This document shows positions 1-51,441 of a DNA stretch of 51,441 bases, in pieces. Position 1 is the stretch's first letter; every line of letters begins with the position of its first letter. Position numbers and translations under genes: made by a program. The DNA is from an uncultured Lachnospiraceae bacterium (GTDB taxonomy: Bacteria; Bacillota; Clostridia; Lachnospirales; Lachnospiraceae): NCBI GenBank assembly GCA_900317555.1, contig ONHF01000018.1:1-51441 (forward strand), written 5' to 3'. The notes beneath the pieces are model-generated. The model did no database searches. It was not told the DNA's origin and saw only the letters and a list, made by a program, of their open reading frames with translations.

Positions 1-357
1 GTCATTCTCTCCCTCGCCGGTGTATGTCCAGTCAAGCCTGCCGTCACGGTAATACCACCACCCGTATTGGTTTAGCGCCATACCTGTGTAATGCCAGTCC
101 AGCTTACCGTTTCGGAAATACCACCAGCCATATTGATTATCAGCCATGCCGGTATAATCAGTATCAATCCTGCCGTCTCGAACATAGCGCCATTCTTTAT
201 TAGTTAACACCATTCCGGTCAGTCCCCATGCAACATGGCCATTCTTATAATACCATGTCCCTGCGTCATTCTCTCCCTCGCCGGTGTATGTCCAGTCAAG
301 CCTGCCGTCACGGTAATACCACCACCCGTATTGGTTTAGCGCCATACCTGTGTAATG
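1..357 (-). repeat. Exact 93-base direct repeat within the wall-binding repeat region
   Basis: Bases 1-93 and 265-357 are identical, with a period of 264 bases (88 codons), so the copies stay in frame. They encode the GMALNQYGWWYYRDG unit and the following acidic GEGEND segment. Identity at the DNA level points to recent duplication or gene conversion. The unit just upstream in the protein is short (see findings). Confidence 0.9.
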
Positions 358-2643
358 ATAGTACCACCAGCCGTATTCATTTGAGGCCATTCCGGTGTAA
401 TTCTGGTCAAGCTCTCCATCTTGGAAGTACCACCAGCCATTCTCGTTCGACGCCATCCCGGTATACTGGGTATCAACATTACCATTCTCAGAATAGACCC
501 ATGTTCCATCATTCTGCTGAGACATGCCGCTGTAGTCTTCGTCCAGCACCTGAATATTGGCGATTCTGAGCCACATGCCATCATTGAGCCCCGTTGCATA
601 AAAAGACAGAGTCCCATCTGCGGTATCTCCAGCGAGATAAGTTACGATGCCAGTCGAATATGCATCGTTCTGAGGCAAAATCGGATACCAGCCGGTCTGA
701 TTCGAAATATATCCCCATGCGCCAGTGCCCATCACGGTGTACTGAATGCGATATGTCCGGCCGGGAATCATTTTACCAAAGCGTCCGCCAGAGAGTTCTG
801 CCAGACGAAGGGTGATGCCTGCATCGTGAGTGCCCCATCCAGTACGAACTATCCCAATATAACTTCCACTGGGACTGTTCGTATCCGATGCAAACCACGA
901 AGAGATCCTGTTCGAAGAATCCTGACGATACGAATGCAGCGGTGCCGCATTCGCTGCAGAATAATCCACAACTGCGACATCATTCGTATTACCACGGCCA
1001 TTGATGACCGAATTTTCCTTCAGAGCAATACCTTTTCGACAATACGCATCTCCGTTCACCGTAGTATTCGACAGAACAACATCTGTTCCGGCATAATTTA
1101 TAAAATTACCGTTTAATACCGAATTACTAATCTGTACGTCGTTCGCCGCGCTATTGATTAGAACGCTGCCCTTGGCATTCCCATAAAATGTACAATTGTC
1201 TAAATAAATATGTTGATTCGGATTGCTTTCGTAGTTGGTCTCAATGTCTACACCAAACTGTGGATCTGTACCGTTCGCATCTCTGAATATACAATTCTTC
1301 AACGTAACATAATCCGCTGACACGATCGACAGATCATTCCGGCGGTTTCCGGCAAGCTCACAGTTCTGAATTATAATGTTGCTGCAACCTGCATCCTGCG
1401 TCCACTCGTGATCAGACCCGAGGTAGATTCCGTCTCCCCAGCAGTTAAAAATCTTTATTCCATCAAGTATGATGTTGCTGCTGTCAAAGACTCCGATGCC
1501 ATGTCCCCATTCGCCCTCTGATCCCTGATGTTCATACCGGTCTCCGTATAGCTGTCCGCCAGTAATGCTGACGTTGTTCAGTCCACGCAAAGACAGAATA
1601 CAATAACTCTTTTCTCCGTTCGGAATGGCAATCAGCTTCGCATTATTGCCAAGAATTACCTTAATATCGCTTCGAAGGTTGATTTTCTGTATCGTATTAA
1701 CACGATAAGATCCATCAGGAATATACAATGTGTCGTGTTCTGTAGAAAGGCTTCCGATTGCCTGATTTATTGCTTCTGTATCGTCGCTCTTATTATCTCC
1801 CTTTGCGCCAAAATCCTGCGGCGTAACATAATTGGCAGTAGATTGCGAATTATTCTCGCCATCTTGAACAGGCGGCTGATTCGGAGTGTCGGCGATCTCT
1901 CCTTCTTCCGTATCAGAAGCATTCTCTGTAGAAAGTGTGTTATCCTCTGAGGTTGTTTCTACAGATTCTTGATCATCTGAACCTTTTCCATCAGATGTTT
2001 TTTCAACAGATGACTTATCATTGGTTTTATTCGAAACTTGATTATCCGAATCTGTCCGCGCTGCATCATATGCATCACTGGCTTCCTGCTCACTGGCATT
2101 TTCTTTCTGCGTGTTCGCTGATATTTCAGTCGAATCAGTCATTGCAGAATCAGTAGCTTCCGTAATTACGGTATCATTTTTCTGTGTATTGTCACTTTCT
2201 GCTTCTCCTGCATCTTCTGTTCCACCATCGGTTACCAGTGCATCTTCATGAGTTGCCTTACCGGCATCGGATGCTCCCTCCTTCGCTTCCGAAATAGCAG
2301 CCTGTACATTTACAGTATCTGCGGCAACCACATCGTTGCTTTCGGATTCTGAATTGTTTTCGACTTCTGTCGAAACGTCACTGGCTCCTACATCAGTCGA
2401 AACACTTGGTGTATTCACTTCTTCGGCCGGAGTATCCTCTTTTTCATATTCAGAGACGGGGGCATCTTCAATTGTATCTTCCCCAGTGGTATCCACGGCC
2501 TGCGTGGCTGCAATATTCTGCTCTTCTTCTGCATGCGCCACAATTGACGGGCTGAGCATAATAGCTCCTGCAAAAAGGATAGACAACATAACAGTTGAAG
2601 GAATTAATGAATGATGGTTATTCTCATTGTAATGGTGAAACAT
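1..2643 (-). CDS. Secreted beta-helix (pectate-lyase-like) surface protein with wall-binding repeats, 3' end missing
   Basis: The frame is open from an ATG at 2643 to the window edge, giving 881 residues; the C-terminus lies outside. Residues 1-37 look like a signal peptide, with a hydrophobic core and a cut near AHA-EE. Residues about 38-265 are an acidic Ser/Thr/Asn/Glu-rich stalk. Near residue 270 a block reading DFGAKGDNKSDDT opens a right-handed beta-helix domain of the Pectate_lyase_3 type, with stacked NIIL/NVSI rungs to about 560. A jelly-roll-like segment follows (about 570-680). From about 700 there are GM-x-x-N-x-YGWWY repeats of roughly 21 residues, resembling choline-binding or other cell-wall-binding repeats. 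GAGG lies 7 bases before the ATG, and the gene follows glf by 22 bases. The likely role is a wall-bound glycan-active or adhesive protein; the substrate is unknown. Confidence 0.8.
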   Translation of the reverse strand, partial: MFHHYNENNHHSLIPSTVMLSILFAGAIMLSPSIVAHAEEEQNIAATQAVDTTGEDTIEDAPVSEYEKEDTPAEEVNTPSVSTDVGASDVSTEVENNSESESNDVVAADTVNVQAAISEAKEGASDAGKATHEDALVTDGGTEDAGEAESDNTQKNDTVITEATDSAMTDSTEISANTQKENASEQEASDAYDAARTDSDNQVSNKTNDKSSVEKTSDGKGSDDQESVETTSEDNTLSTENASDTEEGEIADTPNQPPVQDGENNSQSTANYVTPQDFGAKGDNKSDDTEAINQAIGSLSTEHDTLYIPDGSYRVNTIQKINLRSDIKVILGNNAKLIAIPNGEKSYCILSLRGLNNVSITGGQLYGDRYEHQGSEGEWGHGIGVFDSSNIILDGIKIFNCWGDGIYLGSDHEWTQDAGCSNIIIQNCELAGNRRNDLSIVSADYVTLKNCIFRDANGTDPQFGVDIETNYESNPNQHIYLDNCTFYGNAKGSVLINSAANDVQISNSVLNGNFINYAGTDVVLSNTTVNGDAYCRKGIALKENSVINGRGNTNDVAVVDYSAANAAPLHSYRQDSSNRISSWFASDTNSPSGSYIGIVRTGWGTHDAGITLRLAELSGGRFGKMIPGRTYRIQYTVMGTGAWGYISNQTGWYPILPQNDAYSTGIVTYLAGDTADGTLSFYATGLNDGMWLRIANIQVLDEDYSGMSQQNDGTWVYSENGNVDTQYTGMASNENGWWYFQDGELDQNYTGMASNEYGWWYYHYTGMALNQYGWWYYRDGRLDWTYTGEGENDAGTWYYKNGHVAWGLTGMVLTNKEWRYVRDGRIDTDYTGMADNQYGWWYFRNGKLDWHYTGMALNQYGWWYYRDGRLDWTYTGEGEND

Positions 2644-2665
2644 AGCACTGCCTCGTAGTACCTTA

Positions 2666-3781
2666 TTACCTCTGCTCCCCGGCCCTCTCCAGCGCCGACG
2701 CAATCACCGCATCCATATCATAGTACTTGTACTCTCCAAGCCTTCCGCCGAACACGACGTTCTTCTCGGCATCACCGAGCTTCTTGTACTCCTGATACAG
2801 CGCGCCGTTCTGCGCGTCATTCACCGGATAATACGGTTCGTCGCCGGGCTTCCACTCCGAGCTGTACTCGCGGCTGATCACGGTCTTCGGCAGGTCGTTT
2901 CCCTGTGCATCCTTACCGAACTCGAACCACTTGTGCTCGATGATTCTGGTCCAGGGTGTCTCCCTGTCCGTATAGTTGACCGCAGCATTGCCCTGGAAAT
3001 TCGGCATATCCAGAACTTCCGTTTCGAAGCGGACCGAGCGGTACTGAAGCGGTCCGAGCTTGTAACCGAAGTATGCGTCGATCGGGCCGGTATAGATCAC
3101 TTTATCGGCGAGCTTGTCCAGTTTTTCTTTGTTTTCCAGATAATCAATGCCAAGACGCACTTCGATGCCGTCCAGCATGTTCGCAACCATCTGCGTATAA
3201 CCGCCGATCGGTATTCCCTGATACAGCGCGTTGAAATAGTTATTGTCAAACGTCAGACGCACCGGCAGTCTCTTGATGATAAAAGCGGGGAGTTCGGTGC
3301 AGGGGCGGCCCCATTGCTTCTCCGTGTAGCCTTTGATCAGCTTCTCATAGATGTCTGTTCCGACAAGACTGATGGCCTGCTCCTCAAGATTCCGGGGATT
3401 CGTGATGCCGGCAGCCTTCTTCTGCTCCTCGATCTTTGCTTCCGCTTCCTGCGGCGTTACGACGCCCCACATCCGGTTGAACGTATACATATTGAACGGC
3501 AGGGAAAAGAGTTCTCCCTTATAGTTCGCGACCGGCGAATTCGTGAAACGGTTGAACACGGCAAAACGGTTTACATAATCCCACACAGTTTTGTTATTGG
3601 TATGGAAGATGTGCGCGCCGTATTTATGCACATGGATTCCTTCGATGTCCTCGGTATAGATATTGCCGGCGATATTCGGGCGCTTGTCGATGACCAGCAC
3701 TTTCTTTCCGGCATCCGTCATTTCTCTAGCGAACACAGCGCCGTACAGGCCGGAGCCGACAACAAGATAATCATATTTCAT
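2666..3781 (-). CDS. glf: UDP-galactopyranose mutase
   Basis: This is a flavoenzyme that interconverts UDP-galactopyranose and UDP-galactofuranose in the cytoplasm and supplies Galf to surface glycans. The 371-residue length fits the family. Residues 4-14 are a dinucleotide-binding beta-alpha-beta (YLVVGSGLYGA) for FAD. The GAHIFHTN block and the C-terminal GRLGEYKYYDMD block are family hallmarks. I chose the ATG at 3781 because GGGAGG lies about 9 bases before it; the open frame upstream to 3859 has no family match. The gene lies between a surface-protein gene and a polysaccharide cluster, consistent with Galf in the polymer. Confidence 0.95.
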   Translation of the reverse strand: MKYDYLVVGSGLYGAVFAREMTDAGKKVLVIDKRPNIAGNIYTEDIEGIHVHKYGAHIFHTNNKTVWDYVNRFAVFNRFTNSPVANYKGELFSLPFNMYTFNRMWGVVTPQEAEAKIEEQKKAAGITNPRNLEEQAISLVGTDIYEKLIKGYTEKQWGRPCTELPAFIIKRLPVRLTFDNNYFNALYQGIPIGGYTQMVANMLDGIEVRLGIDYLENKEKLDKLADKVIYTGPIDAYFGYKLGPLQYRSVRFETEVLDMPNFQGNAAVNYTDRETPWTRIIEHKWFEFGKDAQGNDLPKTVISREYSSEWKPGDEPYYPVNDAQNGALYQEYKKLGDAEKNVVFGGRLGEYKYYDMDAVIASALERAGEQR

Positions 3782-3873
3782 AAGATTCTTCCTCCCGTGG
3801 TGCGGACGATTGAACATGAGAGCAGACAGCCGCCGATAGAAGCAGCCGTCTGCAATCATATTATCGGTTTGTT

Positions 3874-3897
3874 ATTATATACCATAATTTCATTATA
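3874..3897 (-). promoter_or_regulatory. Candidate -10 boxes for glf
   Basis: On the minus strand, perfect TATAAT hexamers occur at 3897-3892 and 3879-3874. The nearer one would give a leader of about 85 bases before the glf ATG at 3781. No convincing -35 box is visible for either, so this is a weak assignment based on -10 matches in an AT-rich region. Confidence 0.35.
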
Positions 3898-4100
3898 TTT
3901 CTATGCTTTATTCCCTGATTCTAAAGGCTTTTTCGCGATGCGGATTTGCAGGTGTACAATCTGATGTACCATTTTGCTCCTTTCATTAGAAATAAAGGAG
4001 CCTCCCGACTGGCAGCCTTTATTATACGCTGCCGGGCAGCAGATTGTTATATAAATATTCGGGGCTCTCCATCGTCGCGTCAGATTTCAGCATTTATATG

Positions 4101-4109
4101 TGGTATAAT
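4101..4109 (+). promoter_or_regulatory. Extended -10 promoter for the toxin-antitoxin-like pair
   Basis: TGGTATAAT matches the extended -10 consensus TGnTATAAT exactly. It predicts a start near 4116 and a leader of about 100 bases. No good -35 is seen, which is tolerated for extended -10 promoters. Confidence 0.5.
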
Positions 4110-4218
4110 ATCACTGCAGCAATCCCATGAGTGGAAAACTATCAAGGGATGGCGGGTGTCTCCACGGTAGATATAAATGTATCCAGATGGGGAACAACCA
4201 GTTGAAAGGAGGAATAGG

Positions 4219-4407
4219 ATGGCTACTTCGAGTATTTTTGCAAACGTAGTACTGACGACAAACGAAGAAGCAAAGCGTCTCTGCGATGCTTATGATGAGT
4301 TTGAACAGCGGCAAAAAGAAATACCGGTATCCAAGACATTATCTAAAAATCCTTCATCCTTTGCCCATATTGACCGGGTACTAAAAAGGATGGAGGAGAC
4401 CAAATGA
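4219..4407 (+). CDS. Small antitoxin-like protein upstream of a GNAT-fold protein
   Basis: This is a 62-residue, charged and mostly helical protein with no recognised domain. The ATG at 4219 is preceded by AAGGAGG at 6-base spacing; the longer frame from 4177 lacks such a site. The stop overlaps the next start (ATGA), so the two genes are translationally coupled. A short basic/acidic partner directly upstream of a GNAT-fold protein, with its own promoter and terminator and AT-richer DNA than its neighbours, fits a type II antitoxin or partner protein. That role is inferred from layout only; no ribbon-helix-helix or HTH motif was recognised. Confidence 0.7.
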   Translation: MATSSIFANVVLTTNEEAKRLCDAYDEFEQRQKEIPVSKTLSKNPSSFAHIDRVLKRMEETK

Positions 4408-5009
4408 CGTATTATGTTGATAATATTTTGGATCTTCTGAAAAAGTATGATAATGAAACCATCAGTAAATTATTAGGCCAATTTGTATGTCATAAAAATG
4501 AGGAGATCGATACATTTATCCGCAAAAAAGCCTTACCTTTTGCGAAACAAGGACTATCCATTACCTATCTTGTGTATTCAGATGCTGACGAACTTGTCGG
4601 TATCTTTACTCTGGCAAACAAAACGCTGACGGTTGAAACAGAAAACATCAGCAGTAGTCTGCAGAAGAAGCTGGAGAAATTCGGAAAATATGACGCGGCA
4701 GGAACACGAATCACAGTGCCGGGCATCTTGATCGCGCAAATCGGGAAAAATGAAAACGCAGAGTTCCCCGTTACCGGATCAGAACTGCTGCGTCTTGCCG
4801 AACAGCAGGTAGGACAGATATTTTACAAAGCGGGCGGGCGCATTGTATATCTTGAGTGCGAGCATAAGCCAAAACTCTTCCACTTCTATGAGTCATGTCA
4901 GTATAGGAGTATTGGAGACCGGATACAAAAGGAACCGGAACAGGACGATATCGATTATCGTGTGTACATCAAGTTCTTGGATCCCATGAAAATCGATCTG
5001 AATAATTAA
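4404..5009 (+). CDS. GNAT-fold acetyltransferase-like protein, possible toxin
   Basis: This 201-residue protein has a recognisable but degenerate GNAT fold. A helical N-terminus is followed by the strand YLVYSDADELVGIFTL, a strand near residue 110 (ILIAQIG), then helix-strand RIVYLEC and the FYESCQY end typical of GNAT proteins. The acetyl-CoA pyrophosphate loop (usually Q/R-x-x-G-x-G/A) is not clear; FPVTGSELL sits in its place. The gene overlaps the upstream small gene by 4 bases and ends just before a strong terminator. GNAT toxins of the TacT type acetylate aminoacyl-tRNA, but whether this one does cannot be told from sequence. A metabolic acetyltransferase is the alternative. Confidence 0.75.
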   Translation: MTYYVDNILDLLKKYDNETISKLLGQFVCHKNEEIDTFIRKKALPFAKQGLSITYLVYSDADELVGIFTLANKTLTVETENISSSLQKKLEKFGKYDAAGTRITVPGILIAQIGKNENAEFPVTGSELLRLAEQQVGQIFYKAGGRIVYLECEHKPKLFHFYESCQYRSIGDRIQKEPEQDDIDYRVYIKFLDPMKIDLNN

Positions 5010-5012
5010 TAG

Positions 5013-5038
5013 CCGGGGAGTTTTCTCCCCGGTTTTTT
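5013..5038 (+). terminator. Rho-independent terminator of the toxin-antitoxin-like pair
   Basis: Arms CCGGGGAG (5013-5020) and CTCCCCGG (5025-5032) pair perfectly around a TTTT loop and are followed by TTTTTT. The stop codon of the GNAT gene is only 3 bases upstream. On the minus strand the hairpin is followed only by a broken T-run, so it would terminate the converging GT26 operon weakly. Confidence 0.92.
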
Positions 5039-5044
5039 CGCACA

Positions 5045-6550
5045 CTAAAAAATAGCCGATATCGTATACCATATATACTTGATATTGGTAACAAAATATC
5101 TCTTCCAGAGTCTTTTCGGATCCTGCAGCAGGCGGTAAAGCCATTCCATGCCGGCCTTCTGCACCCACTTCGGCGCTCTTTTCACAGTCCCGGCGTAGAA
5201 ATTAAAGCCCGCGCCGACGCCGATCATCAGTGCGTTCACTTTGTCCTTATGGGCGGCCATCCACTTCTCCTGCTTGGGCGCGCCGAGTCCGATCCAGATA
5301 ATATCCGCGCCCGAATCGTTCAGCATCTGCACTGTCTGTGCATCCTCTTCGGGCGTCAGATCCCGGAACGGCGGAGAATACATTCCCTTGATATTGATTC
5401 CGGGGTAATTCTTTTCAAGTCCTTTCCGGAGCTTCTCAATTGTCTCTTCGGTAGAGCCGTAGAAGTAATGCGATATCTTTCCGTCCATGGTTCCGCGGAA
5501 CATGGCGTTCATAAAATCGGGGCCGGACACGCGCTCTGCATTCATATATCCGAGACGCTTCTGCTGCCGCGCGATCGGGCTGCCGTCCGGGAAGGTATAC
5601 GCGGAACCGTTCTGGATCGCACGATAATCCGGATTGTCGTGCGCCATGACTGTCGTGTGGACATTGGAGAAACAGATGTACTGTCCCTTTAACTCTTTGA
5701 CTGCATTTTTAATATATATCGCTGCTTCATCGACATTCGAGACAGTGTAATGAATGCCGAGGACATCGCATTTCTTTCTAAGTCCGTCAAAATAGACCGC
5801 CTGCAGATCACCGATCTTCGATACCGCCCTCGACGGAATAAAGTCGCCGTCATAGGAAAGGCAGAGGTAAACGCCGGTTCCACGGCGTTCCAGTGTCCGG
5901 ACAAAATCGGGGATGCCAAGCTCCCGGATGTTTTCGGCGGGAACGGCGATCACGACGTCTGTTACGTTTCTCTTTTCGATCTCCTGCAGTATTTTGTCTT
6001 TGTCCTCATCCAGCAGGCGCATTCCTTCAAGTTCGGATTCCTGATTCAGTGTAGTCTTGAGACGCGACCAGACACCGTCCGCCATATCTTTGCAGGTCAG
6101 CAGCAGGATCTTGGCGCTGACGATTTCCTTGTTGCAATGTTTCTTATAATACCTGCGGAACAGCATATGCAGCAGGTAATCCAGAATAATATAGAAAAGG
6201 AAATTGTAACCAAACGCAATGCGGGAGAGCTGCTGCGCGTTCTGTGTGGCGACCAGAAAAATGACGAGTGAGGTAAAGATAATGACCGAGCTTCGAAGGA
6301 CGCTGGTCAGGTTTTCGATCGGGTCATGTTTCTCTACGTACAGGAAGATATTCTCGTTCGACCGGTACGCGTATAGGATCAGGCAGATCAGTATTTCGAA
6401 CAGAAGGACTGTCCGGTACAACCGGTGCTGCCAGGTCGGCACAAACGAATGAAAGCGCAAAAGAATTGCGATCTCTACCGACGCAAAGACAGCGATCAAA
6501 TCCAGCAGTAATGTAATTCTTCTCCTCGCTTTATGCGACAGATAGAACAT
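5045..6550 (-). CDS. Membrane-tethered WecG/TagA/CpsF (GT26) glycosyltransferase with a polyprenyl-transferase-like N-terminus
   Basis: The protein has 501 residues from ATG 6550 (GGGGAAG 7 bases before). Residues 1-135 hold about four membrane spans. Residues about 143-255 form a Rossmann-like domain of the kind found in the N-terminal half of polyprenyl glycosylphosphotransferases (CoA_binding_3 type). Residues about 260-501 are a complete GT26 domain, with FSNVHTTV, AYTFPDGSPIA, WIGLGAPKQEKW and the C-terminal RAPKWVQKAGMEW block. TagA-type enzymes add ManNAc to lipid-linked GlcNAc in wall teichoic acid synthesis. Here GT26 replaces the catalytic sugar-phosphate transferase domain normally attached to this N-terminus. 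It is the last gene of the glycopolymer operon. Confidence 0.88.
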   Translation of the reverse strand: MFYLSHKARRRITLLLDLIAVFASVEIAILLRFHSFVPTWQHRLYRTVLLFEILICLILYAYRSNENIFLYVEKHDPIENLTSVLRSSVIIFTSLVIFLVATQNAQQLSRIAFGYNFLFYIILDYLLHMLFRRYYKKHCNKEIVSAKILLLTCKDMADGVWSRLKTTLNQESELEGMRLLDEDKDKILQEIEKRNVTDVVIAVPAENIRELGIPDFVRTLERRGTGVYLCLSYDGDFIPSRAVSKIGDLQAVYFDGLRKKCDVLGIHYTVSNVDEAAIYIKNAVKELKGQYICFSNVHTTVMAHDNPDYRAIQNGSAYTFPDGSPIARQQKRLGYMNAERVSGPDFMNAMFRGTMDGKISHYFYGSTEETIEKLRKGLEKNYPGINIKGMYSPPFRDLTPEEDAQTVQMLNDSGADIIWIGLGAPKQEKWMAAHKDKVNALMIGVGAGFNFYAGTVKRAPKWVQKAGMEWLYRLLQDPKRLWKRYFVTNIKYIWYTISAIF

Positions 6551-6566
6551 AAAGACACTTCCCCTC

Positions 6567-7511
6567 TCATTCAGCGGTTTCCCGCAGCAGTTCCGGTTTG
6601 TTTTTACGGATAATGTCAAGAGCCGCATTGATGGCGGTATCCGACTTCCCGGATTCCAGAAGCTTTTCCAGCTTCTGTGTCTCTTTCGCCTCCTTTTCAA
6701 GACGCTCTCTTTCGCACCGGACTGACCAGCCGTCCGCGAGTTTGTCGATATCTTCAAGACATCGTGGCAGCTTTTTGGTCATCAGATATTCTTCGTAAGC
6801 ATCGCAATAATGCTCGACGTCGCTTGTAAACGCGATCTGATTGCCGTGATCGAGCCAGAGGATCTTGTTGCACAGCTCCCGGACCTGATCGATGGAATGA
6901 GAAACCAGAATGCCGGTGATGCCGCTGTCCAGAATCTCCTTCATTTTGTCTCCGCTCTTTTTGCGGAAAGCGCCGTCTCCAACGCTCAGGACTTCATCGA
7001 GAATCAGGATTTTCGGATTAACGAGGCAGGCAATCGAAAAGGCAAGCCTGCTCTTCATGCCGCTGGATAGCTGCTTGAAATAATAATCCTGAAACTTCTC
7101 GAGCTCCGCGAACGCGATGATTTCATCATACTTTTCATCGAGGAACTTCTTGGTGTAGCCGAGCATTGCGCCGCGAAGGTAGGTGTTCTCCCGGACGGTC
7201 ATATCCGCGTCAAAGCCGCTTGCGAGTTCCAGCAGAGCCGCGATCTTACCGTGCGTGCGGATCGTGCCGCCGGTCGGAATCAGAATGCCGCTGATCGCCT
7301 TCAGGAGCGTACTCTTGCCGGCTCCGTTCGAGCCGATGATACCGAGCATGTCGCCCTGCTCCAGCGAGAACGTGATGTTCTTGTCCGCATAGAACTCCTT
7401 GACATGGTAGTTGCCCGTGATATGGCGAAGGCAGTATTCCTTGAGTCCGATGGACTTCATGTCGCCGGTGATATATCGGATATTAACGTGATCGCATTCT
7501 ACTGCTAACAT
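6567..7511 (-). CDS. Polysaccharide/teichoic acid ABC exporter ATPase (TagH/Wzt type)
   Basis: This 314-residue cytoplasmic ATPase powers export of a lipid-linked polymer. Walker A is GSNGAGKST (60-68), the signature LSSGMK lies at 148-153, and Walker B ILILDE at 168-173, with a switch His in VSHS. The roughly 65-residue charged C-terminal tail (about 250-314) is too short for a Wzt carbohydrate-binding beta-sandwich, so it is nearer to a simple TagH/RfbE type. GAGG precedes the ATG. The permease gene ends 8 bases upstream, giving a matched pair. Confidence 0.93.
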   Translation of the reverse strand: MLAVECDHVNIRYITGDMKSIGLKEYCLRHITGNYHVKEFYADKNITFSLEQGDMLGIIGSNGAGKSTLLKAISGILIPTGGTIRTHGKIAALLELASGFDADMTVRENTYLRGAMLGYTKKFLDEKYDEIIAFAELEKFQDYYFKQLSSGMKSRLAFSIACLVNPKILILDEVLSVGDGAFRKKSGDKMKEILDSGITGILVSHSIDQVRELCNKILWLDHGNQIAFTSDVEHYCDAYEEYLMTKKLPRCLEDIDKLADGWSVRCERERLEKEAKETQKLEKLLESGKSDTAINAALDIIRKNKPELLRETAE

Positions 7512-7519
7512 GTTTTACC

Positions 7520-8308
7520 TCAAATATAGTATACAAACTGGTGATTGTACTTCTTGTAAATGACACCGCCGATGATCAGAAGCACGACTGCGTACATGGC
7601 GCAGAGCGCATGGTAGGCAAGCGAAGGAATCTGCTGTGAAATCACAATCGTACGGAAATATTTGATATAGACGTAGATCGGATTCAGAAGGAAAAGCTTC
7701 TGTGCGCTTGCGGGAAATCTGTCCACGGTATAGAAGATGGCGGACAGGTACTGTAACAGCATCAGAAAAACGGAATACAGATACCGGATGTCCCTGAAGA
7801 AGACGAACAGCGCGGACAGGATCATGCCGACGCCGATGTTGAAGATAATCAGACACAACGTCGGGTAGAACAGCATCAGCATTCTGGGATGCAGCGTGAT
7901 ACCGTCCAGCAGCGCGAACACAAAGAACACAACCACAGTCAGCAGAAAGTTGATGAGAGCGGATACATTCTGAGACAGGACGAACAGGTATTTCGGGATA
8001 TTGATCTTGGTGATGACGCTCGCGTTGTTCATCAGGCTCGACATGCCGTTGTTCGTCGCTTCACGGTAATACGACATGATGATGTTGCCGGCGAACAGGT
8101 AAGTTGTATAGTGCGGCGTATCCTTGCCGAAGAATCTGGTGAAGACAATCTTCATGACAAGGAGAGTCAGCATCGGCGAGAGAACGCTCCATGCCATGCC
8201 GAGCGCCGTGCGCTTGTATTTCTTCTCAAAGTCACGCTTCACGAGTTCTTCAAAAAGGAACATGTTCGTGGACAGGTTACGGAAAAGACGATCGATTGTA
8301 CGTTTCAT
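7520..8308 (-). CDS. Polysaccharide/teichoic acid ABC exporter permease (TagG/Wzm type)
   Basis: The ABC-2 type permease has 262 residues and six predicted spans after an amphipathic N-terminus (LVKRDFEKKYKRTALGMAW is the family's entry motif). It pairs with the ATPase gene just downstream. No start has a good ribosome site. I chose ATG 8308 (MKRTIDRLF) because it gives the usual family N-terminus; an upstream ATG at 8347 and an overlap with glmM up to 8392 are possible. Confidence 0.88.
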   Translation of the reverse strand: MKRTIDRLFRNLSTNMFLFEELVKRDFEKKYKRTALGMAWSVLSPMLTLLVMKIVFTRFFGKDTPHYTTYLFAGNIIMSYYREATNNGMSSLMNNASVITKINIPKYLFVLSQNVSALINFLLTVVVFFVFALLDGITLHPRMLMLFYPTLCLIIFNIGVGMILSALFVFFRDIRYLYSVFLMLLQYLSAIFYTVDRFPASAQKLFLLNPIYVYIKYFRTIVISQQIPSLAYHALCAMYAVVLLIIGGVIYKKYNHQFVYYI

Positions 8309-8372
8309 GTAGTAAATACCATACGGGCACTGCCCGTCATCGTTCATAAGGCTTTGTAAATGTGCAGGCTTT

Positions 8373-9764
8373 TCAGTTCCTGCTCTCTGCATTCAGATCT
8401 CTAATCACCGCAGCGATCTGTTCCGCATACGCCCCGGCTTCCTCCATCGTACCCGCCTCGACACCGATCCGGATCACCGGCTCCGTGCCGGAAGGCCGCA
8501 CCAGAAGACTCCCGTCGTCTCCGAGCTTATCCGCAATCTCTGAAAGGAGGTTCTGCAGGCGGGGTGAGCTGAAAACCGCCTCTTTATCTGTAACTTCGAC
8601 CTTATCCTGCACCTGCGGATATACCAGCATCGTCTCTGCCAGCTCCGAGAGTTTCTTCTTTCTGGCCATCATGACCTGCATGACTTTCAAGCTCGTCAAA
8701 ACTCCATCTCCGGTTGTCGCATACTTGGAAAAGATGATGTGTCCGGTCTGCTCTCCGCCGATTCTGTAGCCGTACTTCTTCATCGCCTCGTAGACATACT
8801 TGTCTCCGACCTTCGTGCGGATATAGCTGATACCGTCCCGCTCGAGTGACTTGAACAGGCCGAAATTCGACTGTGCTGTCGCAACAACGGTGTTGTCGAT
8901 CAGTTTGCCGCGCTCCTTCATATATTTGCTGTACATGTACAGGATATGATCGCCGGTGACAACATTTCCCTTTTCATCTACTGCAAGGCAGCGGTCTGCG
9001 TCTCCGTCATAGGCAAAGCCGACGTCCAGCCGGTTTTCCACTACGAATCTCTGCAGGTTTTCAATATGGGTGGAACCGACGTTAAGGTTGATATTGAGTC
9101 CGTTCGGGCGGTCGCCGATCACATAGGTATCCGCGCCGAGCGCATTGAAAACCGCCTTGGCAATGGTCCAGGCGCCGCCGTTCGCGCAGTCGAGGCCGAC
9201 CTTTACGCCGCGGAAATCGTATACGCCAAGAGAAATCAGATAACCGATATAACGGTTACGTCCGGCGATATAATCGACGGTTGTTCCGATCCTGTCTCCC
9301 GCCGCGAAGGGAAGCTCTCTGTGATCTTCGCCGAAAACAAAAAGCTTTCCATCCAGATAATCTTCAATCAGATCGATGACTTCATCCGGCATCTTTTCAC
9401 CGAGATGATTCACCAGTTTGATGCCGTTGTCATAGAACGGATTGTGGCTCGCCGTAATCATGACACCGCAGTCAAAACGGTCGACGCGCGTAATATAAGA
9501 CACAGACGGCGTAGTCGTTACATGCAGAAGGTAGGCGTCCGCGCCGCTTGCCACGAGACCGCCGACCAGAGAATATTCGAACATGTAGCTGGAACGTCTT
9601 GTATCTTTGCCGATCACGATCCTTGCCGGCTCGTCAAAGCCCTGTCTGTGCTTGAGCTCTGTGCAGTACCAGCCGAGAAAACGTCCGATCCTGTATGCGT
9701 GATCCGCCGTCAGGTTTTTGCCGGCTTCTCCGCGGAAACCATCGGTGCCAAAATATCTACCCAT
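8373..9764 (-). CDS. glmM: Phosphoglucosamine mutase (alpha-D-phosphohexomutase family)
   Basis: The 463-residue protein carries all four phosphohexomutase signatures: GTDGFRG at the N-terminus, the phosphoserine loop TASHNP (Ser106), the metal loop DGDADR (253-258) and the phosphate-binding RPSGTEP near residue 430. The N-terminal sequence favours GlmM over phosphomannomutase. AGGGG lies 6 bases before the ATG. It overlaps the upstream GNAT gene by 8 bases. Its place in a surface-polymer operon, and the lack of any other hexose-phosphate mutase here, leave open a role in making mannose-1-phosphate for the GDP-mannose/fucose branch. Confidence 0.85.
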   Translation of the reverse strand: MGRYFGTDGFRGEAGKNLTADHAYRIGRFLGWYCTELKHRQGFDEPARIVIGKDTRRSSYMFEYSLVGGLVASGADAYLLHVTTTPSVSYITRVDRFDCGVMITASHNPFYDNGIKLVNHLGEKMPDEVIDLIEDYLDGKLFVFGEDHRELPFAAGDRIGTTVDYIAGRNRYIGYLISLGVYDFRGVKVGLDCANGGAWTIAKAVFNALGADTYVIGDRPNGLNINLNVGSTHIENLQRFVVENRLDVGFAYDGDADRCLAVDEKGNVVTGDHILYMYSKYMKERGKLIDNTVVATAQSNFGLFKSLERDGISYIRTKVGDKYVYEAMKKYGYRIGGEQTGHIIFSKYATTGDGVLTSLKVMQVMMARKKKLSELAETMLVYPQVQDKVEVTDKEAVFSSPRLQNLLSEIADKLGDDGSLLVRPSGTEPVIRIGVEAGTMEEAGAYAEQIAAVIRDLNAESRN

Positions 9765-10335
9765 CGGTGTCCCCTTTCAAATTGTAAATGTACAGAAGCT
9801 TACCGGGCTCTTTCCTCAAAAGGTGAAAGCCGCACTTTTCGAAGATCCTGCGGGAGGCCGTATTGTCCGGCAGGACTTCAGCAGTCAGCGTGCGGATACC
9901 GGATACGTTCCGCGCATGGGAAACCGCCATCTGTATCAGCAAAGTTCCGAGGCCCTTTCCCCGCTCCGAAGCGGCGACGCTGTAGCTGATTTCGGCTTTC
10001 TGTCCCGAGAGATCGAGCCGCAGCTGTGCGGCGGGAGTTGCAGCAGGCAGTACAGCTTCTGTCGAATCCGCTGCGGTTTGAGCTGTGCCCGGCTGCTCTG
10101 CCGCGCTGCTGCCAGCAGCCGGCATCCGCAGCAGAATGAACTGCTTTCTGCAGGGATCAGCCATAAGCTTCCGGAACCACTTCTCGTGTTCTTCATACGG
10201 GAAGGTGTCGTGGCCAAATGACCCTGCCCGCGTGACCGGATCCATCCGCCAGTCATATAGTAGCCTGCAGTCGGACGGCACGGCCTCACGCAGAAGATAT
10301 GTGGAACCTCTGTATTCTCTCGAACAGACGACCAT
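9757..10335 (-). CDS. GNAT N-acetyltransferase, sugar-modifying type
   Basis: This is a 192-residue GNAT protein. The WRMDPVTRAGSF and EEHEKWF blocks resemble PseH-like acetyltransferases that act on amino-sugar nucleotides. The acetyl-CoA loop RGKGLGTL (125-132) is intact. Residues 71-104 are an Ala/Pro/Ser/Thr-rich insertion not usual for the fold. ATG 10335 follows the stop of the GT4 gene by 2 bases with GAGGAAAA upstream; the longer frame to 10404 lies inside that gene. An N-acetyl step on an amino sugar of the polymer is plausible but not proven. Confidence 0.82.
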   Translation of the reverse strand: MVVCSREYRGSTYLLREAVPSDCRLLYDWRMDPVTRAGSFGHDTFPYEEHEKWFRKLMADPCRKQFILLRMPAAGSSAAEQPGTAQTAADSTEAVLPAATPAAQLRLDLSGQKAEISYSVAASERGKGLGTLLIQMAVSHARNVSGIRTLTAEVLPDNTASRRIFEKCGFHLLRKEPGKLLYIYNLKGDTDG

Positions 10336-10337
10336 AT

Positions 10338-11513
10338 CTAGTGGTTTTCCTCTCCGCAGACGGACGCATAAATCTTTTCTGTCTCGTCTGTCATCTTCTC
10401 CCAACTGTATTTGTTCAGGATAAATGCAGTCGATGCGTCTCTGTAAGCGTGCGCAACCTCCGGATGCTCCAGAAGGTACTGCAGCTTCTGCTTGAGGTCT
10501 TCGACGCTGCCCTGCCGGAAGGAAACGGCTTTGTCTTCGACGACTTCGATGTTTTCCTTGATATCGCTGACCAGGCAGCAGGTGCCGTAGCTCATTGCTT
10601 CAAGAAGACCGATGGACATGCCTTCGACGTCACTGGGCAGGACGAACAGATACGGGTTACTCTGCAGCTCCTCGAGAAGCTCGTCATGCACAAAGCCGGT
10701 CAGGATGATCCGCGGGTCTTCCGCTGCCATTCGTGTGATTTCGTCCATATATTCCTGTGCATTGCCGCTCATACCGGCAATCACAAGCTTTTTATCCGTC
10801 GGGATCTGACAGAAAGCCTCAATCAGGTAATGAATGCCCTTCTCGGGAACGATACGCGAGAGCGACAGGATATAGTCGTCTCCCTTCAGGCCATATTGCT
10901 TCGTAATGATTTCCGGCTCCAGATGATAGCCCTTGTCGATGCCGTTCGGAATAAAGAGGGTTTTTCTGCCATATTCCGAGAGGAAATACTCCTGCATGTT
11001 TCTGGACAAAACAATCAGCGCATCGGCATGTTTTGCCGCCGTGCGTTCTCCGGCTTTCAGCATGCGAGAAGCAAACTTTCCCCATTTCGCCCTCTGCCAG
11101 TCAAGGCCGTGGATCGTCGCGACGACAGGGATGCCGAACAGCTTCGGCAGCCACAGCATCAGGCACGGGCCTTCCGCGTGATAATGGATGACATCATAGT
11201 GCCCGAACAGGGCGCGGATCGTCGCAAGCGTGGAGTAAACAATCGCGTTCAGCTTGCTGCTCCTGAACGTAGGAATCGTCAGAATCCGGATTCCGCTGTA
11301 ATAGTGCCCGGGCATGCCCTTGATCTTCTCATAGTCTTTCGCATGCAGATGATAGCCGGACCGGTTATAGCACTCCACCGAGTATCCGCGGTCGCGCAGA
11401 CGTCTTGCCAGTTCCCAGACGACAATTTCAACGCCGCCTTCTCTGGACGGCACATGCTTCTGTCCGATCATGGCGATGCGTGTGGCGGATTTTTTGTTTT
11501 TACGAAATGACAT
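10338..11513 (-). CDS. Glycosyltransferase family 4 (GT-B retaining)
   Basis: The GT4 enzyme has 391 residues. The N-terminal IAMIGQKHVPSREGGVE block is typical of rhamnosyl/hexosyl transferases of this group. The donor-site EX7E motif is in EGMSIGLLE, and VPEKGIHYLIEAF is the standard GT4 core. The start is ATG 11513 with GAGG 6 bases upstream; a GTG at 11525 is less likely. It should add one sugar to the lipid-linked repeat in the cytoplasm; donor and acceptor cannot be read from sequence. Confidence 0.9.
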   Translation of the reverse strand: MSFRKNKKSATRIAMIGQKHVPSREGGVEIVVWELARRLRDRGYSVECYNRSGYHLHAKDYEKIKGMPGHYYSGIRILTIPTFRSSKLNAIVYSTLATIRALFGHYDVIHYHAEGPCLMLWLPKLFGIPVVATIHGLDWQRAKWGKFASRMLKAGERTAAKHADALIVLSRNMQEYFLSEYGRKTLFIPNGIDKGYHLEPEIITKQYGLKGDDYILSLSRIVPEKGIHYLIEAFCQIPTDKKLVIAGMSGNAQEYMDEITRMAAEDPRIILTGFVHDELLEELQSNPYLFVLPSDVEGMSIGLLEAMSYGTCCLVSDIKENIEVVEDKAVSFRQGSVEDLKQKLQYLLEHPEVAHAYRDASTAFILNKYSWEKMTDETEKIYASVCGEENH

Positions 11514-11544
11514 GCCAGACCTCACTGTTGCACTTTGTTCCGGA

Positions 11545-12690
11545 TCAGGAAATTCCCCGCTCTTTCATACTTGCGATCGTTCTGCGGAAAGCCTCTTCGA
11601 GGCCGACCGCAGGTTTCCAGCCAAGCACCATCAGCTTATGGCTGTCCAGCGTCAGCTTCGTGTCCGCGGCGTACCCGTAAACATTTTCTTTCGGGATATC
11701 ATATGTCACACGGATTTTCCGGCCGCTGACGCCTTCCGCGATTCTTTCGGCTACAAGCTGTGCCATACCGGCAATCGTCGTGTGTGCCGCCTCGTTACAT
11801 ACATTGTAAGCGGAGGCGTCCTGTCCTGCCACAAGAATTGTCAGAAGTCCCAGCACCATGTCTCTCGTGTAGCAGTAATTGCCCTCCGAGAGGCCCTTTG
11901 TATGCAAAACAATGTCTTCGCCGTGCAAAGCACTCTTCGCAAACTGCGCAAAAACTCTGCCCTCCCAGGGAAGTGTCCCCGCTCCAAACGTCTGGGCGAG
12001 CCTTGCGACTCTTGTCCGAAGGCCGTATTCTGCATGGTAAGCAACACAGAGGTTTTCACACATCCGTTTACTGAGAGGATAGTTGCTCCGCACCTTCATG
12101 GGATCAACGAAGCCGCCGCGCTCCTCAGAAGCTCTCGTGTCCTGTCCGTAGACGCTCATGTCGCCATAGGCTTCCATTGAAGATATGTACAGAAAAACCG
12201 GCTGCTGCTCGTCTTTAGAGGTACCCGCCATAGCTGCATCGAGCAGCCTCGTAGTTCCTTCGATCGCGGAACGGATCGTCTCAACCGGTCTGGAAACCAT
12301 CACTCTGGATGTCGTCACAGCCGCGCAGTGGATAATGTAGTCGAGACGGCCGCCGGAAATTTCCTGTACCTTTTCGTTGAAATCCGGGGCTGTGATATCC
12401 GAAAGGACCGGAAAAAGATCTTTCCGCCCCCACAGCTCTCCATATACGGTCTTTGCCTTCTCCTCGCTGCGGATCACCGGCAGAATACGCATTCCGTAGT
12501 TTTTTGTACGGTTGATGCAGGCCAGCGCTTTCACAAGGACAGAGCCGACCAGCCCTGTCGCGCCTGTGATCAGGAACGTACGCCCTGTAAGCTTGTCCCT
12601 GTTGTCAAGGACAAGCGGACTTTCCGCAATAATCTGCAGATCTTCCTGCAGAGTGTGATCGTTTGGAGCTTCCGGAGAATTCATGTTCAT
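11545..12690 (-). CDS. NAD-dependent epimerase/dehydratase (extended SDR), nucleotide-sugar type
   Basis: This is a 381-residue extended short-chain dehydrogenase. The coenzyme loop is GATGLVGS near residue 40 and the catalytic Tyr/Lys are in NYPLSKR. YISSMEAYG supplies the catalytic Ser strand. ATG 12690 has GAGG at 8-base spacing; ATG 12720 is possible but lacks a site. It likely epimerises or dehydrates an NDP-sugar used by the neighbouring transferases. A roughly 30-residue N-terminal lead before the Rossmann fold is unusual for plain GalE-type enzymes. Confidence 0.85.
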   Translation of the reverse strand: MNMNSPEAPNDHTLQEDLQIIAESPLVLDNRDKLTGRTFLITGATGLVGSVLVKALACINRTKNYGMRILPVIRSEEKAKTVYGELWGRKDLFPVLSDITAPDFNEKVQEISGGRLDYIIHCAAVTTSRVMVSRPVETIRSAIEGTTRLLDAAMAGTSKDEQQPVFLYISSMEAYGDMSVYGQDTRASEERGGFVDPMKVRSNYPLSKRMCENLCVAYHAEYGLRTRVARLAQTFGAGTLPWEGRVFAQFAKSALHGEDIVLHTKGLSEGNYCYTRDMVLGLLTILVAGQDASAYNVCNEAAHTTIAGMAQLVAERIAEGVSGRKIRVTYDIPKENVYGYAADTKLTLDSHKLMVLGWKPAVGLEEAFRRTIASMKERGIS

Positions 12691-12752
12691 CTTGACAACC
12701 TCGAAAAAATTCACAGGCATCTTTCTGTGTCCAGTATGCCATCGCGCGGCAT

Positions 12753-13865
12753 TTACGCCTGCGCGATCAGGAAACGCCGGAGTGCCGCGGTAAGCTTCTT
12801 TCCATGTTTGCGCCAGCAGCCGGCCAGAAGGAGGACAAGCAGTCCGTTCAGGAGCGATACTGCGACATAAACCGTCATCCGGAGCCTTCCGGAGTAATGC
12901 TCCGGCGGCAAAACATTGTTGATATGCTGCGCGAAATATAAATGCGAGAAGTAAAGCGCCGTGCTGTATTTCGCGCAGAACTGTGTCATTTTCGCGGCGG
13001 CCGGCTTATCGAACAGGCCGCTCCCGGATCCCTGTCCGCTGAACGTAAGGATGACCGCGATCTGCAGCAGAAAGATATAGAAATAATCCGCGGTCGAAGG
13101 ATCTTCTTTATACATGTAAAAAATCACGGCTGTATAAATGCCGGTTCCTGCAAGCCGGATCAGGATATGCGAGGGTTTTGTCAAGCGAAGCATCCGCAGC
13201 CTGGCCGCGGCGTAAAATGCGACAACACCCAGGCAGAGCTCTGCCATCGCGCGCAGATCTCCTTTATATACGAGTCCGGTCCATTCCACCGGGTCCCTCG
13301 GATGTCCGAATGTCCGGCAGAGGTAGCCCAGAAGGAACATCGCCGTAAGCGGTGCCCCGATATGCACCATAAAATTCTTATGCCGCCGGATCAGAGGGTA
13401 CAGCACCGCCATGCAAAGCAGCATCGCGGACAGATACCACATGCAGCCGTCGATGCCGCCTGTAAAGATACCGCTCATCTTGATCAGCGACAGCTCGAAG
13501 AAATACTTGCCGAAATCATGCAGAACATGCCGCAGTCCCGGGAAACCAAAGCCCTCGATCAGGAAAAACCCGATGAACCAGGCAATCAGATATTCAGGCA
13601 GGAACGCCCTGATCTTGCGGAGAAGGAAATGATAGGTTTCGGTTCCAAGCGTCGCCCGTGTCACGCCGGTGCTTTGCCTCCGCTCTGCCCGCAGAATCGA
13701 CGCCATCATCAGATATCCGGATACGATGAAGAAAAACTCCACGGCAAGCGAGCCGCCCAGAAACAGACAGTTTTCGTCTCCCAGCACATATCTGGAATGA
13801 TGCAGCATAATGATAACCGCAAATACAAAGCGAAGAAAATCCACTTCGCGGTTGCGCTGTTCCAT
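12753..13865 (-). CDS. Acyltransferase 3 family membrane O-acyltransferase
   Basis: The integral membrane protein has 370 residues and about ten spans. The N-terminal EVDFLRFVFAVIIMLHH block contains the Arg/His pattern of OafA/WecH-type acyltransferases, and FFFIVSGYLM follows as usual. GGAG lies 5 bases before ATG 13865. Such proteins move an acyl group, often acetyl, onto sugars of surface polymers at the membrane. The gene lies inside the glycopolymer operon. Confidence 0.9.
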   Translation of the reverse strand: MEQRNREVDFLRFVFAVIIMLHHSRYVLGDENCLFLGGSLAVEFFFIVSGYLMMASILRAERRQSTGVTRATLGTETYHFLLRKIRAFLPEYLIAWFIGFFLIEGFGFPGLRHVLHDFGKYFFELSLIKMSGIFTGGIDGCMWYLSAMLLCMAVLYPLIRRHKNFMVHIGAPLTAMFLLGYLCRTFGHPRDPVEWTGLVYKGDLRAMAELCLGVVAFYAAARLRMLRLTKPSHILIRLAGTGIYTAVIFYMYKEDPSTADYFYIFLLQIAVILTFSGQGSGSGLFDKPAAAKMTQFCAKYSTALYFSHLYFAQHINNVLPPEHYSGRLRMTVYVAVSLLNGLLVLLLAGCWRKHGKKLTAALRRFLIAQA

Positions 13866-13927
13866 ACAATCTCCAATCCGGCAGCTGCGGCAGACCGCGC
13901 CGCCGATGCGTTTTTGCGTCCCGGCGC

Positions 13928-15274
13928 TTATGCTTTCTGCAGCCACTGCAGAGTGACGTCAGCGATTCGCTCCTGCGCATGGCCGTCGTCCATGCAGCCT
14001 TTATCGGAGAGGAACTCCGTGACCTTCTTCTGGTACACATCGTCGTTGAACGAAAGAATGTGATCAACAAGCTCCGATGTATCCGTGGCAACCGGGAACG
14101 GCGTGTCCTCAAGCTTGAAGTAAAAACCGCGTTCGTTGTTATAGTCTTCTATATCCATCGCGAAGATAAAGCCGGGTCTGCGCATCAGGACATAATCATA
14201 AATCCAGGATGAATAATCGGTGATGCCAACCTCTGTAATCGCAAGCAGCTCCTGCATGTCCGGATATTTGGTCACATCGATGACTTCATCGGAGCGGACG
14301 GTGTTTTTGCCGGCTTCGTTCTTCTTGTCGTTGTCGTGGTAACGAAGAAGCAGGCACCACTTTCCGCCAAAGCGCTCCGAAAGCGCCTTTACGACTGCGC
14401 GCGCGTGCAGGTCATAGACTGCGAAATTATGATTGTCGCGGAACGTCGGCGCGTACAGCGCGAAATGAATATCCTCCGGCAGATCATAGTCCCTGATGAA
14501 GCGGCCGCGCAGGTACGCTCTCGTCTTTTCATAGTTCGGGAAGAAAATGTCGTTTCTTGCGTGTCCAAGCTTCAGGATCGGTGTTTCCTTCCAGAACGTC
14601 TCACGGAAAACACCGTCCTCGAACGTCGAATTTGAAATGCACTCGGTCGTCAGGCGCCCCATCCGCATTGCCGCAACCGGCCACGACATGTTCGTATTGT
14701 AATGCGCGATGTCAAAGCGCTTGATGCCAAGGCTCCCGTGCCATGTCTGTACGATATGCTGCTCCTTTTTGGTCGGGAACGGATAGAACTTGTCACCGAG
14801 CAGGGAATTGATGTATATCACCCTCGAGGACGCAGCGGCGTGGAAGTATTCGTAGGAGTTTGTTTTGACGAAATGAACGTGCTGATCGATATATTCCTGC
14901 AGCTCTTTGACCCTCGGGTCTTTCCGGTCCAGCGTGCCGCAGTCGCGGGCAAGGATCTCCTGCGCGCCGATGGACGCGGTTTCCGGTGAAGTGACGCTCC
15001 AGTACAGCTCCACATCCGCTTTCCTTCGGATGATTTCCTCGCTGATATATTTCATGTTGCAGGAAACGCTGTGGTTGAACGGCAGGAACATGATCTGGTT
15101 CGGAACCACTTTGACATGCGGCCACATGACAGAACGGGCGAGATACCCGATCTTGCGGTCGAGCCACGTATTAAACTGTTTAAAACAGTTTCCGAGACGT
15201 TTCAACGTCTTGCCTTCCACCATGACGTGCGGCAGAGATTTGAATTTCTTTTTAAGTACGCGTAAAACCAGCAT
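13928..15274 (-). CDS. CDP-glycerol glycerophosphotransferase family protein (TagB/TagF type)
   Basis: This 448-residue, membrane-associated GT-B-like transferase adds glycerol-phosphate from CDP-glycerol to a lipid-linked acceptor. Family marks are QTWHGSLGIKR, YAPTFRD, LLRYHDND and GITDYSSWIYDYVLMRRP. AAGGA precedes ATG 15274. It is the strongest indicator that the polymer is teichoic-acid-like. Primase (TagB) and polymerase (TagF) activities cannot be told apart here, and no gene for CDP-glycerol synthesis (TagD) lies in the window. Confidence 0.9.
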   Translation of the reverse strand: MLVLRVLKKKFKSLPHVMVEGKTLKRLGNCFKQFNTWLDRKIGYLARSVMWPHVKVVPNQIMFLPFNHSVSCNMKYISEEIIRRKADVELYWSVTSPETASIGAQEILARDCGTLDRKDPRVKELQEYIDQHVHFVKTNSYEYFHAAASSRVIYINSLLGDKFYPFPTKKEQHIVQTWHGSLGIKRFDIAHYNTNMSWPVAAMRMGRLTTECISNSTFEDGVFRETFWKETPILKLGHARNDIFFPNYEKTRAYLRGRFIRDYDLPEDIHFALYAPTFRDNHNFAVYDLHARAVVKALSERFGGKWCLLLRYHDNDKKNEAGKNTVRSDEVIDVTKYPDMQELLAITEVGITDYSSWIYDYVLMRRPGFIFAMDIEDYNNERGFYFKLEDTPFPVATDTSELVDHILSFNDDVYQKKVTEFLSDKGCMDDGHAQERIADVTLQWLQKA

Positions 15275-15285
15275 TGTTTTTCCTT

Positions 15286-15699
15286 CTATTGTGCGTATTG
15301 AAAAGGCTCCTTGACAAAAGTCTGCACCGCGCCGTGCCCGTCCTCATCGCAGACGGTCCGGATATGATGCGTTTCAGGGTCAATGGTTGTCGTCCAGGTT
15401 CCGCCGCCCCGGCAGATGCCGCAGATACGGCCATCCTCTCCGGGCGTTCTGCCAAAACATTCCGTGTAGGACTCCCGCAGCAGCTTTTCGTAGTCGACGT
15501 CGTCTTCGCGGCCGCCGTTTGCAGAGAGCGCTGCCTCGACTTTATGCGTGTACGTGTATTCGAGCACCCGCCTTGCCTTTTCGCAGGTTTCCAGACGGTA
15601 CTTTCGCATATAACCCGGATACCAGAGCGCGAACAGAACGCAGAGAATCAGAGAGGCTGCCGCCACGGCAATAAGCCGCAGCTTATAGCCCGAACGCAT
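15286..15699 (-). CDS. Small membrane-anchored extracytoplasmic protein, unknown function
   Basis: The protein has 137 residues, with a single N-terminal span (about 8-27, IAVAAASLILCVLFALWYP) and an external domain of about 105 residues. The domain contains a helix (CEKARRVLEYTYTHK) and four further Cys residues, including a CGIC pair followed by a Gly-rich stretch. I do not recognise a family. The layout (short basic N-terminus, span, then a long helix) recalls pilin-like proteins, but no prepilin cleavage site is clear. AAGGAG sits 7 bases before ATG 15699, and the gene overlaps the end of the cytidylyltransferase gene by 17 bases, so it is a genuine operon member. Confidence 0.75.
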   Translation of the reverse strand: MRSGYKLRLIAVAAASLILCVLFALWYPGYMRKYRLETCEKARRVLEYTYTHKVEAALSANGGREDDVDYEKLLRESYTECFGRTPGEDGRICGICRGGGTWTTTIDPETHHIRTVCDEDGHGAVQTFVKEPFQYAQ

Positions 15700-16429
15700 T
15701 GGAGCTCTCCTTTGCGGTGACGATCGCCTTGAAGATGTAGTAGTCAATCGGCGTTGTGATCTTGATGTTCTCGGTTCGGCCTTCGACAGTATAAAGCTTC
15801 TTCCCGAAGTAGCGCATCAGATTCGCCGAATCAATAAAGTCATTTCTGCCTTCATCAATCGCTTTGTTATGGCATTCCAGAAGATCGTCGACGAAGAACG
15901 TCTGCGGTGCTTTCGCGAGCTGGCATTGTTTCCTGTCAAGGATGGTGCCGAGCTCTCTCGTCTCATGGATGTCCGGATTCGCTTCCCTGTCCAGAATCAC
16001 GGTTTCAATCGCCGGCGTCACGGTAATCGCGCTGCCGTTGATGCGGCAGCATTTGATGTTTTCCGTGATGGTCGCAGGATCAACAAGCGGGCGGACACCG
16101 TCGTGTACAAGGACGACCGAGTTGGTGTCCGGATCAAGCTCGTGAATCTTGACAAGCCCGTTATAGATCGATTCCTGGCCGGTCGCGCCGCCGCGGACAA
16201 TAGACTTCACCTTTGTGATGTGAAATTTCGCGCAGAGCTTCCAGAGCTTTTCGATATATCCGTCGAGACACGAAATGACAATGGAGTCAATATAATCGTG
16301 GTTTTCGAATTTTTCAAGGGTATAGATGATGATCGGCTTGCCGTACAGCTCGAGGAACTGTTTGGGCACACCGCCGGCATGCATTCTCTTGCCGGTACCG
16401 CCGGCAAATATCAAGGCCACATTACTCAT
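15683..16429 (-). CDS. IspD/TarI-family cytidylyltransferase
   Basis: The 248-residue nucleotidyltransferase makes a CDP-activated alcohol phosphate from CTP. The CTP loop AGGTGKRM lies at 9-16, with VHDGVRPLV and the C-terminal ENIKITTPIDY block. Such proteins are often labelled IspD (methylerythritol-phosphate pathway). Its position directly after licD in a glycopolymer operon instead favours a TarI-like role making CDP-ribitol or another CDP-polyol for the polymer. No TarJ-type reductase is nearby, so the substrate is open. AAGGAG precedes ATG 16429 by 8 bases. Confidence 0.85.
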   Translation of the reverse strand: MSNVALIFAGGTGKRMHAGGVPKQFLELYGKPIIIYTLEKFENHDYIDSIVISCLDGYIEKLWKLCAKFHITKVKSIVRGGATGQESIYNGLVKIHELDPDTNSVVLVHDGVRPLVDPATITENIKCCRINGSAITVTPAIETVILDREANPDIHETRELGTILDRKQCQLAKAPQTFFVDDLLECHNKAIDEGRNDFIDSANLMRYFGKKLYTVEGRTENIKITTPIDYYIFKAIVTAKESSNAFGL

Positions 16430-16475
16430 GCCAAAGTCTCCTTATGAATCAGGTTCTGCGCGGACTTCGCCGCTT

Positions 16476-17453
16476 TCAGCTTCGTCCGCGATCTGTGATA
16501 CCCGCGCTTTGCGCAGGGTTGTCCGTATTCTGCGCATGCAGATAAAACGGCGCGAAGAACACATGCTTCTCCCTGTCCGCTTCTTCCGGTATCTTCCTGT
16601 AATCGCCGTACAGTCTTTTCAGGTACAGATCGTACCCTTTGGAAACGAAGACTTTCATATCATCGTACTGCACCGGAATACCCTCACAGATATCTTCGCG
16701 TCTGTACAACTCGCCGTAAAAGTGTCCGCGGCCTGCGGGAATCGTAACATAGCGGCTGCTGCCGTCATGGCAGCGGCTGTACCAGCGGTCGGACCAGCGG
16801 ATCCATGTGTCAAGCGAAGCAAACGAAAGAAGTGCCCCGAGAACAATTTTCGTTCGGAAAGTCCGGATATACTCTTTCCGCCTGTCAGCATCACCCTCCG
16901 CGGTCTTCGCTAGTTCCATCAGCTCTTTTCTGTCACGGAAAAACTTCCGGCACGACTGCGCAAAACCGAAAGCCATGCAGCCGAAGCCGTGGATATTCCG
17001 GAGGAACGCGTTGTTGTAAGTGTTCTCGATGACGAAGATATCAATAAAAGCGCCGCACTCGGGGTTGTGAAAATCTTCCCTTGTGCGCACGCTCGTCCCC
17101 TTTAATAATACGCGGGAGAGCAGAAGGCCGTAGCCTGCCGTTTCCTCCGGTGTATGCACCCAGTACTTTGTCCCGAATTCCTGCCGGAAAACCTGAACAA
17201 ACCGGTCGTGATCCTCCCGCGGCATGTTGATGTCGATGTCGTCATCCCACGGAATGAAGCCGTGATGCCGGATGGCGCCAAGCGCGCTGCCGCCGCCGAG
17301 GAAATATCGGAGATGATGTTTTGCGCAGACCGAAATAATATCCCGCAGAATGCCGTTCAGCGTTTTCTGCAGGTCAAGGAGCTGCTCATCCGTCAAAACA
17401 ACAGCGCCCTCCGGCTGTATATGCTTGAAAACTTCGAGCGTTGATAGACTCAT
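16476..17453 (-). CDS. LicD family phosphotransferase
   Basis: The protein has 325 residues. The nucleotidyltransferase-fold core is clear: FLGGGSALGAIRHHG at 51-65 and the metal-binding PWDDDID at 68-74. LicD proteins transfer phosphocholine or another phospho-alcohol from a CDP-linked donor onto glycans. The neighbouring IspD/TarI-like enzyme could make that donor. No choline kinase (LicA) or LicC-type gene is seen, so choline is not established. Confidence 0.9.
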   Translation of the reverse strand: MSLSTLEVFKHIQPEGAVVLTDEQLLDLQKTLNGILRDIISVCAKHHLRYFLGGGSALGAIRHHGFIPWDDDIDINMPREDHDRFVQVFRQEFGTKYWVHTPEETAGYGLLLSRVLLKGTSVRTREDFHNPECGAFIDIFVIENTYNNAFLRNIHGFGCMAFGFAQSCRKFFRDRKELMELAKTAEGDADRRKEYIRTFRTKIVLGALLSFASLDTWIRWSDRWYSRCHDGSSRYVTIPAGRGHFYGELYRREDICEGIPVQYDDMKVFVSKGYDLYLKRLYGDYRKIPEEADREKHVFFAPFYLHAQNTDNPAQSAGITDRGRS

Positions 17454-17475
17454 ACGTCACTTCCGGCTCTGCGCG

Positions 17476-18336
17476 TCACTGCGCATCGTACTTTTTGTGG
17501 AAAAACTTCGCGACAAGAAACTGTTTGATCTTGAGCGCCCAGTTCACGCGTTCGACATACAGGTAAGGGAGGACCTTGATCTCATCCTCTTTGAGGACGC
17601 CGTCCTTTACCTGCTGCATCAGCCAGACATTGAGAATCAGCTCGCCGACGCGGCCTGTGTACCGGCCCTGATAAAAGTTGTAGTCCTTATAATCGACCTT
17701 CTTCTCGAGTGTGAACAGTATATCGAACAGCCATGTGCAATACCGGTCCAGCATGTCGTGTTCCATGATCATCATGTTCCACATGTGGCCACTGCGCTGC
17801 TTCATGACTTTATTAAAGGAATCAAGGTACCCGGGATATTTTTCTTTTATAATCTCGCGGGTTTTGTCGAGATGCTCGATGTAATGCGTGTGATCGTAGT
17901 GCGAATAGAGCGTCTCGATAAAATAGTAGCGCTTCCTTGGCACAAACACTTTGTATCTGCCGAGCATCGGCTCCAGCTCATCATAGGTCAGAACATGATC
18001 GAATATGTCGCCCCGGATGCCGGATTTCTTCGCTCCGCTCCCGCGGAAATACCGGCGGTAGTGCACGAGCCCGACATAATCCGTGTGGATATGCTTCCAT
18101 GCCCAGTACAGTCCCGTCAGTTCGCAGAAATGCGGATTTCTGCTCGAGATGTTATCGCCGATGTTGTCCTTGAGATAGCCGAGATCCAGCTCACTGCCGG
18201 ACTTATTCTTCGCAACAGCCGCGCCCACCTGGAGCGGCAGATAAATCGGGTCACGCGGCATACGGTAAACCTTATGCGTCGTGACGATGATCTTCGCGGT
18301 GAACTTATTCTGATGTCCGCTCTCCTGCGTCTTCAT
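17476..18336 (-). CDS. DUF4422 protein, putative capsular glycosyltransferase
   Basis: The protein has 286 residues from ATG 18336 (AAGGA 7 bases before); the upstream in-frame ATG 18387 has no ribosome site. It matches DUF4422 throughout: KIIVTTHKVYRMP at the N-terminus, LQVGAA, DNISSRNPHFCELTGLYWAWKH, and YVGLVHYRRYF. Members sit in capsule and LPS operons and are regarded as glycosyltransferases, though few have been tested. Cytoplasmic and soluble by sequence. Confidence 0.87.
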   Translation of the reverse strand: MKTQESGHQNKFTAKIIVTTHKVYRMPRDPIYLPLQVGAAVAKNKSGSELDLGYLKDNIGDNISSRNPHFCELTGLYWAWKHIHTDYVGLVHYRRYFRGSGAKKSGIRGDIFDHVLTYDELEPMLGRYKVFVPRKRYYFIETLYSHYDHTHYIEHLDKTREIIKEKYPGYLDSFNKVMKQRSGHMWNMMIMEHDMLDRYCTWLFDILFTLEKKVDYKDYNFYQGRYTGRVGELILNVWLMQQVKDGVLKEDEIKVLPYLYVERVNWALKIKQFLVAKFFHKKYDAQ

Positions 18337-18390
18337 AGTAGCGTCCTTGCTGGCTTGTCCTGATGACCGGCGCCATTGCCGCTTCATTGG

Positions 18391-20490
18391 TTACTGACTT
18401 CCACCGGCATTTTGCACGGTCTGTTCGGCAGCTGCCTGTGCGGCGGCCTGTGCTGTATTCTGGTCCGCCCCCTGCGCAAATGCCTGTGCTGCAGCGGCTT
18501 CCGCGGCTGCCTGCGCGGCGGCTTTCAAAGCCGCATCTTCGCCCTGTCCCGCGGCACCAGAAGGCTGTGTGTTCTGTCCTGCCGCCTGCGCGTTCTGACC
18601 GGCTGCAGCTGCGTCCTGACCGGCAGTCGTATTCAGTGAAGGTGCGGTTACAGAAGGCGTCTGCGCCGCGGCTGCATCCTGCGGGTTCGCAGGGCTTGTC
18701 ATCGTCTGCTCCAAAGCCCCTGCGGCCGCGCCCTCCGGCGTCGTAATGATCTGCCCGCCGGTAGAAGCGGAAGGAGAAACCGGCGCTGACGACTGCGGCG
18801 CCGCAATCACACTGCTCTGCGCCGCGCCATTGACGGAACCTGCGGAACCGCTGCCGGATCTCTTGCCGGTTGCCGCGTCGTATGGCTTTGCGTATCCGTT
18901 CCCTTCCAGTGTATCCGCCTCTGTAGAAGCCGTGCCTGCTTCATCATAATCGACGCCGTAGACTGTTTTGCGGAAAATCTTGGAATTCAGGTCAAAATCC
19001 ACCGCGGTCAGCGTCCTGCCTTCCATACCGCGCATCGCACCGTATGTGCCCTTCTGCGGCAGAGTCATCTGTGTTACGCTGGCGCCCATAAATTTCGGCG
19101 CAAGTGTTAAGAGATTCGCGACTTCTCCCTCGGTGAGATTCGTCTGGATATAAGGCACCAGCTTATTGAGCGTGGAGATCATATCGACAGCGTTCAGACT
19201 GCTCAGCTTATGTGCGGCAGCCATAATAATTCTTCTCTGCCTTTTCACGCGGTGCCAGTCGTCGTCTATCGCGCGGGTACGCGCATAGACCATTGCCGTC
19301 GCGCCGTTCAAATGGTTCATGCCGGGATGCACAACCTGCATCTGCTTCTCAACATGCATGCCGGTGATATAGCCCGCGGTGTAAGTGCCTTCGGGGTGAT
19401 TGAGGTGCTCGGCTTCCGGCTTCGTGAGCGCGACATCAACGCCGCCGATTGCGTCAATTGTCTCAATCAGCGTATGTAGATTGACGCGGACGTAGCGGTC
19501 CACATCGATCTTGAAATTTTCCCGGACTTCCGCGGTCTGCATCTGTGCGCCGCCGTAACGGAAAGTATGCGTGAGCCAGTCCCACTGTCCCTCATAAGCG
19601 CCCCAGAGTACCGGAACGCCGATCGAGCGCTCGAAGCTTGTAAGATAAACCTTTCCGTTGTCTTTGTTCAAAGACAGCAGAATGCAGCTGTCTCCGCGCG
19701 CATTTTCCGAGAAGTTATCGGTTCGGTCGTCCGTTCCGATCAGCAGGATGTTGTAAACAGAATCATCCTTGAAAACATCGCCTTCCGCAGCCTTCGCGTC
19801 CGCCTCTCCGAGGCCTGCCAGCTGCTTCTTGACAGAATCATTGACTTCCTGAATTTCCTTGTCCTTCGCGTCTCCCGCTACAAGCGCCTCGACGTTTTTG
19901 TCGCTGTACGCTCCATTATCTTCTTTCTGGAGTCTCGAAAACTCAAAGTGATATACACCGTAAAGCGCTGCTACGAGAATCGCAAGGATCAGAAGAACAA
20001 TCAGCAGAATCCGTACCGCAAGCTTTTTGCCGGTCAGCTTCTTTCCGGGCTTCTTCCCGTCGGACAGTTTATTGCCGGTCGTTTCTACGTCTGGCAGTTC
20101 GCCGCCGGACGGCCTGATGCTCTTCGTTTCGCTGGCACCTTGCGCCGCGTCTGCCGGCTCTTCGCCAGTCTTTGCATCCTGCGCGGCTTCTGCCTGCTGC
20201 CCGGCATCTTTCGAAGAGGACTGCGCCGAAGCGGCCGTTTCCGCGGAAGCCGGAGCTGCAGCAGCGGCATCAGAATCCGCCGCCTGCTCCTGCGGCTTCT
20301 CTTCTGCCCTTTTCCGTTCGTCGGCAGGGTGGAGCTTTTGTATCCTTGTCTCATCTCCCGTATCCGCCGGCTCTCCGGCATCTGCTTCGCGGCTTCCAAG
20401 GTCTATCAGCTCCACCTTGATTTCTTCGCTGCTTCGGCGCGCCGGCCTTCTCTTCTGCTGGGGTTTTCTGCTTCTTTTCTTTCTGGTCAT
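18391..20490 (-). CDS. LytR-CpsA-Psr (LCP) family glycopolymer-peptidoglycan ligase with long low-complexity ends
   Basis: LCP enzymes move lipid-linked glycopolymers onto peptidoglycan outside the membrane. This one has 699 residues from ATG 20490. Residues 1-156 are a cytoplasmic Ala/Glu/Lys-rich, probably disordered segment. One span lies at about 157-182. The LCP domain starts near 246 (YNILLIGTDDRT), with the RGD, FERSIGVPV and KRQRRII blocks that bind lipid phosphate. The last 165 residues or so are Ala/Gln/Ser-rich with AQAAAE-like repeats. AGGA lies 5 bases before the ATG. Its place in the operon supports wall attachment of the polymer. Confidence 0.92.
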   Translation of the reverse strand: MTRKKRSRKPQQKRRPARRSSEEIKVELIDLGSREADAGEPADTGDETRIQKLHPADERKRAEEKPQEQAADSDAAAAAPASAETAASAQSSSKDAGQQAEAAQDAKTGEEPADAAQGASETKSIRPSGGELPDVETTGNKLSDGKKPGKKLTGKKLAVRILLIVLLILAILVAALYGVYHFEFSRLQKEDNGAYSDKNVEALVAGDAKDKEIQEVNDSVKKQLAGLGEADAKAAEGDVFKDDSVYNILLIGTDDRTDNFSENARGDSCILLSLNKDNGKVYLTSFERSIGVPVLWGAYEGQWDWLTHTFRYGGAQMQTAEVRENFKIDVDRYVRVNLHTLIETIDAIGGVDVALTKPEAEHLNHPEGTYTAGYITGMHVEKQMQVVHPGMNHLNGATAMVYARTRAIDDDWHRVKRQRRIIMAAAHKLSSLNAVDMISTLNKLVPYIQTNLTEGEVANLLTLAPKFMGASVTQMTLPQKGTYGAMRGMEGRTLTAVDFDLNSKIFRKTVYGVDYDEAGTASTEADTLEGNGYAKPYDAATGKRSGSGSAGSVNGAAQSSVIAAPQSSAPVSPSASTGGQIITTPEGAAAGALEQTMTSPANPQDAAAAQTPSVTAPSLNTTAGQDAAAAGQNAQAAGQNTQPSGAAGQGEDAALKAAAQAAAEAAAAQAFAQGADQNTAQAAAQAAAEQTVQNAGGSQ

Positions 20491-20563
20491 AGGATTCCTG
20501 ATAACGCGGGATGCATCCGCCGCATACATTACAATATAATTACAAACTTTTTACGTTATACCG

Positions 20564-21730
20564 TTATTTCTGCTGATTTGCAATATCTTCCGCAACAATT
20601 TCCTCGCCGGAGCGGTTTTTCAGCTGCTCCTGGGACGCCGCGGAAAGTCCGTTATTCACAACCGCGTGCAGATCGCAGGTGCTGCAGCGGTCGAGCTGCT
20701 CCTTCGTGACCTTACCGTCCCTGTAATCCCGGACAACCTTCAGTTCATACATGCTGTACTTTTTCTTCTTATAAAAACGAAGGAATTTGTGATGGAAAAC
20801 CCACAGCGCCGGTTTCCAGATGTATTTGTGCATCGCGGGGCTGACAGACCCGATCATCCAGCACTGGCGCTCGCAGTGTCGCACCTTTCTGCGGACTTCC
20901 TCCGCCTTTTCGCTGTTCCAGAGCTCATCGAAAGTCTGCGTGTTCAGGTTGCCCATGACTTCCTTGTCCTTTGTTCCGTTGCAGGGCATGACATCGCCGT
21001 ACGGATCGATAAAGAACGTGTCAAAACTCATGTCACAGGGAAGCAGGCGCTTCTGCCCGTAAATGTAGTTGATGAGGCCGTGGTTGAAGTAGGCGCGGAA
21101 CCATTTCTTCGGGCTGTTCGAATTTAAAAGCTCGTTGATCAGATTCTCGAAGTTCTGCGCGACCATCGGACGGTCATGAATGATGTTTTTCGCCTCAACG
21201 AAATAAAAGCTGTTATGGAGAGAAGCTGTCGCGAACTCCATATCCAGCTTGTCAGAGAGTTCATACAAAGGAACAAGATCCTTCGCGTTGCGGTCCTGCA
21301 CGGTCATGCCAAAGCCGACATCTTTCATGCCCATCGCGCGGAGCCTTCGCAGCGTCTCATAGCCTCTGTTGAAACCGTCCGGGAGACCCCGGATCTCATT
21401 GTTCGTCTGTTCCAGTCCCTCAATCGAAATGCGGATGCCGATATTGGGAAACTCTTTGCACAGAGCGACAATGCGGTCTGTAAAGAACCCGTTCGTCGAG
21501 ATGACAATGCGGTCGCTGATCTTGTTCAGCTCCCGAACGATGTCCGGCAGATCCGTCCGGATGAACGGCTCGCCGCCCGTAATATTCGTGAAATACATCG
21601 GCGGGAGCTTTTTGATCGTTTCAATTGAAAGCTCTTCTTCGGGTCTGGAAGGCGCCTTGTATCTGTTGCACATCGTACACCGCGCGTTGCAGCGGTATGT
21701 GACTATGACTGTTCCGTTTAATTTCTTCAT
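20564..21730 (-). CDS. Radical SAM / SPASM domain protein
   Basis: The iron-sulfur enzyme has 388 residues. Cys14, Cys18 and Cys21 form the CX3CX2C radical SAM cluster site, followed by the SAM-binding NITGGEPF. The C-terminal region shows a SPASM-like pattern: a CX12GX4C stretch (CDMSF to GDVMPC), then HCERQC and CSTC, which would bind extra 4Fe-4S clusters. AAAGG lies 8 bases before ATG 21730; the longer frame to 21922 runs into manA. Relatives include peptide maturases and sugar/aminocyclitol dehydrogenases. The operon context suggests a glycan-precursor substrate, but this is inference. Confidence 0.9.
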   Translation of the reverse strand: MKKLNGTVIVTYRCNARCTMCNRYKAPSRPEEELSIETIKKLPPMYFTNITGGEPFIRTDLPDIVRELNKISDRIVISTNGFFTDRIVALCKEFPNIGIRISIEGLEQTNNEIRGLPDGFNRGYETLRRLRAMGMKDVGFGMTVQDRNAKDLVPLYELSDKLDMEFATASLHNSFYFVEAKNIIHDRPMVAQNFENLINELLNSNSPKKWFRAYFNHGLINYIYGQKRLLPCDMSFDTFFIDPYGDVMPCNGTKDKEVMGNLNTQTFDELWNSEKAEEVRRKVRHCERQCWMIGSVSPAMHKYIWKPALWVFHHKFLRFYKKKKYSMYELKVVRDYRDGKVTKEQLDRCSTCDLHAVVNNGLSAASQEQLKNRSGEEIVAEDIANQQK

Positions 21731-21759
21731 ATCATTTACCTTTCGCGGGAGCGGCCGGC

Positions 21760-22794
21760 CTAACAGTTGACTGCAAGAAGCTGCGCGCAGCCGTGGATGC
21801 GGATGTCTACAGACGCCGCCGGAACGAAAATCGTGTCGCCCCTGAAGAAGCGGAGAAACTTTTCGCCGTCCGCGTTCTCCCCGTCCGCATGGAAAAACAG
21901 CGTGCCGCAGCCGTCTATGCATACAAGCACCTGGAACGAAGTCTCATCCGTATGATACGCGGCAAGATCTCTGACGCGCTGGGTATTGACGCTTACGCGT
22001 TCGACCGAAAAATACCTGCATCTTCCAAGGAACTCCGAAGCATACCCCGGTTTATAGCGGAGCACGCGCATCGGCTGTCTCGGCGTACTGCTGCCATGCA
22101 GGTTCGCAACATCGAGCGCCTTGTCGATATGCAGTTCCCGCTCTCTTCCGTTCTTATCAACTCTGTGATAGTCAAACATACGGTACGTGAGGTTCGAGCT
22201 CTCCTGAATTTCCACGACAAGGCTGCCGCTGCAGATTGCGTGCACAGTCCCCGGCGTAACGAAAAAGACATCGTTTTTATGTACCGGGACTTTCTGCAGG
22301 AGCTTCAAAACCGTCCCGTCTCCAAGAGCCTTCCGCAGCTCCTCTTTCGTAACGTCGCGGTTGAAACCGTAAATCAGGCTAGCGTCTTTGGAGGCGTCGG
22401 CGACGTACCAGAGTTCTGTTTTGCCTAAAGAGCCGTTCTCTCTGCACCGCGCGTACTGATCATCCGGATGTACCTGCACGGACAGGTCACGGGAAGCGTC
22501 AATAAACTTGACAAGAATCGGTATCTCTCCGCGGTCCGTCCGGACGCCGCCAATATTCCCGGGATGCGTTCCGATGAACTCCGGATACTCTCTTAGAATA
22601 GCAGAAAGCAGCCTTCCCGTAAAAGGTCCTGAAGCCGCGCGGCTTTCCCCGTCCGGATGTGTGGAGCATTCCCAGGTCTCCGCGAGGGGCTGCAGCTGCA
22701 GCTGTTTGTCGAAATCGTCCCGCAGCCGCTCTCCGCCCCACAGGTAATCCTTACCCGCGGGCGATAATAAAAACGGTTCGTGCAATGGAGCCAT
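21760..22794 (-). CDS. manA: Mannose-6-phosphate isomerase, class I
   Basis: The cupin metalloenzyme has 344 residues and interconverts fructose-6-phosphate and mannose-6-phosphate. Zinc ligands are visible in SVQVHPDDQYA, GKTELWYV and the later TPGTVHAI. GGAGG lies 10 bases before ATG 22794 but only 1 base before ATG 22803, so I prefer the inner start. It overlaps or abuts manC and supplies the first step of the GDP-mannose/GDP-fucose route encoded by the next three genes upstream. Confidence 0.93.
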   Translation of the reverse strand: MAPLHEPFLLSPAGKDYLWGGERLRDDFDKQLQLQPLAETWECSTHPDGESRAASGPFTGRLLSAILREYPEFIGTHPGNIGGVRTDRGEIPILVKFIDASRDLSVQVHPDDQYARCRENGSLGKTELWYVADASKDASLIYGFNRDVTKEELRKALGDGTVLKLLQKVPVHKNDVFFVTPGTVHAICSGSLVVEIQESSNLTYRMFDYHRVDKNGRERELHIDKALDVANLHGSSTPRQPMRVLRYKPGYASEFLGRCRYFSVERVSVNTQRVRDLAAYHTDETSFQVLVCIDGCGTLFFHADGENADGEKFLRFFRGDTIFVPAASVDIRIHGCAQLLAVNC

Positions 22795-22799
22795 AAAGT

Positions 22800-24119
22800 T
22801 CATTCCTCCAGCGCGTACTTTTTCTTGTCATGTACACTGATGGATTTGCCGAGCTGCACTTCGATCAGCCGGATCTCTTCGGTATCCGAAATGATGGTGT
22901 GCCGGCAGCCGGCCTGCATCGTGATGACGTCGCCGGCGTGTACGTTCTGCTCCATGCCGTCCACAATCGTGCGGCCGCTCCCGGAAATCACGTTCCAGAC
23001 TTCGTCTCTGTGATCGTGGCTGTGATAATTCATTCTGTGGCCAGGCTTCAAGGTAACAAGGATTGTCAGACTCTCTTTTTCGACATCCAGCACCTGAAAA
23101 CTGCCCCAGGATTTCTCCGCAAACATTACCTGCTGGTCCATCGCGTCCACATACGGCTTGATGTAGCTTGACTGCTCCTTGTCCGTAACGAGAATGCCTT
23201 CGGGGCTGGCCGCGACGACCGCGTTCTTCAGCCCCATGACAAGGATCGGAACGTCGAGTTCATTGACGATATCCACGTTCTCGCAGGCATCGCCGATGGT
23301 TCCCTTGCCAATGACAGGCTCTTCCATGGCTTCGGTCAGCGTATTCCAGGTGCCCATGTCCTTCCACTGGCCTGCGAAACGCATGACCTGAATCTTCGGC
23401 TCCTTTTCCGCGACCGCGTAGTCAAAACTGATCTTGCGCACCGTCTCATATTTGGAGAAAAGATCGTCGTAGTCGGTGAAGTCCATCAGCTCGTGGGCTT
23501 TCTGCAGAACGTAGCCGATCCTGTAGGCAAAAACGCCCGCGTTCCAGAGCGCCCCCTGTTCGATATACCGCGCAGCCGTTTCCGCGTCCGGCTTTTCCTT
23601 GAAGGTCCGGACTACGCTGACCTTATCTGTATTTTCGGGAATCACGTAGCCATATTTCTCGGACGGGTAGGTCGGCTCGATGCCCATGACGGTCAGATTC
23701 GCTTCTCCCTCCTGCGCGAGGCAGGAAAGGTCCCGCAGCGCCTCAAAATAATCCCGCTCCACATACGGATCCACCGGACAGACAACTACCGGCTCATTCT
23801 CGCTTACTCCCTGCACATCGTGCAGGTAAGCCGTCGCGAGTGCGATCGCAGGAAACGTGTCCCTGCGGCAGGGCTCTACCGAGATTCCCGCCTCTTCACC
23901 GATCTGGTTACGGAGCTGGGAAATCTGCGATTTGGATGTCGCGACTGTAATCGTAGCGTCTGTGTCCACAGCTTTGATCTGACGATACATCCGCTGGACC
24001 ATGGATTCATAGCCGCCATCTTCGGTCTTGAAAATCTTAATGAACTGTTTGGAGCGGATATCATTGGAAAGCGGCCAGAGCCGCTTTCCGGAACCGCCGG
24101 ATAAAAGGATAATATGCAT
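22800..24119 (-). CDS. manC: Mannose-1-phosphate guanylyltransferase
   Basis: The 439-residue protein has an N-terminal GT-A nucleotidyltransferase domain (LSGGSGKRLWP at 6-16, FKEKPD, LWNAGVF) and a C-terminal cupin (about 330-435, PGHRMNYHSHDHRDEVW). It makes GDP-mannose from mannose-1-phosphate and GTP. The cupin has the His pattern of bifunctional ManC/isomerase proteins, so isomerase activity may overlap with the adjacent manA product. GGAGAG lies 7 bases before the ATG. Confidence 0.93.
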   Translation of the reverse strand: MHIILLSGGSGKRLWPLSNDIRSKQFIKIFKTEDGGYESMVQRMYRQIKAVDTDATITVATSKSQISQLRNQIGEEAGISVEPCRRDTFPAIALATAYLHDVQGVSENEPVVVCPVDPYVERDYFEALRDLSCLAQEGEANLTVMGIEPTYPSEKYGYVIPENTDKVSVVRTFKEKPDAETAARYIEQGALWNAGVFAYRIGYVLQKAHELMDFTDYDDLFSKYETVRKISFDYAVAEKEPKIQVMRFAGQWKDMGTWNTLTEAMEEPVIGKGTIGDACENVDIVNELDVPILVMGLKNAVVAASPEGILVTDKEQSSYIKPYVDAMDQQVMFAEKSWGSFQVLDVEKESLTILVTLKPGHRMNYHSHDHRDEVWNVISGSGRTIVDGMEQNVHAGDVITMQAGCRHTIISDTEEIRLIEVQLGKSISVHDKKKYALEE

Positions 24120-24122
24120 GGT

Positions 24123-25106
24123 TTATCTCTCCGCGCGCATCGGATTTGTCAGGAAATCATGGTAGGTAAGCCGGATGCCTTCATCAAGAGAAGTTTTCGG
24201 CTCCCAGCCCATTGCCTTGCTCTTGGATACATCGAGCAGCTTTCTGGGGGTTCCGTTCGGTTTTGACGGATCCCAGCGGATCTCACCGTTGTAGCCGACG
24301 ATCTTTGCGACCTTTTCTGTCAGCTCTTTGATTGTCAGCTCCTTGCCGGTGCCCGCGTTTACGGTTTCATTGCCGCTGTAATTGTTCATCAGGAACACGC
24401 AAAGATTCGCGAGGTCATCGACATAGAGGAACTCGCGGAGCGGCGAGCCGTCGCCCCAGCAGGTTACGTAAGAAAGGTTCTGTTCCTTCGCTTCGTGGAA
24501 TCTGCGGATCAGCGCCGGCAAAACATGGCTGTGCGTGGGATGATAATTGTCGTTCGGGCCGTACAGGTTGGTCGGCATAACGGAAATGTAGTCCGTACCG
24601 TACTGGCGATTTAAGAACTCGCAGTATTTCAGACCGGAAATCTTGGCGAGCGCGTATGCTTCGTTGGTCTTTTCCAGCTCCGAAGTCAGAAGGCAGGATT
24701 CCTTCATGGGCTGCGGCGCCATGCGGGGATAGATGCAGGAGCTGCCGAGGAACTCGAACTTCTTCACGCCGTTTTTCCATGCGGAATGAATGACATTCAT
24801 CTCGAGCGTCATGTTGTCGTACATGAAGTCCGCAAGCGCTTCCTGATTTGCGACGATGCCGCCGACCTTCGCTGCCGCGAGGAAAACATACTCCGGCTTT
24901 TCCTGTGCAAAGAACGCCTCTACGGCTTCCTGTCTTGTAAGGTCAAGTTCCTTGTGCGTTCTCGTGATGATGTTGGTATAACCCTGTCTTTCGAGCTCGC
25001 GCACGATCGCGGAGCCTACCATGCCGCGGTGGCCTGCAACGTAAATCTTCGCGTCTTTGGCCATCGGGGGCTGTTTGGATCTGTATTCTACTGGTATTTC
25101 TGTCAT
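24123..25106 (-). CDS. fcl: GDP-L-fucose synthase
   Basis: This 327-residue SDR enzyme epimerises and reduces GDP-4-keto-6-deoxymannose to GDP-L-fucose with NADPH. Marks are AGHRGMVGSAIV, FLGSSCIYP, the catalytic YALAK and the substrate-binding REFLYVDDLA. AAGG lies 7 bases before ATG 25106; an inner ATG at 25064 is possible because the first 14 residues precede the Rossmann fold. It follows gmd by 40 bases and ends 3 bases before manC. Confidence 0.95.
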   Translation of the reverse strand: MTEIPVEYRSKQPPMAKDAKIYVAGHRGMVGSAIVRELERQGYTNIITRTHKELDLTRQEAVEAFFAQEKPEYVFLAAAKVGGIVANQEALADFMYDNMTLEMNVIHSAWKNGVKKFEFLGSSCIYPRMAPQPMKESCLLTSELEKTNEAYALAKISGLKYCEFLNRQYGTDYISVMPTNLYGPNDNYHPTHSHVLPALIRRFHEAKEQNLSYVTCWGDGSPLREFLYVDDLANLCVFLMNNYSGNETVNAGTGKELTIKELTEKVAKIVGYNGEIRWDPSKPNGTPRKLLDVSKSKAMGWEPKTSLDEGIRLTYHDFLTNPMRAER

Positions 25107-25146
25107 TTCACTGCCTTCTTTCTATGTGTTCTGCATGCGTTGCGGC

Positions 25147-26199
25147 TTAAACCGCGCTGTGCAGCGCCTTCTCTCTTTTTGCAAGTGCTCTGTCATGTTC
25201 TGCCATGATCTTTACAAGCTGTTCGTAGCTGGTCTTCTGCGGGTTCCAGCCGAGGACTGTTTTGGCTTTGGCCGGATCGCCCCAGAGATTGTCGACATCG
25301 GTCGGCCGGTACCACTTCGGATTCGTGCAGACAAGGAGCTTTCCGGTCTCCGCATCATAGGCTTTCTTGTCGATTCCTTCGCCTTCCCAGCGAAGACGGA
25401 TGCCGTTCGCGCGGAAAGCCTTGTCGGTGAAGTCCTGCACGGTATGCTGCTCGCCGGTTGCTATGACAAAGTCTTCGGGTTTTTCCTGCTGCATGATTAG
25501 CCACATGCATTCAACGTAATCCTTCGCGTAGCCCCAGTCTCTTTTGGAGTCCATGTTGCCGAGCTCGAGATGGTCCTGCAGTCCTTCCGCGATCCGGCCG
25601 GCTGCCAGTGTAATCTTTCTCGTCACAAAGTTTTCGCCGCGCCGCTCCGATTCGTGGTTGAACAGAATACCGTTCACCGCGAACATGCCATAGGCTTCTC
25701 TGTACTCCTTGACCATCCAGAAACCGTACTGCTTGGCAACTGCGTAAGGGCTGTACGGATGGAACGGCGTCGTTTCTCTCTGCGGCACTTCCTCGACCTT
25801 GCCGAAAAGCTCGGACGTCGACGCCTGATAAACTTTCGTCTTCTTCGCAAGTCCGCAGATCCGGACCGCTTCAAGAATACGAAGAACGCCGAGCGCGTCA
25901 ACGTCGCCCGAGTATTCAGGAGCATCAAAAGAAACCTGCACCTGCGACTGAGCGGCCAGATTGTAGATTTCATCAGGCTGTACTTCACTGATGATGCGGA
26001 TCAGGGAAGATGAATCGGACAGGTCGCCGTCATGCAGTGTAATGGAACCGGCTTCGATCAGATGATCAATCCTTGCTGTGTTGGAAATCGAGCTCCGTCT
26101 GGTGATGCCGTGCACCTCGTATCCTTTTTCCAGAAGGAACTCGGCGAGATAGGAACCATCCTGACCGGTGATTCCGGTTATGAGCGCTTTGTGAGACAT
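25147..26199 (-). CDS. gmd: GDP-mannose 4,6-dehydratase
   Basis: The 350-residue SDR enzyme converts GDP-mannose to GDP-4-keto-6-deoxymannose. The coenzyme loop is [13 protein letters not shown], the catalytic YSPYAVAK is intact, and [11 protein letters not shown] is the family signature. AGGAGG lies 7 bases before the ATG. As the first gene after a divergent promoter region, it probably heads the 21-kb glycopolymer operon. Confidence 0.96.
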
Positions 26200-26292
26200 A
26201 GAAAACCTCCTGTTGACGCAGTCCCCCGGACTGCTTTATCTTGCTGCGGATTTTTGCGGCAGAATCCGGTACTGCCATGCTTGACGGTAACG

Positions 26293-26321
26293 ATAATAAC
26301 GCAGTTTTCAAGGAAAATGAA
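26293..26321 (-). promoter_or_regulatory. Candidate promoter of the glycopolymer operon
   Basis: On the minus strand TATTAT (26298-26293) matches five of six -10 bases, with a weak TTCATT -35 at 17-base spacing. The leader to gmd would be about 90 bases. The poor -35 would fit a promoter that needs an activator such as the divergent AraC-type protein. Confidence 0.35.
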
Positions 26322-26334
26322 TGAAGGATATTGA

Positions 26335-26363
26335 TTTACTTTAGCACAAAATTGAACTACTAT
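26335..26363 (+). promoter_or_regulatory. Candidate promoter of the AraC-type regulator gene
   Basis: TTTACT and TACTAT, 17 bases apart, each match four of six consensus bases and lie just before the ribosome site of the regulator gene. Weak evidence. Confidence 0.3.
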
Positions 26364-26385
26364 CAAAAAGGCAGGAGGCGCAACG

Positions 26386-27258
26386 ATGGATACTTCTCTT
26401 TTTCATGGAAATATGGTAACGGCGAGGCGGATCATTTACACGCCGTCTGTTTTTGCGAAGAATACGCTCCTGTATCTGCAGGAAACCGGCGCGCTGCAGG
26501 CAAGGAAGCCGCATACAAGTGCAAGGAAGAATCTGCCGTCATTTTTGTTTTTCATTGTGCGTTCCGGCGAAGGGACGCTGACTTTTCAGGGAAACACCTA
26601 CGCGCTGCGGCGCGGCGACTGTATCTTTCTCGACTGCAGTGAAGGCTATTCGCACACAACTTCGGAAAATCTGTGGGAACTGGAGTGGGTGCACTTTTCC
26701 GGCAGGACAATGCGGGAAATTTACGGGAAATATATGGAACGCGGAGGAAGTCCTGTCTTTCACCCGGACACACTGGACGCATATCTGGGGTGTCTGTCTT
26801 CTCTTTACGCTCTTGCTGCTTCAGAGGATTACATCCGGGATATGCGGATCAACGAGAAACTCTCCGCTCTTCTGTCTCTGATTATGGAGGAAAGCTGGCA
26901 TCCCGAAAACGCGGCAGGCAAAACGGCGGCCGTCTCCCTGAAACGGCAGAGTGTGCGCGAGGTGAAGGAGGACCTTGATCTTCACTATGCCGAAGAGATC
27001 CGGCTGGACGATCTTGCAAGAAAATACGGGTTCAACAAATTTTATCTGACGAGAGTTTTCCGCGAGCAGTATGGCATCAGTATCGTTTCGTATCTGCATC
27101 ATGTGCGGATCACGAAGGCCAAGCAGCTGCTGCGGTTTTCGGGCAAAACCGTCGAGGAAATCAGCAGCATGGTCGGCATTTCCGACGCGAATTACTTTTC
27201 GCGCCTGTTCCGGAAAATTGAAGGAATGTCGCCGCTCGAGTACCGGAGCCTGTGGTGA
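26386..27258 (+). CDS. AraC-family transcriptional regulator with cupin sensor
   Basis: The regulator has 290 residues. Residues about 20-110 form a cupin-like sensor (RSGEGTLTFQG, LRRGDCIFLDC). Residues about 185-288 contain two HTH units (IRLDDLARKYGFNKFYLTRVFRE and VEEISSMVGISDANYFSRLFRK), with the usual SPLEYR end. AGGAGG lies 7 bases before the ATG. It is divergent from gmd, so it may sense a sugar and control the glycopolymer operon, although AraC regulators of this type often serve sugar-utilisation genes instead. Confidence 0.93.
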   Translation: MDTSLFHGNMVTARRIIYTPSVFAKNTLLYLQETGALQARKPHTSARKNLPSFLFFIVRSGEGTLTFQGNTYALRRGDCIFLDCSEGYSHTTSENLWELEWVHFSGRTMREIYGKYMERGGSPVFHPDTLDAYLGCLSSLYALAASEDYIRDMRINEKLSALLSLIMEESWHPENAAGKTAAVSLKRQSVREVKEDLDLHYAEEIRLDDLARKYGFNKFYLTRVFREQYGISIVSYLHHVRITKAKQLLRFSGKTVEEISSMVGISDANYFSRLFRKIEGMSPLEYRSLW

Positions 27259-27362
27259 AGGGCTGCGTCTGCTGCCTTCCGGCGGCTCCGCTGTGATGAA
27301 AGCTGCGCCAGCCGTTGGCTGCGCGGCGTTTACTCAGGTGCCTGCAGGAGATTCTGCGGCGG

Positions 27363-28286
27363 TTATTTCCGCGCCTTCCGCAGGCCGCGCAGCGCCTCCG
27401 CTTCCTTTGCCCGCCACGGGCTGGTCAGGAACGTGAGATCATCCCTGCTCGTAAGCTGCGCGATGTCTTTTTTCTCCAGAACCGATCCGGGGTGAAACAG
27501 AATTTCGAGATTCCTGCCACGTTTTTCCGCTGCCTTTTCCGCGTCTGCAAGGAGCGGCTTTACATTCGAAAGGCACATGTGCCCGGACAGCATGACGCCG
27601 ATGAAATCATAGCTTTGCAGGATCGCGCGCAATTCGGGATAGCGCTTTTCGTTTCTGCGCGCAAGAAAGTTCAGAACCAGCACTTTGACTTTGTTAAGTG
27701 CCGTGAGATCATGAATTTCCTTCCGGTGCGCTTTATACAGCGCTGTATTCTCCCGCGGTACGCGGATGAACGTCACTTTCCAGTTCTCTTCCCGGATAAG
27801 ATCACAGAGTGCGTCAAAAAAGACCGGCAGCATCTGATAATGGACATGCGCGTCGAGACGGAGGCCGCCTTCGGGGCATGTTCTGCCATCATCCATCTGA
27901 CAGAAATCCGCACCGAAATAGGGCAGACACCGCGTGATCTGCGCCTTCATCTCCTTCTTAATCTCCTGATAGTAGCTTTGACGGATAAACGGATTGCAGG
28001 ACGCGAAAAGCAGCTTTCCGAACGAAACACGGAAGATGCCGCTGCTGTCCGTCAGATGCGGTATTTCTACTGCCGGCGTAAGGGCTTTCCCTTCGACCAG
28101 ATTCAGGTGAATCGTCAGCTGCAGGTCTTTGCGGACCGGGCGGACAAGTTCCATACATTCTTCAAGACACGGGCTGTTCGGCATGATACTGATGCCGTTT
28201 AGCACACCATGATGATAGCAGTCCAGAATCCGGCAGCTCTGCGCCGGAAAAAGTCCGTAGTCATCCGCGTGAAATTCAATTCTCAT
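27363..28286 (-). CDS. YdjC/ChbG-family carbohydrate deacetylase
   Basis: The protein has 307 residues from ATG 28286 (AAGGAG 10 bases before). The metal-binding HADDYG lies at 6-11, followed by later His motifs (IHLNLVEGK, DAHVHYQ). Family members remove N-acetyl groups from chito-oligosaccharides or similar glycans. The gene overlaps the GT2 gene by 11 bases and converges on the AraC gene. The long frame upstream to 28451 lies inside the GT2 gene and is not used. Cytoplasmic by sequence. Confidence 0.9.
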   Translation of the reverse strand: MRIEFHADDYGLFPAQSCRILDCYHHGVLNGISIMPNSPCLEECMELVRPVRKDLQLTIHLNLVEGKALTPAVEIPHLTDSSGIFRVSFGKLLFASCNPFIRQSYYQEIKKEMKAQITRCLPYFGADFCQMDDGRTCPEGGLRLDAHVHYQMLPVFFDALCDLIREENWKVTFIRVPRENTALYKAHRKEIHDLTALNKVKVLVLNFLARRNEKRYPELRAILQSYDFIGVMLSGHMCLSNVKPLLADAEKAAEKRGRNLEILFHPGSVLEKKDIAQLTSRDDLTFLTSPWRAKEAEALRGLRKARK

Positions 28287-29352
28287 AAGGGCTGCGCTCC
28301 TTTGGCGCCGCGGTTTTGCCGCCGGCTGCGCTGTTACCGGAGACTGCCGGGCCGGCGGACGCAGTGTCATGTCCGGCGGCGGCCGCACCTGCCGCCGTGT
28401 TCTCCGTCCTCTGCGCGATGATGTATCTGGGCCGCCCCAGCACTTCTTCATAAATTCTCGCGATGTAGTATCCGATCACGCCAAGACTCATCATGACAAT
28501 GCTGCCAATAAAAAGAAGCAGCAGAATAATCGTCGTCGCGCCGGGCACGGACCGCCCCAGAATATACGAACGCAGTGAGTCAATTCCCTGCAGAATCATC
28601 AGGATAAACATGATGATACCGAGCCATGTGACGATCTGCATCGGCAGCGTTGTAAACGAAGTGATGTTGAAGACCGCGTACCGGATCAGCGATTTCGTCG
28701 ACCATTTGGAACTGCCTGCTTCCCGCTCGTGCACTTCAAAAGGAACCGCGATCGTGCGGAAGCCGACCCACGAGGAAAGCGCGCGGAAAAACGCGTGCTT
28801 CTCGTTCATGTTTAAAAGCGCGTTTACGACGTTTCTGTCCAGAAGCTTGAAATCAGAAGCGTTGGACATGTCAATACCGGTCGCCGAACTGATGATTTTG
28901 TAGAAGGCTTTTGCCGCGAAAGAATGCAGCGCGGATTCCCTGCCGCGGTCCTTTTTGACGCCTTCAACTACATCGTATCCCTGCTGCCAGAGCCGGTACA
29001 TCTCGATCAGCTTTTCCGGCGGATGCTGCAGATCACAGTCCATGACAGCCGTGCATTCTCCCTTAGCCTGCGCAAGGCCCGCAAAAACAGCCGCTTCCTT
29101 GCCGAAGTTTCTCGAAAACCGGACACCGCGGATTCTGGGGTCCCCCGCTGCGGCAGCGCAGATTTCATCCCATGTCCCGTCTTTGGAGCCGTCGCTGACA
29201 AAGACAATTTCGAATGGGATTCCGGCCGCATCCAGAATCGAAGGGATCACTTTTGCGGTCTTAAACAGGGTTGCCTCCTCGTTATATGCGGGAAGCACAA
29301 CGGAAAGAAGGCCGGAGCGCTGTTTTGCCGTAGTTGCAGAATTCTCACGCAT
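28276..29352 (-). CDS. Glycosyltransferase family 2, bactoprenol-glucosyltransferase type
   Basis: The protein has 358 residues. A GT-A domain (VVLPAYNEE, SDGSKDGTW, metal-binding MDCDLQHPP) is followed by two C-terminal membrane spans (about 235-260 and 270-300), as in DPM1/GtrB/YkcC-like enzymes that load a sugar onto undecaprenyl phosphate. The last 45 residues or so are Ala/Gly/Thr-rich and unlike the family. The ribosome site is weak (GGTG). It may feed the GT-C type membrane enzymes found elsewhere in the window. Confidence 0.92.
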   Translation of the reverse strand: MRENSATTAKQRSGLLSVVLPAYNEEATLFKTAKVIPSILDAAGIPFEIVFVSDGSKDGTWDEICAAAAGDPRIRGVRFSRNFGKEAAVFAGLAQAKGECTAVMDCDLQHPPEKLIEMYRLWQQGYDVVEGVKKDRGRESALHSFAAKAFYKIISSATGIDMSNASDFKLLDRNVVNALLNMNEKHAFFRALSSWVGFRTIAVPFEVHEREAGSSKWSTKSLIRYAVFNITSFTTLPMQIVTWLGIIMFILMILQGIDSLRSYILGRSVPGATTIILLLLFIGSIVMMSLGVIGYYIARIYEEVLGRPRYIIAQRTENTAAGAAAAGHDTASAGPAVSGNSAAGGKTAAPKERSPYEN

Positions 29353-29356
29353 GCGT

Positions 29357-30250
29357 TTACACCATGATTGTCATTCCTCTGGGAATGACCTCGATCGACG
29401 CGTCCTGATACTGACCGCCGAACTCACCGTCTACCGTCCAGTTCACGGGCTTATCCGTCCGGAAGCGGACATGACTCGTCTGGAACACCTTGACGTACTC
29501 GTTATCTACCCTGCCCTTGCTCAGAGACTGCAGGATGCCGTTCAGTGAAAGCAGGTCTCTTGGTGCGGAAACCAGAACGACCTCAAAAACGCCGTCGCTC
29601 AGATTCGCTTTCTCGAGAATCGGCGACTGCACGCCGCCGACAGAGGTTGAATTCGTAACGCCGCAGAAAACATAATCTCCCTCTTCGGTCACGCCGTCAT
29701 GCTCGATTTTCGCGTGAACCTGATAGGAAAGATTTCCGGGCAGCGTTCCGATGATGTTGAGGACGTAGGCGCCGTATCCGAAGATGTTCTTGATGTTCTG
29801 TGGTGTCGTATAGCTGACTTCGGTGAACGCGCCGAAGCCGGCCACGTAATTGAAATACTGATGCTGCAGCTTCCCGAGGTCATACTGCATGGTCTTACTC
29901 CCGGCAATGACTTCGCAAAGCTGCTCCGTTGTCAGTTTGCCGTTGATATTGCGGGAAAAATCATTGGTGCTGCCGCTCGGGATATAGCCGATCGGCGTTG
30001 TGTTGCCGCACTTTTTCATGGCATTGACAAGGTGGTTGAGCGTCCCGTCGCCGCCGCTGCAGACAATTTCGTCAAAACGGCTGCCGGCCTTTGGAATAAT
30101 CGCCTCCGAAGTCAGGCCTTCACCCGGAATCAGCGGGTAAACGGTCACTTCACAGCCCAGAATGGAAAGCTTTTCAATGATCGCCGGCAGGTGGCTGCGG
30201 GAGCTGTTCTGCCCTGAAACCATGTTGGCGATAAGAAGGATTTTTTTCAT
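29357..30250 (-). CDS. Diacylglycerol kinase family lipid kinase (DagK/YegS type)
   Basis: The lipid/sphingosine kinase-like protein has 297 residues. The nucleotide loop is SGGDGTLNH, with PSGSTNDFSR following, and the C-terminal beta-sandwich ends in a NWTVDGE block. These enzymes phosphorylate diacylglycerol or related lipids at the inner membrane face. GAGG lies 5 bases before the ATG; the gene follows queA by 15 bases and precedes the GT2 gene by 4. Confidence 0.92.
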   Translation of the reverse strand: MKKILLIANMVSGQNSSRSHLPAIIEKLSILGCEVTVYPLIPGEGLTSEAIIPKAGSRFDEIVCSGGDGTLNHLVNAMKKCGNTTPIGYIPSGSTNDFSRNINGKLTTEQLCEVIAGSKTMQYDLGKLQHQYFNYVAGFGAFTEVSYTTPQNIKNIFGYGAYVLNIIGTLPGNLSYQVHAKIEHDGVTEEGDYVFCGVTNSTSVGGVQSPILEKANLSDGVFEVVLVSAPRDLLSLNGILQSLSKGRVDNEYVKVFQTSHVRFRTDKPVNWTVDGEFGGQYQDASIEVIPRGMTIMV

Positions 30251-30265
30251 GGCATCCTCATGATC

Positions 30266-31351
30266 TCAATGCAGGTATGTGGCGTCGCCAAAAGAAAAGA
30301 ATCTGTACCTCTCCTCAACGGCGGTCTGATACGCGTGCAGAATATTCTCTCTGCCCGCGAAAGCGGACACCAGCATGATCAGCGTCGATTCCGGAAGATG
30401 GAAGTTGGTGATCAGCCCGTCCATTACCTTGAACTTATAGCCGGGATAGATGAAGATCGAGGTATTGTCTGATCCCGCGTGTATGATGCCGTTCTCGTCC
30501 GCCGCGCTCTCCACGGTGCGGCAGCTGGTCGTGCCGACACAGATGACGCGTCTGCCAGCAGCCTTCGTGCTGTTGATCAGATCCGCGACTTTCGGCGTAA
30601 CATTGTACCACTCCGTATGCATGTGGTGTTTGGTCACATCATCCACTTTCACCGGACGAAAAGTTCCGAGACCGACATGGAGCGTCACATACGCGAGGTT
30701 TACGCCCTTATCCTGAATTCTCTGCAGAAGTTCCTTCGTGAAGTGCAGTCCCGCTGTCGGTGCTGCGGCGCTGCCGTCGAATTTCGCGTAAACGGTATTA
30801 TACATGCCGGGATCCTGCAGCTTGTGTGTAATATACGGAGGAAGCGGCATTTCTCCGAGCCGGTCCAGCACTTCTTCCCAGATTCCGTCATAGTGGAATT
30901 TCACCAGCCGGTCGCCGTCGTCGATGATGTCCAGAATTTCCGCAGTCAGACTCCCGTCGCCAAAGGTGACTTTTGCGCCCGGACGAAGCTTCTTGCCGGG
31001 CTTTACCAGCGTTTCCCAGGTATCTTCGGTCCTGCGGTTCAAAAGCAGAATCTCGACATTCGCTCCGGTATCCGCCTTGGTTCCAAGGAGCCTTGCCGGG
31101 ATAACCTTGGTGTCGTTGAGCACCAGTGTCTCGCCGGGTTCAAGGTAATCAATGATGTCATGGAAAACCCTGTGCTCAAGTGCGCCGGTTTTTCTGTCAA
31201 TAACCATCATGCGGCAGTTATCCCGCTGCATCATGGGGTCCTGCGCGATCAGTTCCTTCGGCAGGTCAAAATAATAATCTTTCGTAGCATAACCAACCGG
31301 AACGGAATGCTCTTCCGTTCCGGCTTTGTTCTGCATCTGTTCTTCTGACAT
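30266..31351 (-). CDS. queA: S-adenosylmethionine:tRNA ribosyltransferase-isomerase
   Basis: This enzyme makes epoxyqueuosine in tRNA by transferring the ribosyl part of SAM to preQ1. The 361-residue length is about right; an acidic 20-residue N-terminal lead is extra. Family blocks are [28 protein letters not shown] and [17 protein letters not shown] chose ATG 31351 with AAGAAG upstream; ATG 31366 is also in frame but lacks a site. Confidence 0.95.
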
Positions 31352-31419
31352 AATAGCTTCTTTCATGATGTAAAGAGTGCCCGCCGCCTGCAAGGACCGG
31401 GCGCCGGGCAGTCTTAAGC

Positions 31420-32868
31420 TTATTCGTTTCTAAGAGACGCTTCCCGCAGGAATGCCTTGTATCCTTTGAACGCTTCGTAAATGTCCGCCTTGCTCGTTGC
31501 CTCCGACGGCGCGTGCATGTTCAGAACCGGTACGCCGCTGTCAATGACGTTCATGCCATACCGCGCGAGAATGTACGCGATGGTTCCGCCGCCGCCGACA
31601 TCGACCTTGCCAAGCTCTGCCGTCTGCGTAATGACGCCTTCCTGATCGAAGATCGCGCGAAGATGCGCGATGTATTCCGCGCTTGCGTCATTGGAACCGC
31701 TCTTGCCGCGGGAACCCGTGAATTTGTTGAACACCATGCCTCTGCCGAGGTAAGCGGTATTTTTCTCCTCAAAACACTGCGCCCATGAAGGATCAAACGC
31801 GCTCGAAACATCGGAGCTGAGCATATCCGAATTCGCAAGGCATCTGCGCAGGGAAAGTTCACTGTACTGGCCTGCGAGATTCATAACCTCGGCAAGCGCG
31901 TTCTCAAAGAAGTGCGACTGCATGCCTGTCGCGCCGACGCTTCCGATCTCTTCCTTATCGACGAGCAGCGTGACGCTGGTTCTCCTGGGCATCTCGACAG
32001 CAAGCTGCGCCCGGAAAGAAGGATACGCGCAGACTCTGTCATCCTGTCCGTAGCCGAGAATCATGCTGCGGTCAAAGCCGGCGTCTCTGGCCTTGCCTGC
32101 AGGAACCACCTCAAGCTCCGCGGACTCAAAGTCATCTTCCTTAATACCGTACTTCTCTTCGAGCAGCTGCAGCAGTGCTTTCTTGACTGCGTCCGCAGCG
32201 AGTTTCTTCTCGTCGTCAAATTTATCCTGTACGGTAAGGGGCTTTGTCTTCGCGTCAATGATGATCGGCTTGTTGCCGATGATCAGGTCGAGGGCTTCGC
32301 CTTCAATGACTTCGGACGCTTTCTTCTGCATCTGATCCTGTGCAAGATGGATCAGAAGATCCGATACGAAAAACACCGGATCGTCCTCATCCTCGCCTAC
32401 GGAAAGGACAACGGTTTCGCCGTCCTTCTTCACAATGACGCCGTGCAGCGCAAGCGGGCGGGCAACAAACTGATATTTCTTGATGCCGCCGTAATAGTGT
32501 GTATCCAGATAACCGAAGCCGCCTTTTTCGTACAGCGGATTCTGTTTGACATCCATTCTGGGGCTGTCGATGTGCGCTCCCAGAATGTTCAGGCCGTTTT
32601 CCATCGGCTCCGTACCGATCTGGAACAGCACAATGGACTTGTTCATCCACGCGCAGTAAACCTTATCGCCGGGCTTTAACTCTTTCTTCTGCTTGACAGC
32701 CTCGCAAAGCTCGACATAGCCGGCCTTTGCCGCCTCGTTGACAAATGTGTCAACGCATTCGCGCTCTGTCTTGTTGTCCGAAATAAACTGACGATACTCA
32801 TCCGCAAACGAAAGGCACGCTTTCTGTGTGTCCAGATCATAAGTTGTCCATGCGTTCAATCGTTCCAT
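31420..32868 (-). CDS. M18 family aminopeptidase
   Basis: The metallopeptidase has 482 residues and removes acidic or neutral N-terminal residues in the cytoplasm. Zinc-site motifs are [22 protein letters not shown] and the C-terminal [18 protein letters not shown] 32868 has GGAG somewhat far upstream (12 bases); a TTG at 32895 is a poor alternative. Full length for the family. Confidence 0.93.
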
Positions 32869-32875
32869 GCTAAAA

Positions 32876-33568
32876 TTATTCTCCTTCCTCTTCAATCACC
32901 GGAAGCAGGTTCTCTTCCTGCACCGGCCGGGCCGTGATCACGGCCGGTTCTGTCTGTTTTGCCGCCGATGTATCAGCGTCCTCTCCGGCATCCAAAGACT
33001 CCGCCTTGTCCATTTGTTTCTGATCCCACTGATATTTCGGCACATATTCGGAATCAAAGTCCGAAAGCTGCTTCTCATACTCCTTTGTCTGCGCGAAGCC
33101 GTGATAAACAGCAATCTGATACAGCTGTTCGGTCTGCAGGTACAAAGAGTCCGTGACAATCACGTTTCTGCGTACAAGATCTCCGCTCCTGCTGTAATTG
33201 ACGGGGTCCTGCGTTCTCGTAACCTGATATGTCTTCTCCGGAAGCCGGTATCCGTCCGGAAGAAGTCCCTTCTCCAGAAAATCGGAATACGAATCCGCAA
33301 AATATCCGTGATCAAGAAAAGCTGCCACCGCATTCTTCGTATATCTGCCGGCGAGAATATCTCCGGAAGCCGCGCTCTTTAATCCGGAGCGCACGCTTTT
33401 GTACGCCGTGTCGCCGCAGTTCGATTTGTCACTGTAAATTATCAGCAGGGCATCCTTCACGGTAAGCTGTGTAGCCGCGTTTGCGTTCATCGGCAACAGC
33501 GTTCCGGCTACGCACAGGGCAGCCGTAAGTAACAGCGCTGCCAGTTTTCCGGGCATCTTTCCTTTCAT
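32876..33568 (-). CDS. Secreted protein, unknown function
   Basis: The protein has 230 residues with a clear signal peptide (1-29; LAALLLTAALCVAGTLLP core and ANA-A cleavage site). The mature part starts with TQLTVKDALLIIYSDKSNCGD and is mostly charged and helical, ending in an acidic tail (about 190-230). I recognise no family. AAGGA lies 6 bases before ATG 33568. It is followed after 7 bases by the M18 aminopeptidase gene and has its own candidate promoter. Confidence 0.8.
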   Translation of the reverse strand: MKGKMPGKLAALLLTAALCVAGTLLPMNANAATQLTVKDALLIIYSDKSNCGDTAYKSVRSGLKSAASGDILAGRYTKNAVAAFLDHGYFADSYSDFLEKGLLPDGYRLPEKTYQVTRTQDPVNYSRSGDLVRRNVIVTDSLYLQTEQLYQIAVYHGFAQTKEYEKQLSDFDSEYVPKYQWDQKQMDKAESLDAGEDADTSAAKQTEPAVITARPVQEENLLPVIEEEGE

Positions 33569-33627
33569 AAGATTTCCTTTCCGGATGACGTCCCGGCCGG
33601 CTCGTTCTGCAGCCGGCATTGTCACCA

Positions 33628-33646
33628 CTACAATATGATTGTAGCA
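33628..33646 (-). promoter_or_regulatory. Extended -10 promoter overlapping a perfect palindrome
   Basis: On the minus strand TGCTACAAT (33646-33638) is an extended -10 box. Its TACAAT lies in one arm of a perfect inverted repeat, CTACAAT (33628-33634) and ATTGTAG (33638-33644), separated by ATG. The leader to the secreted-protein gene would be about 60 bases. A repressor binding the palindrome would block the promoter; this is inference. Confidence 0.4.
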
Positions 33647-33697
33647 TGAAGCCGGAAGAATAATCATCAACAAAAAAGGAAAACTGTCCCCCGGAAA

Positions 33698-35431
33698 TTA
33701 CTTTTCTCCGCGAAGCGGCGGTAAAACACCTCTTTCCACCAGCTCCTGCCTCGGCACCGCGGTAACGGAGCGTTTTCCGTAAAACGCTGCCGACGAAACG
33801 TTGTTAAAGTTGTCCGGGTCGCCGATTTCCGCCATGCACATGAACGGTCCCTGCTCGTTGTTCATCTCCGGCACCAGAACGTCGCCGGTGTCGTCACTTT
33901 GCAGAATCGAGAGTTTCTCTTCCATCTGCCTTGTGTAGTCGGAAAGCTGTCCGCTTTTCCAGAACGTATAGCAGGTATAGTCAACGCTGCCTCCGATCAG
34001 GTGTTTTCCGAAGATTGCGCAGAGTACCAGTGCTCCGAAAAACATCAACATGTTTAGTACATGCTGCCGCGTGGCGAAGCCCGCGTAAGCTACCTGCTGC
34101 CGCGCCGCGAAGCACGCGTAAGCGTCCTGCTGCCGCGCTGCGGAACCCGCGTAAGCTACCTGCTGCCGCGCTGCGGAGCCCGCGCGGTGTGCTGCGCGAT
34201 CCGCGCGCCGCCTCAGCGCGCACCCCGCATAAGACAAAGCAACAACCAGCATGAACAGCGTCACAAAATATTCCGTATCCGGAACCCCGCCGGATACATC
34301 TACAGCGGAGTATACCTCCGGGGCATACACACCGGCTGCGATAAGGAAGCAGAGAACCGCGACGGTAACCGGATGCCGCAGAAACGCCCGCAGCCGCGGC
34401 AGGCCCTTTACGCCGCACACGCCCGGCGTCAACTGATCCGGCACAGCGCCCGCTGCCGGTATAGATCCCGCTGACGAGGCGATGACTGCCGGCGAGGCCT
34501 CCCCGCACGCGTCATAGCCTTCCGCCGCAAACCCAAGCGTAATCGGGAGCAGCAGGATCAGAGGTCTTGCCCGCAGGAAATACCCGGCGCCGCGGACTGC
34601 GCAGACCTTGATGGAATTAACAATGACCATCACAATGCCGGCTGCGCCGCGGCTTCCGAACCCTTCGCCGCCACGCACTTTGTTGCCCGGCGCCGCCGCC
34701 GAAACAGCAAAGCCCGCAAGCATAAGCGCAAGAGGCAGCAGAATCAGGAGACACCGGCGACTCATCCGTCCGTCTGCCGCCGCATACAGAATCAGCAGCA
34801 GGGTCAGCTCCAGTGAAAGTACTATCGCCGGATAACTCGCGCCGCCAAGATATGCCATCAGAAGGCACATGCCGGCGAGGTATTTGTTTTGACCGGTCTG
34901 AAGAAACCGGTCTGCAAAGACGGCGCTGACCATCGCCGCGCAGTACGGTATCAGGTAGTGCGCGACGCTCGTATACCAGAAAATGCCTCCGCGCATATAG
35001 GGCATGTACTGTATCGCAAGAATGGACAGGAGCGAAAAGATCGTTACGAACGCCGACCGGCTGATCCGCATCACCCGTGTCAGGAAGTGATACAGGAAAT
35101 ACCCTGTGCCGATACAGAACATGGCAACCGCAAGGAGCGGTACAATCGTATAAAGCCTTTCACCAAACACGCTCGGCTCGATGCAGAACAGGAAGATGGA
35201 CGCCCACGTCCCCTGCCATGTGTACCATTTGGAGACAATTTCTCCCGCGATATTCGAAAGGGCGCCTGCAATGCCGGTGCCGTCCCGGAGCGCCTGCATG
35301 ACATGCGCCCCGTATCCAAGATCGTCCCCGGTCGCATGGCCGAACGGCGCGATCAGAATGATCGGGATCAGCGTCAAAACAAACAGCGCCACACTGATAA
35401 CCGCCGGCAGCCGCAGTGAATTTTTCTTCAT
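33698..35431 (-). CDS. Polytopic membrane protein, DUF6056-like
   Basis: The protein has 577 residues and about ten to eleven membrane spans. The first external loop carries GHATGDDLGYG, the acidic pattern seen in DUF6056 and GT-C type membrane proteins. The C-terminal 110 residues or so form a soluble external domain (NNEQGPFMCMAEIGDPDNFNN). Residues about 410-465 are an unusual Ala/Arg/Gln-rich cytoplasmic insertion built from 11-residue repeats. AAGGAG lies 6 bases before the ATG. A role in surface glycan synthesis is likely but unproven. Confidence 0.8.
   Translation of the reverse strand: MKKNSLRLPAVISVALFVLTLIPIILIAPFGHATGDDLGYGAHVMQALRDGTGIAGALSNIAGEIVSKWYTWQGTWASIFLFCIEPSVFGERLYTIVPLLAVAMFCIGTGYFLYHFLTRVMRISRSAFVTIFSLLSILAIQYMPYMRGGIFWYTSVAHYLIPYCAAMVSAVFADRFLQTGQNKYLAGMCLLMAYLGGASYPAIVLSLELTLLLILYAAADGRMSRRCLLILLPLALMLAGFAVSAAAPGNKVRGGEGFGSRGAAGIVMVIVNSIKVCAVRGAGYFLRARPLILLLPITLGFAAEGYDACGEASPAVIASSAGSIPAAGAVPDQLTPGVCGVKGLPRLRAFLRHPVTVAVLCFLIAAGVYAPEVYSAVDVSGGVPDTEYFVTLFMLVVALSYAGCALRRRADRAAHRAGSAARQQVAYAGSAARQQDAYACFAARQQVAYAGFATRQHVLNMLMFFGALVLCAIFGKHLIGGSVDYTCYTFWKSGQLSDYTRQMEEKLSILQSDDTGDVLVPEMNNEQGPFMCMAEIGDPDNFNNVSSAAFYGKRSVTAVPRQELVERGVLPPLRGEK
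34062..34187 (-). repeat. In-frame 33-base tandem repeat (minisatellite)
   Basis: Three full 33-base units (34062-34094, 34095-34127, 34128-34160) and a partial fourth lie head to tail. They encode 11-residue units of the type AGSAARQQVAY in the membrane protein. The period is a multiple of three, so copy changes would keep the frame. Confidence 0.88.
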
Positions 35432-35455
35432 CTGTTTCTCCTTGCGGCTTATTGC

Positions 35456-37942
35456 TTACGATCTGAGCTCGATACCCAGATTTTCAAGTCCGTTCAGGAT
35501 CTTCTTCATCGCCTTGTCGACTTCTTCCGCCGTAAGAGTTGTGTCTTTATGACGGAATGTCATCGTGTAAGCCATGGACTTGTAACCTTCTTTGACCTGC
35601 GAGCCTTCGTAAATGTCGAACAGATGATATTCTTCAAGGATCCTGCCGCCCCGCTGTTCGATGACAGCTTCGATTTCACCTGCTGTCACATGCTTCGGAA
35701 CCAGCATGGAAATGTCTCTGCTCATTGCCGGGAACTTTGCGATGCCTTCAAAATGATGGGCAAAGCTTGCCATTTCGAGGACATTCTTCAGATCGATCTG
35801 CGCGACGTATACGCGGCCGCTCATACCGTAAGCCGCTGCCACGTCCGGATGAATCTCGCCCATAAAGCCGAGGACCCGGCCATCGATCAAAACATCTGCC
35901 TGTCTGCCCGGATGGAAGAAAGACAGAGAGCTTCTGCGGCACTCCATTTTCGACTTGATGCCGACAAAAGCAAGGAAGTCTTCCAGAACCCCTTTCAGAT
36001 CAAAGAAGTCGCCGTCCCCGTAAAAGCCGAGTGTAAACTGCGGGCGCTCGTCGGCATAGTCTGTCAGAGGGAGCTGTTTTGCGATATAAATCTTTCCAAG
36101 GTCAAAGAGCTTGACGTTTTTGTTGCGGCGGGCAAAGTTCGTACCAAGCGACGTCAGAATACCGTTCAGCATGGACGTACGCATCAGGGAATAATCTTCG
36201 CCGAGCGGATTGGAAATGCGGATCGCATTTCTCATCGGCGAATCTTCTTTGATCCGCAGCGTATCAAATACCTTCGGGCTCTCGAACGAGAAGGTCTCGG
36301 ATTCCGAATATCCGTAGTCCATCGCGATATCCCGCGCGCCGTCCTGCAGATGCATCATCGGTGTAAGTCCGCCGATTGTCGCGCTGCTCCTGGGGAGTGT
36401 GGACGGTACTTTATCGTAACCATCGAACCGTGCGCACTCTTCGGCAAGATCGCACATCTGCTTCAGATCTTGCCGGAAAGACGGAATGACCAGCTCATTT
36501 GCCGCCTCGTCATAGACCAGCTCTTCCTTGCGGAAGATGTCCAGCATATGCTCTCTTGTATAAGAAGTTCCGAGGTACGCATTGATCTTCTCCGGCTCAA
36601 ACGGAATTCTGCGCAGCTGCGGAAGCTCCTCGTGCACATCCACATATGTTTTCGCGACAGTGCCGCAGCCGAGTTCTTCCATCAGCTGGCAGGCGCGGTC
36701 CATGGCAGCCAGCGCGTTATACGGATCCAGTCCTTTCTCGAAAATTGCGGAAGCGTCCGTGCGCATGCCGATTCTCTTCGAGGATTTGCGGATATTTGTT
36801 CCGTTGAATGTTGCGGCCTCGAAAAGCACTGTTTTGACGCTGTCCGTGATCATCGAATCCTGGCCGCCCATGATGCCGGCGATGCCGACATACCGGTCCG
36901 CGTCGCTGATCATAAGGACGTTGGAATCAAGCTTTCTCTCCTGCCCGTCCAGTGTTGTGAAGGTTTCTCCGTCAGAAGCTCTCTTTACGATGATCTTTCC
37001 GCCGTGAATCTTGTCAAAATCGTACGCATGCATCGGCTGGCCATACTCCATCATGACAAAGTTCGTGATGTCGACCAGATTGTTGATCGGGCGGATACCG
37101 AAGTTCGCAAGGCGTCTCTGCATCCAGCGCGGGGACGGCGCGATTTTGACGTCCGTGCAGATCGCCGCGACATATCTCGTGCAGAGATCCTTCGCCTCAA
37201 TATCGACAGTGACGCAGTCTTTTGTGTCTTTCGGGCCTTCATGTTTTACCATAACCTGCGGCGCGCGGAACGGCTTGTCAAAGGTTACTGCCGCTTCCCG
37301 CGCGATGCCGAGCATGCTGTAGCAGTCCACGCGGTTCGAAGTAATTTCATACTCGAAATTTGTATCGTGAAGTCCCAGTGCCTCGATTGCATCGCTTCCA
37401 AGCGGCAGGTCTTTCGCCTGATCCTCCGGGAAAATATAGATGCCGTCATTGGTCGATCCGGGATACATGGATTCGTCGGAGCCGAGCTCGGTAATGCCGC
37501 ACATCATGCCGACAGAGGCAAGGCCTCTCATTTTGCCGGCTTTGATCGGGATGCCGCCCTCGGGAAGCGGACTGCCGTCATGCCCGCCAGCGACTCTGCC
37601 GCCGTTTAAGCAGACCGGTACGACCGCGCCCTTTACAAGGTTCTGCGCCGATGTGCAGATCTGGATGCAGTACGGAAGTTTCCCGTCCTGTCCGTCGGTC
37701 TCCTTTGTGTAATTTCCTTCATAGGCTTTTCCGATGTTGACTTCGCAGACCCAGAGATGTTCCGCGTCCGGATGCTTCTCAATGCTTTCTACCCTGCCGA
37801 CGACGATCTTCTCGCAGTTCTTGTCAAGACGCTCCCAGCTTTCGACTTTGGTTCCGGAGAGTGTCATTTTGTCATAGTATTCTTTATCCGTGCATTCCAG
37901 TTCAGGAACGTAATCCTTGATCCATGAAAGTGGTGTGTTCAT
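35456..37942 (-). CDS. pheT: Phenylalanyl-tRNA synthetase beta subunit
   Basis: The protein has 828 residues, full length for the bacterial beta chain. It shows an N-terminal EMAP-like tRNA-binding domain (about 40-155, VVGRVESIEKHPDAEHLWVCEV), the B3/B4 editing domain, the B5 domain and a C-terminal ferredoxin-fold anticodon-binding domain (about 735-828, FPAMSRDISMLVP). It forms the alpha2-beta2 enzyme with PheS, encoded 54 bases upstream. GAGGAG precedes the ATG. Controlled by the T-box upstream of pheS. Confidence 0.97.
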   Translation of the reverse strand: MNTPLSWIKDYVPELECTDKEYYDKMTLSGTKVESWERLDKNCEKIVVGRVESIEKHPDAEHLWVCEVNIGKAYEGNYTKETDGQDGKLPYCIQICTSAQNLVKGAVVPVCLNGGRVAGGHDGSPLPEGGIPIKAGKMRGLASVGMMCGITELGSDESMYPGSTNDGIYIFPEDQAKDLPLGSDAIEALGLHDTNFEYEITSNRVDCYSMLGIAREAAVTFDKPFRAPQVMVKHEGPKDTKDCVTVDIEAKDLCTRYVAAICTDVKIAPSPRWMQRRLANFGIRPINNLVDITNFVMMEYGQPMHAYDFDKIHGGKIIVKRASDGETFTTLDGQERKLDSNVLMISDADRYVGIAGIMGGQDSMITDSVKTVLFEAATFNGTNIRKSSKRIGMRTDASAIFEKGLDPYNALAAMDRACQLMEELGCGTVAKTYVDVHEELPQLRRIPFEPEKINAYLGTSYTREHMLDIFRKEELVYDEAANELVIPSFRQDLKQMCDLAEECARFDGYDKVPSTLPRSSATIGGLTPMMHLQDGARDIAMDYGYSESETFSFESPKVFDTLRIKEDSPMRNAIRISNPLGEDYSLMRTSMLNGILTSLGTNFARRNKNVKLFDLGKIYIAKQLPLTDYADERPQFTLGFYGDGDFFDLKGVLEDFLAFVGIKSKMECRRSSLSFFHPGRQADVLIDGRVLGFMGEIHPDVAAAYGMSGRVYVAQIDLKNVLEMASFAHHFEGIAKFPAMSRDISMLVPKHVTAGEIEAVIEQRGGRILEEYHLFDIYEGSQVKEGYKSMAYTMTFRHKDTTLTAEEVDKAMKKILNGLENLGIELRS

Positions 37943-37996
37943 TTTGTCTCCTCTTTCTTCTGTTAATCCGCCAAAACAATGCCTTCCGTAAGCTCA

Positions 37997-39019
37997 TCAG
38001 AACTGGTTGATGAAGCGGACATCATTCTCATACAGAAGACGCATATCATCAATTTCGTATTTCAGAAGGGCGATACGTTCCAGGCCGATGCCGAAAGCGA
38101 ATCCGGAATACTCCTCCGGGTCAATATGGCACATCTCAAGTACATGCGGGTGGACCATGCCGCAGCCCAGGATCTCGATCCAGCCTTCTCCTTTGCAGAA
38201 GCTGCAGCCCTTACCGCCGCACTTGAAGCAGGAAATGTCCATTTCCGCGGACGGCTCCGTGAACGGGAAGTGGTGCGGACGGAAACGGACCTGCGTCTTT
38301 TCGCCGAAGACTCCCTTCGCGAATTCTGCCAGCGTTCCCTTTAAATCCGCAAATGTGATGCCTTTGTCGACGACGAGGCCTTCCACCTGATGGAAAACAG
38401 GCGAATGCGTAGCATCCACCTCGTCCGCGCGGTAAACGCGGCCCGGTGCGATCATGCGGATCGGGATCCTGCCCTTTTCCATTTCGTGAATCTGAACGCC
38501 GGATGTTTGTGTGCGCAGAAGCATGTCTCCGTTGATGTAGAAAGTATCCTGTTCATCCTTTGCGGGGTGATCCGCGGGGATGTTCAGCGCCTCGAAGTTG
38601 TAGTAGTCTTTCTCGACTTCCGGTCCGTCGACAACTTCATATCCCATGCCGATGAAGATATCTTCTATTTCGCGAAGAGCAACTGTATTGGGATGCAGAT
38701 GGCCTCTCTTCATCCTTCTGGAAGGAAGTGTCACATCGATCGTCTCGGATGCAAGACGCAGCTCCTGCGCTTTCTCTTCTATCTCTTTCTGCGCTTCTTC
38801 GAGCCTGGTCTCGATTTTCGCGCGGACATCATTGACCATCTGTCCGACCTTCGGGCGGTCTTCCTTGGAAACGTCCTTCATGCCGCGCAGGATTCCGGTC
38901 AGCGCGCCTTTCTTTCCGAGAATATCCACGCGGATGCGGTTAATGTCCTCTGAAGTCTTCGCGTTTTCCAGCGCTTCTTTTGCCTGAAGTCTGATCTTCT
39001 CAAGATCTTCCTGAATCAT
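37997..39019 (-). CDS. pheS: Phenylalanyl-tRNA synthetase alpha subunit
   Basis: The catalytic subunit has 340 residues. An N-terminal coiled-coil (about 1-85) is followed by the class II core, with motif 2 ([20 protein letters not shown]) and motif 3 ([16 protein letters not shown]). An insertion with four Cys ([12 protein letters not shown]) looks like a zinc ribbon. AGGAGG lies 5 bases before ATG 39019; the extra frame up to 39163 lies in the leader and is not used. It is transcribed from a strong promoter through a T-box leader. Confidence 0.97.
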
Positions 39020-39053
39020 AATTCCTCCTCTTTCTGTGGGGCTTTGCACGTGC

Positions 39054-39146
39054 GCCGGCATTTCTGCCGGCGGTGTGGCCGGCTGCGCCGGCATTGCCGA
39101 TGACAGCCGGGCCGGTTGGCCGCAGCCGCGCGGCGCGCGGCTGCGG
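39054..39146 (-). repeat. Extra GC-rich hairpins between the T-box terminator and pheS
   Basis: Arms 39120-39131 and 39135-39146 are a perfect 12-base inverted repeat with a 3-base loop. A second hairpin has arms 39054-39060 and 39065-39071. Both lie in the leader before the pheS ribosome site and lack T-runs, so they are not ordinary terminators. Confidence 0.7.
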
Positions 39147-39165
39147 TGTCGGCGGGAATGCACGT

Positions 39166-39203
39166 AAAAAAGCCCCGCCCCTGCTTCTGTTCAGGGACGA
39201 AGC
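39166..39203 (-). terminator. T-box regulatory terminator
   Basis: Reading the minus strand, 39203-39192 and 39183-39172 pair over 12 bases (with some G-U pairs) around an 8-base loop, followed by TTTTTT at 39171-39166. The placement right after the T-box core makes it the conditional terminator of pheST. Confidence 0.9.
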
Positions 39204-39477
39204 TTATTCTCTGCTCCGCGGTACCACCCGTATTCCGTCATAGACGGCACTTCATTCATACCTGTAACGCCGGCTCTGCGGATCAAACTACTGGTTCGGT
39301 CTGCCTGCCGCTGCAATTTAAAGGCAGCTGCAGAATACCAAATGTTCTTTTGACCTGCTCGGGAGTGAATTCATGCGGCCCGTTCAGGAAGTCTTTCAGC
39401 CGGTGAACTTCCTCTCTGTTGTTCCGGGTACCGGATGTCTGTCTCCGTCAATGCATTTGTTGAAATTTTGAAAATCT
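39166..39477 (-). promoter_or_regulatory. T-box riboswitch (phenylalanine) controlling pheST
   Basis: The conserved T-box core GGGTGGTACCGCG lies at 39229-39217 on the minus strand. Upstream, in the Stem I region, the sequence GAATTCACT offers the codon TTC (39369-39367) in the expected specifier position, matching phenylalanine. The core is followed by a long terminator hairpin. Uncharged tRNA-Phe would stabilise the antiterminator and allow pheST transcription. The start near 39477 is predicted from the promoter at 39484-39513. Confidence 0.93.
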
Positions 39478-39483
39478 GCATGA

Positions 39484-39513
39484 ATTATAGGGCGGAAGCA
39501 GGGGAAACGTCAA
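39484..39513 (-). promoter_or_regulatory. Sigma-A type promoter of the pheST operon
   Basis: On the minus strand, TTGACG (39513-39508) and a perfect TATAAT (39489-39484) are separated by 18 bases. This is the best promoter match in the window and starts the T-box leader. Confidence 0.85.
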
Positions 39514-39554
39514 GTGGGACGAGGTGGAAACTGCCGCGGCGTGGAAAGAAGAAG

Positions 39555-39614
39555 CGGTCGCGGCGGATATCAGAAGCGCGGCATGAATGAACTGTCGGTC
39601 GCGGCGGATATCAG
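39555..39614. repeat. 19-base direct repeat in noncoding DNA
   Basis: Bases 39555-39573 and 39596-39614 are identical (CGGTCGCGG...GATATCAG), 41 bases apart. They lie between the pheST promoter and the candidate RNA; no gene is supported here. Confidence 0.8.
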
Positions 39615-39662
39615 GCCCCGGCACAAGCTTGTCAATGCTTTTGCAGAATCAGTAAATGGAGT

Positions 39663-39714
39663 TTCTATGCAGTATGGCATATGGGGCCGTTTTTGCATAG
39701 ATATTCCAAGACAT
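39663..39714. repeat. 52-base palindromic element, copy 1
   Basis: TTCTATGCA (39663-39671) and TGCATAGAT (39694-39702) form inverted arms, and AAGACAT ends the element at 39714. The arrangement matches copy 2 at 51011-51062 in order and spacing; the interior differs. Confidence 0.7.
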
Positions 39715-39732
39715 CCTGGGCAAAACCATCCG

Positions 39733-39770
39733 AAAATAAAAAATCCGGTACAGGCCGCCGCCTGCACCGG
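39733..39770 (-). terminator. Rho-independent terminator in the 39.7-kb noncoding region
   Basis: Arms 39770-39760 and 39755-39745 (11 pairs, one G-U) enclose a 4-base loop and are followed on the minus strand by A-TTTTTT-A-TTTT. It would end transcription from the GT-C gene upstream or from the candidate RNA next to it. Confidence 0.85.
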
Positions 39771-39786
39771 TTCTCATCTCCTATTG

Positions 39787-39850
39787 ACCTGTCCTCCCCC
39801 TGCCAGTTGACTCCTAGCCTCAAGCCAGGTGGGGGTCCGCAGAACAGTTT
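39787..39850 (-). ncRNA. Candidate structured RNA upstream of a terminator
   Basis: Nested pairings are visible: 39842-39847 with 39789-39794 (one G-U), 39831-39835 with 39796-39800, and a hairpin 39824-39829 with 39813-39818 (one G-U). The intrinsic terminator at 39733-39770 follows directly. No coding frame with a ribosome site covers it. I cannot match it to SRP RNA, 6S RNA, tmRNA or a known riboswitch class from memory. It could be a small RNA or just the 3' untranslated end of the upstream gene. Confidence 0.4.
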
Positions 39851-40021
39851 TTGCCTTCCCCTGACCATTGCCGCGGCCGGAGCCGCTGCCGAGGGCGTGA
39901 CAGCTGCTGAAACAATTTAGAACTCCCGTTTAAAGTATTTGTAGGATCAAATAAAGCAAAAGGATTTCAGGCAATTCGAGTATAGCAAATCATTTCCCGC
40001 GATACAACCTGCTCCGAAATT

Positions 40022-41923
40022 TCAATATATTCTGTATTTTTTCCACATCTGTTTTGTGTCCAGCAGGACAGCCTCATGCTTCGCTTCCACTGCTTTCTCA
40101 AGATTGTGCAGAATCTGATCCGCGTTATCCGAATCCGCGATGTACGCAGTCAGTCCTTCCTCTGACTTCGGCAGGACATCATCCAGCGGCGCCGTGTTGC
40201 TTTCATCTATACAGAAAAACCTGCGATAAGTCAGCAGCTCATTGCTCAGAAAATAAATATGTGATGTGTTCGCCGGATTATAGGCTACGACAACTGTTTC
40301 CTCCGCATGTTCCTTTGCATAGGCCATTCGATGCCGGTCCTCCGGATACAGGAACTGAACTTTTCCTGCAGACAGCCCCGCCGAATCTGTCACAAGAAGA
40401 ATACTTCCCAGCAGAAGGGCTGCCAGCCGCTGCGATATTCCGGCCGGCCGCGGCGCTGCTCCGCTTGCCGCCGCATGCTTCGTAATCAGCCGGAACGGCG
40501 GCAGCAGGATCAGAAACAGCAGCAAAGGACACAAGTTTATCACGTACCGGATGGAGCTGGCTCCCAGAATCAGCGCAGTCTTCGACACAACAAGAAAAGA
40601 GGCTGCAGTACTGACAAGCAGTATCGCATACTCAGAATGATATAAAGAAAGTTCTCTTGCGTTCAGGGCGGCAGGCGTATTATCACCGGCCGGTTTCCTG
40701 AAGCGCTCTCTCCTGTACCGTAAAACCCATGCGGTAATCGCGGGGATCAGGACACAGACAGCCGCTGCAAGCAGAAACCAGCCAAGCTTTCCTGCAAACA
40801 GTTGGTCGTTAATCAGGCCTAGAAATGTTTTCCATCGATCCAGCGTGTTGGAAGGATCGATAAACTCGGTCTGCGCCTCCCTGCCGCGGTATCCATGGAA
40901 AATCTGCGACAGACTCGCCGGATAATACAACACGCCGGCGGCAAGAGCCAGAAGCTGCGCGAGCGCATATTCTCCGCAGGTCTTCAAACGCTGTTCACCC
41001 TTACTATGAGTGAGCGCATACAATTCAAAACAAACCCCTTCGAAGAATAAGATGATCAGATAGTAATACTGGGTCAGAAAGCCGCAGAAGGTGCAGAGCG
41101 CCATAAGCGCGAGCAGCACGGTGGTCCTGTGCTGCCGCATCCGTTGCAGGCGCACGGGCGTTTGCCGCCGTGGCCGGCTTTCCGGCGTCCCGCCGGGCCG
41201 CTTCGTCGCGCAAAAAGACTTTCCGGCGCCGCCGCGCGGCTCGCTTCTGAACTTCATGTTGCTCCGGTATGCCGCAGTCGCCGGCGCCTCCGGCAGAGAA
41301 CACCGCCCGCCCGCGGCCGGCCCGGACATCTCCTCCATAAGCAGGACCAGAAGCAGCAGCTGCAGCAACGTCCAGACGATCAGCCACTGATACATTCTGA
41401 TAAACATGACAGCGGAAAACGCGACGGGTGAAAAGCCCCACGCCGCGGTAATCATCAGTGAAAACGCACGTGAGCCGGATAGATGGTACGAAAGCGCGGC
41501 GAGAATCAGCTGCGCGAAGAAAAAACCGATAAAGTTTACGGCAAGCCCCTGCCATTTGCTGAACACGCCGGGTGTAAGATAACACGCAGTGCGAAGCGCA
41601 TAGTAATAAAGCGGCGGGTGGACGTCCCAGCTTTGTACTGTTTTGACGAGGGCAAGGTCAAGACTTTCCCCCGGCAGCGCGATAAATTCTTTCCGCAGAT
41701 CGCCGGAGTCCACCCACGTGCGGTCCGAAAGGTAAAGTCCGGTGCTGCGGTTCGTTGAGTAATACGAGTAGTATTCATCTTCATGCATTCCGAATTTACG
41801 CGTACCGCAGTATCCCATTGACAGCAGCTGCAGGGCTATGATCAGAAAAAGAAGTGCCGCGGCTGCCCCGCGGACACTTCTTTTTCTGCCTGTTAAATGC
41901 GTGCGCACTGCTCTTCGAGCCAT
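40022..41923 (-). CDS. GT-C type membrane glycosyltransferase (ArnT/PMT-like)
   Basis: The protein has 633 residues and about ten to twelve spans. The first external loop holds the acidic motif HEDEYYSYYS, and SWDVHPPLYYYAL gives the HPPL motif; both are typical of GT-C enzymes that use polyprenyl-phosphate sugars outside the membrane. Residues about 200-265 are an Arg/Pro/Gly-rich cytoplasmic insertion coded by very GC-rich DNA. The start at 41923 overlaps the M24 peptidase gene by 31 bases, but GAGAGG 7 bases upstream supports it. The acceptor is unknown. Confidence 0.82.
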   Translation of the reverse strand: MARRAVRTHLTGRKRSVRGAAAALLFLIIALQLLSMGYCGTRKFGMHEDEYYSYYSTNRSTGLYLSDRTWVDSGDLRKEFIALPGESLDLALVKTVQSWDVHPPLYYYALRTACYLTPGVFSKWQGLAVNFIGFFFAQLILAALSYHLSGSRAFSLMITAAWGFSPVAFSAVMFIRMYQWLIVWTLLQLLLLVLLMEEMSGPAAGGRCSLPEAPATAAYRSNMKFRSEPRGGAGKSFCATKRPGGTPESRPRRQTPVRLQRMRQHRTTVLLALMALCTFCGFLTQYYYLIILFFEGVCFELYALTHSKGEQRLKTCGEYALAQLLALAAGVLYYPASLSQIFHGYRGREAQTEFIDPSNTLDRWKTFLGLINDQLFAGKLGWFLLAAAVCVLIPAITAWVLRYRRERFRKPAGDNTPAALNARELSLYHSEYAILLVSTAASFLVVSKTALILGASSIRYVINLCPLLLFLILLPPFRLITKHAAASGAAPRPAGISQRLAALLLGSILLVTDSAGLSAGKVQFLYPEDRHRMAYAKEHAEETVVVAYNPANTSHIYFLSNELLTYRRFFCIDESNTAPLDDVLPKSEEGLTAYIADSDNADQILHNLEKAVEAKHEAVLLDTKQMWKKYRIY

Positions 41924-43722
41924 GCTTTTTCCTCTCCGTCAAGAAACGGCGCAATCTTTTCCAGAACCTGCGCATTATAGGCATTCAGCAGCGCGAGAAG
42001 CTCCCCGGAAAGATAAGCCGGATCAATCAGATCGCGGTCAAACGGAACATAAGTCAGCGGCTCAAAGCCGTAGAACTCGCCGTCTTCGGTCGTCCTTTCA
42101 TGGACGCACAGAAGAATCGTCTCGATACGGATACCGTACTTACCTGACTTGTAGACACCCGGCTCATCGGAAACAACCATGCCCGGTGCAAACGCTGTCA
42201 TATCGGCGGCGTCTCTTTTTCTGTAGCGGATGCTTTGCGGGCCTTCATGTACGTTCAGAAGGTAGCCGATTCCGTGGCCGGTTCCGCATTTATAATCCAT
42301 ACCCTCGCGCCACATCGGCTCCCGCGCCATGATATCAAGCGTGATGCCGGAGCTGCCCGCGAGGAATTTCGTATCCATCAGCTGCAGCATGCTGGCTGCA
42401 GTCAGCGTATAACTCTTCTTCATGTCATCTGTCACAGGACCGAGAGCCATTGTCCGTGTGACATCGGTTGTGCCGCGCATATACTGTCCGCCGGAATCGA
42501 CAAGCAGCATACCTTCGGGCTTCACTTCCGCGCCCTCCCCTTTCGGTTCATAGTGCATCATCGCCGCGTTTTCACCGTAAGCGGAAATCGTGGGGAAGCT
42601 CAGTTCGACATAATCCTTGATCTTTGCGCGAAGACCATCCAGATGCGCGGCCGCGCTGCCTTCCGTCATTTTCTCCCTGCCGACCGTCTTCTTCAGCCAG
42701 TAAATAAATTTGGTAACGGCCGCCGAATCTTCAATATAGATCTCCTTGAAGTTGCGGATCTCCGTTTCGTTCTTGACCGCTTTCATGTAATCGACAGGAC
42801 TGTTGACCGGGATCATAAGGAGCGAAGCATCCGCGCCCCCGGCTGTCATCGCTTCGCGGATTGTACGGCAGGTCTGATATCCTGTAAATGCAGGGTCATA
42901 CAGTACCGGTCCGTCATAGACAACACGTGTTCTCAAGAACTCATCGAAAGCAACATAATGACAGATAACGAGGCCGATTCCCTTCGCGTACTCCCTAAGC
43001 TCGTCGGTCACTTCGCTGTCCTGAATGAACAGAAATGCTTCATCCGGCGTGACAAACGTATAGGAGAGCGCCACCGGGCTGCAGATAACGTCATTGCCGC
43101 GGATATTGTAGAGCCACATGATCTCGTCAAGCTTGCTGCTGACATAAAACTTCGCTCCCTTTTCGTCCATGACCGCGCGCAGGCGCGAAAGCTTGGATGC
43201 CGCGGTTTCGCCGGCATACTTTTCCGCATCCAGAAGAAAAACAGGATGCGAAGGAAGCACCGGCCTGTCACTCCATACCTCTTCCGCAAGATCCTTATCC
43301 GAGCGGATCTTCACATGCTTTCCGGAAAGGAGCCTTGCAATTTCTCTTCCCTGCGCTTCGTTTACACACCTGCCATCGAAGCCGAGGGTTTCACCGTCCC
43401 GCATTGTTTTGCGGAGAAATTCGTGCAGTGTCGGCACGCCCGGCTCTCCCATGCGCTGCTCGATAATGCCGCTTCCCTCCAGCTCATGCTCTGCCTGGAT
43501 GAAGAACCTGCCATCCACCCACAGGTCCGCCTCGTCTTTTGTAACGACAAGCGTTGCATTTTCCCCTGTGAATCCTGAAAAATACTCTCTGACCTTGAAA
43601 TAGTCCGCTACGTACTCACTGCCATGAAAATCCGCGGTCGGAATCATGTAGACATCAATGCCGTTTTTTTCCATGGCTTTTCGAAGCGCGTCCAGTCTGG
43701 ACACGCAGACATTCTGTGCCAT
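41893..43722 (-). CDS. M24B family Xaa-Pro aminopeptidase
   Basis: The protein has 609 residues with two creatinase-like N-terminal domains (about 1-310) and a C-terminal pita-bread catalytic domain. Metal ligands fall in LLVDSGGQYMRGTTDVTRT, GTGHGIGYLLNVHEGP, SDEPGVYKSGKYGIRIE and the preceding glutamate motifs. It removes N-terminal residues before proline in the cytoplasm. AGGAGG lies about 7 bases before the ATG; citrate synthase ends 12 bases upstream. Confidence 0.94.
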   Translation of the reverse strand: MAQNVCVSRLDALRKAMEKNGIDVYMIPTADFHGSEYVADYFKVREYFSGFTGENATLVVTKDEADLWVDGRFFIQAEHELEGSGIIEQRMGEPGVPTLHEFLRKTMRDGETLGFDGRCVNEAQGREIARLLSGKHVKIRSDKDLAEEVWSDRPVLPSHPVFLLDAEKYAGETAASKLSRLRAVMDEKGAKFYVSSKLDEIMWLYNIRGNDVICSPVALSYTFVTPDEAFLFIQDSEVTDELREYAKGIGLVICHYVAFDEFLRTRVVYDGPVLYDPAFTGYQTCRTIREAMTAGGADASLLMIPVNSPVDYMKAVKNETEIRNFKEIYIEDSAAVTKFIYWLKKTVGREKMTEGSAAAHLDGLRAKIKDYVELSFPTISAYGENAAMMHYEPKGEGAEVKPEGMLLVDSGGQYMRGTTDVTRTMALGPVTDDMKKSYTLTAASMLQLMDTKFLAGSSGITLDIMAREPMWREGMDYKCGTGHGIGYLLNVHEGPQSIRYRKRDAADMTAFAPGMVVSDEPGVYKSGKYGIRIETILLCVHERTTEDGEFYGFEPLTYVPFDRDLIDPAYLSGELLALLNAYNAQVLEKIAPFLDGEEKAWLEEQCARI

Positions 43723-43734
43723 TTTCGTTTCCTC

Positions 43735-45111
43735 CTATCTGTCTTTCATCGGTTTATAAGGATACTCCGTGCAGATCGAACGGTATGCCGGGCGGATGAT
43801 CTTGCCATTATTGGCAAGCTCTTCCATACGGTGCGCGCTCCAGCCGACGATTCTGGCCATCGCAAAAAGCGGCGTGAAAAGCTCCATCGGCAGCCCCAGC
43901 ATCTGATATACAAAGCCGGAATAAAAGTCGACATTTACACAAACACCCTTATACATCTTGCGTTCTTTCGCGATGACCTGCGGAGCCAGCTTCTCGACCA
44001 GAGAATACAGCCGGAACTCCCTGTCGTAGCCGTCCGCGTGCGCCAGTTTTTCAACAAACTTCTTGAATATAACCGCGCGGGGGTCAGAAAGCGAATAGAC
44101 AGCATGTCCGACACCGTAAATCAGCCCTGCGTGGTCAAAAGCCTCTCCATGCAGAAGTTTTGCCAGATAATCGGCAACCGCATCTTCGTCTGTCCAGTCA
44201 GACACATTTTTCTTCATGTCCTCAAACATGCGGACGACTTTGATGTTCGCGCCGCCGTGGCGCGGTCCTTTCAGGGACCCGAGCGATGCCGCAACCGCGG
44301 AATACGTGTCCGTCTGCGTGGATGTGACGACATGCATCGTAAAAGCGCTGTTATTGCCACCGCCGTGATCCATATGAAGCGCAAGGCATACGTCAAGAAC
44401 CTTTGCCTCCATATCCGTATACTGACTGTCCGGGCGGAGCAGGTGCAGAATATTCTGCGCAATACTGCCTTCCATCAGCGGCGGATGAATGACAAGGCTC
44501 TTCCCGTTCACGTAGTGATTGTACGCCTGATATCCGTAAATGGACAGCATTGGAAACAGGCTGGTCAGCATCATACTCTGGCGCAGAACATTCGGCAGGG
44601 ATATATCATCCGCCTTGTCGTCATACGCATACAGCGTCAAAACACTCCTCGCTAGCGTATTCATCATATCCGCGCTCGGAGCCTTCATGATGACATCCCG
44701 GACGAAATTCGTCGGAAGGCTCCGGTAAAAATTCAATGTTTTCGTGAACTCGTCGAGCTCTTTCCGGTCCGGAAGTTTTCCGATCATCAGAAGATACGCC
44801 ATTTCCTCAAAGCCGAACCGGTTCTCCGAAACAAAGCCGCCGATCAGGTCCTCGATCGGATATCCCCGGTAAAAGAGATGACCGAAATCCGGAACTTCCT
44901 TTCCGTCAACAACCTTCTTTGCCCGGATTTCTGCAATATTGGTTAACCCGGCAAGAACGCCTTTACCGTTCAGATCACGAAGCCCGCGCTTGACATCATA
45001 TCTGGTATAAAGCTGCGGATCAATGCGATCCGCCACGCGTACGCCGTCCGCGAGCGCGTCAATTTCCGGTGTGACCTGCGAGTACGCGTTTATTTCTTTT
45101 TCTTTTTCCAT
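43735..45111 (-). CDS. gltA: Citrate synthase
   Basis: The protein has 458 residues. Catalytic His residues lie in MDHGGGNNSAF and YGVGHAVYSLSDPRA, and the catalytic Asp in VNVDFYSGFVYQMLG. It condenses acetyl-CoA and oxaloacetate; in fermenting Clostridia it mainly feeds glutamate synthesis. GGAGGG lies 7 bases before the ATG. The end GWSAHRMEE is typical. It is probably cotranscribed with the M24 peptidase gene that follows; the 61 bases upstream show no clear promoter. Confidence 0.95.
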   Translation of the reverse strand: MEKEKEINAYSQVTPEIDALADGVRVADRIDPQLYTRYDVKRGLRDLNGKGVLAGLTNIAEIRAKKVVDGKEVPDFGHLFYRGYPIEDLIGGFVSENRFGFEEMAYLLMIGKLPDRKELDEFTKTLNFYRSLPTNFVRDVIMKAPSADMMNTLARSVLTLYAYDDKADDISLPNVLRQSMMLTSLFPMLSIYGYQAYNHYVNGKSLVIHPPLMEGSIAQNILHLLRPDSQYTDMEAKVLDVCLALHMDHGGGNNSAFTMHVVTSTQTDTYSAVAASLGSLKGPRHGGANIKVVRMFEDMKKNVSDWTDEDAVADYLAKLLHGEAFDHAGLIYGVGHAVYSLSDPRAVIFKKFVEKLAHADGYDREFRLYSLVEKLAPQVIAKERKMYKGVCVNVDFYSGFVYQMLGLPMELFTPLFAMARIVGWSAHRMEELANNGKIIRPAYRSICTEYPYKPMKDR

Positions 45112-45172
45112 TCACAGCCCTCCTTGACTGTTATTTCCGACGCAGTGCCCCTCCGCGACTGAACCGGAAGAA

Positions 45173-45535
45173 TCAGAAAAACAACTTTCCCGCCTTTCTG
45201 ACGCTTCGCAGATAATAGATAAAGGTACTGAAAAACAAAATCAATACCGCCAGCTCCGAAAACAACGCAAAATCAGAAACAATCTCAAACAGGCCGGTAT
45301 ACTTTCCGGCCAGTTCCCAGATTCCCAGAAGAATTGTAACAAGCGACAGCGCGAGCGTTCTCGGGAACATAAACTTCTGAAATCCTTGTATATTTTTGCA
45401 GTTTGTTCTGTCTGCCGGCTGCGAAGGAGAGATCATGAGACTTTTATTAATCTGTCCGTCATTTTTCAGCCGGATTGCCGCGTACAGGACATAGATTCCG
45501 GAGACGATAATCAGTATGCTGATAACTTCATCCAT
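45173..45535 (-). CDS. Small three-span membrane protein, unknown function
   Basis: The protein has 120 residues with predicted spans near 4-22, 64-82 and 92-112, and a short basic C-terminus. I recognise no family. ATG 45535 has AGGGAG 6 bases before it; a GTG at 45550 would instead overlap the thrC stop as GTGA. The gene lies tight behind thrC, so it is likely cotranscribed with the rnf/thrC genes. Confidence 0.7.
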   Translation of the reverse strand: MDEVISILIIVSGIYVLYAAIRLKNDGQINKSLMISPSQPADRTNCKNIQGFQKFMFPRTLALSLVTILLGIWELAGKYTGLFEIVSDFALFSELAVLILFFSTFIYYLRSVRKAGKLFF

Positions 45536-45546
45536 TTGCCGCTCCC

Positions 45547-47037
45547 TCACAGACCGAGAAACTTTTCAACCATGGACTGCATGGATGCCTTGTCTTTGCC
45601 GCAGACACCTTTATGCAGAATCTTTGCGCCGCGAAGAGAAGCGACAGCCTGCGGAACCGGGACGCCTGCTGTTCTGGCAAGTTCATCCGCAAGATCCAGA
45701 TCATCCATGTCTGTCTCTTTGCCAAGAGCCCGCATGACGCTCGTCTCGAACTTAAACGGACTTGCCGTGGAAACAATCACCGTCGGCGTCTCATCCGCGG
45801 TTTCCGTCTGGTACTGCGCGTATACGCTCGCCGCGACGGCTGTATGCGGGTCGATCACATATCGGTGGTTTTCATACATCAGACGGATTGCGTCGGCTGT
45901 CTGGTCCTCATCCGCGTATCCGCCGTAAAAACAATCCAGTTTTGAGCGCATCTCATCCGAAATGCGGTATACGCCCTTCTCCGACAGATCCTTCATCAGC
46001 TGCGCGTTGACCGCCGCGTTGTCGCCGGCGATATGATAAATCAGGCGTTCCAGATTGCTCGAAATCAGGATATCCATCGACGGTGAACTTGTCAGAATGA
46101 ATTCCCGGTTTCTGTCATAGGTTCCTGTTCGGAAGAAATCGAACAGAACTTTATTGGAATTAGAGGCGCAGATCAGTCTGTGCACGGGAATTCCCATGGC
46201 TTTCGCGTAGTACGCCGCGAGAATATCACCGAAATTGCCGGTCGGAACAACGAAGTTGACCTCATCGCCGGAACTGATTCTGCGGTTTCGAAGAAGCCTT
46301 GTATAAGCCCAGACATAATAAACAATCTGCGGCACGAGACGGCCGATATTGATCGAGTTTGCGGAGGAGAACTGATATCCCGCGGCTTCCATTTTTTCGC
46401 GGAGAGCCTCGTCCGTAAAGATCTGCTTCACGCCGCTCTGGCAGTTGTCGAAATTACCTTCCGCGGCAATCACGCAGGTATTGTCTCCCTGCTGCGTGAC
46501 CATCTGGCGCTTTTGGATTGCGGAAACACCATCTTTCGGATAAAAGACAACAATCTTTGTGTCCGGAACGCCCGCAAAGCCGGCGAGAGCGGCTTTTCCT
46601 GTATCTCCGCTGGTCGCGGTCAGGATCACGATTTTCCTGTCCAGATGGTTCTTCTTCGCGGCAGTTGTCATAAGGTGCGGCAGAATCTGGAGCGCCATGT
46701 CCTTGAACGCAATCGTCGGGCCATGGAACAGTTCCATGAAATAGGTTCCGCTCTCATCTTTGATCGGCGCGATTTTGGCGGTATCAAAGTTCTCTCCATA
46801 TGCCTTGTCGATGCACCCGCGCAGCTCCTCCTGCGTGAAATCGGTAAGGACAAGCTTCATGACTTCATAGGCGACTTCTTTATAATTCATTCCGGCCAGC
46901 TCTTCAAAGCTTCTGTCCAGCGCGGGAACGACTGTGGGAACGAAAAGTCCTCCGTCATCCGCAAGACCCTTCAGGATAGCTGCGGAAGCCGTGATCGGTG
47001 CCGCGTCAGATCTGGTGCTCTTATACATAACTTCCAT
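45547..47037 (-). CDS. thrC: Threonine synthase from an internal start within the fusion frame
   Basis: From ATG 47037 the frame gives a 496-residue protein, the usual length for this ThrC type. YKSTRSDA at the N-terminus is the standard family start. The PLP lysine is Lys112 in GPTIAFKDMALQ, followed by TATSGDTGKAAL. It converts O-phosphohomoserine to threonine. GAGGAGG lies 10 bases before ATG 47037, well placed for independent initiation. Whether the cell makes free ThrC, the fusion, or both needs protein evidence; the gene itself looks intact. Confidence 0.88.
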   Translation of the reverse strand: MEVMYKSTRSDAAPITASAAILKGLADDGGLFVPTVVPALDRSFEELAGMNYKEVAYEVMKLVLTDFTQEELRGCIDKAYGENFDTAKIAPIKDESGTYFMELFHGPTIAFKDMALQILPHLMTTAAKKNHLDRKIVILTATSGDTGKAALAGFAGVPDTKIVVFYPKDGVSAIQKRQMVTQQGDNTCVIAAEGNFDNCQSGVKQIFTDEALREKMEAAGYQFSSANSINIGRLVPQIVYYVWAYTRLLRNRRISSGDEVNFVVPTGNFGDILAAYYAKAMGIPVHRLICASNSNKVLFDFFRTGTYDRNREFILTSSPSMDILISSNLERLIYHIAGDNAAVNAQLMKDLSEKGVYRISDEMRSKLDCFYGGYADEDQTADAIRLMYENHRYVIDPHTAVAASVYAQYQTETADETPTVIVSTASPFKFETSVMRALGKETDMDDLDLADELARTAGVPVPQAVASLRGAKILHKGVCGKDKASMQSMVEKFLGL

Positions 47038-48249
47038 TCTCGTCTGTCCTCCTCTTCTCTTCCTCGCGGCTTTGTTGCCGCGTCTTCTTTCCTTCGCAAC
47101 AATTTCCTGCAGCTCTGTCATATCGCTGTCCCGGATTTCCGGCTCTCTATGCTCGACGGGCCGGCGCTGTCTCTGCGCGTTCAGTGCCTCATCACTGATC
47201 GTACCGGCTGTCTCCGAACCCGTGACCTGCGCGGCAGGAATCCGCTCCGCTTCTTTCTCCGTCAAAACACTGCCCGCAGGCCGCTTCTTCGGCGTACCGA
47301 TCCGGATAATCTTTTTCGCCTGCACAACGCCGAAAGGCTTTGTCATGGAAGCCTTGTCAATCAGCCTGACAAGAGCGTTCGCGGCGAGCAGTCCGGCCAC
47401 CGCAGACTCTTCCTGAAAAGACGCCTTCCGGAGAATAAAGACAAAAGCTCCGAAAAGCATGGCAAAATACACCTTCCCCCTCTTCGACATCGGGGTGGTT
47501 GTATAATCGTTTGCCATAAAGAACGCCGTGAACAGGAAACCGCCGCCGATCAGCTGAACCAGAAGATAATACGGACTCAGTCCCTGCCCGCCAAACAACG
47601 AAAACAGGACCGCGAATGTCAGAATCGAAACAAGAGGAATCAGGATATCCGCGATCCCGGCCGCAAATAAAAAGGCAGCGCCAAGCAGGATCATAACCGC
47701 GCTTCCGGTGCCGATTCTACCGGGTGTATTGCCTGTGATCAGCGCCTTCAAATCAGGAAGCGTACCTGAAAGGAGTGACTGCAGCGGTTCTTCCCCGGCT
47801 GCAAATACGCCGCCGTGAAAATCACGCATCCTTGTGCGGAAAACAATCATCAGAAGCAGATTACCCGTCGCCGCCGGATTCAGAATGTTCTTTCCGATTC
47901 CGCCGAAAAGCATCTTCGCGCCGATGATCGCGGCAGCATTCGCAACGACAGGATAATACAACGGGACGGAAGGCGGAAGCAGCAGCGCTCCGACAAGTCC
48001 TGTCACTATGCAGGAATAATCGGGAATCGTAACGCCCTTCCGCAGAACCGCGTCGGCAGACAGTTCACACAACACCGCGGAAGCAATGCTGATGAAGATC
48101 AGCAGCGCTGCATGCATCCCGTAATTGTAGATTCCGTGACCGGCTGCCGGAAGGAGCGAAAGGATCACGCAGAACATGCACTCGGAGGTTGTAAGTCGCG
48201 ATCTGGAGAACGGCGCATGCCGGTAAACATTGTACACACGTCTTTTCAT
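45547..48249 (-). CDS. In-frame fusion: RnfD-like membrane subunit joined to threonine synthase
   Basis: One open frame of 900 residues. Residues 1-300 match RnfD, with about eight to ten spans, GGIGKNILNPAATGN (116-130) and the FMANDYTTTPMSKRGK block (244-259). Residues about 301-404 are a charged, Arg/Lys-rich cytoplasmic linker. Residues 405-900 are a complete threonine synthase. Where RnfD normally has S-G-A-T-P-L with FMN on the Thr, this protein has A-G-E-E-P-L, so the acceptor is Glu154. ATG 48249 overlaps the rnfC stop (ATGA) and has GAGGAGG upstream. A second ribosome site inside the frame may also yield free ThrC. Confidence 0.88.
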   Translation of the reverse strand: MKRRVYNVYRHAPFSRSRLTTSECMFCVILSLLPAAGHGIYNYGMHAALLIFISIASAVLCELSADAVLRKGVTIPDYSCIVTGLVGALLLPPSVPLYYPVVANAAAIIGAKMLFGGIGKNILNPAATGNLLLMIVFRTRMRDFHGGVFAAGEEPLQSLLSGTLPDLKALITGNTPGRIGTGSAVMILLGAAFLFAAGIADILIPLVSILTFAVLFSLFGGQGLSPYYLLVQLIGGGFLFTAFFMANDYTTTPMSKRGKVYFAMLFGAFVFILRKASFQEESAVAGLLAANALVRLIDKASMTKPFGVVQAKKIIRIGTPKKRPAGSVLTEKEAERIPAAQVTGSETAGTISDEALNAQRQRRPVEHREPEIRDSDMTELQEIVAKERRRGNKAARKRRGGQTRMEVMYKSTRSDAAPITASAAILKGLADDGGLFVPTVVPALDRSFEELAGMNYKEVAYEVMKLVLTDFTQEELRGCIDKAYGENFDTAKIAPIKDESGTYFMELFHGPTIAFKDMALQILPHLMTTAAKKNHLDRKIVILTATSGDTGKAALAGFAGVPDTKIVVFYPKDGVSAIQKRQMVTQQGDNTCVIAAEGNFDNCQSGVKQIFTDEALREKMEAAGYQFSSANSINIGRLVPQIVYYVWAYTRLLRNRRISSGDEVNFVVPTGNFGDILAAYYAKAMGIPVHRLICASNSNKVLFDFFRTGTYDRNREFILTSSPSMDILISSNLERLIYHIAGDNAAVNAQLMKDLSEKGVYRISDEMRSKLDCFYGGYADEDQTADAIRLMYENHRYVIDPHTAVAASVYAQYQTETADETPTVIVSTASPFKFETSVMRALGKETDMDDLDLADELARTAGVPVPQAVASLRGAKILHKGVCGKDKASMQSMVEKFLGL

Positions 48250-49610
48250 TCCCTCTGAAACCTCCTCGCATAATCTCCTGCCAGCTCCGGCTTTTTGAGG
48301 AGTGCGTGCCGCATGGCAATGATCGGTGCCGCCAGAGAAATCTTGGACGGGCAAATGTAACTGCAGCAGCCGCAGTCGCAGCACTCAAGGCCGTTATGGT
48401 CGATAAAAGAACGCGCGCTGCTCCTTCTCGCGTCCTGATAGAGCACAACAGGCATCAGGCGGTTCGGACATACGTCCAGGCATCTGGAGCATCTCGTGCA
48501 GGCAGTTTCTTTCTGGCGCTGCATCTCTTCCTTTCGAAGACACACGATTGCGGAACTGAGCTTTGTAATCGGTACATCCAGATCCCTGATCGGAACGCCT
48601 GTCATCGGGCCGCCGTCGAGAATCAGGGCATCCTCTTGCTTTAACCCGTCCGCAAGTCCGCCTGCCTGTTCCAGTACCTGCCGGTAGCTCATTCCGATTC
48701 TGACGCGGAAATTTCCCGGCTGCGCGGCGGCGTCTCCTGTGACCGTCACAATCCTCGTAATCAAAGGCTCATGCATAATAACAGCCTGATTCACGGCAAC
48801 CAGCGTGTCCGTATTGCAGACCAGGCAGCCAATGTCCCGGGGCAGCATTTTCGCGTTCAATGTTCTTCCCGTCAGTGCATAAATCAGCTGGCGTTCGGCG
48901 CCCTGCGGATACTTGGTCCGCAGACGCTTCACATAAATCCGTGGATCGTCCCGCAGCAGTTCCCGCAGCAGCCGGTAACCCTCCGCGTTGTCTTCGCTGA
49001 CAGCAATATAACCGCGCGCACCCGGGTAAATCTGCAGAAGCACCGCGAGGCCGCTGATCACCTTCCAGGGGTTCTCAAGGAGTCTTCTGTAATCACTCGT
49101 AAGATAAGGCTCACATTCCACGCAGTTGGCGATGATGGTATCGATATCTTCCTCCCCTGCGCTCCGGAGCTTGATGTGCGTCGGAAGCCCGGCGCCGCCC
49201 ATACCTACAATACCAGCGTTTTTAACTACAGTTAAAACAGTTTCTCTCGTTAAAAGCGACAGTTCCCTGTTCTGCGGATAGCCGATTTCCAGAAAGATTC
49301 CGTCATTTGCGATAATAATACAGGGCTGCAGTGAGCCGTCAGCCGTTCTCCTTTTGTCTATGCCAAGTACCTGCCCGGAAACGGAAGCATGCAGATTTGC
49401 GCTCGGGTCCCTGTCAGCCCTTGCAATCAGCTGACCGGTGCGCACGTAATCGCCGCGCCGCACGACCGGAACCGACGGGTTCCCAATATGCTGAAGAAGC
49501 GGATAAACCATCTCCCCTGTGTCGGGGAGGAGCGTCTTGATCGGCACGTCTCTCGACATGTCTTTCCCCTCGAAGGGATGAACTCCGCCTGTAAAAGTAT
49601 GTTTTGCCAT
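48246..49610 (-). CDS. rnfC: Rnf-type electron transport complex subunit C
   Basis: The protein has 454 residues. RnfC is the NADH-facing subunit of the ion-pumping ferredoxin:NAD complex. The GMGGAGLPTHIKL loop (136-148) and ECEPYLTSD (165-173) match the FMN/NADH domain. Two 4Fe-4S sites are intact: Cys371/374/377/381 and Cys410/413/416/420. I chose ATG 49610 with AAAGGTG 8 bases upstream because MAKHTFTGGVHP is the family start; the frame to 49679 would cross the promoter. The gene overlaps the rnfD-thrC frame by 4 bases. Confidence 0.93.
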   Translation of the reverse strand: MAKHTFTGGVHPFEGKDMSRDVPIKTLLPDTGEMVYPLLQHIGNPSVPVVRRGDYVRTGQLIARADRDPSANLHASVSGQVLGIDKRRTADGSLQPCIIIANDGIFLEIGYPQNRELSLLTRETVLTVVKNAGIVGMGGAGLPTHIKLRSAGEEDIDTIIANCVECEPYLTSDYRRLLENPWKVISGLAVLLQIYPGARGYIAVSEDNAEGYRLLRELLRDDPRIYVKRLRTKYPQGAERQLIYALTGRTLNAKMLPRDIGCLVCNTDTLVAVNQAVIMHEPLITRIVTVTGDAAAQPGNFRVRIGMSYRQVLEQAGGLADGLKQEDALILDGGPMTGVPIRDLDVPITKLSSAIVCLRKEEMQRQKETACTRCSRCLDVCPNRLMPVVLYQDARRSSARSFIDHNGLECCDCGCCSYICPSKISLAAPIIAMRHALLKKPELAGDYARRFQRE

Positions 49611-49670
49611 AAAAATTACACCTTTTTCCGCCGCCCGGTCCGTTCCGCAGCCGGCGGTAAAATATATTCC

Positions 49671-49700
49671 ATTATACAAAACGCAGTACTTTTATGCTAG
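49671..49700 (-). promoter_or_regulatory. Candidate promoter for rnfC
   Basis: A perfect TATAAT (49676-49671) lies on the minus strand with a weak CTAGCA -35 at 18-base spacing. The leader to ATG 49610 would be about 55 bases. Confidence 0.55.
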
Positions 49701-49730
49701 ACTGGATTCATATTCAGGGAGGTTGCCATT

Positions 49731-50852
49731 ATGCAGATCATAACCAGTACAGTTCAGGAACCTGCCGCGCAGGCTCTGTCTTTCGAGACGCCGCTGGAAA
49801 ACGCCCTTTATATTGACATTGAAACAACAGGTCTTTCGGCGCAGCAGGACAGAATCTGGATGATCGGCTGCGCATGTTTCAAGGGAGACAGCTGGAACAT
49901 TACGCAGTGGTTTGACGATACCGGAAACAGTGAAAAAGATCTGCTGGTTTCTTTCCTCGCGTATGCGAACCCGTTTGGCGCGTTCGTGCATTATAACGGC
50001 GACCGTTTTGACATCCCGTTTCTGACCAGGCGGATCGAAGCGCACCGGATTGAGAATACGACGATCAACAAACGCTCCATTGATCTTTACAAGTATGTGA
50101 AGCCGTTCCGCAAGCTGCTTGCGCTCCCCAGCTACCGTCTCTCCTCGGTTGAGGAATTTTTCGGCAAAACAGAGGTACCCACGCCCTCCGGCAAAGACCT
50201 GATCGCGCTTTACAGCAGCTATCTTGGAAATCATCTTCCTGAAACCGCCAGAACTTTATCCTCCCACAATGCTTCCGATCTTGCAGCACTTCTTCGGATT
50301 TCACCGGTTGTGCTGCTGCGGAGGATTTTTGGTGCCGGGCTGACCGCGGAAAGCGCCCGGGCGAACCGTTATCATGACGCGGAAGGCGTTTTCCGGCAGG
50401 AAGTCATCATAAACTGTGTCCCTTCGCGGGACATAGTGACAGTGCAGAAAGAACTGTGGACGCGGCCGGTTACTGCTTCCGCAGATGGCTGTTACTTCAC
50501 AACAGACGGGACGCACGTTACGATCAAAGTTCCGCTGTATTGTCAGGAAATGAAATATTTCTACGCGAACTACAAGGACTATTACTATCTGCCCGGTCAG
50601 GATCTCGCGATGCACAAATCAATTGCCTCTTTCGTTGATAGTTCAAGGCGGGAGCAGGCAAAAGCCGAGAACTGTTATACCCGGAAGACCTCCTCGTTTC
50701 TTCCCGAATGGGATGCGTTCAGAGCGCCGTTCTTTAAAACGAGCTATAAGGACAGCGGTATCTTCTTCGAGTTCACGCAGGAAATGAAAAGGGATAAAGA
50801 TTTCTTTTCTGCCTACGCGACCTATATCTATCGGCATATTGTACAGGCGTAA
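49731..50852 (+). CDS. YprB-type ribonuclease-H-like 3'-5' exonuclease domain protein
   Basis: The protein has 373 residues. The N-terminal domain (about 20-195) is a DEDD exonuclease fold: YIDIETTGL gives the first Asp/Glu, VHYNGDRFDIPFL the next Asp, and SHNASDLAALL the last. The C-terminal half has no recognised motif. Bacterial YprB proteins are thought to act on DNA or RNA, but the substrate is not settled. GGGAGG lies 8 bases before the ATG. The gene is monocistronic by layout and divergent from rnfC. Confidence 0.88.
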   Translation: MQIITSTVQEPAAQALSFETPLENALYIDIETTGLSAQQDRIWMIGCACFKGDSWNITQWFDDTGNSEKDLLVSFLAYANPFGAFVHYNGDRFDIPFLTRRIEAHRIENTTINKRSIDLYKYVKPFRKLLALPSYRLSSVEEFFGKTEVPTPSGKDLIALYSSYLGNHLPETARTLSSHNASDLAALLRISPVVLLRRIFGAGLTAESARANRYHDAEGVFRQEVIINCVPSRDIVTVQKELWTRPVTASADGCYFTTDGTHVTIKVPLYCQEMKYFYANYKDYYYLPGQDLAMHKSIASFVDSSRREQAKAENCYTRKTSSFLPEWDAFRAPFFKTSYKDSGIFFEFTQEMKRDKDFFSAYATYIYRHIVQA

Positions 50853-50858
50853 ATTTGT

Positions 50859-50904
50859 CCGCGCGGCGGTACTCTCCGTATAATCCAAAGGGGTCGCCGC
50901 GCGG
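50859..50904. repeat. Perfect 10-base inverted repeat after the YprB-type gene
   Basis: CCGCGCGGCG (50859-50868) and CGCCGCGCGG (50895-50904) flank a 26-base loop containing TATAAT. No T-run follows, so a terminator role is doubtful. Confidence 0.7.
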
Positions 50905-51010
50905 CCTGATTTATTGGCGCGGCGGTAGCCAGCCGATTTCTATGGAATTCTGTTCTTTGCGGAAGTGCTTTTCGGCAGTTTCACGGGCTACGACAGGCGC
51001 TTCCCGATGA

Positions 51011-51062
51011 TTCTATGCAATAGCGCGTTTTCACCCGCGCCTGCATAGATTTTTTAAGACAT
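51011..51062. repeat. 52-base palindromic element, copy 2
   Basis: TTCTATGCA (51011-51019) and TGCATAGAT (51042-51050) are arms, AAGACAT ends at 51062. Length and order equal copy 1 at 39663-39714. In the last 21 bases the two copies differ at 3 positions. Confidence 0.75.
51012..51055 (+). terminator. Terminator-like hairpin formed by palindromic element copy 2
   Basis: TCTATGCA (51012-51019) pairs with TGCATAGA (51042-51049), with an inner GCGCG/CGCGC pair (51023-51027, 51036-51040), and is followed by TTTTTT (51050-51055). It could end transcription of the YprB-type gene 160 bases upstream. Confidence 0.65.
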
Positions 51063-51280
51063 TGCAGACGGCTGCGCGCGTATTGCATAGATTTCTTCAT
51101 TTTTCAGGCAATACCGCGCCGGCCGCCGGATTCGTCTTGGATTATCTATGCTTTCCGGCGCGGGGCTTTCATATTGCATGAAGCTGATCCAATTTTGTCC
51201 GCGCGGCAATACTCACCGCCTCTTCAATGCTTTCGCCACGCGGCTCGCTCTCATTTTCCCTAACTGATATGATGAATCTA

Positions 51281-51289
51281 TGCTATAAT
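51281..51289 (+). promoter_or_regulatory. Extended -10 promoter facing out of the window
   Basis: TGCTATAAT matches TGnTATAAT. No good -35 is seen. Downstream are short hairpins (CCGGC/GCCGG near 51335; GCAGGAG 51402-51408 with CTCCTGC 51428-51434), which would lie in the leader of a gene or RNA beyond the edge. Confidence 0.45.
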
Positions 51290-51441
51290 CTTGGCAGTGA
51301 CATGCTCTTCGTCTTCTGATGAACGCCGGCTTTTGCCGGTCTTGTCTTTCTATCACTTCTGTTCATTCGAACGAATCTCATGCACGCAGACTTTTTCATC
51401 CGCAGGAGTTTGCCGCAGTCCGCATTTCTCCTGCACCATCC

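Follow-up and report, generated by a model that had tools for sequence, protein, structure and literature searches.

An RnfD paralogue joined in frame to threonine synthase: an apparently real and fairly recent fusion in two genomes of a Lachnospiraceae genus

Organization of the rnfC2-rnfD2-thrC locus

The window is a 51,441-nucleotide stretch of contig ONHF01000018.1 from an uncultured Lachnospiraceae bacterium (assembly GCA_900317555.1), designated G000 in our set of 62 genomes of the genus. All features of the window described here are on the minus strand. Reading of its ORFs gave a single frame of 900 codons plus stop with no internal stop codon (45547..48249), which has a matching frame in a second, sister gut-bacterial genome, G004. 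The ORF and the family matches bear out the original prediction of a continuous path from an RnfD-like domain through a linker into a full-length threonine synthase. The fused gene is referred to as rnfD2-thrC, RnfD2 being our own label. The first gene of the operon is a paralogue of rnfC, rnfC2 (48246..49610), with 431.8 bits against TIGR01945 (cut-off 245.95) and a possible alternative in-frame TTG start at 49679. The ATG of rnfD2 (48249) overlaps the rnfC2 stop by 4 nt, as ATGA, and is preceded at a distance of 11 nt by GAGGAGG (48261..48267). The RnfC2 of the window contains two CxxCxxCxxxCP motifs, the Gly loop and ECEP. Both [4Fe-4S] motifs were present in all 20 RnfC2 proteins examined, while the Gly-loop pattern missed two of the 20 and the ECEP pattern also missed two.

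The RnfD-family membrane domain occupies residues 1-308 (47326..48249), as delimited by alignments, by structural similarity and by the Pfam family PF03116 at residues 10-307 (239.2 bits, cut-off 27.7). This part scored 157.3 bits against TIGR01946 (rnfD), under the cut-off of 207.05, in a search that did not include the other RnfD of G000. Since an alignment of the whole fusion placed RnfD2 rows on ThrC columns, AlphaFold2 folding was restricted to residues 1-404 (28 rows, mean pLDDT 77.6). The core of the model was mostly confident, and the top two Foldseek matches were the RnfD chains 9eri_D and 7zc6_D, with TM-scores of 0.84 and 0.88 by target length. The linker comprises residues 309-404 (47038..47325) and was delimited by the pLDDT profile together with codon-periodic substitutions; its length of about 96 residues agrees with the charged linker of about 100 residues proposed from the sequence. 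Residues 309-345 mostly had pLDDT values below 50, and a helix was modeled at 375-399 with block means of 58-80, so that the linker is predicted to be largely disordered. It carries a SETAGTI motif (47197..47217), which is common to ten RnfD2 tails.

The threonine synthase part spans residues 405-900 and the stop codon (45547..47037). In the fused protein, Pfam placed Thr_synth_N at 409-484 and the PLP-enzyme domain PALP at 503-828, and the NCBIfam model TIGR00260 (thrC) was matched above its cut-off (239.4 bits versus 167.1). Residues 404-900 align over the full length with the threonine synthase 8g1y_A (573.3 bits), from which the window enzyme differs in being the in-frame continuation of a membrane domain and a linker. 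An internal GAGGAGG (47048..47054), identical in G004, lies 10 nt ahead of an ATG at 47037-47035, which by start alignment is likely the own start of the thrC part; the ribosome site and ATG noted earlier at the junction are thus present in the sequence. Directly after thrC there is a small hydrophobic ORF (45173-45550) that had no matches in Pfam or NCBIfam and that occurs in G004 as well, as judged by alignment of the spacer.

RnfD2 and the Rnf complex

The fused protein had been taken for the RnfD subunit of a redox complex, and, as far as tested, this part of the original prediction did not hold. A complete rnfCDGEAB operon of G000 was found on another contig (C29), and its RnfD carries the sequence DGVTGATPL. 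In contrast, only rnfC adjoins rnfD2 in the window, with rnfG, rnfE, rnfA and rnfB absent beside it. The covalent-FMN motif [ST][GS]A[ST] was found in none of the 22 aligned RnfD2 proteins at the corresponding site (21 by script and G066 from alignments), where G000 and G004 have Glu, G036 has YGAT and many others keep a nearby Thr or Ser. As a control, all 72 RnfD proteins from rnfG-bearing loci carry the motif, 42 in the form [ST][GS]A[ST] and 30 in the looser form [STA]xAT.

The distribution of Rnf partners was scanned in 18 of the 23 genomes with RnfD2, namely the 12 with one RnfD-type match and six of the 11 with two (G023, G030, G061, G062 and G066 fall outside the scan, and weaker RnfD matches were read in part). 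An RnfA/E-type protein (PF02508) was absent in 12 of the 18, and in these 12 genomes RnfD2 is the sole PF03116 protein, present in two pieces in G064. Nine of the 12 have no ApbE and nine no FMN_bind domain; ApbE is present in G026, G070 and G074. Both RnfA/E and ApbE are absent from G006, G016, G028, G034, G075 and G078, each at least 93% complete. As far as tested, the window protein is therefore not the RnfD of the Rnf complex. It is a member of a paralogous clade whose sole Rnf-type partner gene is a paralogue of rnfC, since the full operon lies elsewhere, the FMN motif is missing from all 22 aligned members and RnfD2 occurs in genomes devoid of RnfA/E.

RnfD2 resembles the RnfD of Rnf complexes (7zc6_D from C. 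tetanomorphum, 9eri_D from A. woodii) in its PF03116 domain, fold and preceding rnfC. It differs from them in that its clade has neither the covalent-FMN motif (22 of 22) nor adjoining rnfGEAB, and the window protein has in addition a tail and ThrC. Because the genomes that have no RnfA/E keep the pair, and because both [4Fe-4S] motifs persist in 20 of 20 RnfC2, the pair can probably persist in genomes where no Rnf complex is recognizable, RnfB having been outside the search; the ApbE of G026, G070 and G074 speaks against this. A further-reaching reading, doubtful enough to be put forward only tentatively, is that RnfC2-RnfD2 would be a membrane module of two subunits that stands on its own instead of being an Rnf pump. 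RnfC2 with its Fe-S motifs would sit on an RnfD2 devoid of covalent FMN, the module would work in some genomes that have neither RnfA/E nor ApbE, and the disordered, cytosolic tail would serve as an attachment arm for soluble enzymes; the signs for such an arm are the region of the SETAGT(I/V) motif, a GNAT fusion and the ThrC fusion.

Other RnfD and FMN_bind proteins were seen in the same genus. Four RnfD proteins of about 525 residues have an RnfG-like C-terminal half (L043:1200-2768, L044:5970-7592, L045:5975-7552 and L046:2879-4480), of which L043 is the one where a family search confirmed FMN_bind. In G000 itself, FMN_bind was matched three times in the region C20:55303-58038, within a single long open frame (given as 1509 codons) that possibly encodes a multi-flavin protein.

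Origin of the fused frame

A search of the 62 genomes with the RnfD part yielded RnfD2 in 23 of them, 22 of which were aligned; in the remaining one, G064, the contig contains Ns. Immediately downstream of rnfD2, thrC is visible in 20 of these 23 genomes: G000 and G004 have it fused, and 18 have it as a neighboring separate ORF. Contig ends account for two of the other three (G066 and G070), and G030 has thrC on another contig. G028 was considered as a third, diverged fusion, its frame being given as 906 codons, and was rejected because three stops separate RnfD2 from ThrC and the frame has 358 codons. In G074 (L049:2024-3534) thrC is split into two ORFs in the assembly, which may reflect either a sequencing error or a genuine interruption of the gene.

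In the phylogenetic tree, RnfD2 separates as a single clade (support 100/100) from 20 other RnfD rows. The fused pair falls within a sub-clade of 11 members (99/96) that includes unfused ones. Given this nested position, the fusion is derived and, judging from the sequences, apparently real and fairly recent. It appears to be one step beyond ordinary coupling, because rnfD2 and thrC are tightly spaced in some unfused relatives: the rnfD2 stop ends 1 nt before the thrC start in G036, and the two genes overlap as ATGA in G069. Of 20 genomes of the genus aligned at this point, 12 have an ATG at the corresponding thrC codon, G000 and G004 among them. The linker consists of the C-terminal tail of RnfD2 and the former leader of thrC.

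The sister of the RnfD2 clade is an rnfC-rnfD pair of Lachnoclostridium sp. An131 (locus L072; support 100/98), which likewise has no rnfG in its locus and no FMN motif. Unlike RnfD2 of the window, it has no long tail and is not followed by thrC; the genes after the pair are ones that we take, by our own reading, to be ruvAB. Since this pair lacks a thrC neighbor, the rnfD2-thrC neighborhood may be particular to the genus, and it may be due to chance.

RnfD2 tails vary widely, and in unfused relatives the frame continues for 7 to 464 codons beyond the RnfD core. Tails are near-absent (G073, G028), long and PQ-rich, GNAT-fused or ThrC-fused. Stretches rich in P and Q or in G occur in the tails of G069 and G072. 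Very long low-complexity tails were seen at L047:4722-7049, L053:6351-8531 and L034:8705-10690, with repeats such as YLDPNMGTGPMP in G069. The GNAT acetyltransferase-like domain is found on RnfD2 of G012 and G016 (48.7 and 46.0 bits, cut-off 25.4; L041:4139-5656 and L042:6753-8267), and a separate thrC follows in both. The SETAGT(I/V) motif occurs in ten RnfD2 tails, all from the sub-clade of 11, in which G061 is the member devoid of it. The search pattern had 24 matches in the 62 genomes compared with 16 for a reversed control pattern; besides the ten tails, the 24 comprise five further SETAGT sequences in unrelated or very short frames and nine that are not SETAGT.

The search of relatives for the same missing stop found it in G004, a member of the same genus with a frame of identical length (900 codons) that is 96% identical overall, 91% over residues 1-330 and 98.6% in the ThrC part. 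Between codons 316 and 402 there are 26 nucleotide differences, distributed as 4, 3 and 19 over codon positions 1, 2 and 3 (one-sided binomial p = 4e-5), and between codons 381 and 404 there are ten, distributed as 1, 1 and 8 (p = 0.003), in tests on a single pair of related genomes where the thrC-gltA spacer, carrying a small ORF, offers no clean non-coding control. The linkers of the two genomes have no indels; 24 codons are changed in the range 316-410, 19 of them synonymously, and the last change is at codon 396. Between G000 and G004, dN/dS in the linker is about 0.08, which lies between the values for ThrC (0.02) and the RnfD core (0.13). With no indels and 19 of 24 changes synonymous up to codon 396, the linker frame looks translated almost to the thrC start, and a substitution pattern of this kind would be unexpected in a free gene's leader. 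Special conservation of the internal ribosome-binding site was considered and is not taken as evidence: a 59-nt identical run covers the internal start and is just the fourth longest in 4064 nt of the operon.

These comparisons bear on the possibility that two genes were joined through an error of sequencing or assembly that deleted the stop between them. The draft, multi-contig state of both genomes is in favor of such an error; however, the two differ at 325 of 4064 sites across the operon and nevertheless have in common an indel-free frame with codon-periodic changes, so an artefact is highly improbable. Separate genes in relatives had been named in advance as a point against the fusion, and 18 of 20 genomes do have them, but the frame is fused in G004 and its linker is constrained as protein.

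Proposed products and significance

One above-cut-off ThrC was found per genome in eight genomes scanned, including G000, where at 87% completeness a second could be missed, and G004, which is 95% complete and has no second one. Our preferred interpretation, to which we assign a probability of about 0.65, is that the fusion is real and derived, and that a single ThrC is probably made both tethered and free as an outgrowth of stop-start coupling. It concerns one genome pair and one evolutionary event, with the products deduced from sequence. In the ancestor of G000 and G004, the tail frame of RnfD2 in an rnfC2-rnfD2-thrC operon would have run through the thrC leader into thrC. Ribosomes starting at 48249 would then produce a 900-residue protein composed of the membrane domain, a flexible linker of about 96 residues and a cytosolic ThrC, whereas those starting from the retained GAGGAGG and ATG at 47037 would produce free ThrC. 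The tethered product is supported by the protein-like evolution of the linker, and the free one by the retention of the ribosome site and start codon, the latter having a matching position in 12 of the 20 aligned genomes. Fusion, free ThrC or both was therefore the right set of options, with the internal ribosome site being the ordinary start of thrC. We infer a fusion protein that is both synthesized and stable, initiation at the internal start, the ratio of the two products and a cytosolic location of ThrC. The substrate of ThrC is located in the cytosol. ThrC is a PLP enzyme that has no redox chemistry, and for this reason electron transfer to it is not proposed.

Two main rival explanations compete with this reading, one in which the run-on is nearly neutral and one in which the tail docks enzymes. 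The fusion could be nominal, its product being rare or cleaved in the disordered linker, with internal initiation at 47037 supplying almost all functional ThrC, so that the lost stop would have little consequence. The strong internal GAGGAGG and the retained ordinary thrC start fit such a run-on, as do the largely disordered linker in the model and the 18 of 20 relatives devoid of the fusion; yet eight of the ten differences in the last 24 codons ahead of the thrC start are at third positions, which suggests in-frame read-through to the junction, and we regard a nominal fusion as somewhat unlikely. It is also conceivable, though improbable in our judgment, that RnfD2 tails bind soluble enzymes including ThrC via the region of SETAGT(I/V) and that the fusion fixed an existing contact. 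The juxtaposition of rnfD2 and thrC in all 20 genomes where both are visible together (G030 being the exception), the motif in ten tails and the second enzyme-like domain fused to RnfD2, GNAT in G012 and G016, all point toward docking. However, 12 of 22 aligned RnfD2 have no such motif although most still precede thrC, G073 and G028 are nearly tail-less, and the related L072 pair does not adjoin thrC.

Proteins that carry a soluble domain at the C-terminus of an RnfD-family membrane domain are known. NQR/RNF-like proteins in which an NqrB/RnfD membrane domain is followed by a C-terminal NqrF domain are described in PMC8238504, where these C-terminal domains are given as cytosolic; the cytosolic C-terminus predicted for RnfD2 fits this description. 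The window protein shares with them a soluble domain on the C-terminus of an RnfD-family membrane domain, but the partner here is a PLP enzyme of amino-acid synthesis instead of an NAD(P)H oxidoreductase domain, and the flavinylation motif is absent. In the window protein, Pfam found PF03116 and the threonine-synthase domains only, with no C-terminal NAD-binding PF00175. Neither an RnfD-threonine synthase fusion nor an account of RnfCD alongside Rnf was found in the literature searched, a scope outside which most subscription journals fall.

Should the cell in fact make the fusion protein, two species would have an enzyme of amino-acid biosynthesis anchored to a membrane protein of a redox family. 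The effect of tethering could then be tested directly, since close relatives retain the ancestral, unfused form. The orphan RnfC2-RnfD2 pair may outrank the fusion in interest, as an rnfC-rnfD pair in genomes that have no RnfA/E bears on the roles of RnfD-type proteins outside the Rnf complex.
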